This document shows, piece by piece, positions 1-42,750 of a stretch of DNA of 42,750 bases (positions are counted from its first letter, which is position 1; every line of letters begins with the position of its first letter). The stretch lies in assembly GCA_017526785.1 (NCBI GenBank), contig JAFXQV010000033.1, forward strand, positions 1 through 42,750, in the 5' to 3' direction. The notes under the pieces are model-generated. The model was given only the letters and a program-made list of their open reading frames with translations. It had not been told where the DNA came from and made no database searches. Both the position numbers and the translations under genes were made by a program. The stretch comes from Oscillibacter sp. (GTDB lineage: Bacteria; Bacillota; Clostridia; Oscillospirales; Oscillospiraceae).

Positions 1-64
1 CAGTTGGTAGAGCAACTGACTCTTAATCAGTGGGTCCCCGGTTCGAGTCCGTGAAGGCGCACCA
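1..64 (+). tRNA. tRNA-Lys (CTT), 5' end cut off by the window
   Basis: The anticodon loop at about 29-35 reads CTCTTAA, giving anticodon CTT for lysine AAG codons. The T arm contains GGTTCGAGTCC and the gene ends in a discriminator A and an encoded CCA at 62-64. About the first 12 bases (5' acceptor strand and start of the D arm) are missing because the window begins inside the gene. It lies 2 bases before the next tRNA, so the two are almost certainly co-transcribed. Confidence 0.93.
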
Positions 65-66
65 AC

Positions 67-141
67 GGCCCGTTGGTCAAGTGGTTAAGACAGCGGCCTC
101 TCACGCCGTTAACATCGGTTCGAATCCGGTACGGGTCACCA
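67..141 (+). tRNA. tRNA-Glu (CTC)
   Basis: The acceptor strands GGCCCGT (67-73) and ACGGGTC (131-137) pair fully with one G-U. The anticodon loop CTCTCAC gives anticodon CTC for glutamate GAG codons. The T arm contains GGTTCGAATCC and CCA is encoded at 139-141. It sits between tRNA-Lys and the 5S rRNA in an apparent Lys-Glu-5S transcript. Confidence 0.95.
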
Positions 142-227
142 CAAAGAGCGTTGTTCGACTTCGGAACGTGTTCCGAAAAAGGGTTCCTTACAAAGCATGT
201 ACTCCGGTCAGTCCGGATACAGATACA

Positions 228-342
228 GTTGGCGTTGATTGGGGTGAGGGTTCACCTGTTCCCATTCCGAACACAGTAGTTAAGCTCATCTCCGCCCACG
301 ATACTTGGCTGGCGACGGCCCGGAAAAACAGGTAATGCCAAC
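228..342 (+). rRNA. rrf: 5S ribosomal RNA
   Basis: The terminal strands GTTGGCGTT (228-236) and AATGCCAAC (334-342) pair with a single G-U. Inside is the conserved 5S core with CCATTCCGAACAC and AGTTAAGCTC. Length is about 115 nt, normal for bacterial 5S. It follows two tRNAs and not a 23S gene, and two terminator hairpins lie directly after it. Confidence 0.95.
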
Positions 343-346
343 ACAG

Positions 347-377
347 AACGCGGTTCGTGAAAGCGAATCGCGTTTTG
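347..377 (+). terminator. Hairpin terminator after 5S rRNA (first)
   Basis: An 11-bp stem (347-357 with 364-374, one G-T pair) closes a six-base loop. The 3' arm ends in TTTT. It lies 5 bases after the 5S gene and probably ends the tRNA-Lys/tRNA-Glu/5S transcript. Confidence 0.75.
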
Positions 378-389
378 CTTTCAAAATGT

Positions 390-421
390 AACGTCCTCTC
401 CGTGTGGGGAGGACGTTTTTT
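390..421 (+). terminator. Hairpin terminator after 5S rRNA (second)
   Basis: AACGTCCTC (390-398) pairs with GAGGACGTT (409-417), followed by a run of T. This is a classic intrinsic terminator, in tandem with the hairpin at 347-377. Two consecutive terminators are usual after highly transcribed stable-RNA genes. Confidence 0.85.
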
Positions 422-500
422 CATGTTTAGACAAGTTTTCTTTCTTGTATAAACAACTGCGCTTCCTTGAATACCTGCCACAAAATTTGTCTGAACAAAT

Positions 501-528
501 TTCAGATATGCTCGTTCAGATATGTTCG
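501..528. repeat. 14-bp tandem duplication at the lexA 3' end
   Basis: TTCAGATATGCTCG (501-514) is followed directly by TTCAGATATGTTCG (515-528), with one mismatch. The second copy contains the lexA stop codon and its last codons. The copy beyond the stop therefore looks like a duplicated gene end. Confidence 0.8.
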
Positions 529-1115
529 TATGCCCGGAATACCGCCGTCACAAGGCCTAAAATCTGCGCGTCCGTGCCGTCAATCGGGGGATAGGCGTCG
601 TTTTCGGGCAGAAGCCAGATTTTCCCGTCCCGCGACAGATAGCGCTTGACCGTGGCCTCGTCGCCAATCAGCGCCACCACAATTTCCCCGTTGTTCGCTT
701 CCGGCTGCTGCCGAACAATCACGTAATCGCCCGGCAAAATCCCCGCGTTCAGCATGGACTCCCCGCGTACCCGCAAGGCAAAATAGTTGCCGCCCTGCCC
801 CACGGAATCCAGCGTCAAATACTCCTCCACGCACTCCTGCGCCAGAATCGGACTGCCCGCCGCGACCGTGCCGAGTACCGGAATCCGGCTTTTTCCGCCC
901 GACGCCGGGTCAAGCAGTGTAATGGCGCGTCCCTTGCCGGGGTCTACCGCAATCAAGCCCAGTTTTTCCAGATTTTTCAGGTGGAAATGCACCGTCGACG
1001 ACGATTTCAAATTCATCGCCGCGCCGATTTCGCGTACGGCGGGCGGATAGCCGTGTTCCCGCTGATAACTCCGCAGATAATCATAGATTTTCCGCTGCAT
1101 GGCGGTCAGTTTCAT
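516..1115 (-). CDS. lexA: LexA SOS repressor
   Basis: This is the SOS-response repressor and self-cleaving protease. The 199-residue protein has an N-terminal winged helix (residues 1-65, starting MKLTAMQRKI) and a C-terminal S24 peptidase domain. The Ala86-Gly87 cleavage site lies in VAAGSP; the catalytic Ser120 (GESM) and Lys157 (TVKRY) are present. The ATG at 1115 is chosen over an ATG 18 bases upstream because GGAGGGG lies 6-7 bases before it. A TATAAT -10 box lies at 1166-1171 and a 16-bp palindrome covers the -35 region, which fits autoregulation. The gene diverges from gltX. A 14-bp tandem duplication covers its last codons. Confidence 0.97.
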   Translation of the reverse strand: MKLTAMQRKIYDYLRSYQREHGYPPAVREIGAAMNLKSSSTVHFHLKNLEKLGLIAVDPGKGRAITLLDPASGGKSRIPVLGTVAAGSPILAQECVEEYLTLDSVGQGGNYFALRVRGESMLNAGILPGDYVIVRQQPEANNGEIVVALIGDEATVKRYLSRDGKIWLLPENDAYPPIDGTDAQILGLVTAVFRAYEHI

Positions 1116-1165
1116 AATAAGCCCCTCCATCATAACGACCTGTCCCTGTGTCTGCTGTCCGTGAC

Positions 1166-1194
1166 ATTATAGCACCGTCCGGGCGAAAATGCAA
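1166..1194 (-). promoter_or_regulatory. lexA promoter
   Basis: Read on the minus strand, TTGCAT (1189-1194), a 17-base spacer and a perfect TATAAT (1166-1171). The -35 match is weak, 3 of 6. The box overlaps the palindrome at 1191-1206, so a repressor bound there would block polymerase. Confidence 0.65.
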
Positions 1195-1206
1195 ACAAAT
1201 GTTTGC
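1191..1206. promoter_or_regulatory. Candidate LexA operator (variant Cheo box)
   Basis: GCAAACAAATGTTTGC is a palindrome apart from its two central bases. Its core AAAC-N4-GTTT has exactly the arm spacing of the Firmicute LexA box GAAC-N4-GTTC, with G changed to A and C to T at mirror positions. It overlaps the lexA -35 box and lies 12 bases before the gltX -35 box. LexA binding is inference from position and symmetry. Confidence 0.5.
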
Positions 1207-1217
1207 TAATTTCACGC

Positions 1218-1246
1218 TTGACAATCCGGCAAAAACAGGGATAATA
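1218..1246 (+). promoter_or_regulatory. gltX-asnA promoter
   Basis: A perfect TTGACA (1218-1223) is followed 16 bases later by GATAAT (1240-1245), or 17 bases later by ATAATA. The start codon of gltX is only 33 bases downstream, so there is no room for a T-box leader. Confidence 0.8.
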
Positions 1247-1278
1247 GAGTTATAAGAGCATTACAGGGAGGAACCGCC

Positions 1279-2757
1279 ATGACACTGGAAGAACTCGAAG
1301 CGCGTATCCCTCGCGGGAAAGTCCGCACGCGGTTCGCGCCGTCCCCTACCGGATATATGCACGTCGGAAACCTGCGTACCGCGCTATATACGTGGCTGAT
1401 TGCCCGCCACAGCGGCGGCACGTTCATTCTCCGCATTGAGGACACCGACAGAAACCGTCTCGTGGAGGGCGCGACCGAAGTCATTTACCGGACTATGAGG
1501 GAGTGTGGGCTTGACCACGATGAAGGCCCCGATATCGGCGGCCCCGTGGGGCCGTACGTTCAATCGGAGCGGCGGGAACTGTACGGACTGTACGCTAATC
1601 TGTTAGTGGACAAGGGCGCGGCGTACCGCTGTTTCTGCGAGAAATGCGCGTCCGGGGAGGACAGCGGCGAATTTGACCGCGAGGACGACCCGTGCCGTAC
1701 CCTCTCCCGCGCCGAATCCGACGCCAGAGCCGCCGCCGGGGAGCCGTACGTCATCCGGCAGAAAATCCCCCGCGAGGGTTCCACGACTTTCCATGACGTG
1801 TCTTTCGGGGACATCACCGTGGAAAACCGGGAAATGGACGACCAAGTGCTCCTGAAGCGCGACGGACTGCCCACGTACAATTTCGCCAACGTCGTGGACG
1901 ACCATTTAATGGGCATTACGCACGTAGTGCGGGGGAGTGAGTATCTGGCTTCCGCACCGAAGTACAACCTCCTCTATGAGGCGTTCGGCTGGGAAATCCC
2001 CGAATACGTCCATTGCTCTCCGGTCATGCGCGACGCCCACAGTAAAATGTCGAAGCGCCACGGCGACCCGTCCTATGAGGACCTTATCGCGCAGGGCTAT
2101 TTGACGGCGGCGGTCTTGAACTATGTCGCGCTGTTGGGCTGGTCTCCGCGCGGGGAACTCGCCGAAAAGGAGTTCTTCACGCTCCCCGAACTCGCGGACG
2201 CGTTCGACATCGCGGGTATCTCCAAATCTCCCGCCATTTTCGATATCGGGAAACTGACCTACTTTAACGCGTCCTACATCCGCGCCATGACGCCGGAGGC
2301 CTTCGCGGACGCGGCCGAGCCGTATATCCGGCAGGCCGTCAAAAATACGGACATCAGCGCGGCCGAAATCGCGGCGCTCTTGCAGGCGCGCTGTGAGAAG
2401 CTGTCCGACATCCCGGAGAAAGTCGACTTTTTCGACGCGCTCCCCGACTACGATACCGCGCTGTTCACAAACAAGAAGTCGAAAACCAATCCAGACGTAT
2501 CCCGCGCCATGCTCCAAGCCGCCGTTCCCGCGCTGGAGGGCGTCGCCGACTGGACTATGGACGCCGTACACGATGCGTTATTCCCGCTCGCCGCGTCGCT
2601 GGGCGTCAAGAACGCCACGCTGTTATGGCCTGTCCGGATTGCCGTCTCCGGCAGAGCCGTCACGCCCGGCGGTGCCGTGGAAATCTGTCACATTCTGGGC
2701 AAAGCGGAAACGCTGCGCCGCCTGAAATCCGGCCTTGCGAAACTGTCCGAATCCTGA
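1279..2757 (+). CDS. gltX: Glutamyl-tRNA synthetase
   Basis: This class I aminoacyl-tRNA synthetase charges tRNA-Glu in the cytoplasm, and in many Firmicutes tRNA-Gln as well for later amidation. The 492-residue protein has the Rossmann-fold signature RFAPSPTGYMHVGN (HIGH-type motif at 28-31) and KMSKR at 256-260. Cysteines of a possible zinc insert lie in RCFCEKC near 115-121. GGGAGG lies 7 bases before the ATG. It shares a promoter with asnA, 33 bases downstream, so glutamate charging and asparagine synthesis are co-expressed. Whether it is discriminating or non-discriminating cannot be told from the sequence alone. Confidence 0.97.
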   Translation: MTLEELEARIPRGKVRTRFAPSPTGYMHVGNLRTALYTWLIARHSGGTFILRIEDTDRNRLVEGATEVIYRTMRECGLDHDEGPDIGGPVGPYVQSERRELYGLYANLLVDKGAAYRCFCEKCASGEDSGEFDREDDPCRTLSRAESDARAAAGEPYVIRQKIPREGSTTFHDVSFGDITVENREMDDQVLLKRDGLPTYNFANVVDDHLMGITHVVRGSEYLASAPKYNLLYEAFGWEIPEYVHCSPVMRDAHSKMSKRHGDPSYEDLIAQGYLTAAVLNYVALLGWSPRGELAEKEFFTLPELADAFDIAGISKSPAIFDIGKLTYFNASYIRAMTPEAFADAAEPYIRQAVKNTDISAAEIAALLQARCEKLSDIPEKVDFFDALPDYDTALFTNKKSKTNPDVSRAMLQAAVPALEGVADWTMDAVHDALFPLAASLGVKNATLLWPVRIAVSGRAVTPGGAVEICHILGKAETLRRLKSGLAKLSES

Positions 2758-2790
2758 ACGCCTGTCATGGGAAAGGAAGTTGAGGAAATC

Positions 2791-3798
2791 ATGAGCCATC
2801 TTATCATCCCGGAGGGCTACCGCCCGCGCCTGACAAGCAGTGAACTCCAGCGCGCCATTACCCTGCTCCGCGCAGAGTTCCCGCGCCGCCTCTCGTCGTG
2901 CCTGAACTTGCGCGAAGTCCGCGCCCCGCTGTTCGTCGACCGCGCCAGCGGCCTGAATGAGACCCCCGTCGCGGAGGCTCCGACCATCTCGTTCGACATC
3001 CCGGATATCGACGTTCACGCGGAGTTCATCCACTCCCTGTCCAAATGGGCGCGGGTGGCGCTCAAACGCTATGAATTTAAGCTCGGCACGGGGCTTTACG
3101 CCTCCGTACACACCGCCCGCCCCGACGTGCGTACCGACAACATGCACTCCGTATACGTCGACCAGTGGGACTGGGAAAAGCACATCGACCCCCAAAACCG
3201 CGACACGCAATATCTGCGCGACACCGTGCGCGATATCGTGACCTGTATCTGTGACGCGGCGGAGGCACTGCGGCGGGCGTTCCCGGCGCTGACGTTCCAC
3301 CCCGACCGGGACGTGTACTTTTTGACGGCGCAAGAGTTAGAGGACCGTTTCCCGAACCTTTCCCCGGCGGAACGCGAAACCGAAATCTGCCGCCTGCACC
3401 GGACTGTCTTTTTAACGAACATCGGCTCCGCGCTCCGCTCCGGCGAACCCCACGCCGGACGCGCTCCCGACTGCGACGACTGGGACTTGAACGGCACCCT
3501 GTTCATGTGGCACCCCATTCTGAAACAGGCTTGCGAACTGTCTACAATGGGTATCCGCGTGGACGCCGACGCCCTGCGGCGTCAACTGGCCGCCGCGAAC
3601 TGTGAAGACGTGCGTTTCCGGCTCTTCCATCAAATGCTGTTGAATGGCGACTTGCCGCAGTCCATCGGCGGCGGAATCGGCGCGTCCCGGCTGTGCATGC
3701 TCTTGCTCGAAGCCTGCCATATCGGCGAAGTACAGGCCGGACTTTGGGACACCGAAACCGTCAAGGCCTGCGAAGAGGCCGAAATTCCACTGCTGTGA
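2791..3798 (+). CDS. asnA: Aspartate-ammonia ligase (asparagine synthetase A)
   Basis: AsnA makes asparagine from aspartate and ammonia with ATP, giving AMP and pyrophosphate; it has a class II aminoacyl-tRNA synthetase fold. Family signatures are HSVYVDQWDWE near residue 120, RAPDCDDW, ELSSMGIRVDAD in the form ELSTMGIRVDAD, and the C-terminal IGGGIGASRL. The ATG at 2791 is preferred because GAGG lies 4-7 bases before it; the ATG at 2767 has no ribosome-binding site. The protein has 335 residues, typical of the family. It is the second gene of the gltX operon and ends at a strong terminator. Confidence 0.95.
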   Translation: MSHLIIPEGYRPRLTSSELQRAITLLRAEFPRRLSSCLNLREVRAPLFVDRASGLNETPVAEAPTISFDIPDIDVHAEFIHSLSKWARVALKRYEFKLGTGLYASVHTARPDVRTDNMHSVYVDQWDWEKHIDPQNRDTQYLRDTVRDIVTCICDAAEALRRAFPALTFHPDRDVYFLTAQELEDRFPNLSPAERETEICRLHRTVFLTNIGSALRSGEPHAGRAPDCDDWDLNGTLFMWHPILKQACELSTMGIRVDADALRRQLAAANCEDVRFRLFHQMLLNGDLPQSIGGGIGASRLCMLLLEACHIGEVQAGLWDTETVKACEEAEIPLL

Positions 3799-3808
3799 CC
3801 TCTGCGTT

Positions 3809-3839
3809 CCCTCTCCCGAATACGGGAGAGGGCTTTTTG
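3809..3839 (+). terminator. Terminator of the gltX-asnA operon
   Basis: CCCTCTCCCG (3809-3818) and CGGGAGAGGG (3823-3832) form a perfect 10-bp stem with loop AATA, followed by CTTTTT. It lies 11 bases after the asnA stop. Confidence 0.9.
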
Positions 3840-3885
3840 CACAAATTCAGCCCGTTAGAAAATTCTGGAATCAGAGGAAAAAACC

Positions 3886-3914
3886 TTGACAGAAGCGGTC
3901 GATTCCTGTACTCT
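3886..3914 (+). promoter_or_regulatory. Promoter of the SLH/serine hydrolase gene
   Basis: A perfect TTGACA (3886-3891), a 17-base spacer and TACTCT (3909-3914), 45 bases before the chosen start codon. Confidence 0.65.
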
Positions 3915-3958
3915 TTTGTCTGCGCGAATCCGATTACGAAAGAGGACAGGTGAACGCA

Positions 3959-5908
3959 ATGCTGGAACGTATATTCAGTGGAATTATGGCTCTCTGGATG
4001 TCGATTGCCCCCGGCGGGGCGGACGTTCAGACGCCGGAAGATACCCTTGAACCCGTCAATATCGCCGTGGAGGAACACGAAACCGTCACGCTGGAACGCG
4101 TCCGGGAAATTTCTTTCCCCGACAGCCCCGAGAAAGCCGCCGACGCCGTCAGCTACGCCGCCTACCGCGGCCTGATGTCCGGTTTCGAGGACGGCCTTTT
4201 TCATCCCGACAACTTCCTGAACGCCGGACAGGCGCTCCGTATTCTCCGGCGCGTCGCCGCGTATACCAAACTGGACGCAGGCTCCGATACCATGTCCGAT
4301 ATCGAGTGGGCAAGCGCCGTCGAACTGCTCTCGCCGGAAACGGACGGCTTCCGGATGACGTTCCGCCCGAAAAACGCGCAGGTCTTGGCGGAGTACGAGG
4401 ACGGTACGCAGGAACTCGTCGAGTATTGGGACATTCCCGACGGCGCGTCCCTTGTGACCGAGAACCCGGACGGCACGCCGAATTTCGCCGCGCTCTACGG
4501 CAAAGGCGTCTCCGTGAGACTGGAAGAACCCCTGTCCCGCGCACAGTTCGCCTTACTGCTCTACCGCTTCGCGTCGTTCGCCGGGTACGATTTGGCCTGC
4601 ACGGGCAATCTGGCGCTTCGCCCCGACGGCGATACCGTCCCCGACTACGCCAAAGTCCCCTACTCGTGGGTTATGGAGCATGACCTGTATCGGCCTGTCG
4701 TCGTCGACAAACTGTGTCCGGCGCTTCCGGTGTCCCGCGCACAGGCGGCGCTCATCTTCACGGCTCTGCTCGCCGACGGCACCGGGGAACCCGTCGCCGT
4801 GCAGATTACCCGGGAAGCCTCCAACCCCTTCTTCGTCAGCAGGAGCAGGGACTTCCACGACACCATACAGGCGACCGTCAACAACGCCGGGGAGCGCTAC
4901 GGCGCGACCGGGGTGCAGGTCGCCGTCATTGAACGCGGACAGCTTACCGATACCTTCGCCTACGGCTGGGCTACCAAGGGCGACGACCGCATGACCCCTG
5001 CCCACAAAATGCGTATCGCGTCCATTTCCAAAGTGCTTATCGGCATGGCGGCGGCGCACATGCGGCAGGATGGCCTCGTCAACTATGACGAACCCCTCGG
5101 CACCTACTGGGGCGAGACGTTCCGGAATCCCGCACACCCCGATACCCCCGTCACGCTGAAAACCCTTTTGACGCACACATCCTCCCTCATCGACGGAAGC
5201 CTGAGCGCCAGCGCCGTACGCTCCCGCCTGAGTTCTGGGCGCGGCTATACCTCCGCCGTGCCGGGTTCCCTCAATTACTGGGAGTACAGTAACTACGGCT
5301 TCGGCGTCCTCGGGCTGACACTCGAACGCGTCGCCGACGCCACGATGGACAATCTCCTCGACCGCTACTTCTTCAACGTCATGGACATCGACGCCGGTTT
5401 CTACGCCGGAGACCTCGACGACAACTCGAAACTGGTCACGCTCTACAGCGGCGGCTCCGTGACGCGTTCCCTGTCCGCACAGCGACAAATGCACAACCCC
5501 GGCGTGTGCGGCGACGGCAGTGTGTTCGCGGGCGGACTGGTCATCAGCGTACGAGACCTCGGAAAAGTCGCCGCCCTGCTGGCCAACGATGGCGCTTATG
5601 AGGGCTTGCAACTGCTTAGCCCCGAATCCGTGCGCCTTATGGAGACCTACGAAAGTCAGAGCGTGTCCGACGGCTTCTATCAGGCCATGCCCCTTCGTTA
5701 CCGTGCCAACGCCTACGGCCGGAGCGGCATTTACTACCATACCGGCAGCGCCTACGGCGTGTTCAACGGCTTCTCCTACGACCCCGCGACCGGGGACGGC
5801 GTGGTCGTGCTGACAGTCGGTGCCAGCGGTGCCAGAGACAAAAACGGCAATTACGCCGTTTGCGGCGCGATTTTCGACTCTGTATACCATACGATTGCGA
5901 CACAATAA
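3959..5908 (+). CDS. SLH-domain serine hydrolase (beta-lactamase/DD-peptidase family)
   Basis: The 649-residue protein begins with a short hydrophobic stretch (residues 1-20) that may be an export signal. S-layer homology type repeats follow (about 45-100 and 180-275), which usually anchor proteins to the cell wall. From about 290 there is a class C beta-lactamase fold: SISK at 355-358 (SxxK with the nucleophilic serine), YSN at 443-445, and HTG at 594-596 in place of KTG. Such enzymes are DD-carboxypeptidases, D-aminopeptidases, esterases or beta-lactamases; the substrate is not predictable here. The ATG is chosen because AGGTG lies 6 bases before it; a GTG three codons upstream is possible. 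It has its own promoter and converges on the DUF368 gene. Confidence 0.85.
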   Translation: MLERIFSGIMALWMSIAPGGADVQTPEDTLEPVNIAVEEHETVTLERVREISFPDSPEKAADAVSYAAYRGLMSGFEDGLFHPDNFLNAGQALRILRRVAAYTKLDAGSDTMSDIEWASAVELLSPETDGFRMTFRPKNAQVLAEYEDGTQELVEYWDIPDGASLVTENPDGTPNFAALYGKGVSVRLEEPLSRAQFALLLYRFASFAGYDLACTGNLALRPDGDTVPDYAKVPYSWVMEHDLYRPVVVDKLCPALPVSRAQAALIFTALLADGTGEPVAVQITREASNPFFVSRSRDFHDTIQATVNNAGERYGATGVQVAVIERGQLTDTFAYGWATKGDDRMTPAHKMRIASISKVLIGMAAAHMRQDGLVNYDEPLGTYWGETFRNPAHPDTPVTLKTLLTHTSSLIDGSLSASAVRSRLSSGRGYTSAVPGSLNYWEYSNYGFGVLGLTLERVADATMDNLLDRYFFNVMDIDAGFYAGDLDDNSKLVTLYSGGSVTRSLSAQRQMHNPGVCGDGSVFAGGLVISVRDLGKVAALLANDGAYEGLQLLSPESVRLMETYESQSVSDGFYQAMPLRYRANAYGRSGIYYHTGSAYGVFNGFSYDPATGDGVVVLTVGASGARDKNGNYAVCGAIFDSVYHTIATQ

Positions 5909-5914
5909 AGCGCT

Positions 5915-5946
5915 CCGCCCGAAAGCCGCTTCCGGTTTTCGGGCGG
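5915..5946. terminator. Palindromic hairpin between convergent genes
   Basis: A 13-bp stem (5915-5927 with 5934-5946, one G-T pair) with loop GCTTCC lies between the stops of the serine hydrolase and the DUF368 gene. It is symmetrical enough to act in both directions, but neither side has a good T tract, so termination strength is uncertain. Confidence 0.6.
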
Positions 5947-5950
5947 CTCA

Positions 5951-6757
5951 TCAAGTTGTCGGTTCCACATGTCCCAAGCGCGAGGCCAGCAGGAAGCCGC
6001 CTCCGCAACATAGCCCGGACAGTAACACTTCCCACGCGCCACTGTAGCGCAACGGCACCATGAAGAGCGCGGACGCGCAGACAATGCCCAGAATCCCATG
6101 CGATACGGCGGCGTGGCGCGTTCGGAACAGCCGATTCATCAGCCGGGCAAACAGTGCCGCCGACAGTACCGCCCCCGGCACGCAGGCTGACAACGCCGCA
6201 ATGTCCATGCGGGACAAGTCCTCCAACAGAGGTCGGTACAGTCCCAGCGCCATCATAACCGGGGACGCGCTGAACCCCGGAAGCACCGTCCCCAGTCCCC
6301 AGAGTATCCCACAGAAGTTGTACCACCAGAAATTGGGCGCGGCCTGTACGTGTAAGACATGCCGCACACACCAGAAGCCCGCGCACATCGCCAGCCCGCA
6401 CAGCCAGAACCAGCCCCACGCGTGTCCCTCTCTCCCGGCCTCCCGGAACAGCGCCGGGACGCTTCCCGCAATCAGCCCTATGAACAGCCACACACAGACC
6501 GTCTCCGACGACCCCATGACCGCGTTCAAGCCCCGCGCAATCAGCAGGAAGCCGAGCGCCCATCCCACGCCCAGCGGAAGCGCCAGACGCCAGTATTTCC
6601 GCGCCGCGCTTCCCGGACGCGTCAGCAGTTCCATGAACGGCCGATAGATTCCGAACACGACCGCCAGCACCCCACCCGAAACTCCCGGCAAAATCGCCCC
6701 CGCGCCGATGAGTACCCCGCAGAGCATGTAACGCCACCCGCAGCGGACAGTCTCCAT
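5951..6757 (-). CDS. DUF368 family integral membrane protein
   Basis: The 268-residue protein is almost entirely hydrophobic with about eight membrane segments. It carries the family signature twice: GAILPGVSGGVLAVVFGIY near residue 20 and GTVLPGFSASPVMMALGLY near 155, showing an internal duplication. DUF368 proteins belong with the DedA/polyprenyl-phosphate transporter families; DUF368 (PopT-type) members have been linked to undecaprenyl-phosphate recycling. The ATG at 6757 has GGGAGG 7 bases upstream. Longer in-frame extensions upstream run into the radical SAM promoter and are rejected. It diverges from the radical SAM gene. Confidence 0.87.
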   Translation of the reverse strand: METVRCGWRYMLCGVLIGAGAILPGVSGGVLAVVFGIYRPFMELLTRPGSAARKYWRLALPLGVGWALGFLLIARGLNAVMGSSETVCVWLFIGLIAGSVPALFREAGREGHAWGWFWLCGLAMCAGFWCVRHVLHVQAAPNFWWYNFCGILWGLGTVLPGFSASPVMMALGLYRPLLEDLSRMDIAALSACVPGAVLSAALFARLMNRLFRTRHAAVSHGILGIVCASALFMVPLRYSGAWEVLLSGLCCGGGFLLASRLGHVEPTT

Positions 6758-6818
6758 ACATTCGCCTCCCGCATGGAAAAATACGTAAATCATTTTTGTA
6801 CATTTTTCGGATTCTCTC

Positions 6819-6847
6819 TTGACCTCGCGCGGAAAATCGGTTACAAT
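6819..6847 (+). promoter_or_regulatory. Promoter of the radical SAM gene
   Basis: TTGACC (6819-6824), a 17-base spacer and TACAAT (6842-6847). Both boxes match consensus at 5 of 6. The leader to the start codon is about 65 bases and contains a GC-rich inverted segment around 6870-6896. Confidence 0.8.
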
Positions 6848-6919
6848 AACACATTGTGTATTGCAGAATCCCCCGGCGGCGGACGGTGCGCGCCGGGTAC
6901 CGAAAGGCAGATTGAAATC

Positions 6920-7807
6920 ATGGAACATCCCTATAAGACCCGTCAAGGCGGCGCGACTGTCACGATTTTTGTCCCTTATGACTGTAAGAATCACTGCCCG
7001 TTCTGTATCAACAAGGGCGAATATGCCGACCTGACCGGATTCTCGCTGGAGAAAATCTGCCAGAGTATCCGCCGCATGGACGCCATTACCCCGTATTGTG
7101 ATTTCGTGTTTACGGGCGGCGAACCGTTCTCTGAACTCGATTCGCTCCAAATCATGCTTGACCAGATTCCGACAACCCACCGCGTGTTCATTAATACGAC
7201 GCTTCCCGTGTCGGAGTTCCAGTCAGAGGAAGACGTGCTTGCCTTCGCGGCGCGCAATCGGCACAAGATTACCTGTATCAATGTTTCCCGCCATATGCAA
7301 AAGTATGTCGTGGAATCCAACGACAGCCTGTTAGCGCGTCTGCCCGTGCCGTTCCGCGTGAACTGCGTGCTGTACAAGAATTACCCCGCCGAGAAGATTG
7401 TGCCGTATCTGGAACGGTTCCGGGCGATTCCGGGCGCGTCCATCCAGTTCCGCTTCGACTACACCGCCACGACCCCCGAAAACCTCTACGACGAGGAACA
7501 CGACAAAATCCTGCACGACCTGCGGAAAATCGCGTACTATACCGGCCTCGACGGCTGCCGTATGCGTTGCGGCTTCCACTTCAACTACAAGGGCATGGAG
7601 CTGACGTATCACAAGACCCTGCCCTATTCGACTATCGTCGAGCGTGACCCCGTGGACGGCGTTACTTACGATATCCTCTACGACATCCTCATCAAGCAGA
7701 ACGGCGACATTCACTCCGACTGGACGGGCGTCCCACTGGATGTGGACGCCTACGAGAAGGTCATCTTTGAGCCGTACGACCTGCGCTGGCTGGTCAAAGT
7801 CGCGTGA
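6920..7807 (+). CDS. Radical SAM domain protein
   Basis: The 295-residue protein has CKNHCPFC (Cys22, Cys26, Cys29), the CxxxCxxC motif that binds the 4Fe-4S cluster cleaving S-adenosylmethionine. It also has FTGGEPF near residue 66, the GGE segment that contacts the SAM amino group. Two further cysteines (GCRMRC, about 215-220) could bind iron, but there is no full SPASM cluster. The ATG at 6920 lies behind the promoter at 6819-6847; the ribosome-binding site (AAAGGCAG) is weak and rather far. No precursor peptide or partner enzyme is adjacent, so the substrate is unknown. A strong terminator makes it a one-gene transcript. Confidence 0.85.
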   Translation: MEHPYKTRQGGATVTIFVPYDCKNHCPFCINKGEYADLTGFSLEKICQSIRRMDAITPYCDFVFTGGEPFSELDSLQIMLDQIPTTHRVFINTTLPVSEFQSEEDVLAFAARNRHKITCINVSRHMQKYVVESNDSLLARLPVPFRVNCVLYKNYPAEKIVPYLERFRAIPGASIQFRFDYTATTPENLYDEEHDKILHDLRKIAYYTGLDGCRMRCGFHFNYKGMELTYHKTLPYSTIVERDPVDGVTYDILYDILIKQNGDIHSDWTGVPLDVDAYEKVIFEPYDLRWLVKVA

Positions 7808-7814
7808 CACAACG

Positions 7815-7851
7815 CCCCGGAACAGTTCAGAAAACCGTTCCGGGGTCTTTT
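7815..7851 (+). terminator. Terminator of the radical SAM gene
   Basis: CCCCGGAAC (7815-7823) and GTTCCGGGG (7837-7845) form a 9-bp stem followed by TCTTTT, starting 7 bases after the stop codon. Confidence 0.88.
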
Positions 7852-7880
7852 GCGCTCGGGCGGATGATTACGCGTTGCCT

Positions 7881-8894
7881 TTATTTGCCATACTGCGCAA
7901 TGAGATTGGCCTTTTTGAGTTCCTTTTCGTTCTTGTAATACTGCCGGGCTTTCGCGCCTAATTCGGGGTCAAGCTCGTCGAGTTGGGCGGCGATACTCTC
8001 TACTTGTGCGTCACAGTCCGCCTCCATGTCGCTGATGGTGTCCATACGGGCGTATACAATGCGGATTTTCGCGGTTCTGGTCTGCTGTTCGGGTTCCAGC
8101 GCCAGAAATTCCGTGATACATTCCTGTATGACATTGTCCAACTTGGTATTAAAGGAACTTTGCAAAACGTATAACTGCGCAAAGAGATTTTGTACCTTCG
8201 CCTCTTTTTCGGCTTTCGCCTTCGCTTCCGCTTCCGCTTCCTCCTTGGCCTTTTGGGCGGCCTCGGCGTCCGCTTTCGCCTTGGCTTCGGCGTCTGCCTT
8301 GGCTTTTGCCTCAGCGTCCGCTTTCGCCTTAGCTTCGGCCTCCGCCTTGGCTTTCGCTTCCGCTTCCGCCCTTGCCTTTTCAGCGGCTTCTTGCTCGGCT
8401 TTGGCCTGTGCTTCCGCTTCGGATTCGCCCCTCTCGCCGGATAATTGCGCCGTGGGTTCCGGTTCGGTCACTTGCGGCACGGGTTCCGGCTCCGGTTCGG
8501 ACACCTGCGGCGCGGGTTCCGGCTCCGCTATCGCTTCCGGCTCCGTCGTGGGTTCCGCTTCCGGCTCCGGTTCGGATACGGCGTCGGCGTCCGGCGTCAC
8601 GGTTCCGCCGCCCAAAAGCTGCGCCGCCGCTTCCTCCAGTGTCATGGTACCGTCCGCAATCGCCGCCTGCATTTCCGGCGTCAAGTCGAGTGTGGGTATC
8701 TGGTATTCCCCTTGGAGTTCCTGTGTAATCTGCTCGTTCTCCGCGCTTTTCGCCGTGACCTGCTCCTCGTCCATGGTGACGCTCTTCGCCACGGAGGCCG
8801 CGGTCTTAATCCGCCTCCACTGCGTGATGCCAACGGCAAGAAGCAGAACCGCGACCGCCGCGACCGCTCCGATGATAATTTGCTTTTTCCGCAT
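7881..8894 (-). CDS. Membrane-anchored protein with Pro-Glu repeats and an Ala/Lys/Glu coiled coil
   Basis: The family is not recognised. The 337-residue protein starts MRKKQ and has one membrane helix (about 6-22) that could be an uncleaved anchor. An acidic segment follows (40-100), then Pro-Glu repeats such as SEPEPE (about 105-150), then a long Ala/Lys/Glu helix (about 155-225) with repeats of AKADAEAK. A C-terminal charged domain of about 110 residues completes it. The layout resembles TolA-like or wall-spanning spacer proteins: anchor, extended linker, helical stalk, head. The ribosome-binding site GAGGG lies 7 bases before the ATG. The repeats make similarity searches unreliable; only the C-terminal domain would be informative. 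Confidence 0.7.
   Translation of the reverse strand: MRKKQIIIGAVAAVAVLLLAVGITQWRRIKTAASVAKSVTMDEEQVTAKSAENEQITQELQGEYQIPTLDLTPEMQAAIADGTMTLEEAAAQLLGGGTVTPDADAVSEPEPEAEPTTEPEAIAEPEPAPQVSEPEPEPVPQVTEPEPTAQLSGERGESEAEAQAKAEQEAAEKARAEAEAKAKAEAEAKAKADAEAKAKADAEAKAKADAEAAQKAKEEAEAEAKAKAEKEAKVQNLFAQLYVLQSSFNTKLDNVIQECITEFLALEPEQQTRTAKIRIVYARMDTISDMEADCDAQVESIAAQLDELDPELGAKARQYYKNEKELKKANLIAQYGK
8200..8385. repeat. Repetitive Ala/Lys/Asp/Glu-coding stretch
   Basis: Imperfect repeats of about 24 bases (GCCTTGGCTTCGGC-like on the plus strand) encode the helical stalk of the 7881-8894 protein. They are coding repeats, prone to slippage, and not a mobile element. Confidence 0.7.
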
Positions 8895-9118
8895 AACTGC
8901 CCTCTTTTCCTGTGTGTGTCAAGAAGTTGTTGGAACGCCCCGCGCTACAGGGGACTGTCATTGAGACGCTTTCGCCGTCCGTAAAGTTCCCCACGGGACG
9001 CGGCCAGACAGAAATTTTGACATATGACGTTTTGCCGTGGCGTACGGCCACGGACATTGCATAGTATACCACTTTCCCGCGCAAAAGAAAAGAGGTTTTC
9101 CGCGAATTTTCCCCCCGA
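8895..9118. other. Intergenic region downstream of pckA
   Basis: This is a non-coding gap between two minus-strand genes. It contains a 7-bp hairpin (9035-9041 with 9047-9053) and a TATACT on the minus strand at 9063-9068 with no convincing -35 box. A promoter for the 7881-8894 gene probably lies here but cannot be fixed. Confidence 0.4.
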
Positions 9119-9153
9119 TAACGGAAACGCCGCCCGGATTGCTCCGGACGGCG
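9119..9153 (-). terminator. Terminator of pckA
   Basis: On the minus strand, an 11-bp stem (9143-9153 with 9128-9138, one G-U) and a four-base loop, followed by TTTCCGTT. It begins 14 bases after the pckA stop. The T tract is interrupted. Confidence 0.7.
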
Positions 9154-9166
9154 CTGTGTTTCAGTC

Positions 9167-10753
9167 TCAGTCGACACGCGGACCGGCGGCGGCCACGTCG
9201 GCGCTCATGTGGGTATACTTTGCGAAGTTCTCGCGGAAGCTCTTGGCCAGCATTTCGCAACGGTGATGATATTCGTCCTTGTTCTCCCACGTATTGATGG
9301 GGTCGAGAATCTCGGACGGCACGCCCTCAATCGCCTTGGGAACCTGTACGCCGAAGGTCTTATCCGTGAAGAACTCGCCCTTTTCGATGTCGCCGTTCAG
9401 GGCGGCCGTGACCATGGCGCGGGTGTACTTCAGGCTCATGCGCTTCTGCTTGCCGTTCTCGTCGTGGACGCCGTTCCAGCCCGTGTTGACAAGGTAGACG
9501 TTCGCGCCGGAGTGTTCGACTTTCTCCGCCAGCATTTTGGCGTATACGGACGGGTCAAGCGGCAGGAACGGAGCGCCGAAGCAGGTCGAGAACGTCGGCA
9601 CGGGTTCCTCAATGCCGATTTCGGTTCCGGCGACCTTGGACGTGAAGCCGGAGACAAAGTAGTACATGGCCTGCTCGCGGTTGAGCTTGGAAATCGGCGG
9701 CATGACGCCATAGGCGTCGGCGGTCAGAAACACGACGGTCTTGGGTACGCTCGTACTCATGCCGGACAGTTCCGCGTTGGGGATATAGTCCACCGGATAG
9801 CCCACGCGGGAGTTGACGGCCAGACTGTCATCGAAGAAGTCAAATTCCCGGGTATCGGGGTCCATGACCACGTTTTCGACCAGCGCGCCGAACTTGATTG
9901 CGTGATAAATTTCCGGCTCGCCCTCTTCCGTGAGGTTAATGCACTTGGCGTAACAGCCGCCTTCAAAGTTGAATACGGAATCGTCCGCCCAGCCGTGTTC
10001 GTCGTCGCCGATGAGTGCGCGGTTCGGGTCGGCGGACAGCGTGGTTTTGCCCGTGCCGGACAGGCCGAAGAATACCGCCGCGTCGCCCGCTTTGCCGATA
10101 TTCGCGGAGCAGTGCATCGGGAACACGCCCATTTTCGGGAGAACGTAGTTCATGACCGAGAAGACGGACTTCTTGATTTCGCCCGCGTACTGGCTGCCGC
10201 AAATCAGCACCATGTGTTCCTCGTAGTTCACGAGAATGACCGCTTCCGTGCGGGTGCCGTCGATTTCGGGAACGCACTTGAAATTCGGCACGGCGATAAT
10301 CGTGTAATCGGGGGCGAAGTCCTTGAGGTCGTCGGCGGTGGGGCGGCGGAGAAGCTGGTGAATGAACATGTTCTGGGACGCCAGCTCGTTAATAATGCGG
10401 AAATTCTGCTTGTACTTGGGGTCAGCCCCGGCGAAGCCGTCGAAGATGAAGATTTCACGACCCTGCAAGTAGGCCTTGACTTTCGCAAAGATGGCGTCGT
10501 ACTTCTCTTTTTCAATCGGTACGTTTACATCACCCCACGCGATTTCGTCATGGACGGCGGGCGTGTCCACGATGAACTTGTCCTTGGCACTGCGCCCGGT
10601 GTACTTGCCGGTCTTGACGACCAGCGCGCCAGTACGGGACAGCGTACCCTCGCCGCGACGGAGCGCGTGTTCCGTCAACTGAGCCGGGTTCAGGTTCCGG
10701 TAGACAGCCGATGGATTGATAATGCCGAGTTTTTCGAGACCGTAGGTTTCCAT
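9167..10753 (-). CDS. pckA: Phosphoenolpyruvate carboxykinase (ATP)
   Basis: PckA interconverts oxaloacetate and phosphoenolpyruvate with ATP/ADP. In gut anaerobes it often runs in the carboxylating direction to fix CO2 and yield ATP. The 528-residue protein matches the bacterial family in length. The kinase P-loop GLSGTGKTTLS has its lysine at residue 236. The metal/oxaloacetate-binding segments are present, including GRSAKDKFIV near 54-63 and DDEHGWADDSVFNFEGG. A GGAGG lies 9 bases before the ATG. It has its own promoter (10821-10849) and terminator. Confidence 0.97.
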   Translation of the reverse strand: METYGLEKLGIINPSAVYRNLNPAQLTEHALRRGEGTLSRTGALVVKTGKYTGRSAKDKFIVDTPAVHDEIAWGDVNVPIEKEKYDAIFAKVKAYLQGREIFIFDGFAGADPKYKQNFRIINELASQNMFIHQLLRRPTADDLKDFAPDYTIIAVPNFKCVPEIDGTRTEAVILVNYEEHMVLICGSQYAGEIKKSVFSVMNYVLPKMGVFPMHCSANIGKAGDAAVFFGLSGTGKTTLSADPNRALIGDDEHGWADDSVFNFEGGCYAKCINLTEEGEPEIYHAIKFGALVENVVMDPDTREFDFFDDSLAVNSRVGYPVDYIPNAELSGMSTSVPKTVVFLTADAYGVMPPISKLNREQAMYYFVSGFTSKVAGTEIGIEEPVPTFSTCFGAPFLPLDPSVYAKMLAEKVEHSGANVYLVNTGWNGVHDENGKQKRMSLKYTRAMVTAALNGDIEKGEFFTDKTFGVQVPKAIEGVPSEILDPINTWENKDEYHHRCEMLAKSFRENFAKYTHMSADVAAAGPRVD

Positions 10754-10820
10754 AGGTGAAAGCCTCCATTATATGGAAATTTTGTGGGGGGGAAAGTCCG
10801 TGCCGGACAGTCCGGGGGGT

Positions 10821-10849
10821 ATTATACTCGCTTTCGGAGGGAATAGCAA
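10821..10849 (-). promoter_or_regulatory. pckA promoter
   Basis: On the minus strand, TTGCTA (10844-10849), a 17-base spacer and a perfect TATAAT (10821-10826), about 68 bases before the pckA start codon. Confidence 0.75.
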
Positions 10850-10909
10850 GGTTTTTTGTGAAATTCTGAAAAAGTTGACCGATAGCCGCTTTCGGGCATA
10901 CGGCGAATG

Positions 10910-11521
10910 TCAGCGCTTTTTCCCCAAGATTTCCCGGCGGATGTACGCGAAAGCGGCGTCCTCGCCCTCGTCGCGGAGTTTCAGTAGCATGGATTCAATT
11001 AAATCGGACGTGGCCGGGTGCATGAGCAGCCGTTTCGCCTTGCCGCGCTGGAAAAATTCGTACGGGTCGGCGTCGGTGTACTTGTCGCCACGGTAGACCT
11101 TGCTCGCCGCCACGCGGTCGCAGAACATCTCCGCCACGTACTTTTTCGGCATTTCCACGCCGCAAATACCCTGCCCGTCGAGGCCGTAATCCGTCCAATA
11201 CTCAAAATGGTGCTTGTTGCGCCCCTTGTGGTGGAGCCAAGAGGCACTGTAACCGTACTCCCGGCGCTGGGCGTCGTTGGGGCTTCGGTCGCCCTGATAG
11301 TACCGCGCCCCCGCCAGAAATTCGACCGGGGCGTACTTCGACAGGTCATGTGTCAGCCCCTGCCAGTAGAGGCCGAGACGGAAACAGGCCGCCCGGACAA
11401 GTTTCCGGTGCCGGTGTACGGTTTTCCAGTGCGCGAAAAGGTGTAGCAAGGCCGACACTTCCTCTCTGATGTCCGCATACACGGGCGCGGAACGGGGAAC
11501 CCTGTTGCGGGGTGGTGGCAT
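10910..11521 (-). CDS. DUF5662 family protein
   Basis: The protein has up to 203 residues. The core GLYWQGLTHDLSKY, followed by RYYQGDRSPND and HHKGRNKHHFEYWTDY, matches DUF5662, a small family of unknown function common in gut Firmicutes. The conserved His and Asp residues (THDLSKY, HHKGRNKHHFEYW) suggest a metal site like that of HD-type phosphohydrolases; this is inference. The start is uncertain: the ATG at 11521 gives a Pro/Arg-rich lead of about 20 residues and lacks a good ribosome-binding site. A TTG further in, just before LHLFAHWKT with GAGAGG upstream, may be the real start. That choice would also remove the overlap with the plus-strand ORF at 11520. Confidence 0.75.
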   Translation of the reverse strand: MPPPRNRVPRSAPVYADIREEVSALLHLFAHWKTVHRHRKLVRAACFRLGLYWQGLTHDLSKYAPVEFLAGARYYQGDRSPNDAQRREYGYSASWLHHKGRNKHHFEYWTDYGLDGQGICGVEMPKKYVAEMFCDRVAASKVYRGDKYTDADPYEFFQRGKAKRLLMHPATSDLIESMLLKLRDEGEDAAFAYIRREILGKKR

Positions 11522-11960
11522 GGAAAGCGGAATTTACGGGTGTCCGGCACGCTGGGCGGCATGGCTTCCGCCGGGGGCGCGGCGCGTGCGGACACGCCAC
11601 GGCGTCCGGAAACGGGCGTGGGACGCGCTGGCGCTCACGCCCGACGGGTGCCGGAAATTGCGATATACAGAACTGTCCTGCGGACTGCTCCTGATACCGG
11701 GGAATTGTCCAGCGGGACAGTTGCCGCGCCTCCGGACAGGCCGCGCCGCGTCCTACGGGCTTTCGCCGCGTGACAGCCTCACGTTTTCCAGCCTGCAGGA
11801 ACCCGTTTTGTGTGTACAACGGGCATTGCCCGCGCCGGGCGGCGGCGTGATTGAGCCGCAGGAAATCCCGTTACCGGAACTGCCCGCGCCCGTCGAGGAC
11901 TTCCTGCCGCTTCTGGGACTGTGGCTTGTGTGCGGTCAGCGCTTTTCGGGTTCGGGGTAG
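11520..11960 (+). CDS. Hypothetical protein, doubtful
   Basis: A 146-residue open frame (start MESGIYGCP) fills an otherwise empty 410-base gap. It is not recognised. The frame has mixed, natural-looking codon choice and a Pro/Leu-rich C-terminal half (IPLPELPAPVEDFLPLLGLW). Its start overlaps the longest form of the DUF5662 gene head-to-head and its end overlaps the cyclophilin gene by 25 bases tail-to-tail. The ribosome-binding site is poor (GGTGG). It could be a small lineage-specific gene or a chance frame in GC-rich DNA. Confidence 0.35.
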   Translation: MESGIYGCPARWAAWLPPGARRVRTRHGVRKRAWDALALTPDGCRKLRYTELSCGLLLIPGNCPAGQLPRLRTGRAASYGLSPRDSLTFSSLQEPVLCVQRALPAPGGGVIEPQEIPLPELPAPVEDFLPLLGLWLVCGQRFSGSG

Positions 11961-12469
11961 TCGACGCCGAACGTGTCCACGCGGATACTCTGAATCGTCT
12001 GCGGCTTTTTGGGCTTGTCGTTCATCATGTCGCGGGGGACGCGGGAAATATTCACGGCGGCGTCCGTACCCTGAATGACCTTGCCGAAAGCGGCGTACTG
12101 CCCATCGAGGTGCTCGGCGGAGCCGACCATAATAAAGAACTGGCTCCCGGCCGAATCCGGGTTCATTGTCCGCGCCATGGACAGCACGCCCATTGTATGG
12201 CGGATGTCGTTCCCGGCGAAGCGGTTGCCGGAGAACTCGCCCTTGATTTCGTAGCCGGGGCCTCCGGTTCCGGTGCCGTTCGGACACCCGCCCTGAATCA
12301 TGAACCCCGGAATACAGCGGTGGAAAATCAGCCCGTCATAAAAGCCGCTGTTCGCCAGCGAAATGAAGTTGTTCACCGTGTTGGGGGCTTTGTCGGGGTA
12401 GAGTTCCGCCCGCATAACCTGCCCGTCCTCCATGGTAATTGTCGCAATGGGGTTTCTCGTGTCAGCCAT
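11936..12469 (-). CDS. Cyclophilin-type peptidyl-prolyl cis-trans isomerase
   Basis: The protein has 177 residues and no signal peptide, so it is cytoplasmic; it speeds proline isomerisation during folding. Cyclophilin signatures are FHRCIPGFMIQGG (with the catalytic Arg), SMARTMNPDSAGSQFFI and HLDGQYAAFGKV. The ATG at 12469 has GGAG 7 bases upstream, and is preferred over a longer form. It lies 23 bases after the smpB stop on the same strand, so the two are probably co-transcribed. Confidence 0.95.
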   Translation of the reverse strand: MADTRNPIATITMEDGQVMRAELYPDKAPNTVNNFISLANSGFYDGLIFHRCIPGFMIQGGCPNGTGTGGPGYEIKGEFSGNRFAGNDIRHTMGVLSMARTMNPDSAGSQFFIMVGSAEHLDGQYAAFGKVIQGTDAAVNISRVPRDMMNDKPKKPQTIQSIRVDTFGVDYPEPEKR

Positions 12470-12492
12470 TTTCTTACTCCTTTCCCGCCGTG

Positions 12493-12960
12493 TCAGCGGT
12501 TCCACTCTTTTCTGTGGCGGTCCATTTCGCGCTCGGCGTCGCGCTTGGCGACGGTGGCGCGTTTGTCGTAGTTCTTCTTGCCACGGCAGAGGCCAATTTC
12601 CACCTTAACGCGGGCGTCCTTGAAGTATACGCTCAGCGGAATCAGCGTGTAGCCGTCCTCGCGGACTAAGGCGTGCAGTTTGCGGATTTCGCGCTTGTGC
12701 ATGAGTAAACGTCTGTCCCGCACCGGGTCCTTATTGAAAATATTGCCCTTCTCATAGGGGGAGATGTGCATGCCGTGAACGAACAGTTCCCCGTCACGTA
12801 CGGAGCAGTACGCGTCTTTGAGATTGAGCGTCCCGGCGCGGATGGACTTGACCTCTGTGCCGGCCAGAGAAATGCCCGCCTCGTAACGCTCCTCCACAAA
12901 GTAGTCGTGATAGGCTTTCCGATTCCGGGCAACCTGCTTGATACTCTTCTTTTCCGTAAC
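12493..12960 (-). CDS. smpB: SsrA-binding protein SmpB, no canonical start codon
   Basis: SmpB binds tmRNA and brings it to stalled ribosomes for trans-translation. The protein of about 155 residues has NRKAYHDYFVEE, AGISLAGTEVKSIRAG, NLKDAYC, YEKGN and the basic C-terminal tail (KRDAEREMDRHRKEWNR) that mimics a codon-anticodon stem. An excellent AGGAGG (12966-12971) is followed at the right distance only by GTT (12958-12960) and ACG (12955-12957). A TTG at 12991-12993 overlaps the -10 box of the apparent promoter and lies before the ribosome-binding site, so it is unlikely. The true start is probably a rare codon, or the sequence has a base error. Its RNA partner ssrA is at 38874-39238. Confidence 0.93.
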   Translation of the reverse strand, partial: VTEKKSIKQVARNRKAYHDYFVEERYEAGISLAGTEVKSIRAGTLNLKDAYCSVRDGELFVHGMHISPYEKGNIFNKDPVRDRRLLMHKREIRKLHALVREDGYTLIPLSVYFKDARVKVEIGLCRGKKNYDKRATVAKRDAEREMDRHRKEWNR

Positions 12961-12981
12961 GTTCCCCCTCCTTTCCGGAAA

Positions 12982-13010
12982 AGTATACCACAAATCCGGC
13001 GTGATTGCAA
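12982..13010 (-). promoter_or_regulatory. smpB promoter
   Basis: On the minus strand, TTGCAA (13005-13010), a 17-base spacer and TATACT (12982-12987). Transcription would begin near 12975, just before the AGGAGG of smpB, so the leader is very short. Confidence 0.65.
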
Positions 13011-13126
13011 TCCATACGCGTCAAGGAATCGTCGGAAATCCGCCGCTGATTTCCAAAAAACGCCGCTCACGCGCCGGAGTAGAGAAAAAACTATCGGGCG
13101 TGTCACAATTTTTAACAATTAGACAA

Positions 13127-13155
13127 TTGACTTTCCTTTTCGTATTCGCTACAAT
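13127..13155 (+). promoter_or_regulatory. Upstream promoter of the binding protein-GGDEF operon
   Basis: TTGACT (13127-13132), a 17-base spacer and TACAAT (13150-13155), 163 bases before the start codon. The surrounding DNA is AT-rich, unlike the genes. Confidence 0.7.
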
Positions 13156-13215
13156 AATAAAATCATTGTTTCCGGAAAACATGATGTTTGTAACAAAAAT
13201 TTAACTGTACTGTTA

Positions 13216-13244
13216 TTGAAATCCGGACGCTCGTGTGATACGAT
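13216..13244 (+). promoter_or_regulatory. Second promoter of the binding protein-GGDEF operon
   Basis: TTGAAA (13216-13221), a 17-base spacer and TACGAT (13239-13244), 74 bases before the start codon. With the site at 13127-13155 it suggests two transcription starts. Confidence 0.55.
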
Positions 13245-13317
13245 AAAAAGTGACGATTTTTCATAAAAATAACGAAAATTCGCTCTTTTCCTATTTTTTT
13301 CAGGGGGAGGGGTACGC

Positions 13318-14964
13318 ATGAATCAAAAGAAAGCGCAAAGTCTGACTATATTTTCCATTCTGCTGTTGCTTCTGACATCCTGCGCCGCGACGCCGGCGCG
13401 GGAAAGCGCGAAATATGTGCCGGAACGTGCCGATTATATCAACACGGACGGCTTTTTGAAACTTGCCACCGACAATCCGGATATCGTTGACCCGCAATGT
13501 ACTTCCGAACACTATACCATCGCCTTGAACGTGTTTGACCGCCTTGTGGAAGTCCAAGCGGACGCCGAACAGGGAAGCAGTGAAATTGTGCCGTCTCTGG
13601 CCGAATCGTGGGAAATCTCGCCGGACGGCCTGACCTACACGTTCCACCTGCGGGAGGGCGTGACGTTCAGCGACGGTTCCCCGCTGACGGCCTCGGACGT
13701 GGGCTTCACGTTCCATCGGCTCCTGACACATCCCAAGGCCTGCAATCAAGACATCGCGACGGCGATTCTGGGCGCAGAGGAACTCATGCGCGGGGAGGCG
13801 GAATCTCTGGCGGGCTTTCAGGCCTACGGCGACTACGATTTTTCCTTTACGCTCGCGCAGCCTTACGCGGCCTTTCTGGCGTGCCTGTCCACGCCGGGCG
13901 CGTCCATTTTGGACGAGGAAAGCACGTCGGCGGCCGGGGACGCGTTCGGACAAGACCCAAAACAGACCATTGGAACGGGTGCCTTCGTCTTTCAGGAGTG
14001 GAAGCCCGGACTTCGGATGTTGCTTTCCGCCAACGCCGACTGCTGGGCTGGCGCGCCGCGCTGCGCCGGGCTGGACATTCAACTGGTGTCCGACTCCGAG
14101 ACGCAAAGGCTTCTGTTCGAGCGCGGGGAGCTGGACATTTTAGACCTTGACAACATGGGCAGTGAAGCGGAGTTCTTCGTACACGGCGACATCTATCGGG
14201 ACAAGCTCCGCAAGGGTACCCGCGTCGGGATTGCCTACATCGCGCTCAACGCGAGTGTGGAACCGCTGGGAGATGTGCGCGTCCGCCGCGCCCTGCAACT
14301 GGCCTTGAACCGCCAGCTTCTCTTGGACGCGGTCTACAGCGGGCGCGGGGCGCTCGAAAACGGTATCTTCCCCCGCGGCCTGATTGGCTTCAATCCGAAC
14401 CTGCCGGAAATCCCGTATGACCCGGCGGAGGCCGTCCGCCTGCTGGCGGAGGCCGGATACCCCGACGGATTCAGCCTCTCTATCAGCTATCCCAACGACG
14501 CCACGGTGTCCCTGCGGGAACTCACAACGCTGATTGCGTCCATGTGGCGGGAAATCGGCGTGCGCCCCGTCCTGCTCGAAGTCCCCGCGGACGAGTACCT
14601 CGCGCAACGAAAAAGCGGTCAAATGGCTTGCTATTCCAGTACGTGGTCGGCCGACTTCAACGACCCGGATAATTTTATCTACACGTTTTTCGGCACCGAG
14701 GCCAACACGCTCTCCCGCAGTCTCTGCTACGCCGACGGCGGCGTGATACGGCGCGTACAGGCCGCCCGCGCCATGGTGGACGCCGAGACCAGAATCAAAG
14801 AGTATCAGGACTTGGAGCGGAAAATCGTACAGGAGGACGCCGCATGGATTCCCCTGTTTTCCAAAGAACACATTTTTGTTGTCAGCGACCGCGTGGACGG
14901 CTTCCGGGTCTCTTGGAACGGCTGGTCGAGCAACAGTTACCGCGATGTCGCGGTCAACTCGTGA
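13318..14964 (+). CDS. Extracellular solute-binding lipoprotein, family 5 (peptide/nickel type)
   Basis: The 548-residue protein has a lipoprotein signal: positive start, hydrophobic stretch, lipobox LTSC with Cys22. It is therefore anchored on the outer face of the membrane. The family 5 fold of oligopeptide, dipeptide and nickel binding proteins is clear from LAESWEISPDGLTYTFHLR, FSDGSPLTASDVGFTFHRL and VRRALQLALNRQ. No ABC permease or ATPase gene is adjacent. Instead it is followed 22 bases later by a sensor diguanylate cyclase, so it may present a ligand to that sensor and not to a transporter; this is inference. GGGGAGGGG lies before the ATG. Confidence 0.92.
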   Translation: MNQKKAQSLTIFSILLLLLTSCAATPARESAKYVPERADYINTDGFLKLATDNPDIVDPQCTSEHYTIALNVFDRLVEVQADAEQGSSEIVPSLAESWEISPDGLTYTFHLREGVTFSDGSPLTASDVGFTFHRLLTHPKACNQDIATAILGAEELMRGEAESLAGFQAYGDYDFSFTLAQPYAAFLACLSTPGASILDEESTSAAGDAFGQDPKQTIGTGAFVFQEWKPGLRMLLSANADCWAGAPRCAGLDIQLVSDSETQRLLFERGELDILDLDNMGSEAEFFVHGDIYRDKLRKGTRVGIAYIALNASVEPLGDVRVRRALQLALNRQLLLDAVYSGRGALENGIFPRGLIGFNPNLPEIPYDPAEAVRLLAEAGYPDGFSLSISYPNDATVSLRELTTLIASMWREIGVRPVLLEVPADEYLAQRKSGQMACYSSTWSADFNDPDNFIYTFFGTEANTLSRSLCYADGGVIRRVQAARAMVDAETRIKEYQDLERKIVQEDAAWIPLFSKEHIFVVSDRVDGFRVSWNGWSSNSYRDVAVNS

Positions 14965-14986
14965 CGGATTCAGGAAGGGATGAAAC

Positions 14987-16723
14987 ATGCACTCAATCCG
15001 CACAAAATTAACAGCAATCACCATTACGTCCCTGCTGGTCAGCCTGCTTTCGATAGGCAGTCTGGGTATTTTCGCGGTCAAAACGCAGGGCGACCGCGAC
15101 GCCGCGCAGTACATGAGCCTGATTTGTGACAACTGCCGCAAAACCTTGAACGCCTACCTCAACAGCGTGGAACAGTCCGTGGACATGGTGACACGCTATG
15201 TCGGCGAGACGCTCGATATAGAAGATTTAACAAGCGGGGGCGTCGTCGGCGCGTCTGGCGGGGGAAGCGGTTTCCAAAACGGAGGCGAAACCTCCGCGCG
15301 GCAGATGGAGTTTGACGCCCACCTGTTCGACCATGTCGAACAGGTGCGGACGGTGTTCCGCAGTGTGGCAAACCATACCAACGGCGTCATTGCCTATTAC
15401 TACCGGATTAACCCGGAAATCAGCTATGAAGTGGAAGGCTTCCTGTTTTCCAAAATCGGAACCTCTTCCTTTTCCGAATTTCCGCCGACCAATCTGCTCA
15501 TGTATCCCCCCGACGACATGGAACATGTCGGATGGTACTACATTTCGCTCCAGCGTGGGCGGCCTTCGTGGATTGGCCCCTACTACAACGCGAATCTGGG
15601 CATCGAGATGCTTTCCTATGTGACGCCCATTTACAAGGCCGGCACGTTTATCGGCGTCGTCGGCATGGATATCGACTATAGCACGCTGGTCAGCCAGATT
15701 AGCGAACTGCGGATTTTGGACAGCGGTTACGCCCTCCTCACCGACGAATACGGCACGATTGTCTATCATCCGGAAATCCCAAAGGGGGAGAATATCGCCG
15801 ATATCGAACCGACTTTAGCCGCCGCCGTACAGCGCTTTGCCGAAAAGAACAGCGGCTCTAACCCCATTCGGTACAGCTATCACGGCGTGAAAAAACAGAT
15901 GTACTTTAACACGCTGGCCAACAATATGCGTCTGCTCGTCGTCGCCCCGGAATCCGAAATTCACGCCTCCGCGATGAAACTTATCTACAGAATCACTTTC
16001 GCGGGCTTCTCCATTGTGATTCTGTTCAGCGCCCTGATGGTCGTCGCCACAACGCACCTGACGGAACCGCTCCGCCGCCTGACATCGGCCTCCAAGCACT
16101 TGGCCGAAGGCGACTACGAGGTAAATCTAAACTATCACGGCAACGACGAGGTGGGCATACTGACCGGGGCGTTTGAGCAACTGGTGGAACATCTCCGCGT
16201 TTACATTAACGACCTCAACAGCCGCGCCTACCAAGACGCCTTGACGGGGGTCAAGAACAAGGGCGCGTACAATGTCTCGGCGCGTATGCTCAACGACGCC
16301 GTGAAACTCTCGCGTATCGGCGCGAAACCCGAGTTTGCCATTGTCATGCTCGACTGCAACAATCTGAAAAAAATCAATGACCAGTACGGGCATGAGAAGG
16401 GCGACATTTACCTCAAAACGGCCTGTGAATTGATTTGCCGGGTATTCACACACAGTCCGGTCTTCCGGATGGGCGGCGACGAGTTCGCCGTCATTCTGCA
16501 ACACGACGACTACGACGACCGGAAAGACCTTATGACGCGCTTTGACGTCTACACGGAACAGATGAACCTTGACGCCACGGAACCGTGGGAGGAGGTACAC
16601 ATTGCCAAGGGTATGGCGGTCTATGACCCGGAAAAAGATGAAGGTGTGGAATCCGTACTGCAACGCGCCGACGAGAACATGTACACCGATAAGAAACGCT
16701 CCAAGGCGCGGCGTTTCGCGTGA
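14987..16723 (+). CDS. Membrane sensor diguanylate cyclase (Cache-HAMP-GGDEF)
   Basis: The 578-residue protein has a membrane helix at about 10-32, an extracellular dCache-type sensor domain (about 35-320, with VGWYYISLQRGRPSWIGPYYN and VVGMDIDYSTLV), a second helix at about 333-352, a HAMP-like linker and a C-terminal GGDEF domain. The GGDEF motif at 496-500 is intact, as are DALTGVKNKGAY and DCNNLKKIND, so it should make cyclic di-GMP from two GTP. The residues before GGDEF do not form the RxxD inhibitory site, so product inhibition may be absent. A Gly/Ser-rich loop (near 85-100) interrupts the sensor. It is co-transcribed with the binding lipoprotein. No c-di-GMP receptor lies nearby. Confidence 0.93.
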   Translation: MHSIRTKLTAITITSLLVSLLSIGSLGIFAVKTQGDRDAAQYMSLICDNCRKTLNAYLNSVEQSVDMVTRYVGETLDIEDLTSGGVVGASGGGSGFQNGGETSARQMEFDAHLFDHVEQVRTVFRSVANHTNGVIAYYYRINPEISYEVEGFLFSKIGTSSFSEFPPTNLLMYPPDDMEHVGWYYISLQRGRPSWIGPYYNANLGIEMLSYVTPIYKAGTFIGVVGMDIDYSTLVSQISELRILDSGYALLTDEYGTIVYHPEIPKGENIADIEPTLAAAVQRFAEKNSGSNPIRYSYHGVKKQMYFNTLANNMRLLVVAPESEIHASAMKLIYRITFAGFSIVILFSALMVVATTHLTEPLRRLTSASKHLAEGDYEVNLNYHGNDEVGILTGAFEQLVEHLRVYINDLNSRAYQDALTGVKNKGAYNVSARMLNDAVKLSRIGAKPEFAIVMLDCNNLKKINDQYGHEKGDIYLKTACELICRVFTHSPVFRMGGDEFAVILQHDDYDDRKDLMTRFDVYTEQMNLDATEPWEEVHIAKGMAVYDPEKDEGVESVLQRADENMYTDKKRSKARRFA

Positions 16724-16733
16724 TATAAGAAAG

Positions 16734-16766
16734 CGGCTGACGGAAATTTCCGCCAGCCGTCTTTTC
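16734..16766 (+). terminator. Terminator of the binding protein-GGDEF operon
   Basis: CGGCTG and CAGCCG plus CGGAAA and TTTCCG form a 12-bp stem with one mismatch (16734-16759), followed by TCTTTTC. Confidence 0.85.
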
Positions 16767-16767
16767 A

Positions 16768-16812
16768 TGAAAAAGCCCCCCGCGCCGGGAAACGTCCCGG
16801 ATACGGAAGGCG
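16768..16812 (-). terminator. Terminator of the ribosomal protein cluster, after rplQ
   Basis: On the minus strand, a stem with CCGGGA and TTCCCGG near 16786-16801, possibly extended by flanking GC bases, is followed by GCTTTTT. It ends transcription of the 16-kb cluster against the converging GGDEF operon. Confidence 0.7.
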
Positions 16813-16818
16813 GCATTT

Positions 16819-17163
16819 TCAGCGAACCAGCTCGATGACAGCGGTTTCAGCGGCGTCGCCGCGACGAACGCCCGTGCGTACAATGCGGGTGTAACCGCCG
16901 TTGCGCTCCAGATACGTGGGCGCAATTTCCTTGAAGAGCTTCTTGCACACGTCCTCACGGGTGATAAAACGCAGTGCGGCGCGGTAGGCCGCTAAATCGC
17001 TCTTTTTGCCAAGGGTAATCATCTTTTCGGCGAGGGAGCGGATTTCCTTGGCGCGGGGTACGGTCGTTTCCATTTTCCCGTAGTCCAGAAAATCCGTGAC
17101 CTGCTGGCGGAGCATGGCCTTCCGCTGGTCGGTCGGCTTGCCGAGTTTTCGATTGGCAGGCAT
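16819..17163 (-). CDS. rplQ: Ribosomal protein L17
   Basis: This 114-residue large-subunit protein lies near the exit of the peptide tunnel. It has the family start [15 protein letters not shown] and the C-terminal [20 protein letters not shown]. It is the last gene of the alpha operon, 27 bases after rpoA, with AAGGAGAG before its ATG and a terminator behind it. Confidence 0.98.
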
Positions 17164-17190
17164 GTCAATCTCTCCTTTCCTGTCAGGATG

Positions 17191-18144
17191 TCACGAGGGG
17201 GCGTCCTCGTTTGCGAGGTGCAGACCCATCATTTCCAGTTTGTTCATGACCTCTTCGAGGGATTTCCGCCCCAGGTTCCGGACTTTCATCATCTCGTCTT
17301 CGGTCTTGGAAATCAAATCCTCAACGGTGTTGATATTGGCGCGTTTCAGGCAGTTGAAGCTCCGGACGGACAAATCAAGCTCTTCAATGGTCATTTCAAG
17401 AACCTTGTCGCGCTGGGCTTCGGCCTTCTCCACGACGGTCGGGCGGGAACTCATGGTCTCCGAAAGGTCGATGAACAGCGCGAAATGGTCGCAGAGGATT
17501 TTCGCGCCGAGCGACACCGCGTCGCGCGCGGAAATCGTGCCGTCCGTCCAGACCTCAAGCGTCAGTTTGTCGAAGTTGCTGGATGTGCCGACGCGGGTCG
17601 GCTCCACGGTGTAGTTGACCTTGTAGACCGGGGTGTAGATGGAGTCCACCGCGATGACCCCGATTTTCTTTTGCTGGGGCTTGTTGGCGTCGGCGTTGAC
17701 GTAGCCGTGGCCGTAGTCCAGCGTGATTTCCATGTTCAGTGAAGCGCCGCTGTCGAGCGTGGCGATGTGGAGGTCTTTGTTCAGGACTTCCACTTCACTG
17801 TCGTTTTTGATATCCCGTGCCGTGACCTCACAGGGGCCGGTGGCGTCAATGAACACCTTCCGGGGGCCTTCGCCGTGCAGTTTCGTCAGCAGACCCTTCA
17901 CGTTTAATACGATTTCCGTCACGTCCTCTTTGACGCCCGGAATCGTGGAAAACTCATGCTGCACGCCATCAATGGAAATCATGGTGGGGGCGTAGCCCGG
18001 CAGGGACGACAGCATGACGCGGCGCAACGCGTTTCCGAGCGTCGTGCCGTAACCACGCTCCAGACGGTCCACAACGCACCGTCCATAAGTGGGGTCATTG
18101 GGAGTTTCGATGAACTCAATGAGGGGCTTTTCAATTTCAAACAC
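17191..18144 (-). CDS. rpoA: RNA polymerase alpha subunit
   Basis: The 317-residue protein has the N-terminal assembly domain ([19 protein letters not shown], which dimerises and starts core assembly) and the C-terminal domain (about 245-310, [16 protein letters not shown] and [12 protein letters not shown]) that contacts UP elements and activators. The start is GTG at 18144, with GGAGGG 8 bases upstream. It lies in the standard place between rpsD and rplQ. Confidence 0.98.
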
Positions 18145-18196
18145 GCGGATAACCCTCCTTCATCATCTGATTGCGGCGCGAGGCCGATGCGTTCCG

Positions 18197-18799
18197 TTAC
18201 TTGGAGTACAATTCGACGATGAGGTGTTCTTCCACAGGCACGTCAATATCTTCCCGGGCGGGGAGACGGGTAATCGTGCCTTTGAGCGCGTTCTTTTCGC
18301 GTTCCATCCACGCGGGGAGCAGGAAAATGGGGGCGTCCTGTCCGGTCAGACGCTTGAAAATCACGGACGAACGGCTCGCTTCCTCCACTTCGATAACGTC
18401 GCCGGCCTTCACCAGATACGACGGGATGTTGACCTTCTTCCCGTTGACGGTGAAATGGGCGTGGGTGACAAGCTGGCGCGCCTGACGGCGGGTCATGGCG
18501 AATCCCATGCGGTAAACCACGTTGTCCAGACGGCGCTCGACGGTAATCAGCAGGTTGTCGCCGGTACGGCCGGGCGCGGCGGCGGCGGACTCGTAGTAGG
18601 AACGGAACTGCTTTTCGAGAATGCCGTAAATGAACTTGACCTTCTGCTTTTCGTTGAGCTGGATACCGTAGTCACTCTTTTTCCGGCGCATCTGGCCGCC
18701 GGGGTTGCGGTTCGTGGTCTTCTTGGTATAGCCCATGACAGCGGGGGAAATGCCCAGCGCCTTGCAGCGTTTGGCGACCGGCTGCATATTCTTTGCCAT
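18197..18799 (-). CDS. rpsD: Ribosomal protein S4
   Basis: This 200-residue primary 16S-binding protein has an S4 RNA-binding domain (RLDNVVYRMGFAMTRRQARQ). The N-terminal region starts MAKNMQPVAKRCKALG with a single cysteine, so it is the form without the four-Cys zinc site. The ATG at 18799 has AAAGGAGG upstream and is preferred over a longer form that would overlap rpsK. In many bacteria S4 represses its own operon; no leader structure was recognised here. Confidence 0.97.
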   Translation of the reverse strand: MAKNMQPVAKRCKALGISPAVMGYTKKTTNRNPGGQMRRKKSDYGIQLNEKQKVKFIYGILEKQFRSYYESAAAAPGRTGDNLLITVERRLDNVVYRMGFAMTRRQARQLVTHAHFTVNGKKVNIPSYLVKAGDVIEVEEASRSSVIFKRLTGQDAPIFLLPAWMEREKNALKGTITRLPAREDIDVPVEEHLIVELYSK

Positions 18800-18819
18800 A
18801 TCGCTGAATCCTCCTTTGA

Positions 18820-19224
18820 TTACACGCGGCGGCGCTTCGGCGGACGGCATCCGTTGTGGGGGATGGGGGTTACGTCCTTAATCATGGTCACGTCGAGGCC
18901 GACAGCCTGTAAAGCGCGGATAGCGGCTTCACGTCCTTGACCGGGACCGCGTACATACACTTCCACGGTCTTGAGGCCGTGTTCCTGCGCGGCGCGGGCG
19001 GCGGTCTCGGCGGCGGTCTGCGCCGCAAACGGCGTGGACTTCTTGCTTCCCCGGAATCCCAGCCCGCCGGAGGAAGCCCACGAAATGGCGTTGCCCTGCG
19101 TATCCGTCACGGTCACCATAGTGTTGTTGAACGAAGAACGGATATGGACTTGACCGCGTTCGATGTTCTTCCGCTCACGGCGGCGGCGGACGACTTTCTT
19201 TCCGCCGGATTTCGCGCTTGCCAT
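18820..19224 (-). CDS. rpsK: Ribosomal protein S11
   Basis: This 134-residue protein of the 30S platform has the basic N-terminus, [38 protein letters not shown] and the C-terminal [15 protein letters not shown]. It is a normal full-length S11, 20 bases before rpsD. Confidence 0.98.
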
Positions 19225-19239
19225 ACGGTTACTCCCTCC

Positions 19240-19605
19240 TTACTTCTTCTTGTTGGCAATGGTCTTCTTGGGACCCTTGCGCGTTCTGGCATTGGTCTTG
19301 CTGCGCTGTCCGCGGACGGGCAGGCCGCGGCGGTGCCGAATGCCGCGGTAACATCCGATTTCGCCCAGACGCTTGATGTCAAGCGCGGTCTGGCGGCGGA
19401 GGTCGCCCTCCACCGTGTACTCGTTCACGGCGTCACGGAGTTTTTGTTCGTCGGCGTCGGACAGGTCTTTCACGCGGGTGTCGGGGTTTACTCCCGCTTT
19501 GGACAGAATGTCCTGCGCGCTCTTTCTGCCGATGCCGTAGATATAGGTCAGGCCGATTTCGATTCGTTTCTCTTTCGGCAGGTCAATACCGGCAATACGT
19601 GCCAT
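19240..19605 (-). CDS. rpsM: Ribosomal protein S13
   Basis: This 121-residue protein of the 30S head contacts the 50S subunit and P-site tRNA. It has [34 protein letters not shown] and the basic tail [20 protein letters not shown]. Length and position between rpmJ and rpsK are standard. Confidence 0.98.
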
Positions 19606-19629
19606 TTGCGTTACACCTCCAGAAGATAA

Positions 19630-19743
19630 TCAGCCCTGTCTCTGCTTGTGCTTGGGGTTCTCGCAGATAATCATGACGCGGCCTTTGCGGCGGATGATTT
19701 TGCACTTCTCGCACATGGGCTTGACGGACGGTCTTACTTTCAT
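19630..19743 (-). CDS. rpmJ: Ribosomal protein L36
   Basis: A 37-residue protein beginning [15 protein letters not shown] and ending [10 protein letters not shown]. It has the zinc ligands Cys11, Cys14, Cys27 and His32, so it is the zinc-binding (C+) form. It lies in the standard place between infA and rpsM. Confidence 0.97.
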
Positions 19744-19757
19744 AGCTGTTCAGCCTC

Positions 19758-19976
19758 CTACTTGCTTCGCCACGTAATTCGGCCTCGGGTGAGGTCATAG
19801 GGGGACATTTCCACCGTGACCCGGTCGCCGGGCAGAATCCTGATGAAATTCATTCTGAGTTTTCCGGAAATGTGGGCAAGGATTTTATGCCCGTTGCCGA
19901 TGTCAACCTGAAAGGTTGTGTTGGGCAGAGCTTCCACCACTACGCCCTCGACCTCAATCATGTCGGATTTTGCCAA
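19758..19976 (-). CDS. infA: Translation initiation factor IF-1
   Basis: This 72-residue S1-like OB-fold protein binds the ribosomal A site during initiation. It has [45 protein letters not shown] in part, and GRITWRSK. The start is TTG at 19976 with GGAGGG 7 bases upstream. It lies between the KOW-domain gene and rpmJ. Confidence 0.97.
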
Positions 19977-19979
19977 GCG

Positions 19980-20264
19980 TTATCCCTCCTGTTCCGTATG
20001 GGCGTCGCGGTAGGCCGCCAGCGCCCTGCGGAGTTCGCTGTTGGTGATTTTCTCCTCACCTCTGATTTTTTTGGAGAGCCGGTTTTCGTCGGCGGCGGCG
20101 ACAAACAAGACGTGACGCCGTTTTTTGCGTTTCGGCGCTTCCAGCTTGCGGGACTTCCCGTCGGCCAAGAGGAGATATTCCCCGTTCACCGCCAGAACCA
20201 CAAAGAGTTTCCCCTTGTCCCTGCCCGCGCCGGAGCGCACGATGTTCGATTTCTCAATGTCCAT
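19980..20264 (-). CDS. KOW-domain RNA-binding protein (L14e/L6e-like)
   Basis: A 94-residue basic protein with an N-terminal KOW motif (VRSGAGRDKGKLFVVLAV) followed by LLADGKSRKLEAPKRKKRRH. Clostridia often carry such a protein between map and infA, annotated as an RNA-binding protein related to archaeal L14e. Its function is unknown; the place suggests a ribosome-associated role. Its start is supported only by a weak AGGTAA. The stop is 3 bases before the infA start. Confidence 0.88.
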   Translation of the reverse strand: MDIEKSNIVRSGAGRDKGKLFVVLAVNGEYLLLADGKSRKLEAPKRKKRRHVLFVAAADENRLSKKIRGEEKITNSELRRALAAYRDAHTEQEG

Positions 20265-20276
20265 GCCGTTACCTGC

Positions 20277-21083
20277 TCAAATGGCCGGGGCAGTCAGAAT
20301 TTCCGGCTCCCCGTCGGTAATCAGGATGGTATTTTCGTAATGGGCGGCCCATTGACCGTCTTTCGTGACGACCGTCCATTTGTTGTCAAGGACGCTGACG
20401 CCCGGCTGACCCGCGTTGACCATAGGCTCCACGGCGATGGTCATGCCGCGCACAAGGCGGGGGTTGCCGCCCTTGCGGTCGGGTACATAGTTCGGGACTT
20501 CGGGCGCTTCGTGAAGATGACTTCCGACGCCGTGTCCGACGTACTCCCGGACGACCGAATAGCCGTGGCTCTCGACGTACGCCTGCACGGCGGCGGAGAT
20601 GTCAAAGAGGCGGTTTCCCTCTCTTGCTTGCGCGATACCCTCGAAAAAGCTCTGGCGGGTCACGTCAATCAGGTTTTGCGCCTCCGGGGAGACCGCGCCA
20701 CAAGGGAATGTGGCGCAACAGTCGCCGTGATAACCGCCGATGAACGCGCCCACGTCCACGCTGACGATATCGCCTTCTTTGAGGCGGCGCTTCCCCGGAA
20801 TGCCGTGTATGACTTCCTCGTTGACGCTGATACAGACACTCGCGGGGAATCCGTTGTAGTGGTAGAAGGACGGCACCGCGCCCTGTCCGCGGATGAACTC
20901 GGACACTTCCCGGTCAATCGACTGCGTGGTGACGCCGGGTTTAATCAGCGTTCCGGCAAGGGCGCGAGCCGCCGCCGTGATTTGCCCGGCGCGGCGCATG
21001 AGTTCGATTTCATGCGGGGACTTGATGACAATCCGCTCTTTCTGTCCGGCGGACACTTTCAGGCGGAATGGATTTGGCGTCAT
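20277..21083 (-). CDS. map: Methionine aminopeptidase, type I
   Basis: This enzyme removes the initiator methionine from nascent proteins. The 268-residue protein has the metal ligands of the pita-bread fold in SVDVGAFIGGYHGDC (two Asp), GHGVGSHLHEAPEVPNY (His), MTIAVEPMV (Glu) and AAHYENTILIT (Glu). A tail of about 18 residues precedes the usual start KSPHEIELMRRAG. The ATG at 21083 has GGAGG 10 bases upstream; the open frame beyond it is inside adk. It lies in the usual adk-map order. Confidence 0.96.
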   Translation of the reverse strand: MTPNPFRLKVSAGQKERIVIKSPHEIELMRRAGQITAAARALAGTLIKPGVTTQSIDREVSEFIRGQGAVPSFYHYNGFPASVCISVNEEVIHGIPGKRRLKEGDIVSVDVGAFIGGYHGDCCATFPCGAVSPEAQNLIDVTRQSFFEGIAQAREGNRLFDISAAVQAYVESHGYSVVREYVGHGVGSHLHEAPEVPNYVPDRKGGNPRLVRGMTIAVEPMVNAGQPGVSVLDNKWTVVTKDGQWAAHYENTILITDGEPEILTAPAI

Positions 21084-21088
21084 GCGCT

Positions 21089-21721
21089 TTACGCCTCCAA
21101 GACTTTGAGAATTGCCGCCGTGGTGGCCTCCACCGTGGACTGATTTTCCACCGTTTTGAGAAGGTTCCGCTTGGCGTAAAAGACTTTCAGCGGCTCCGTC
21201 TCCTGATGGTACACGTCCAGACGGGACTTGACGGTTTCGGGGGCGTCGTCCTTGCGCTGGACAAGTTTCCCGCCGCAACGGTCGCACACGCCCTCCTTTT
21301 TCGGCGGAACCGCCACTACGTGGTAACTCGCGCCGCAAGATTCACAGACGCGGCGTCCGCCCATGCGCTCCATGATGGTTTCGTCCGAAATCTCGATGGA
21401 CACCACCGCGTCAAACGTGATTCCGGCCTTTTCCAGCGCCTCCGCCTGCGCGAGCGTACGCGGCACGCCGTCCAGAATATAGCCGTTCTTGCAGTCGTCC
21501 TCTTGCAGACGCTCGGAGATAATGCCAATGATGACCTCATCCGGGACGAGTTTCCCGGCGTCCATAAAGGCTTTCGCCTTCAAGCCCGTGGGGGTGCCGT
21601 TCTTGACGGCCGCCCGGAGGATGTTTCCTGTGGAAATGGTCGGGATGTGCAGGCGGTCGCAGAGAATCTCCGCCTGCGTGCCTTTTCCAGCGCCGGGAGC
21701 GCCTAACAGAATCAGTTTCAT
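21089..21721 (-). CDS. adk: Adenylate kinase with zinc lid
   Basis: Adk interconverts ATP and AMP with two ADP. The 210-residue protein has the P-loop GAPGAGKGTQA (residues 8-18), the AMP-binding DGVPRT and a long lid with two Cys pairs (CESC and CDRC), the zinc-binding form typical of Firmicutes. The ATG at 21721 has GGAG close upstream and is preferred over an ATG 18 bases earlier. It lies between secY and map. Confidence 0.97.
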   Translation of the reverse strand: MKLILLGAPGAGKGTQAEILCDRLHIPTISTGNILRAAVKNGTPTGLKAKAFMDAGKLVPDEVIIGIISERLQEDDCKNGYILDGVPRTLAQAEALEKAGITFDAVVSIEISDETIMERMGGRRVCESCGASYHVVAVPPKKEGVCDRCGGKLVQRKDDAPETVKSRLDVYHQETEPLKVFYAKRNLLKTVENQSTVEATTAAILKVLEA

Positions 21722-21735
21722 GAGCTCTCCTTCTC

Positions 21736-23112
21736 TCACTCCAAGAATCCCTTGTACTGGCGCATTAACATCTGGGATTCCAACGCCTTGACCGTTTCCA
21801 GCGCCACGCCAACCACGATGATGACGGACGTGCCGCCGATTGACACGGAACTGTTCTGCACGACTTTCCCCACAATCAGCGGGCAGAGCGCCACAATGCC
21901 AAGGTAAATCGCGCCAAAGAACGTGATTCGGTTCAGAACGCGCTTGATAAAGTCAATCGTGGGCTTGCCGGGGCGGAATCCGGGAATGAAGCCGCCCTGT
22001 TTTTTCAGGTTGTTGGCAATCTCGACCGGGTTGAACTGAATCGTGGCGTAGAAGTAGCTGAACCCGATAATCATGATGAAGTAGACCACCATGTAGAGGA
22101 ACGACTGCGCGTCAATGGCCTTGTAAACGGCATAGGACACGGTTCCCTCTTCCGGAATGCCAATGAAACTCCACACCGTGATGGGCAGGGAGGCGATGCT
22201 TTGCGCGAAGATAATCGGGAGTACGCCGGCCATGCCGACTTTCATGGGCAGGTTGGTCGACTGTCCGCCGTACATGCGGCGGCCTACCTGACGCTTCGCG
22301 TACTGCACCGGAATCCGGCGCTCGGCGTCGTTGATAAAGACGATGAACACAATCAGCGCCAGCATGCCGACGACCAGCAGAACCGCGCCCCACGGAGCAA
22401 TGGCGGAATCAATCAGACGCTGGGCGCTCTCGTCGGTGTAACCCGCGCTTTTGAGGGTGTCAAGGGTCATGTCGCCGCTCCGGAGGTTCGCCCACGTCTG
22501 GACGCCCTCCACAAGTCCGGTAATCATGCTGGGTACCCGCGACAGAATGCCCGCGAACAGAATCATAGAAATTCCGTTGCCAATGCCAAACTCGTTGACC
22601 TGCTCGCCCATCCACATCACGAACGACGAGCCGGCAATCAGCGTGACGATAATCACAAGCGCCGGCCAGATACCCGTTCCGCCCTCTTGCAGAATGCCGT
22701 AGCGCTTCATCATGAAGTAGTAGCCGACGGCCTGCAGCACGGCGATTGCGATTGTGGTGTAGCGGGTAATGGACTGGATTTTCTTCCGGCCTTCCTCGCC
22801 GCCCTCTTTCGACAGGCGTTCAAGGGCGGGGATTGCGACCGTCAGAAGCTGGATAATAATGGAGCTGTTGATATAGGGCTGGATGCTCAACGCGAACACG
22901 GTCGCCATTTGGAACGCGCCGCCGCTCATGGCGTTCAGCAGTCCGAAATAGGTGGTACCCATGGCGTCGAGCTGGTCTTTCAAAATGGCGGTGTCGATAT
23001 ACGGCACGGTGATGGCGTTGCCAATCCGGAAAATCAGCAGAATCAGCATCGTAAAGACGATTTTCCGCCGCAGTTCCGGGACTGCCCACGCCCGTTGAAT
23101 GGTCTGAATCAT
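21736..23112 (-). CDS. secY: Protein translocase subunit SecY
   Basis: This is the channel-forming subunit of the Sec translocon. The 458-residue protein has ten membrane segments, the helix 2 plug region after NAMSGGAFQMATVFALSIQPY, and the cytoplasmic loop GMAGVLPIIFAQSI. Cytoplasmic residues such as RRIPVQYAKRQVGRR contact SecA and ribosomes. It overlaps the end of rplO by one base, so translation is coupled. Confidence 0.98.
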   Translation of the reverse strand: MIQTIQRAWAVPELRRKIVFTMLILLIFRIGNAITVPYIDTAILKDQLDAMGTTYFGLLNAMSGGAFQMATVFALSIQPYINSSIIIQLLTVAIPALERLSKEGGEEGRKKIQSITRYTTIAIAVLQAVGYYFMMKRYGILQEGGTGIWPALVIIVTLIAGSSFVMWMGEQVNEFGIGNGISMILFAGILSRVPSMITGLVEGVQTWANLRSGDMTLDTLKSAGYTDESAQRLIDSAIAPWGAVLLVVGMLALIVFIVFINDAERRIPVQYAKRQVGRRMYGGQSTNLPMKVGMAGVLPIIFAQSIASLPITVWSFIGIPEEGTVSYAVYKAIDAQSFLYMVVYFIMIIGFSYFYATIQFNPVEIANNLKKQGGFIPGFRPGKPTIDFIKRVLNRITFFGAIYLGIVALCPLIVGKVVQNSSVSIGGTSVIIVVGVALETVKALESQMLMRQYKGFLE

Positions 23113-23552
23113 CAGAGCACCTCGGCTTTCCCTCCGGCTTCCTCAATGGCCTTCTTTGCGGACTCCGAAAACGCGTTGGCCTGTACGGTGACTTTCTTCG
23201 TCACGGCACCCTTGCCGAGAACCTTGTAGCCGTAGCGGCAGGACGAGAGAATCCGCTTTTCGAGCAGGGCTTCCGCCGTGACCGTATCGCCGTCGTTGAA
23301 CGCGTCCAGCGCGTTCAGGTTGATGATTTCCAGCGGCTTTGCAAAGATGTTGTTGAAGCCGCGCTTCGGCACGCGACGCGCCAGCGGCATTTGGCCGCCC
23401 TCGAACCCGGCGCGAACCTTGCCGCCCGAACGGGCTTTCTGACCCTTGTGGCCGCGCCCGGCGGTCTTGCCGTTGCCGGAACCGGCTCCGCGACCCTTGC
23501 GGTACGCGGAACGGGCGGAACCCTCCGCCGGGGACAACTCGCTCAGCTTCAT
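23112..23552 (-). CDS. rplO: Ribosomal protein L15
   Basis: A 146-residue assembly protein of the 50S subunit. The Gly/Lys/Arg-rich N-terminal part ([22 protein letters not shown]) and the C-terminal alpha/beta domain with [18 protein letters not shown] are normal. Its start overlaps the rpmD stop (ATGA) and its end overlaps the secY start. Confidence 0.98.
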
Positions 23553-23743
23553 GCGTTCGCGCCTCCTTCTTCCTGTGTGACGTGGAGCAGATAGCCGATT
23601 TTGGCGATTTTGCCGCGTGTGCAGTCGTTGTCGGGCTGGGTCGTGGTGTCGCCGATACGGCGCAGACCTAACGCGTGCGCCGTGGCAATCTGCTTTTTCA
23701 GGCGTCCGTTCAGGCTCTTGACGAGCGTAATTTTATATTCCAT
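23549..23743 (-). CDS. rpmD: Ribosomal protein L30
   Basis: A 64-residue protein; the core [20 protein letters not shown] and [15 protein letters not shown] is typical. GGAGG lies before its ATG and its stop overlaps the rplO start. Confidence 0.97.
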
Positions 23744-23756
23744 GACAGTGGCCTCC

Positions 23757-24257
23757 TCAGCCCACGATATCCGCAGGACTCTTGCCCCGGATACGGGCGA
23801 CTTCTTCGGGGCCGCGCATGCTCATGAGACCCTCGAACGCGGCGGCCACCACGTTGTTGGGGTTGTTGGAGCGCAGGCACTTCGTACGGATATCTTTGAT
23901 TCCGGCGGCCTCGACGACGGCGCGGACAGCGCCCCCGGCGATGACGCCAGTACCGGGGGCGGCGGGCTTCATCAGCACGCGCCCGGCTCCCGATACGCCG
24001 ATGGTTTCATGGGGAATCGTGTCGCCGGAGAGCGTCACCGTGATGAGATTCTTCTTGGCGGCCTCGATTCCCTTCCGGATGGCTTCGGGGACTTCGGCGG
24101 CCTTGCCGAGACCGTAGCCGACTTTCCCCTTGCCGTCTCCCACGACCACCAGCGCCGAGAACTTCATCACGCGACCGCCCTTGACGGTCTTGGAGACCCG
24201 GTTCAGGGAAACGACCTTTTCGATATACTCGCTCTGTTCGCGTTCAAATCTGGGCAT
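23757..24257 (-). CDS. rpsE: Ribosomal protein S5
   Basis: A 166-residue 30S protein that helps decoding fidelity. It has the N-terminal dsRNA-binding-like domain ([35 protein letters not shown]) and the C-terminal domain with [19 protein letters not shown]. The ribosome-binding site GGAGGAGG lies before its ATG. Confidence 0.98.
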
Positions 24258-24275
24258 TGTGTCGTTCCTCCTCCC

Positions 24276-24635
24276 TTAGAATTTCAGCCCGCCCTCGCGG
24301 GCGCCTTCCGCCAGCGCCTTGACGCGGCCGTGATACAGGTATCCGCCGCGGTCAAAGACCACGGTCTCAATCCCCTTGTCAAGGGCGCGCTTGGCGACGA
24401 GCTTGCCGACGGCTTCGGCCGCCGTCTTGTTGCCGCCGTAGCCCTCAATTTCCTTGTCGAGAGAGGACGCGGAAACGAGCGTCATGCCCTTGCTGTCGTC
24501 GATGACTTGGGCGTAGATGTTGGCCTCACTGCGGAACACGTTCAAACGCGGCATTTCGGCGGTGCCGGAAATCTTGGCGCGGATGCGCTTGTGGCGCTTC
24601 ATACGCTGCGCGTTGGTGTTGGGACGTTTAATCAT
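24276..24635 (-). CDS. rplR: Ribosomal protein L18
   Basis: A 119-residue 5S rRNA-binding protein. It has [35 protein letters not shown] and the C-terminal [20 protein letters not shown]. The order rplF-rplR-rpsE is standard. Confidence 0.98.
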
Positions 24636-24649
24636 GTCAAAGCGCCTCC

Positions 24650-25195
24650 TTATTTCTTCGCGCCGGTCTTGCCGACCTTGCGGCGGATGACTTCGTCGGC
24701 GTACTTGATACCCTTGCCCTTGTAGGGTTCGGGCGGGCGCTTCTCGCGGACTTCGGCGGCGAACTGCCCGACTTTCTGCTTGTCGCAGCCGCTGATTACG
24801 ATTTTATTGGGCGCGGGTACGTCAATCTTAATGCCGTCCGTCTCCGCCACGGTAACGGGGTGGGAGTAGCCCAGCGTCATGACGAGGTTGTTTCCCTCCT
24901 TGGCGACACGGTAGCCCACGCCGTTGACTTCGAGTTCCTTCTTGTAGCCGTCCGTCACGCCCACGACCATGTTGTGGAGCAGGGAGCGCGTCAGGCCGTG
25001 CAGACTGCGGTGGAGTTTGTCGTCAGACGGGCGTTCCACGGTCAGCACCGCGCCGTCGAGCTTGATTTTCATTTCGGGGCGGAGAGCCTGCGTCAGTTCT
25101 CCCTTGGGTCCCTTGACGGTGACGACGTTGCCTTCCGCGATGTCGACCGTGACCCCGGCCGGGACGGTAATGGGCATTCTGCCAATTCGAGACAT
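24650..25195 (-). CDS. rplF: Ribosomal protein L6
   Basis: A 181-residue 50S protein with two homologous domains. It has [16 protein letters not shown], the loop GYSHPV, and the C-terminal [20 protein letters not shown] signature that binds helix 97. AAGGGGG lies before its ATG. Confidence 0.98.
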
Positions 25196-25207
25196 GGTTC
25201 TACCCCC

Positions 25208-25606
25208 TTACCACACGAACGCCAGAACTTCGCCGCCGACGTGGAGTTCACGCGCCTTCTTGTCGGTCATGACGCCTCTGGACGTGGAGATGATAGCGAT
25301 ACCGAGACCGCGCAACACCTTGGGGAGTTCGTCAGCCCCGGCGTACACGCGGAGGCCGGGCTTCGAGACGCGTTTGAGTCCCGTAATGACCCGCTCTTTC
25401 CCGGTGTTGTACTTCAGCGTAATGCGGATAGTTCCTTGGGGGCAGTCGTCCACAATCTGGTAATTGCGGATGTAGCCCTCTTCCATGAGAATGCGGGCAA
25501 TGCTTTTTTTCATGTTGGAGGCGGGGACTTCCACCTTGTCATGTTTTGCCGCGTTGGCGTTTCGGATACGGGTGAGCATATCCGCGACCGGATCGGTGAT
25601 GTGCAT
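25208..25606 (-). CDS. rpsH: Ribosomal protein S8
   Basis: A 132-residue primary 16S-binding protein with [14 protein letters not shown] at the start and [18 protein letters not shown] near the end. In Escherichia coli S8 also represses the spc operon by binding its own mRNA. Here a structured 185-base gap lies directly upstream of its start. AAGGAGG precedes its ATG. Confidence 0.98.
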
Positions 25607-25791
25607 AATAAGTCCTCCTTACATAAGGGTGGCGGCGTCGTGGCCGCTGCGGCGGCGAGGTATCACAGAAACCTTAACAGGCGTCCCCGGACGGGTTCGC
25701 CTTCTCCCGCCGGTATCCGTGACCTTTCGCCGTCCGGGGACACCAGCCCCCGGAGCCGGTGTCTACATTCGGAGCGAACATTTGTGGTGTC
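25607..25791 (-). promoter_or_regulatory. Structured insert between rpsN and rpsH
   Basis: Most neighbours in this cluster are 10-30 bases apart, but here 185 bases have no gene. A perfect 12-bp inverted repeat (25683-25694 with 25730-25741) encloses 35 bases. A second stem GACACC/GGTGTC (25739-25744 with 25758-25763) shares bases with it, so the two may be alternatives. No T tract follows, so it is not a simple terminator. A mRNA control element or a small repeat insertion are both possible. Confidence 0.55.
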
Positions 25792-25977
25792 TCAGAAGGA
25801 GGCCTTCCGGACGCCGGGAATCTGCCCGTGGTAGGCTAACTCACGGAAGCAGATACGGCAGACGCCATAGTTGCGGAGATACGCGTGGGGGCGTCCGCAG
25901 AGTTTACAGCGGTTGTATTTGCGCGTGGAGTATTTCGCGGGCCGCTGTTGCTTGAGAATCATAGATTTCTTGGCCAT
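25792..25977 (-). CDS. rpsN: Ribosomal protein S14, type Z (zinc-binding)
   Basis: A 61-residue short S14 with CKLC and CRIC, four cysteines binding one zinc in the 30S head. The start [21 protein letters not shown] is typical of the Firmicute/Actinobacterial zinc form. GAGGAGG precedes its ATG; the next gene is unusually far, 185 bases. Confidence 0.98.
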
Positions 25978-25988
25978 GTCAATCCTCC

Positions 25989-26528
25989 TCAGCGGGCGAA
26001 CGGCGCGCCGACCTGCGCGAGCAGTGCGCGAGCCTCTTCGTCGGTCTTGGCGGTGGTGCAGATGACCACGTCCATGCCGCGGATTTTGTCAATCTTATCG
26101 TACTCGATTTCGGGGAAAATCAACTGTTCGCGGATACCGAGGGCATAGTTGCCGCGTCCGTCGAACGCGTTGGGGTTAATGCCTTGGAAGTCGCGCACAC
26201 GCGGCAGAGCCACGTTAAACAAGCGGTCGAGGAATTCCCACATCTTGTCGCCCCGGAGCGTGACCTTCGCGCCGATGGGCATGTTTTCGCGCAGTTTGAA
26301 ATTTGCGATAGACTTCCGCGCGCGGGTGATAACGGGCTTTTGTCCGGTAATCTTGGCGATGTCTCCGGCGACGTTATCCAGAATCTTGGCGTTCTCGCGG
26401 GCTTCGCCGCAGCCGACGTTGACGACGACCTTCTCAATGCGCGGAATCTGCATAACGCTCTTGTAACTAAACTGCTTCATCAGAGCCGGGGCGACATCGG
26501 CCTTGTAGCGTTCTTTCAGTCTTGCCAT
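25989..26528 (-). CDS. rplE: Ribosomal protein L5
   Basis: A 179-residue 5S rRNA-binding protein. It has [56 protein letters not shown] and [21 protein letters not shown]. The ATG at 26528 has GAGGAG upstream; longer in-frame forms run into rplX. Confidence 0.98.
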
Positions 26529-26541
26529 GTTCCCGCTCCTC

Positions 26542-26853
26542 TCACAGCGCCGCGCCGCAGTGCTTGCAGACGCGGAACTTTTTATTGTCCTCAATCTTGT
26601 AGGCGACGCGGGTTGCCTTGCCGCACTTCGGACACACAACCTGCACCTTGCAGGCGGGCATGGCGGCCTCACGGCTGATAATGCCGCCCGTCTCGTCCTG
26701 TCTGCGGGGCTTGACGTGGCATGTGACCATATTCAGGCCTTCCACGACGACCTTGCCCTCTTTCGGCAGGGTTCCCATGACCTTCCCCTCTTTGCCCCGG
26801 TCCTTGCCGGAGAGGACGCGCACGGTATCGCCCTTCTTGACTTTCAGTACCAT
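26542..26853 (-). CDS. rplX: Ribosomal protein L24
   Basis: A 103-residue assembly-starting protein with a KOW motif ([19 protein letters not shown]) and [20 protein letters not shown]. Its C-terminal end has two Cys pairs (CPKC and CKHC) that may bind zinc, as in many Clostridial L24. GGAGG lies before its ATG. Confidence 0.98.
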
Positions 26854-26865
26854 TCTCGCGCCTCC

Positions 26866-27234
26866 TCAAATCACTTCCGGAGCCAGAGACAGGATTTTCA
26901 TATAATCCCGGTCGCGGAGTTCCCGCGCCACCGGCCCGAAAATACGGGTGCCTCTGGGGTTCTTGTCGTCACGAATCAGCACGGCGGCATTGTCGTCGAA
27001 CCGGACATAAGTCCCGTCGGCGCGGCGGATTCCCTTGGCACTCCGCACAATGACGGCGCGGACGACTTCGCCCTTCTTGACCATGCCGCCCGGCGTCGAC
27101 TTGCGCACGGACGCCACAATCACGTCACCGATGTTGCCGTATTTCCGGGTGGAGCCGCCTAAAACCCGGATACATTTAATCTCACGCGCCCCGGTGTTAT
27201 CGGCGACTTTGAGAAACGTTTCCTGTTGAATCAA
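26866..27234 (-). CDS. rplN: Ribosomal protein L14
   Basis: A 122-residue 50S interface protein with [40 protein letters not shown] and [14 protein letters not shown]. The start codon is TTG at 27234 with AAGGAGG upstream. Confidence 0.98.
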
Positions 27235-27251
27235 CTTTCAGCGCCTCCTTA

Positions 27252-27518
27252 TTACTTCGCCTTCTCGATGATTTTCACGACGCGCCAGCGCTTGTCTTTC
27301 GACAGGGGGCGGGTCTCCATCACCTGCACGCGGTCGCCTACGCCGCACTCGTTGTTTTCGTCGTGGGCTTTGAGCTTGTACGTGCGCCCGACGATTTTCT
27401 TGTAGAGCGGGTGCGCGACGCGATCCGCTACCGCGACGACCACCGTTTTGTCCATCTTGTCGGACACGACCTTGCCAACGCGGGTCTTGCGGGAGGAAGT
27501 CCGTTTTTCTTCACTCAT
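27252..27518 (-). CDS. rpsQ: Ribosomal protein S17
   Basis: An 88-residue OB-fold 16S-binding protein with [19 protein letters not shown] and [27 protein letters not shown] lies before its ATG. Confidence 0.98.
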
Positions 27519-27533
27519 GTCAATTCCTCCTTA

Positions 27534-27734
27534 TCAGTGCCGCGCGGCCAGTTCGGCGAGAACCGTCTTGACACGGGCAATGTCGTGCCGGGTTTCCCGG
27601 ATTTTCAGGGGGTTGTCGAGCTGGTTCGTGGCGTGCTGCATCCGCAGGAAAAAGAGGTCCTTCTTCAAGCCGACCAGTTTTTCGTCCAGCTCTTCCTTGG
27701 TCATCTTGCGAAATTCACTTGCCTTCATTCTCAT
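27534..27734 (-). CDS. rpmC: Ribosomal protein L29
   Basis: A 66-residue helical hairpin protein near the tunnel exit, where it helps dock signal recognition particle. It has [20 protein letters not shown] and [15 protein letters not shown]. Its start overlaps the rplP stop by 4 bases. Confidence 0.98.
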
Positions 27735-28183
27735 TCACCTGCTTCCACGGACGTGACCGCCGCTTCCACGGCAATGTCCTCACGGCGGATGATTTTGGTC
27801 TTGATGGGCAGTTTGTGGCTTGCCAGACGGAGGGCTTCCTTGGCGGTCTCCTCGGGAACGCCCGCGATTTCAAACATCACGCGGCCGGGCTTCACCACCG
27901 CCACCCAGAATTCCGGGGAACCCTTGCCGGAACCCATGCGGGTTTCGGCGGGCTTCTTGGTCACGGGCTTGTCGGGGAAAATCTTAATCCACACCTGACC
28001 GCCGCGGCGGGTGTAGCGCGTCATGGCGATACGGGCGGCCTCAATCTGGTTGCTGGTAATCCAGCCGGGTTCCGTGGCCTGCAGGCCGAACTCGCCGTAG
28101 CTGATAGTATTCCCGCGCGTGGCCTTTCCGGTCATGCGCCCGCGGTGGACGCGGCGGTATTTCACTCTCTTAGGCATTAACAT
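27731..28183 (-). CDS. rplP: Ribosomal protein L16
   Basis: A 150-residue 50S protein near the peptidyl transferase centre and A-site tRNA. It has [31 protein letters not shown] and [19 protein letters not shown]. The first ATG has GGAGGGG 10 bases upstream, as in the Bacillus form MLLPKRV. Confidence 0.98.
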
Positions 28184-28185
28184 AA

Positions 28186-29280
28186 TTAGTTTGCCCCTCC
28201 TTCCTTGGCGGGAGCTTCGGGGGCGGCACCCTCGGCGGGAGCCGGACGAGCCGGGCGCGGCGGGTTCATCTGGCGGTTCAGGCCAGCCGGACGCCCCGGA
28301 GCGCCCTGACGGTCGCGGTTGAACCCGCCGCCCTGACGGTCGCGGTTAAAGCCTCCGCCCTGACGGTCGCGGTTGAATCCGCCGCCCTGTCCTTGGCCGC
28401 CCTGACGGTTGAATCCGCCGCCCGGTGCGCCCTGACGGTCGCGGTTGAACCCGCCGCCCTGTCCTTGGCCGCCCTGACGGTCACGGTTGAACCCGGTGCC
28501 GCCCGGCGCGCCCTGACGGTCACGGCCGAACCCGCCGCCCTGACGGTCACGGTTGAATCCGCCGCCCCGGCGGTCGTCGCGGCGGCGACGTTCCCGGCGT
28601 TCCTGATAGGGCTTGCTGGTGTCCATGGTGCGCGGGGTCGTGCGCAGCGTCTGAGAGAGGACTTCGCCCTTGTAAATCCAGACCTTGACGCCGATACGGC
28701 CAAACGTGGTCGCGGCCTCGGCAAAGCCGTATTCGATATCGGCGCGAATGGTCTGCAGGGGAATCGTGCCTTCGTGGTAGTGTTCGACACCGGCGATTTC
28801 GCGTCCGCCCAGACGGCCGGAGCAACAGGTCTTAATGCCCTTCGCCCCGGCGCGCATGGCGCGAGCCATCGCGTTTTTCATGGCGCGGCGGTGGCTGATA
28901 CGCTTTTCGAGCTGTTGGGCGATATTCTCGGCGACGAGTTGCGCGTCCATGTCGGGGTTCTTGACCTCCACGATGTTCAGACGGGCTTTCTTGCCAATCA
29001 TCTTTTCGAGTGCCTGACGGTATTCCTCAATCTGCTTGCCGCCCTGCCCGATGACCATGCCCGGGCGGGCGCAGTGCAGGAAAATCGTCACCACGTCGTT
29101 ACTGCGCTCAATCTCAATGCGGGGGACGCCCGCGCTGTAGAGGGTCTTTTTCAGGAACTTGCGGATGTTCTGGTCCTCTACGATAAGGTCTCCGACCTTT
29201 TCTTCACTGGCATACCAGCGGGAATCCCAGTCTTTGATGACGCCCACGCGCAATCCGTGCGGATTCACTTTCTGTCCCAT
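28186..29280 (-). CDS. rpsC: Ribosomal protein S3 with a long repetitive disordered tail
   Basis: S3 lines the mRNA entry channel of the 30S subunit. Residues 1 to about 226 are a normal S3: [20 protein letters not shown], a KH domain with [17 protein letters not shown], and the C-terminal domain ending in [10 protein letters not shown] and [15 protein letters not shown]. About 138 more residues follow, with seven units of the form GGFNRDRQG, two shortened copies, Gly/Gln linkers and an acidic Ala/Pro/Glu end. Standard S3 has about 210-230 residues. The tail resembles Arg/Gly-rich disordered RNA-binding regions and lies on the solvent side near mRNA entry. It is in frame, with a normal stop and a normal upstream gene, so it is part of the protein. 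Confidence 0.95.
28301..28567. repeat. In-frame 30-base tandem repeats in rpsC
   Basis: Repeats of about 30 bases around CCCTGACGGTCGCGGTT encode the GGFNRDRQG units of the S3 tail. Some copies differ (GGTCACGG, GGCCGAA) or are shortened. This looks like expansion by slippage or unequal recombination, not a CRISPR array: the units are coding and adjacent, with no unique spacers. Confidence 0.85.
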
Positions 29281-29293
29281 AAAACTGCCTCCC

Positions 29294-29638
29294 TTATGCC
29301 TTCTCCGCGACGCTTAAAGTGACGTGGGACGTACGCTTGTTGATACGGTAGGCGCGTCCCTGTGCGCGCGGCATAATGCGCTTTAACGTGGGTCCGGGCG
29401 TGGCGAACACCTCCGACACGACCAGCTTTTCCGGGTCCATGTTGAAGTTGTTCTCCGCGTTGGCCACGGCGCTTTTGAGGAGCTTCTGAAGCGGTTCGGA
29501 CGCGGCCTTGGGGGTCTGCATGAGAATCGCCATCGCCGTTCCGGTGTCCTTGCCGCGAATCAGGTCGCACACAATCTGGACTTTCCGGGGGGAGATGCGG
29601 ACATAGTGCAGGTACGCACTGGCTTCGTTGTGTTCCAT
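29294..29638 (-). CDS. rplV: Ribosomal protein L22
   Basis: A 114-residue protein whose beta hairpin lines the peptide tunnel. It has [35 protein letters not shown] and [16 protein letters not shown]. No macrolide-resistance deletion is obvious in the hairpin. Confidence 0.98.
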
Positions 29639-29656
29639 ATCCTATGGCTCCTTCCC

Positions 29657-29920
29657 TTAAGAGTCCTTCCTGTGTCCGCGGAAGGTGCGGGTAGGCGCGA
29701 ACTCGCCTAACTTGTGGCCTACCATGTCCTCCTGAATGTAGACGGGAACGTGCTTGCGCCCGTCGTGTACGGCGATGGTGTGGCCTACGAACGCCGGGAA
29801 AATCGTGGAAGCGCGGCTCCACGTTTTCAGGACTTTCTTCTCGTTCTTCGCGTTCATTTCCTCGACCCGTTTGAGAAGCTCCGGGGCTACAAACGGGCCT
29901 TTCTTGACTGACCTGCTCAT
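29657..29920 (-). CDS. rpsS: Ribosomal protein S19
   Basis: An 87-residue protein of the 30S head, partner of S13. It has [39 protein letters not shown] and [15 protein letters not shown]. Confidence 0.98.
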
Positions 29921-29934
29921 TGTTCCTTGCCTCC

Positions 29935-30771
29935 TTACTTCTCGTTACGGCGCTTGACGATGAACTTGTTGGTGGGGTTCTTGCCCTTGCGGGTCTTGAA
30001 TCCGAGTGCCGGCTTGCCCCACGGGGTCACGGGACCCGGACGGCCTACCGGGGCGCGGCCTTCGCCGCCGCCGTGCGGGTGGTCGTTGGGGTTCATCACG
30101 GAACCGCGCACCGTCGGACGCCAGCCCATGTGGCGCTTACGTCCGGCCTTGCCGAGGTTGATGTTCTCATGGTCGATGTTGCCGACCTGCCCGACAGTCG
30201 CCATGCAGTTGATACGCACAATGCGCACTTCCCCGGACGGCATGCGGATTTGGGCGTCACGGCCTTCTTTGGCCATTAACTGCGCGGAGGTTCCGGCGGA
30301 GCGTACGAGTTGCGCGCCCTTGCCGGGGTGCATTTCGATATTGTGGATAACGGTACCCACGGGGATGTTGGCAATCGGAAGCGCGTTGCCGGGCTTGATG
30401 TCGGCGGAAGCGCCGGATTCGACTTTGTCCCCGGCGTTCAGCCCGACGGGTGCCAGAATATAGCGCCGCTCGCCGTCCTCGTACTCCAGAAGCGCGATAT
30501 TCGCGCTCCGGTTGGGGTCGTACTCCAGACGGATGACCGTCGCGAACATGTCGTGCTTGTCGCGCTTAAAGTCGATAATGCGGTACTTGCGCTTGTTGCC
30601 GCCGCCGCGGTGCCGGACGGTGATGTGTCCGTAGCTGTTACGCCCCGCGCTCTTTTTCAGCGTGGTCGTCAGCGACGGTTCCGGGCGGGCGTGCTTGTCG
30701 ATACCGTCAAACCCGGAGACGGTCATCTGCCGCCGTGACGGGGTTGTCGGCTTGTAGCTCTTAATGGACAT
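29935..30771 (-). CDS. rplB: Ribosomal protein L2
   Basis: A 278-residue protein near the peptidyl transferase centre. It has [39 protein letters not shown], and the C-terminal [19 protein letters not shown] with the functionally important histidine. AAGGAG precedes its ATG. Confidence 0.98.
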
Positions 30772-30793
30772 CGGTTTTTACACTCCTTCCCCG

Positions 30794-31090
30794 TCAGACC
30801 ATGCCTTCAAAGAACTCAATGGTCTTGGAGTCGTCTTTCAGGCGGACATAGGCCTTTTTCCAGCTCTTTGTCATGCCCGGACGCCCCGCGCCGACGCGCT
30901 TGTGCTTGCCGCGTACGTTCATTGTGTTCACGTCGGCGACTTTCACGCCGAAGATTTCCTCAATGGCCTCTTTAATCTGAATCTTGCCCGCGTCCGGCGC
31001 GACCTCAAAGACGTACTTCTTATCCTGCGCGGAACTCATCGAGCGTTCCGTGATGATGGGGCGGATGATGATGTCATAGGCGGTAGCCAT
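30794..31090 (-). CDS. rplW: Ribosomal protein L23
   Basis: A 98-residue protein at the tunnel exit, the docking site for trigger factor and signal recognition particle. It has YDIIIRPIITERSM, KYVFEVAPDAGKIQIKEAIE and VNTMNVRGKHKRVG. Its start overlaps the rplD stop. Confidence 0.98.
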   Translation of the reverse strand: MATAYDIIIRPIITERSMSSAQDKKYVFEVAPDAGKIQIKEAIEEIFGVKVADVNTMNVRGKHKRVGAGRPGMTKSWKKAYVRLKDDSKTIEFFEGMV

Positions 31091-31713
31091 TACGCGTACA
31101 CCTCCTCGATTTTGGCGAGGGCGGCTTTGTCCACTACCAGATACCGCGCGTTGAGAACGTCGTACACGTTCAGTTGTGCGGCGGGGGTGGTCAGCACGCC
31201 GGGGAGATTGCGTGCGCTCTTGTAGACGGTCATGTCCACGGCGGGCGTCACGATGACGGCCTTGCCGTCGGCCTTGACCGCTTCCAGAAACTTCCGGAAC
31301 GTCGCGGTCTTGATTTCGTCCAGCTTGATGGCGTCGATAACGAGCAGATTGCCCTCCTTGGCCTTCGCCGACAAAACCGACTTCAACGCCAGACGGCGCA
31401 CTTTCTTATTGACATGGAACTTGTAACTACGCGGCTTCGGCGCGAACGCCACGCCGCCGTGCGTCCACTGCGGGGCGCGGGTACTGCCCTGCCGGGCGTG
31501 TCCGGTACCCTTCTGCCGCCACGGCTTCTTTCCGCCGCCCGACACCTCGGCGCGGGTCAAGGCGCTCTGGGTTCCCTGACGGCAGTTCGCCAGATGATTC
31601 CGGACGACCATATGCACGACAGCCTCATTGGGTTCAATCCCAAAAATCGCGTCGTTCAGTTCCACGGTTCCGGCCTGCTCGCCGGACATGTTCAAAACAT
31701 TCACGGTAGACAA
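31090..31713 (-). CDS. rplD: Ribosomal protein L4
   Basis: A 207-residue protein with a globular domain and a tunnel loop (SGGGKKPWRQKGTGHARQGS). I chose a TTG at 31713 because AAAGGGG lies 10 bases upstream and the product then starts MSTVNVLN, aligning with the usual L4 start. A GTG at 31722 lies only one or two bases after the ribosome-binding site. L4 represses the S10 operon in gamma-proteobacteria; that is not established for Firmicutes. Confidence 0.96.
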   Translation of the reverse strand: MSTVNVLNMSGEQAGTVELNDAIFGIEPNEAVVHMVVRNHLANCRQGTQSALTRAEVSGGGKKPWRQKGTGHARQGSTRAPQWTHGGVAFAPKPRSYKFHVNKKVRRLALKSVLSAKAKEGNLLVIDAIKLDEIKTATFRKFLEAVKADGKAVIVTPAVDMTVYKSARNLPGVLTTPAAQLNVYDVLNARYLVVDKAALAKIEEVYA

Positions 31714-31731
31714 TTGAGACACACCCCTTTC

Positions 31732-32448
31732 TTACTTTCTCGCGGAGGCCTTCTGCGGGTTGCGCCCGGAGGCCTTCTGCGGGTTGCGGCTGATGTCCGC
31801 GCCAAGCTGCTTGGCCTTGTGCGTCTTGACGGTGGACTTGACCGTGACAAGGCTTCCCTTGGGGCCGGGAACCGCGCCGCACACAACCAGCATATTCAGG
31901 TCGGCGTTCACCCGGACAACCCGGAGATTCTGCACGGTGACCTGTTCGACGCCCATTTGCCCGGCTCCGATTTTGCCCTTGAACACGCGGGACGGGTCTG
32001 TGGACGGTCCCATGGAACCGGGATGGCGTCCGACGGGGCCGCTGCCGTGCGTCTCTTTGAGGCGGTGCGCCCCGTGGCGCTTCACAACGCCCTGATAGCC
32101 GTGACCTTTGCTCGTTCCGGTCACGTCCACGAAGTCGCCTTCCGCGAACGTGTCCGCTTTCACGAGGTCGCCCACGTTGAGTTCGGCGGCGTTCTCAAGG
32201 TCGAACTCGCGCAGGTACTTCTTGGGGCCGACGCCCGCTTTTTTAAGGTGTCCCATTTCGGGCTTGGTGAGCTTGCGTTCCGGCACGTCGCCGAAACCTA
32301 ACTGCACGGCGTTGTAGCCGTCCTTCTCCTCGGTTTTCTTCTGGACAACGGCGCACGGCCCCGCTTCAATGACAGTCACGGGAATCACTTTGCCGTTTTC
32401 GTCAAAAACTTGGGACATCCCCACTTTTTTGCCGATAATCGCTTTCAT
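31732..32448 (-). CDS. rplC: Ribosomal protein L3 with a duplicated C-terminal tail
   Basis: L3 starts 50S assembly and sends a loop towards the peptidyl transferase centre. The 238-residue protein has IIGKKVGMSQVFDENGKVIP, GHGYQGVVKRHGAHR and GHPGSMGP in the form GRHPGSMGPSTDPSRVFKG. The last 20 or so residues contain RNPQKAS twice, giving a tail longer than usual. AAGGAGG precedes its ATG. Confidence 0.97.
   Translation of the reverse strand: MKAIIGKKVGMSQVFDENGKVIPVTVIEAGPCAVVQKKTEEKDGYNAVQLGFGDVPERKLTKPEMGHLKKAGVGPKKYLREFDLENAAELNVGDLVKADTFAEGDFVDVTGTSKGHGYQGVVKRHGAHRLKETHGSGPVGRHPGSMGPSTDPSRVFKGKIGAGQMGVEQVTVQNLRVVRVNADLNMLVVCGAVPGPKGSLVTVKSTVKTHKAKQLGADISRNPQKASGRNPQKASARK
31744..31790. 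repeat. 24-base tandem duplication in the rplC 3' end
   Basis: GGAGGCCTTCTGCGGGTTGC occurs at 31744 and again at 31768, a period of 24 bases, so it is in frame. It encodes the doubled RNPQKAS of the L3 tail. Confidence 0.85.
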
Positions 32449-32544
32449 CGCTGTTCCTCCTTGCTAAGGTTATTGGTCGATGGGTTCCCCACCGACATGA
32501 CCCCGTCCGCGTGGGACGATTGGTGGCTGTATGTCAAACGCCCG

Positions 32545-32856
32545 TCACAGCTTGACGTTGAACTCGACCCCGGCGGGGAGTTCCAACGCCATGAGAGCCT
32601 CGACCGTTTTCGGCGTGGATTTGGTGATGTCAATCAGACGCTTGTGGGTGCGGCGCTCGAACTGCTCGCGGCTGTCCTTGTACTTATGGACGGCGCGCAG
32701 AATCGTGACAACCTCTTTTTTCGTCGGCAGGGGAATCGGCCCCGAGACTTCCGCCCCGGTACGCCGCGCCGTCTCCACGATTTTTTCCGCGCTCTGGTCA
32801 ATCACCTGATGGTCGTAGGCCTTCAGACGGATACGGATTAACTGTTTTTGTGCCAT
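32545..32856 (-). CDS. rpsJ: Ribosomal protein S10
   Basis: A 103-residue 30S protein that also acts with NusB in antitermination. It has [37 protein letters not shown] and [13 protein letters not shown]. The ATG at 32856 has GGAGG 9 bases upstream. It is the first gene of the cluster; 96 bases separate it from rplC. Confidence 0.98.
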
Positions 32857-33127
32857 GTTGTGATTCCTCCCTGATTTGTACAGCAAAGTATGTCCGCGCG
32901 GCGGGAAAATCTGTCCGCTAACCCGTGCGTGTCATTCCGGCCAACAAAAACGCCGGACGGACACAGCTACTCCGACCGGTAAAGAATGTCGCGGCGCGTG
33001 ACGTGGCGCGTCGCACAGTATCCCAGTCGCCCGATTGCTTCGGACATACTCCCCGGAAGTTACCCCGCCTGCGGCGGGCAATCTCCCGGTTCATCGCGTG
33101 CCGCTTGTTTCCCAAGCAGACCTATGC
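32857..33127 (-). promoter_or_regulatory. Structured leader of the ribosomal protein cluster
   Basis: About 265 bases separate the promoter from rpsJ. On the minus-strand RNA there are hairpins GCTTG/CAAGC (near 33100-33115), CCCGCC/GGCGGG (near 33065-33080), and a two-part stem of GTGTC/GACAC plus CCGGC/GCCGG (32929-32964) with a U-rich loop. A 65-codon frame inside is probably chance. A long folded leader suggests post-initiation control of ribosomal protein synthesis; no known leader motif was recognised. Confidence 0.5.
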
Positions 33128-33156
33128 AGTATAGCCGAAAAAAACGTCCCTGTCAA
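33128..33156 (-). promoter_or_regulatory. Promoter of the S10-spc-alpha cluster
   Basis: On the minus strand, a perfect TTGACA (33151-33156), a 17-base spacer and TATACT (33128-33133). It is the strongest promoter in the window and the only clear one for the 32 ribosomal-cluster genes. Confidence 0.88.
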
Positions 33157-33220
33157 GAGGTTTTTTCCCATTTCGCGGGAAAATTTTACAGACCCGGAAC
33201 GCGGCGGCATCATATTTCCA

Positions 33221-33249
33221 TTGCAAAGTCTCCCTTTTTGTGCTATCAT
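33221..33249 (+). promoter_or_regulatory. Promoter of the DUF3298 lipoprotein gene
   Basis: TTGCAA (33221-33226), a 17-base spacer and TATCAT (33244-33249), 34 bases before the start codon. It diverges from the ribosomal cluster promoter about 65 bases away. Confidence 0.7.
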
Positions 33250-33282
33250 GGAGCGTACTAAAGGACATGGGGAGTTGATACC

Positions 33283-35013
33283 ATGGAAAAAATTGCAAAA
33301 CGCAAGGCGTGGCATGTCCTGCTGTCGGCGGTGCTGACGGTTTCGGTACTGCTGTCGGCTTGCGGCGGCGGTTCCACTACCACGCAAACCCCCGACAAAA
33401 GCCTGTCGCCGGAGGTCACGGACGCCCCGGAAGAGGTCGAAACTCTGCCGCTTGCGGGCGTGCGTCCTGTGCTGGGGCTGACTTACGACGTAGATTACCA
33501 CTACGACGAAGACCGCGAGGCGATTGTCAACAGCATGGAGGCCGAACTTCCCGGCGTGGACGCCGCGACGCGTACGCAACACCCGGAACTCGCCGACGCG
33601 CTGGACAAATTCCGTGATACGGCGCTTGCCAGCGCCAAGGCCGCCTATCAGGAGCGGGAGGCCGCGCTTCCCGACATTATGGACGCCGGGGACGCCGTGC
33701 AGGCACTCGGCGGGGAAGTACACTCGATGATACGCCGCGCCGACGCGAAAGCCGTCAGCGTCCTGAACTACTGGCGGGACTACTCCGGCGGCGCGCATGA
33801 AAGTTACGGCTACGGCGCGGCGAACTTCGACACCGCCTCCGGGGCGGAAATCACGCTCGACGACCTCTTGACCGACGAGGGCAAGTTGACCATCAACGCC
33901 CGTCTCGGGCAGGAACTCGACGCGCTCTACACGGAAATCGCCCTCGGCTATATGCTTGCCGACTACCTGCTCGACGATTACACATTCTCGCTGGAGCCGG
34001 ACGGCGTGACGTTCTGGTTCAACCCCTATGAAATCGCGTCGTACGCCGACGGCGTGCTGTCCGCGAAGCTCTACTTTGACCGCGACACCGACATGTTAAA
34101 GCCCGACTACAAGGGGCAGGACGAAGCGTGGTTTGTGGAAATCGGCACCGAAACGCCGTACCGCTTCGCAAGCGGCGACGCGTTCCGCACCGTGGAGGCG
34201 TGGAGTGTCATCCTGAAGGATTACTCCGACTGGTACAGCGGATTCGGCATTGAGTTCGACGCCCCGGAGGATTCCGGCCGCTGGGCGGAGCGTATCACGC
34301 TGGAGGACGAGGAAACCGACTGGATGGCTCCGGAGGGGCGGAACATCATCCTTGACCGGACGGGCTATTTCAGCGCGACCTTCTATTACGCGCACATCCC
34401 CGCCGGGGACTACGTGCTGGCGAGTTTGTCCATGGAGGACGATGGCAGTGAAATTATCGTCTACCGCGCGGACGGCACACTCGCGCAGACACTCAACATG
34501 ACCAGCCCCACGGCGTTCACGTATCCCGAACTGCCCGAAAATACGGACGATATCGACTGGTCGGACTACGACAGCTATCGCCGGGCGCTGACAGACCCCT
34601 ATGACACGCCCCTCAGCACGCGCTTTGACCTCTTCGGGACGTGGACGGGTTCCGGCGCGTACTGTCTGACGGCCGACGGCTTCCAGTTGATATCCATGTG
34701 GGACTTGCTCTATATTACGGGCGAATACGTTCTGACGCTCAATCAGGACTTGACCGTGACGCGCCGCGCCTCTGACTACTGGCCTTTGTCCATGGAAGAG
34801 GACTTCACGCTTCCCGCCGGGACGAAAGTGCAACTGATGGCCGCCGACACGTCTCAATCCGCCTATTTCCGCGTTCTGGAATCGTCGGCGGAGTTCACGA
34901 AAAACGTTGATTTTATCTTCGCTCTCTGCTACAATAACCCCGATGAGTGGCCGCGTACAATCAACGGCGTGGAAGAGTACGTAATCTTCGACGGCCTCAG
35001 TTACGCCGGATAA
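33283..35013 (+). CDS. Lipoprotein with DUF3298 (RsiV-like) domain
   Basis: The 576-residue protein has a lipoprotein signal with lipobox LSAC (Cys27), so it is anchored outside the membrane. Residues of about 60-285 match the DUF4163/DUF3298 pair found in the outer part of the anti-sigma factor RsiV: VLNYWRDYSGGAHESYGYGAANFD and FWFNPYEIASYADGV. RsiV binds lysozyme, but this protein has no cytoplasmic anti-sigma part and no sigma factor neighbour, so it is not an RsiV orthologue. The C-terminal half is acidic, rich in Asp/Tyr and not recognised. GGGGAG lies before the ATG. Confidence 0.8.
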   Translation: MEKIAKRKAWHVLLSAVLTVSVLLSACGGGSTTTQTPDKSLSPEVTDAPEEVETLPLAGVRPVLGLTYDVDYHYDEDREAIVNSMEAELPGVDAATRTQHPELADALDKFRDTALASAKAAYQEREAALPDIMDAGDAVQALGGEVHSMIRRADAKAVSVLNYWRDYSGGAHESYGYGAANFDTASGAEITLDDLLTDEGKLTINARLGQELDALYTEIALGYMLADYLLDDYTFSLEPDGVTFWFNPYEIASYADGVLSAKLYFDRDTDMLKPDYKGQDEAWFVEIGTETPYRFASGDAFRTVEAWSVILKDYSDWYSGFGIEFDAPEDSGRWAERITLEDEETDWMAPEGRNIILDRTGYFSATFYYAHIPAGDYVLASLSMEDDGSEIIVYRADGTLAQTLNMTSPTAFTYPELPENTDDIDWSDYDSYRRALTDPYDTPLSTRFDLFGTWTGSGAYCLTADGFQLISMWDLLYITGEYVLTLNQDLTVTRRASDYWPLSMEEDFTLPAGTKVQLMAADTSQSAYFRVLESSAEFTKNVDFIFALCYNNPDEWPRTINGVEEYVIFDGLSYAG

Positions 35014-35116
35014 GCGGTCAACTCTGTCAGGTTCCCGGGCTTCTCAACAAAGCCCGGTGCCATAATGCCGCGCCGGATTGCGCGGCGCGGCTCTCTATGT
35101 GAAAGGAGCTTGCAAC

Positions 35117-36463
35117 ATGCTGAAATTGCTGGGAACGATTGCCACTGGCGCGGCGGCGGTAGTCGGAGGTGCTGTAGCCGGAACCGCAATCGGGGAATTT
35201 AACGAGCGCTTCAAGGAGTATTTCTACTGCGAGGCGCTGTCCGCCGACGTGCTGGTAGCGAAGGGCGTCAAGCGCAAGGAGGGCTTTTCGTTCAACCGGG
35301 GCAGTGACAACGTTATCACGGCGGGTTCCGTCATCTGCGTGGCCGACGGCCAGTGCATGATGATTGTCGAGCAGGGCAGGGTCGTCGAACTCTGCGCCGA
35401 AACCGGATACTATCAGTACGACGCCTCCTCCGAGCCGTCTTTCCTCGCCGGAAGTCTGGGCGAGAGCTTCAAAAGCTATCTGGCGGGCGTCAAGGAGCGT
35501 CTCGAGTTCGGCGGCACCAAGGCCAAAGACCAGCGCATTTACTACTTTAATACTAAGGAAATCATCGGCAACAAGTACGGCACGCCGAACGCGGTGCCGT
35601 TCCGGGTCGTCGACGAGCGCGCCGGGATTGACATGGACATTTCCGTGCGCTGTTTCGGCGAATACAGTTATAAGATTACCAATCCCATGCTGTTCTACCA
35701 AAACGTTTGCGGGAACGTCTCCGACAAGTACACCCGCGACAACTTGGACAGCCAGCTAAAGACCGAATTTCTGACGGCCTTACAGCCCGCGTTCGCCCGT
35801 ATCTCTGAAATGGGAATCCGCTATTCGGCTCTGCCCGGCCATACCATGGAAATGGCGCAGGCCATGAATGACGCGCTGTCGGCAAAGTGGCGCGACTTGC
35901 GCGGCATTGAGGTCGTAAGCGTGGGCGTGTCGTCTGTCACGGCGAATCCGGAGGACGAGGCCACCTTAAAGGCCATGCAGAAGGACGCCGCCTACATGGA
36001 CCCGCGCCGCGCCGCCGCCGCCTTAACTGGCGCGCAGGCCGACGCCATGCGTACCGCCGCCGGAAACGCCGGGGGTGCCGCTATGGGCTTCATGGGCATG
36101 AATATGGCCATGCAGTCGGGCGGCATGAACCCCGCCCAGCTCTACCAGATGGCACCGCAACAGGCACCCGCCCCCGCCGCGACGCCCACAGCTTCTGCCA
36201 GTGCGGCGCAAAACGCGTGGACTTGTCCGAAATGCGGCAAGCCCGCGCAGGGCAAATTCTGTACCGAGTGCGGCGCGCCCAAGCCGCAGGCCGCCGACGG
36301 TTGGACTTGCCCGAAGTGCGGCCACGTCAACACGGGGAAATTCTGCATGGAGTGCGGCGCGCAGAAGCCGCAGACCGTCACGGCCTGTCCGAAATGCGGC
36401 TGGACGGTTCCGAACCCCGCGCAGCCCCCGAAGTTCTGCCCCGAATGCGGCAACGCGTTCTAA
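35117..36463 (+). CDS. SPFH-domain protein with C-terminal zinc ribbons (YdjI-like)
   Basis: The 448-residue protein has a Gly/Ala-rich hydrophobic start (residues 5-22), an SPFH-type core (about 20-300), a Met/Gly-rich linker and three zinc-ribbon units, each a CPKCG followed by CTECG, CMECG or CPECG (about 370-448). It matches the family annotated as virion core protein/SPFH, represented by YdjI of Bacillus subtilis. There YdjI acts with YdjG, YdjH and PspA in a membrane-stress response. The ATG at 35117 has AAAGGAG 8 bases upstream. The next genes are the YdjG-like and YdjH-like members. Confidence 0.87.
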   Translation: MLKLLGTIATGAAAVVGGAVAGTAIGEFNERFKEYFYCEALSADVLVAKGVKRKEGFSFNRGSDNVITAGSVICVADGQCMMIVEQGRVVELCAETGYYQYDASSEPSFLAGSLGESFKSYLAGVKERLEFGGTKAKDQRIYYFNTKEIIGNKYGTPNAVPFRVVDERAGIDMDISVRCFGEYSYKITNPMLFYQNVCGNVSDKYTRDNLDSQLKTEFLTALQPAFARISEMGIRYSALPGHTMEMAQAMNDALSAKWRDLRGIEVVSVGVSSVTANPEDEATLKAMQKDAAYMDPRRAAAALTGAQADAMRTAAGNAGGAAMGFMGMNMAMQSGGMNPAQLYQMAPQQAPAPAATPTASASAAQNAWTCPKCGKPAQGKFCTECGAPKPQAADGWTCPKCGHVNTGKFCMECGAQKPQTVTACPKCGWTVPNPAQPPKFCPECGNAF

Positions 36464-36475
36464 TGGCGTCAAAGA

Positions 36476-36499
36476 CCCTCTCCCGGCAACGGGGGAGGG
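36476..36499 (+). other. Hairpin between the SPFH and zinc-ribbon genes
   Basis: CCCTCTCCCG (36476-36485) pairs with CGGGGGAGGG (36490-36499), one G-U, with loop GCAA. There is no T tract, so it is more likely an mRNA-stabilising or processing hairpin than a terminator. It nearly repeats the asnA terminator stem. Confidence 0.6.
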
Positions 36500-36534
36500 C
36501 GGCGCGATAACTACCGGGAAGGAGTGACTCCTGT

Positions 36535-37635
36535 ATGGCCTCCCAAATCACCAACTACAAATGCCCCGCGTGCGGCGGCTCTCTGCGGTTCGACGGGGAC
36601 AGCGGAAAGTTAAAGTGTGACTACTGCGACAGTTCCTACGATGTCAAGGAGTTCGAGAAGAGCATGCAGGCCGCCAACGAAAACGCGGCCGAAGCGTTCG
36701 ACAAAAAGAACTCCGGCGGCGACTCGTGGGATACCTCTGACATGAGCGAAAGCTGGGGCGCGGACGCCGACGGCATGAAAACCTATTCCTGCCCGTCGTG
36801 CGGCGCGGAACTCATCTGCGACGCCACAACCGCCGCCACCAGTTGCCCCTACTGCGGGAATAATACGGTTGTCCCCGGACAGTTTAAAGGCGCGTTGAAA
36901 CCCGATTACGTCCTGCCGTTCAAGCTCGACAAAAAGGCCGCCGTCGCCGCGCTCGAAAAGCATTACAAGGGAAAGTATCTGCTCCCAAGAACGTTTTCGC
37001 GCCACAACCATATTGAGAAAGTGCAGGGCGTTTACGTCCCGTTCTGGCTGTTCGACGGCACCGCCGACGCCGACGTGCGCTTCCACGCCACGCGGGAGAG
37101 TTCCCACAGGGACGGAGATTATGAGGTCACGACAACGCGTCACTACGACGTACAGCGCGCCGGAAGCGTGGAATTTGAGCGCGTACCCGTCGACGCCTCC
37201 AAGCGTATGCCCGATGATATGATGGATTCTATCGAACCGTTCGACTACGGAGAGCTGAAAAAGTTCTCAATGGCATTTTTGCCCGGATTTCTGGCCGACC
37301 GCTACGACGTTTCCGTGGAGGAATGCGCCCGCCGCGCCGATGAACGGTGTTCTAACACGGTCGTGGATATGCTCGAAAGCACGGTGACAGGTTACACGAC
37401 TTGCTCCATGGAATCGAAAACCGTCAACCTGAAGCGCGGGAAAGTGCATTACGCCCTGTTGCCCGTGTGGCTGCTGACTACCAAGTGGAACGGGAAAAAT
37501 TTCCTGTTCGCCATGAACGCGCAGAGCGGAAAAATGGTGGGCGACCTGCCCATTAACTGGCTGAAATTCTGGCTGACATGCGCCGGGATTTTCGCCCCGC
37601 TCTTCGCGGCGTCCTACTGGTTCTTCCTGACGTGA
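36535..37635 (+). CDS. TFIIB-type zinc-ribbon membrane protein (YdjG-like)
   Basis: The 366-residue protein has an N-terminal zinc ribbon (CPAC at 10-13 and CDYC at 28-31), a second one (CPSC and CPYC, about 84-107), then a beta-rich domain containing GVYVPFWLFDGTADADV. A C-terminal membrane helix lies at about 345-364. It matches the TFIIB-type zinc-ribbon family that includes YdjG of Bacillus subtilis, which recruits PspA to the membrane with YdjH. It is not a transcription factor in the archaeal sense. It sits 72 bases after the SPFH gene and 15 before the TPM gene. Confidence 0.85.
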   Translation: MASQITNYKCPACGGSLRFDGDSGKLKCDYCDSSYDVKEFEKSMQAANENAAEAFDKKNSGGDSWDTSDMSESWGADADGMKTYSCPSCGAELICDATTAATSCPYCGNNTVVPGQFKGALKPDYVLPFKLDKKAAVAALEKHYKGKYLLPRTFSRHNHIEKVQGVYVPFWLFDGTADADVRFHATRESSHRDGDYEVTTTRHYDVQRAGSVEFERVPVDASKRMPDDMMDSIEPFDYGELKKFSMAFLPGFLADRYDVSVEECARRADERCSNTVVDMLESTVTGYTTCSMESKTVNLKRGKVHYALLPVWLLTTKWNGKNFLFAMNAQSGKMVGDLPINWLKFWLTCAGIFAPLFAASYWFFLT

Positions 37636-37650
37636 GAGGGGGCGGGAAAT

Positions 37651-38451
37651 ATGAAACGTTTATTCGGACTGCTCCTGCTTCTCTGCCTGACGCTGACGGT
37701 ACCCGTCGCGGCGTTCGAGGGCGCGTACGTACTCGACGACGCCGGGACACTCTCCGACGAACAGGCGCAGGAACTCGAAAATCAAGCCGCCGCCATGGCG
37801 GAAACCTACAATTTCCCCGTGTACATCGTCACTGTGAACGACTTCACGGACTACGGCTTCGATGAGGTCTACGACTGCGCGGTAGCGTTCTATGAGGAAT
37901 CGGAACTCGGTTTCGGCGACGCCCACGACGGCGAACTCTTGTTCATGAGCATGAGCAACCGTAAATACGCGTTAGTCTACACAGGCTACGGGGACACCGC
38001 TTTCACGGAGGGCGGGCGCGACCGCCTCGAAAGTGACATGCTGGACTGCTTCCGGGATAATGACTGGTACGGCGGCTTCAAGGAGTACATGGACTGGAGC
38101 GAGTATCTGTTATCGGAGGCGGCGTCCGGCACTCCCTACGGCTGGGAGGAGTACGGCGACTATCACCCCGATGACGACGCGCCGGGGCTGTTTGACTGGG
38201 TACTCGCAATCGGCATTCCCGCCGCCATCACGATAGTCATTGCCTTAGTGCTGATTGGGGAAATGGATTCCGTCCAAGAGGCGACGCGCGCGGAAGCGTA
38301 CGTTCTCCCGCACACACTGGACATCCGCAAGAAGTCCGACCGCTTTACGCACGTCACGGAAAGCCGCGTCAAGGTCGAGAGTGACAGCGACAGCGGCGGG
38401 AGTTCCCACCACAGCGGCGGCGGCCATTCCGGCCGCAGTGGCAGTTTTTGA
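37651..38451 (+). CDS. TPM-domain membrane protein (YdjH-like)
   Basis: The 266-residue protein has a signal peptide (1-21, ending VAAF), an extracellular TPM domain (about 24-155, with YVLDDAGTLSDEQAQELENQ and LLFMSMSNRKYALVYTGYG), a membrane helix at about 183-203, and a cytoplasmic tail ending in a Ser/Gly/His-rich stretch and RSGSF, a typical ending of the family. TPM domains (TLP18.3/Psb32/MOLO-1) occur in stress-linked membrane proteins. It is the last gene of the three-gene set. Confidence 0.87.
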   Translation: MKRLFGLLLLLCLTLTVPVAAFEGAYVLDDAGTLSDEQAQELENQAAAMAETYNFPVYIVTVNDFTDYGFDEVYDCAVAFYEESELGFGDAHDGELLFMSMSNRKYALVYTGYGDTAFTEGGRDRLESDMLDCFRDNDWYGGFKEYMDWSEYLLSEAASGTPYGWEEYGDYHPDDDAPGLFDWVLAIGIPAAITIVIALVLIGEMDSVQEATRAEAYVLPHTLDIRKKSDRFTHVTESRVKVESDSDSGGSSHHSGGGHSGRSGSF

Positions 38452-38471
38452 CACAAGTTCGACAGCGAAAT

Positions 38472-38492
38472 GCCCTCCCACGTTGGGAGGGC
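38472..38492 (+). terminator. Hairpin after the TPM gene
   Basis: GCCCTCCCA (38472-38480) pairs perfectly with TGGGAGGGC (38484-38492). It lies 20 bases after the stop, in the terminator position, but lacks a T tract. Confidence 0.55.
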
Positions 38493-38607
38493 GTTGTCAC
38501 AGGTTATTGACAGAATATTTTCCAAGAGGAAAATTTCTGTATTTTTCCAATTTACCGTTCTTTCTCCCCGCGACTGAATAGTTACAAAAATTTTTTTATT
38601 TAGGGGC

Positions 38608-38636
38608 TTTACAAACGCCAGAGACTGTGTTATAAT
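38608..38636 (+). promoter_or_regulatory. Promoter of tRNA-Ala
   Basis: TTTACA (38608-38613), a 17-base spacer and a perfect TATAAT (38631-38636). About 75 bases of leader separate the likely start of transcription from the tRNA. The same transcript could continue into ssrA. Confidence 0.82.
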
Positions 38637-38716
38637 GCTCCTTGTTGAACGGGAAGGCGTAGTGATAAGACGGCAAAGGCTCAAAAGCCTTGAATTTCCA
38701 CGTTGGTTGTATATTT

Positions 38717-38792
38717 GGGCGGTTAGCTCAGTTGGGAGAGCGCTGCGTTCGCATCGCAGAGGTCAAGGGTTCGAATCCCTTACTGTCCACCA
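38717..38792 (+). tRNA. tRNA-Ala (CGC)
   Basis: The acceptor strands GGGCGGT and ACTGTCC pair and include the G3-U70 pair that marks alanine tRNAs. The anticodon stem CTGCG/CGCAG encloses TTCGCAT, anticodon CGC, reading GCG codons. CCA is encoded at 38790-38792. It lies 81 bases before tmRNA. Confidence 0.95.
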
Positions 38793-38873
38793 AAGGGAGC
38801 CGGACAAACGTCAAAAGTAAGTCTGTCTCCCTTTCTTTGCGCGAATCCCCCTCTCCGCCGCCAAGCGGAATAT

Positions 38874-39238
38874 GGGGGTGTATCGGTTTCGACGGGGATG
38901 TGGAGGCAGAATAAGCGGGCGGCGGTGCCTGACCGCCTTAAAACGGGCAACTTATAAATCAAATAACGACAGTTATTCTCTGCCTGTCGCCGCCTGATTG
39001 CGGCGACCGTCCGCCCCGGAAGAACCGCGAGCCGGGAAGGGCGTGATTTAGCGGTAAATGTGCGTACGGTAAGCTTTGCCCGTGCCATAAATTATGAAGC
39101 TCACCTGACCCGGCGGCGTGGCGGCTTGCCGTCGGGGAGGGGAACGGGAAGATAGACTTCCACAATAACCGTCTGCGCCCGGAGAAAGTTCTGTTAAAGC
39201 GTTTTCGGACGGGAGTTCGACTCTCCCCACCTCCACCA
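38874..39238 (+). ncRNA. ssrA: tmRNA (SsrA)
   Basis: A 365-nt one-piece tmRNA. The 5' end GGGGGTGTATCGGTTTCGAC and the 3' end with GGGAGTTCGACTCTCCCC and encoded CCA (39236-39238) form the tRNA-like part; GGGGGTG pairs with CACCTCC, one G-U. The tag frame runs from the resume codon GCA at 38947-38949 to TGA at 38995-38997 and reads ATYKSNNDSYSLPVAA. The end -VAA fits recognition by ClpXP-type proteases. It rescues stalled ribosomes with SmpB (12493-12960). ssrA 3' ends are common integration sites. Confidence 0.97.
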
Positions 39239-39279
39239 TATTGTGTTGACAAAAAAGATGCAGTCAACTTTTTGAGGTC

Positions 39280-39329
39280 AAAAACCCCGATTTTTGGATT
39301 TTTTAATCCGAAAATCGGGGTTTTTGCTT
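39280..39329 (+). terminator. Terminator of ssrA
   Basis: A 21-bp stem (39280-39300 with 39305-39325, one G-T) with loop TTTT ends in TTTTT. It is the longest hairpin in the window. Confidence 0.92.
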
Positions 39330-39630
39330 TTGAAAAATTGCAAATTTCGAGACCGGGTTCCGTGAAATTTTTTTCACGACAGGGGAGATGCAAATGGGAA
39401 AAACAGGCGAAAACACCCCTCAAGGGAGGTGCGGAGAGTTGAACCCCCTTTTGAAAGCGGAAACCGCCCCTTTCGCCAGTGAGAGCCGGACGCCTCCGGC
39501 GACCGGGAGAAATTTCTGACAGAACGCCTCTTTTTCTTTCCCTCAAACGCCGGAAATGTTGCTTTCGCTACGTTTTCGGCGCTTTCTTTGTCGCTTTTGA
39601 TGAATGGACTTTGGAACGCTTTGCTGGTAT
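39330..39630. other. Gene-free stretch downstream of ssrA
   Basis: No coding frame here is convincing. Short hairpins are visible: GTGAAA/TTTCAC near 39361-39376 and GCCGGA/TCCGGC near 39486-39501. No second copy of the ssrA 3' end was found, so no att repeat can be defined. A weak extended -10 promoter (TGGTATCCT, 39626-39633, with TGGACT 17 bases upstream) may serve the next gene. Confidence 0.4.
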
Positions 39631-39685
39631 CCTTTGCCCTGCCTTCGGGGGAATCCCTCGCGGGACATCAGGACGGCAAAGGAGG
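39631..39685 (+). promoter_or_regulatory. Leader hairpin covering the ribosome-binding site
   Basis: CCTTTGCC (39631-39638) pairs perfectly with GGCAAAGG (39675-39682). The pairing continues inward with CTG/CAG and encloses a small CCC/GGG stem. The 3' arm shares two bases with the ribosome-binding site GGAGG (39681-39685) of the next gene. If both arms are transcribed, the stem could limit translation. Confidence 0.45.
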
Positions 39686-39693
39686 CCGGAAAA

Positions 39694-40344
39694 ATGACGG
39701 AACGAAAAAATCTTTGCGCTCACATCCCGATTGCGCTCCACGAAAAGGTCTCGGCGGCCCGCGCCGAAGCGGGACTGAACACGAACGACTACGTCACGCA
39801 AGTCCTGACCGAATACTATGACTGGAAAGAGAACGGAGGAAACATCATGGCGCGGAAAGCCGAAAACACGCGGACGCTCGCCTTCCAGATCCCGGAAGAG
39901 CTGTTCCAGCGCATTAAAGAGCATCTGGAAAAGGAATCGAGACGGCGCGGAATCCGCCTGACGCAACGCGACTTCGTAGTGGGGCTTATCGAACAGGCTC
40001 TGGAGGAAGCGGAGCGGGAAGCCGCCCGGACGGAGGAAACGGCGGCGGGACAGCCTGATGAGGCTGACGCCCGGTATGAACCCGATGCGGACTGCCCGGA
40101 CGCCGGAGCGGGTGGCGAAGAGGCGGAGGAGGCCGACAGCGCGGAAAGCGCGGAAAACGCCCCCGCGGACGCCGGAGAGGACGGCGAAGAGGCGGAGGCC
40201 GACAGTGCGGAAAGCGCGGAAAACGCCCCTGCGGACGCCGGAGAGGACGGCGAAGAGACGGCGGAGGCCGACAGCGCGGAAAGCGCGGACGCCGGAGAGG
40301 ACGCGGACAGCGGAGACGGCGTCCGGTCTGCGGAATGGAACTGA
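39694..40344 (+). CDS. Ribbon-helix-helix type protein with acidic repeat tail
   Basis: The 216-residue protein has two short segments that look like ribbon-helix-helix DNA-binding units: residues 1-45 (KNLCAHIPIALHEKVSAARA) and about 50-105 (RTLAFQIPEELFQRIKEHLE and RLTQRDFVVGLIEQALEEAE). The rest (about 110-216) is acidic, with three repeats of EADSAESAENAPADAGEDGEE type. Similar proteins occur in integrative conjugative elements of gut Clostridia (family recollection, not searched). GGAGG lies 8 bases before the ATG at 39694, which excludes a longer form. A terminator-like hairpin follows, before the PAPS-reductase gene. Confidence 0.72.
   Translation: MTERKNLCAHIPIALHEKVSAARAEAGLNTNDYVTQVLTEYYDWKENGGNIMARKAENTRTLAFQIPEELFQRIKEHLEKESRRRGIRLTQRDFVVGLIEQALEEAEREAARTEETAAGQPDEADARYEPDADCPDAGAGGEEAEEADSAESAENAPADAGEDGEEAEADSAESAENAPADAGEDGEETAEADSAESADAGEDADSGDGVRSAEWN
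40129..40330. repeat. 66/69-base tandem repeats, acidic coding
   Basis: Three copies begin GAGGCCGACAG at 40129, 40195 and 40264, the last one shortened. They encode the acidic tail of the ribbon-helix-helix protein and keep its frame. Confidence 0.8.
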
Positions 40345-40385
40345 ACGCGCCGTGAGGAAGCGAACAGCGGGAAACGGACAGTACG

Positions 40386-40427
40386 GCCCGGTCGGGTATC
40401 CCAAAAGGACGCCCGACCGGGCTTTTT
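40386..40427 (+). terminator. Strong hairpin between the RHH and PAPS-reductase genes
   Basis: GCCCGGTCGGG (40386-40396) and CCCGACCGGGC (40412-40422) form a perfect 11-bp stem followed by TTTTT. Only 20 bases separate it from the next start codon and no promoter fits there. The next gene must be read by readthrough, or by a promoter inside the RHH gene. Confidence 0.85.
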
Positions 40428-40447
40428 GCGTTCTAAAGGAGTGAAAA

Positions 40448-41479
40448 ATGGAGCTTTTTAACACGCTGGACGACTTTTTGCGAAGCTGTCCAGATAACGG
40501 CGTCAACTTTGAAATCCAGAGCGCGTTCCTGAAAGCGTGGAGCAAAATCCACGGATGGAACGACGACGGAAAGCCCTGGACAATGTACCCGGTCGTCTTG
40601 ACCGCAATTAGCGGCGGGGCTGACAGCGACGTCACAATGGACATGATAGAGCGAATCGGACATCCGCTCAGTGAGGTTCATTACGTATTCTACGATTCCG
40701 GCCTTGAGTTCGAGGCGACAAAACGCCATCTCGCCTTTCTGGAAGATAAGTACGGCGTCAGCATTGAGCGGCGGAAGGCGAAAGTCCCCGTTCCGCTGGG
40801 TGTGAGGCGCTTCGGCGTTCCCTTTTTAAGCAAGAAGGTCAGCGATTATCTTTATCGTTTGAGGTTGCACGGTTTCCAATGGGAAATGGAGCCGTTTGAG
40901 AAGCTGCGGCTCAAATATCCCCGTTGCGAATCGGCGCTGCGCTGGTGGTGTAACGCATGGGGAAAGAACAGCCGGATGAACATCCAACGCCGCTGCTGGC
41001 TTAGGGAATTTATGGCGGAAAACCCTCCGGACTTCCCTATCTCGGACAGATGTTGCGAGGGCGCGAAAAAGGCGACGGCGAAGCAATTGGAAAAGGAGAT
41101 TCGTCCGGATTTGGCCGTTACCGGAGTGCGAAAGTCGGAGGGAGGCGCGAGAGCGTCGGCGTACCGTTCATGCTTCGATGAGAACTGCGGAAAACCGAAC
41201 CGTTTCCGCCCGGTATTCTGGTTGAAAGACTCGGACAGGGACGCCTACGACCGGGCGTTCGGCGTCACGCATTCCGACTGCTACTCCGTTTACGGCCTGA
41301 CAAGAACGGGTTGCGCCTGCTGTCCGTTCGGACGGAATTTTGAGGCGGAACTGGGAGCGGCGAAAAAGTACGAGCCAAGACTGTACGCAGCAACGGTCAA
41401 CGTATTTGGCGACGCCTACGCGTACACAAGAGCCTACCGCGAATACGCCTGCGCAAGGGACGCAGAGCGGAATAGATAG
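40448..41479 (+). CDS. PAPS-reductase/ATP-pyrophosphatase family protein (DndC/IbrA-like)
   Basis: The 343-residue protein has the PP-loop SGGADS (55-60), which binds ATP for adenylation or sulfur transfer, then YVFYDSGLEFEATKRHLAFL. In the C-terminal half are GVRKSEGGARASAYRSCF and a Cys cluster TGCACCPFG (Cys289, 291, 292), with Cys202-203 earlier; such cysteines bind an iron-sulfur cluster in DndC-type proteins. Relatives are DndC of DNA phosphorothioation and IbrA of enterobacterial prophages. No dndB, dndD or dndE is present. Simple sulfate reduction is unlikely given the accessory context. AAAGGAG precedes the ATG. Confidence 0.83.
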   Translation: MELFNTLDDFLRSCPDNGVNFEIQSAFLKAWSKIHGWNDDGKPWTMYPVVLTAISGGADSDVTMDMIERIGHPLSEVHYVFYDSGLEFEATKRHLAFLEDKYGVSIERRKAKVPVPLGVRRFGVPFLSKKVSDYLYRLRLHGFQWEMEPFEKLRLKYPRCESALRWWCNAWGKNSRMNIQRRCWLREFMAENPPDFPISDRCCEGAKKATAKQLEKEIRPDLAVTGVRKSEGGARASAYRSCFDENCGKPNRFRPVFWLKDSDRDAYDRAFGVTHSDCYSVYGLTRTGCACCPFGRNFEAELGAAKKYEPRLYAATVNVFGDAYAYTRAYREYACARDAERNR

Positions 41480-41482
41480 TCA

Positions 41483-42295
41483 TTAGAGCGTCTTGTGTTT
41501 GTTTATCTTTTCATCGAAAACAATTACAAGACTGGACCTTGCTCCATAAGTATCCATGAACTTATCCCTTTTTCCTTTGTTATAGAAGAAAGCAAGTTGC
41601 TTTAACATATCAGGAAGATTGCTTGCATCTCGATATGAAATTGCATTGTCAGCGCAGACTTTCTTCATCCTTTTGTGGTCATATCCAGCGGTTTTTGCAC
41701 ACTTAATAATGCAGTTGCGGAGAATGTTTTTCCGCTTTACCGTTTTTCCGCTATCAGCGATAGCGCGGAAAATATCTTCTGCATATTCTAAGCGTTGCAT
41801 GGCCTTGTCATAATCATCTTCTGTAAATACGAGTTCCCCCCGGCGCACCTTTTCCCGCTTCCCTTTTTCGGTATTGGATTTTCCGGCGGCGTTGAAGACA
41901 TCGTCACAACTAACCTGATATGTCTCCATCAACTCGAACAGACGCTGATAATCTAATCCTCCCGTTTTAACATACCGTTTCACAACGTCCTTGCTACTCC
42001 ATTGGGTAGAGTTCAAGTTCGCCGCTACACAGTCATCAATGCCCAACCCATCGCAAATAATATAGCTAATGGGAAAGCCATGCTTCTTGCACACAGCAAG
42101 ACGCCCCTGACCATCAATGACTTCCATTTTTTCATTCACGACAATAGGGATAGGCAACTGCTTGATACGCATAGCAGTTTCAATTTTCTTGAATCGTTCC
42201 GGTTCAACGTCTCTGTTGCCAAGCAGTGTTTTGAACTGCTCGTAATCATAAGTTTCATATATATTGCCTACAATTGTATCGTTTTTCTTTTGCAT
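41483..42295 (-). CDS. ParB-like (IbrB-type) domain protein
   Basis: The 270-residue protein has an N-terminal ParB/sulfiredoxin-like domain (about 8-100): PIPIVVNEKMEVIDGQGRLA at 48-67, with the GQGR phosphate-binding turn at 62-65. The rest is helical and basic. It lacks the usual chromosome-partition context. Proteins of this kind (IbrB) are found beside PAPS-reductase-like IbrA in prophages, normally on the same strand; here the two converge with 3 bases between stops. The gene is clearly AT-richer than everything around it, a sign of recent acquisition. AAGGAG lies 8 bases before the ATG. Confidence 0.78.
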   Translation of the reverse strand: MQKKNDTIVGNIYETYDYEQFKTLLGNRDVEPERFKKIETAMRIKQLPIPIVVNEKMEVIDGQGRLAVCKKHGFPISYIICDGLGIDDCVAANLNSTQWSSKDVVKRYVKTGGLDYQRLFELMETYQVSCDDVFNAAGKSNTEKGKREKVRRGELVFTEDDYDKAMQRLEYAEDIFRAIADSGKTVKRKNILRNCIIKCAKTAGYDHKRMKKVCADNAISYRDASNLPDMLKQLAFFYNKGKRDKFMDTYGARSSLVIVFDEKINKHKTL

Positions 42296-42350
42296 TGTGC
42301 ATTCTCCTTAGAAACTGTGCAATCAGTTTTCAAATACGACCTCTAATGAA

Positions 42351-42379
42351 AGTGTATCACAAATATTTGGCAAACGCAA
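42351..42379 (-). promoter_or_regulatory. Candidate promoter of the ParB-like gene
   Basis: On the minus strand, TTGCGT (42374-42379), a 17-base spacer and TACACT (42351-42356) preceded by TG, an extended -10. The leader to the start codon is about 50 bases. Confidence 0.5.
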
Positions 42380-42435
42380 GATATTTTTTGCTTTTCATCG
42401 AAATTATTTTTGCTCCATCATTTTTTCTTCCTTTA

Positions 42436-42750
42436 CAACTCCCGCCTGACCGCCGTTTCCCTGACGGCGCTAATGCCATCGTCGGACACGAAAGCGCGGA
42501 CGAAGGGGCGGAAAACATCGGCGGCGTTATCGGCGGCGCGACAAACAGCCTGATTGACTCCTGTTCCGCGAAAGCGAATATCGTCCTTCCCGACAACTCC
42601 GGAAAGGCGGGAATCCTGTGCGGCGGACTGGAGGCGACCTCCGTTGTCAACGGCTACGCGACGGGAACGCTGACGGCGGGAGACGGCTGTTCCGAAATCG
42701 GCGCGGTTGCCGGAAGCGTTTCCGATTCGGAGGAAATCACGAACAGCCGG
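42436..42750 (+). pseudogene. GLUG-like surface protein fragment, no start seen, runs off the window
   Basis: A GC-rich open frame continues past the window end. It encodes Gly/Ala/Ser-rich beta repeats such as ENIGGVIGGATNSLIDSCSA and EIGAVAGSV, like GLUG-motif regions of secreted or surface proteins. No signal peptide or ribosome-binding site precedes it; the open frame reaches back to an ATG at 42346, but that part is AT-rich and overlaps the ParB gene promoter. It may be the 3' part of a gene truncated when the ParB-like gene arrived, or an internal piece of a gene with a missed start. Confidence 0.5.

Follow-up and report, generated by a model that had tools for sequence, protein, structure and literature searches.

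Behind the ssrA gene of an Oscillibacter genome, a PP-loop gene of the PAPS/APS-reductase type and a gene for a ParB-like protein run towards each other and almost touch. Do the two form a functional unit, or did mobile DNA set them side by side? The stretch analysed (the window) is one entire contig of 42750 bp from a 2.34-Mb genome in 38 contigs, and it ends about 3.5 kb behind ssrA. Our reading, held with a probability of roughly 0.75, is that two pieces of mobile DNA met by chance behind ssrA. The first piece would be a cassette of an RHH gene and the PP-loop gene, carried as cargo by, or left over from, an element that targets tRNA/tmRNA 3' ends for insertion. The second, an AT-rich insertion some 0.96 kb long with a phage-type ParB-like gene, would reach from the PP-loop stop to a truncated surface-protein gene. 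The unit supported by our results is RHH with PP-loop, not PP-loop with ParB.

The ssrA site and the ParB-like gene

An initial annotation had described the two genes as convergent with stops three bases apart. Its coordinates are exact on this point (the intervening bases are 41480-41482), and the ParB-like gene is indeed much the AT-richer of the two, with a GC content of 0.418 against 0.557 for the PP-loop gene and a GC3 of 0.454 against 0.68. The pair had also been placed beside ssrA. Rfam confirmed the tmRNA gene, whilst ARAGORN called no tmRNA in the window; the RHH gene, however, separates ssrA from the PP-loop gene, which puts the start of the pair 1.2 kb from ssrA. Features of the site are collected in Table 1. 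The inverted repeat between the RHH and PP-loop genes was not called by the consensus terminator scan. The remainder of the contig is core genome, read by eye except for SmpB (12493-12993, by Pfam), and carries an S10-Clostridia ribosomal protein leader at 33027-33102 (Rfam RF03136, 45.7 bits).

Table 1. Features behind ssrA, in window coordinates
Feature	Position	Strand	Evidence and remarks
ssrA (tmRNA)	38874..39238	+	Rfam RF00023, 154.7 bits; site landmark
26-base block starting with the tmRNA CCA end	39236..39261	+	candidate end of a tRNA-targeting mobile element
Terminator-like hairpin behind ssrA	39281..39324	+	consensus scan; weak alone (11 terminator-like sites against 6.2 expected in shuffles)
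RHH (Arc-like) protein gene, acidic repeat tail	39694..40344	+	phrog_582 'Arc-like repressor', E 2.7e-4
Inverted repeat with T's behind it, in the RHH/PP-loop intergenic gap	40386..40422	+	found also in the C28 copy
PP-loop protein, PAPS/APS-reductase type, intact ORF, 343 aa	40448..41479	+	PF01507, phrog_424, AlphaFold model, 63-row alignment
ParB/sulfiredoxin-fold protein, phage type, 270 aa	41483..42295	-	phrog_12305
AT-rich stretch holding the ParB-like gene	41480..42440		putatively one insertion; borders by eye from composition
GLUG-motif surface-type protein fragment, without own start, open to the contig end at 42750	42439..42750	+	PF07581, E 3.1e-6

The ParB-like protein falls in the same family as PHROG 12305, the ParB-like partition proteins of Enterococcus and Streptococcus phages (E 7e-35), and showed 38% identity to Enterococcus phage EFP01 over 58% of its length. 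The N-terminal ParB/sulfiredoxin fold is present, whilst Pfam ParB_N (PF02195) gave no match and the only Pfam signal was a sub-threshold one to GmrSD_N (13 of 33.2 bits). Going by the fold only, the protein may act as a nucleotide-binding DNA clamp or as a regulator. Unlike PHROG 12305 members in phages, it is encoded here by a single gene on an AT-rich insertion, and its surroundings in the window showed no phage genes. We infer that the AT-rich stretch, from the PP-loop stop to the GLUG fragment, arrived as one insertion. A 13-base direct repeat, CTTTTCATCGAAA (repeat family D6), is located near the ends of the stretch at 41507-41519 and 42391-42403, and may be due to chance.

Family and residues of the PP-loop protein

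The PP-loop protein matched PF01507 (E 7.7e-12, 46 bits against a cut-off of 22.5) and, over residues 43-322, phrog_424 (E 3.1e-25, 90.1 bits); its predicted AlphaFold structure has a pLDDT of 95.7. Residues 55-60 form the SGGADS ATP-binding loop, whose D59 and S60 are kept in 62 of 63 aligned rows. Cysteines C202-C203 and C289-x2-C292 make up CC-X85-CXXC, the APS-reductase arrangement. In the 63-row alignment C202, C203 and C242 are invariant, C289 and C292 occur in 62 rows, C168 in 61 and C160 in 59; C160, C168 and C242 go beyond the APS-reductase set and are family-specific. From these residues, the enzyme very probably binds ATP at the SGGADS loop and a putative [4Fe-4S] cluster at CC-X85-CXXC.

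The initial annotation had called the cysteines DndC-type, but they are the APS-reductase set, which DndC shares only in part. In the DndC of E. coli B7A, an extra pair (Cys262/Cys273) is described besides the cysteines common with APS reductase (PMC12193691). Identification as a DndC-type enzyme was tried and rejected: the DndC profile TIGR03183 was unmatched both by the protein (at E <= 1) and by the genome, and three DndC proteins carry GEC and PSCG before FGCWVC where the window protein has neither.

APS and PAPS reductases carry a C-terminal EC[GS][LIV]H motif that holds the reductase nucleophile. This motif was present in none of the 63 rows of the family alignment, and because the PP-loop protein is without the reductase's sulfate-attacking cysteine, it is no sulfate-assimilation enzyme. 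It differs from CysH both in lacking this catalytic motif and in having the extra cysteines 160, 168 and 242. The cysH models scored far below their cut-offs (TIGR02055 at 20.1 bits against 235.3, TIGR00434 at 16.2 against 165.1). A PAPS-reductase gene grouping with assimilatory CysH in a sulfate-assimilation locus was what the initial annotation had named as speaking against its own reading; such a grouping was not seen, and the neighbours, read by eye, are of another kind. It is therefore quite improbable that the gene is metabolic cargo encoding a PAPS/APS reductase for assimilation or auxiliary metabolism, even though PF01507, the APS-reductase-type cysteines and the fold fit it and prophage copies of PHROG 424 are listed as host metabolism (PMC11318856).

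PAPS-reductase-like proteins of PHROG 424 (and 2302) are found in phages and prophages, one carrier of the PHROG 424 type being Clostridioides phage Hain-Saunders-2022a, and C. clostridioforme prophages carry PHROG 424 genes (PMC11318856). The profile match given above is the likeness to these proteins; the difference is one of setting, as the gene studied here lies beside an RHH gene behind ssrA, outside any recognisable prophage.

We also compared both proteins with solved structures. PDB sequence searches found no relative of either the PP-loop or the ParB-like protein. ATP sulfurylase and FAD synthase tie with the solved structures nearest to the PP-loop model, and the fold thus leaves the chemistry unfixed. 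DndC and SspD were absent among the PDB fold matches listed for the model, an absence that is uninformative. In profile comparisons the PP-loop family scored E 5.3e-14 against a PP-loop protein with a ferredoxin-like tail, E 5.7e-9 against an IbrA-like protein and E 5.1e-5 against DndC, an order that is soft since these profiles were built on two, one and three sequences, respectively. Our judgement among the alternatives, a tentative one, is that the protein may act on a nucleic acid, activating or transferring sulfur with the help of ATP and the [4Fe-4S] cluster; both chemistry and substrate are putative.

Recurrence of the pair and its known counterparts

The PP-loop family was collected at 98 loci, 41 on genome contigs and 57 on viral contigs. 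A first search of viral contigs with the lone PP-loop protein had given two pattern matches, neither of them confirmed, and an alignment query was used instead. Flanks of 1 kb on each side are available for 76 of the 96 loci with a called PP-loop ORF, and flanks of 3 kb for 57. For two loci (L202 and L254) the greedy gene list contained no PP-loop ORF, so they are absent from the 72 dereplicated groups used below, but all their ORFs still entered the scan for co-occurrence of ParB and PP-loop genes. The collection of the window's ParB type comprises 80 viral loci, 32 of them with 5 kb on each side, and 55 distinct proteins.

A confident match to the window-type ParB near the PP-loop family was found at none of the 98 loci; the one weak match (L244, E 0.0023) lies 2.3 kb from the PP-loop gene. 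In the reverse direction, PP-loop fragments were present within 6 kb of the window-type ParB at one of the 80 viral loci (L050, about 4.2 kb away). The ParB-like gene has a single occurrence in its own genome and, at E <= 1e-10, none in the 393 other genomes of the order (394 in total). Short weak matches, with E values from 3e-6 to 8e-4, appeared in 12 other genomes of the 149 searched.

These counts bear on the minimal two-gene module that the initial annotation had proposed, in which the PP-loop enzyme would put sulfur or another group on DNA whilst the ParB-like protein would choose the sites or regulate, like DndB or IbrB. The annotation had held that homologues which never co-occur beyond this strain would count against such a module, and apart from L050 and the weak match at L244 this is what was found. 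In addition, the genes are convergent and not operonic, and a second, decayed copy of the PP-loop gene on contig C28 is without parB. The module reading is thus not supported, and we regard it as improbable. Its companion suggestion, that the two halves had joined separately, agrees well with the differing base composition, the second copy without parB and the separate travels of the two families.

Some evidence does favour a module. PP-loop and ParB folds co-occur in Dnd systems and in ibrAB, and DndB is called a ParB superfamily protein (PMC12839542). PADLOC gave weak matches of the PP-loop protein to BrxP (E 6.4e-7) and SspD (E 2.5e-4). Furthermore, at four of the 98 loci the PP-loop gene has a gene for a ParB-fold protein of another kind within 3 kb, always on the same strand, at distances of 249 bases (L161), about 0.5 kb (L257, where a methyltransferase piece intervenes), 1.2 kb (L244) and 2.6 kb (L218); the two folds could therefore be functionally tied. 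The window protein resembles DndC, SspD and BrxP in combining a PP-loop with Fe-S-type cysteines, and differs from them in that none of their partner genes was seen near the PP-loop gene. By eye, no dnd or ssp genes are present among the window ORFs, as the initial annotation had reported for dndB/D/E and sspB/C; PADLOC covered only the three site proteins. The kinship to DndC and SspD for which that annotation had proposed a profile search came down to the weak SspD match, TIGR03183 giving none, and PF11922 was likewise without a match in the genome.

A further possibility is a regulator pair of the IbrA/IbrB type, activating prophage or surface genes, a parallel the annotation had also drawn. 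IbrA and IbrB combine a PP-loop with a ParB fold, as the two adjacent genes do here. The family profile match to an IbrA-like protein is in line with this, as is a match of the ParB family profile to that protein's partner (E 1.8e-5 over 44 columns), and surface genes adjoin both copies in this genome, a GLUG fragment at one and an SLH protein at the other. However, the window protein belongs to another PP-loop subfamily: DUF3440 (PF11922) was unmatched in the protein as in the genome, and the CC/CXXC cysteines have no counterpart in the aligned IbrA-like protein. In a control pair from the phylum (L316, DUF3440 plus ParB-type), the genes are codirectional with a 13-base overlap, whereas the window pair is convergent. 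Only two DUF3440 loci were found, and just one had a ParB-type partner among the ORFs listed. The parallel does not hold, and a pair of this type is very improbable at the ssrA site.

RHH cassettes, tRNA ends and the neighbours of the PP-loop family

Further evidence for the preferred reading, a junction of mobile pieces, comes from the RHH gene and from the settings in which the PP-loop gene is found. The RHH protein is probably an autoregulating repressor. Homologues at E <= 0.001 occur in 20 of 119 genomes, its own included. Sites with at least 50% identity numbered 20 after omission of three short pieces, and 18 were fetched. A tRNA or tmRNA gene lies just upstream on the same strand at 11 of these 18; at the ten with an unshortened RHH gene, the gap measures 392-404 bases (eight sites), 455 bases (window) and 564 bases (G009). 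One site (G037) has a tRNA-like 3' end only. Six of the 18 have no tRNA, which speaks against the preferred reading, and Rfam returned nothing for the RHH loci without one. Below 50% identity, none of the 11 fetched sites has an upstream tRNA or tmRNA. At two RHH sites the upstream gene is a resolvase-type recombinase, not a tRNA (L289, by eye, and L300). L290 (6621-8797) holds a facing pair of RHH genes, with a separate tRNA-Pro gene (anticodons ggg and tgg) some 394 bases upstream of each.

Alignment of the RHH upstream stretches revealed a common block beginning at CCA. As a 26-base pattern, the block was found at seven sites in 6 of 60 genomes, and the reversed control gave none. Its CCA is the end of a tRNA or tmRNA at six of the seven sites and lies 46 bases beyond at the seventh. 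Behind the block is an RHH gene at four sites and a phage-integrase fragment at one other. Viral contigs gave three pattern matches, none beside an ARAGORN-reported tRNA, and neither a tRNA nor any match to RHH or PP-loop turned up on these contigs. The block was seen in the window (39236-39261), at L320 and at L322-L326, the cargo that follows being RHH, integrase or something else. By eye in the alignment, a T-arm-like sequence in inverse orientation is present about 200 bases past the block.

At the ssrA site, DNA similarity to three relatives (G003, G069 and G052) stops at the tmRNA end, and G003 carries a phage-integrase gene at the same site. The cargo behind RHH varies, being PP-loop in the window and on C28 and a DUF3991/Toprim protein elsewhere. 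From this we infer that the cassette may have arrived by insertion behind ssrA. With up to three mismatches allowed, the genome yielded a single match to the tmRNA 3' end and hence no duplicate as a second attachment site, although the contig ends 3.5 kb behind ssrA; neither attachment-site direct repeats nor an integrase were found at the site. We take it as an element end with remnants, which is no proof of a working element. Tycheposons are islands that target tRNA genes, placing mobile DNA with changing cargo at tRNA 3' ends. The ssrA site differs from them in that no integrase or second attachment site was found.

The second RHH and PP-loop copy, on contig C28, lies directly behind tRNA-Arg(ACG) with 88% DNA identity and no parB. 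It is decayed: the first part of RHH is missing, and in the PP-loop gene the frame breaks around residue 47 and the sequence runs out near residue 316. Between the two PP-loop genes dN was 0.0515 and dS 0.478 over 268 codons, a ratio of 0.11, indicating that the protein was under purifying selection through most of the divergence. Both copies retain the hairpin with T's between RHH and PP-loop. Surface-type proteins adjoin the PP-loop gene at both genome sites (L020:10874-12052 and window 42439-42750), the one behind the C28 copy having SLH and Flg_new domains, and by eye one also lies by a PP-loop gene in a large viral contig (L203:8632-9420).

Elsewhere the gene was found in other company. 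Its nearest relative (G080, 63% identity, same genus) stands in a tandem of ParB (PF02195), PP-loop and RepA_N initiator, a setting that suggests carriage on a plasmid- or ICE-like element. In G207 the surroundings of the PP-loop gene, read by eye, include phage replication and terminase genes. On phage contig L257 (5079-7990) a ParB gene, a C5-methyltransferase piece and the PP-loop gene form one tight run, and at L244 (3551-5585) genes for a DGQHR-type protein and a classic ParB stand in tandem upstream of the PP-loop gene.

The enzyme may often serve its mobile host as a partner of that host's DNA methyltransferases. Of the 72 dereplicated loci, the window among them, 19 have a methyltransferase gene no more than 1.5 kb from the PP-loop gene; in all 19 the strands agree, and in nine the genes touch or are at most 5 bases apart. 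Methyltransferase density was 10.3 per 100 kb within 1.5 kb against 3.8, 1.7 and 4.6 farther out, an enrichment biased upward because the methyltransferase seeds were drawn partly from the counted neighbourhoods. At eight of the 72 loci (L177, L180, L182, L184, L188, L189, L191 and L192; for example L182:6995-10285) the PP-loop gene is followed by HATPase_c_3 and then Methyltransf_35, by a Pfam run on one of the eight. For the HATPase, PADLOC yielded no more than a faint match to MzaB, and this operon is a possible defence or modification system. In a limited literature search, we found no recognised description of a PP-loop/ParB pair or of a HATPase - Methyltransf_35 operon.

More broadly, the PP-loop Fe-S family could be a mobile sulfur-dependent modifier of nucleic acids that switches partners by carrier, be they DNA methyltransferases, HATPase with Methyltransf_35 or ParB-type proteins. 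In this genus it would ride on small RHH-headed cassettes that hop between tRNA/tmRNA 3' ends, and the window pair would add another combination of partners, either still forming or already decaying. We hold this wider picture to be rather unlikely as it stands. The analysis tells a tempting two-gene 'module' apart from a junction of mobile genes. It also concerns a family commonly labelled as sulfate metabolism in phages, from all 63 aligned members of which the reductase nucleophile is absent. If it is true that the family sulfur-modifies nucleic acids, its links to methyltransferases and to the HATPase - Methyltransf_35 operon would be a lead to a new modification or defence chemistry, and RHH cassettes at tRNA ends would account for the spread of cargo within the genus.
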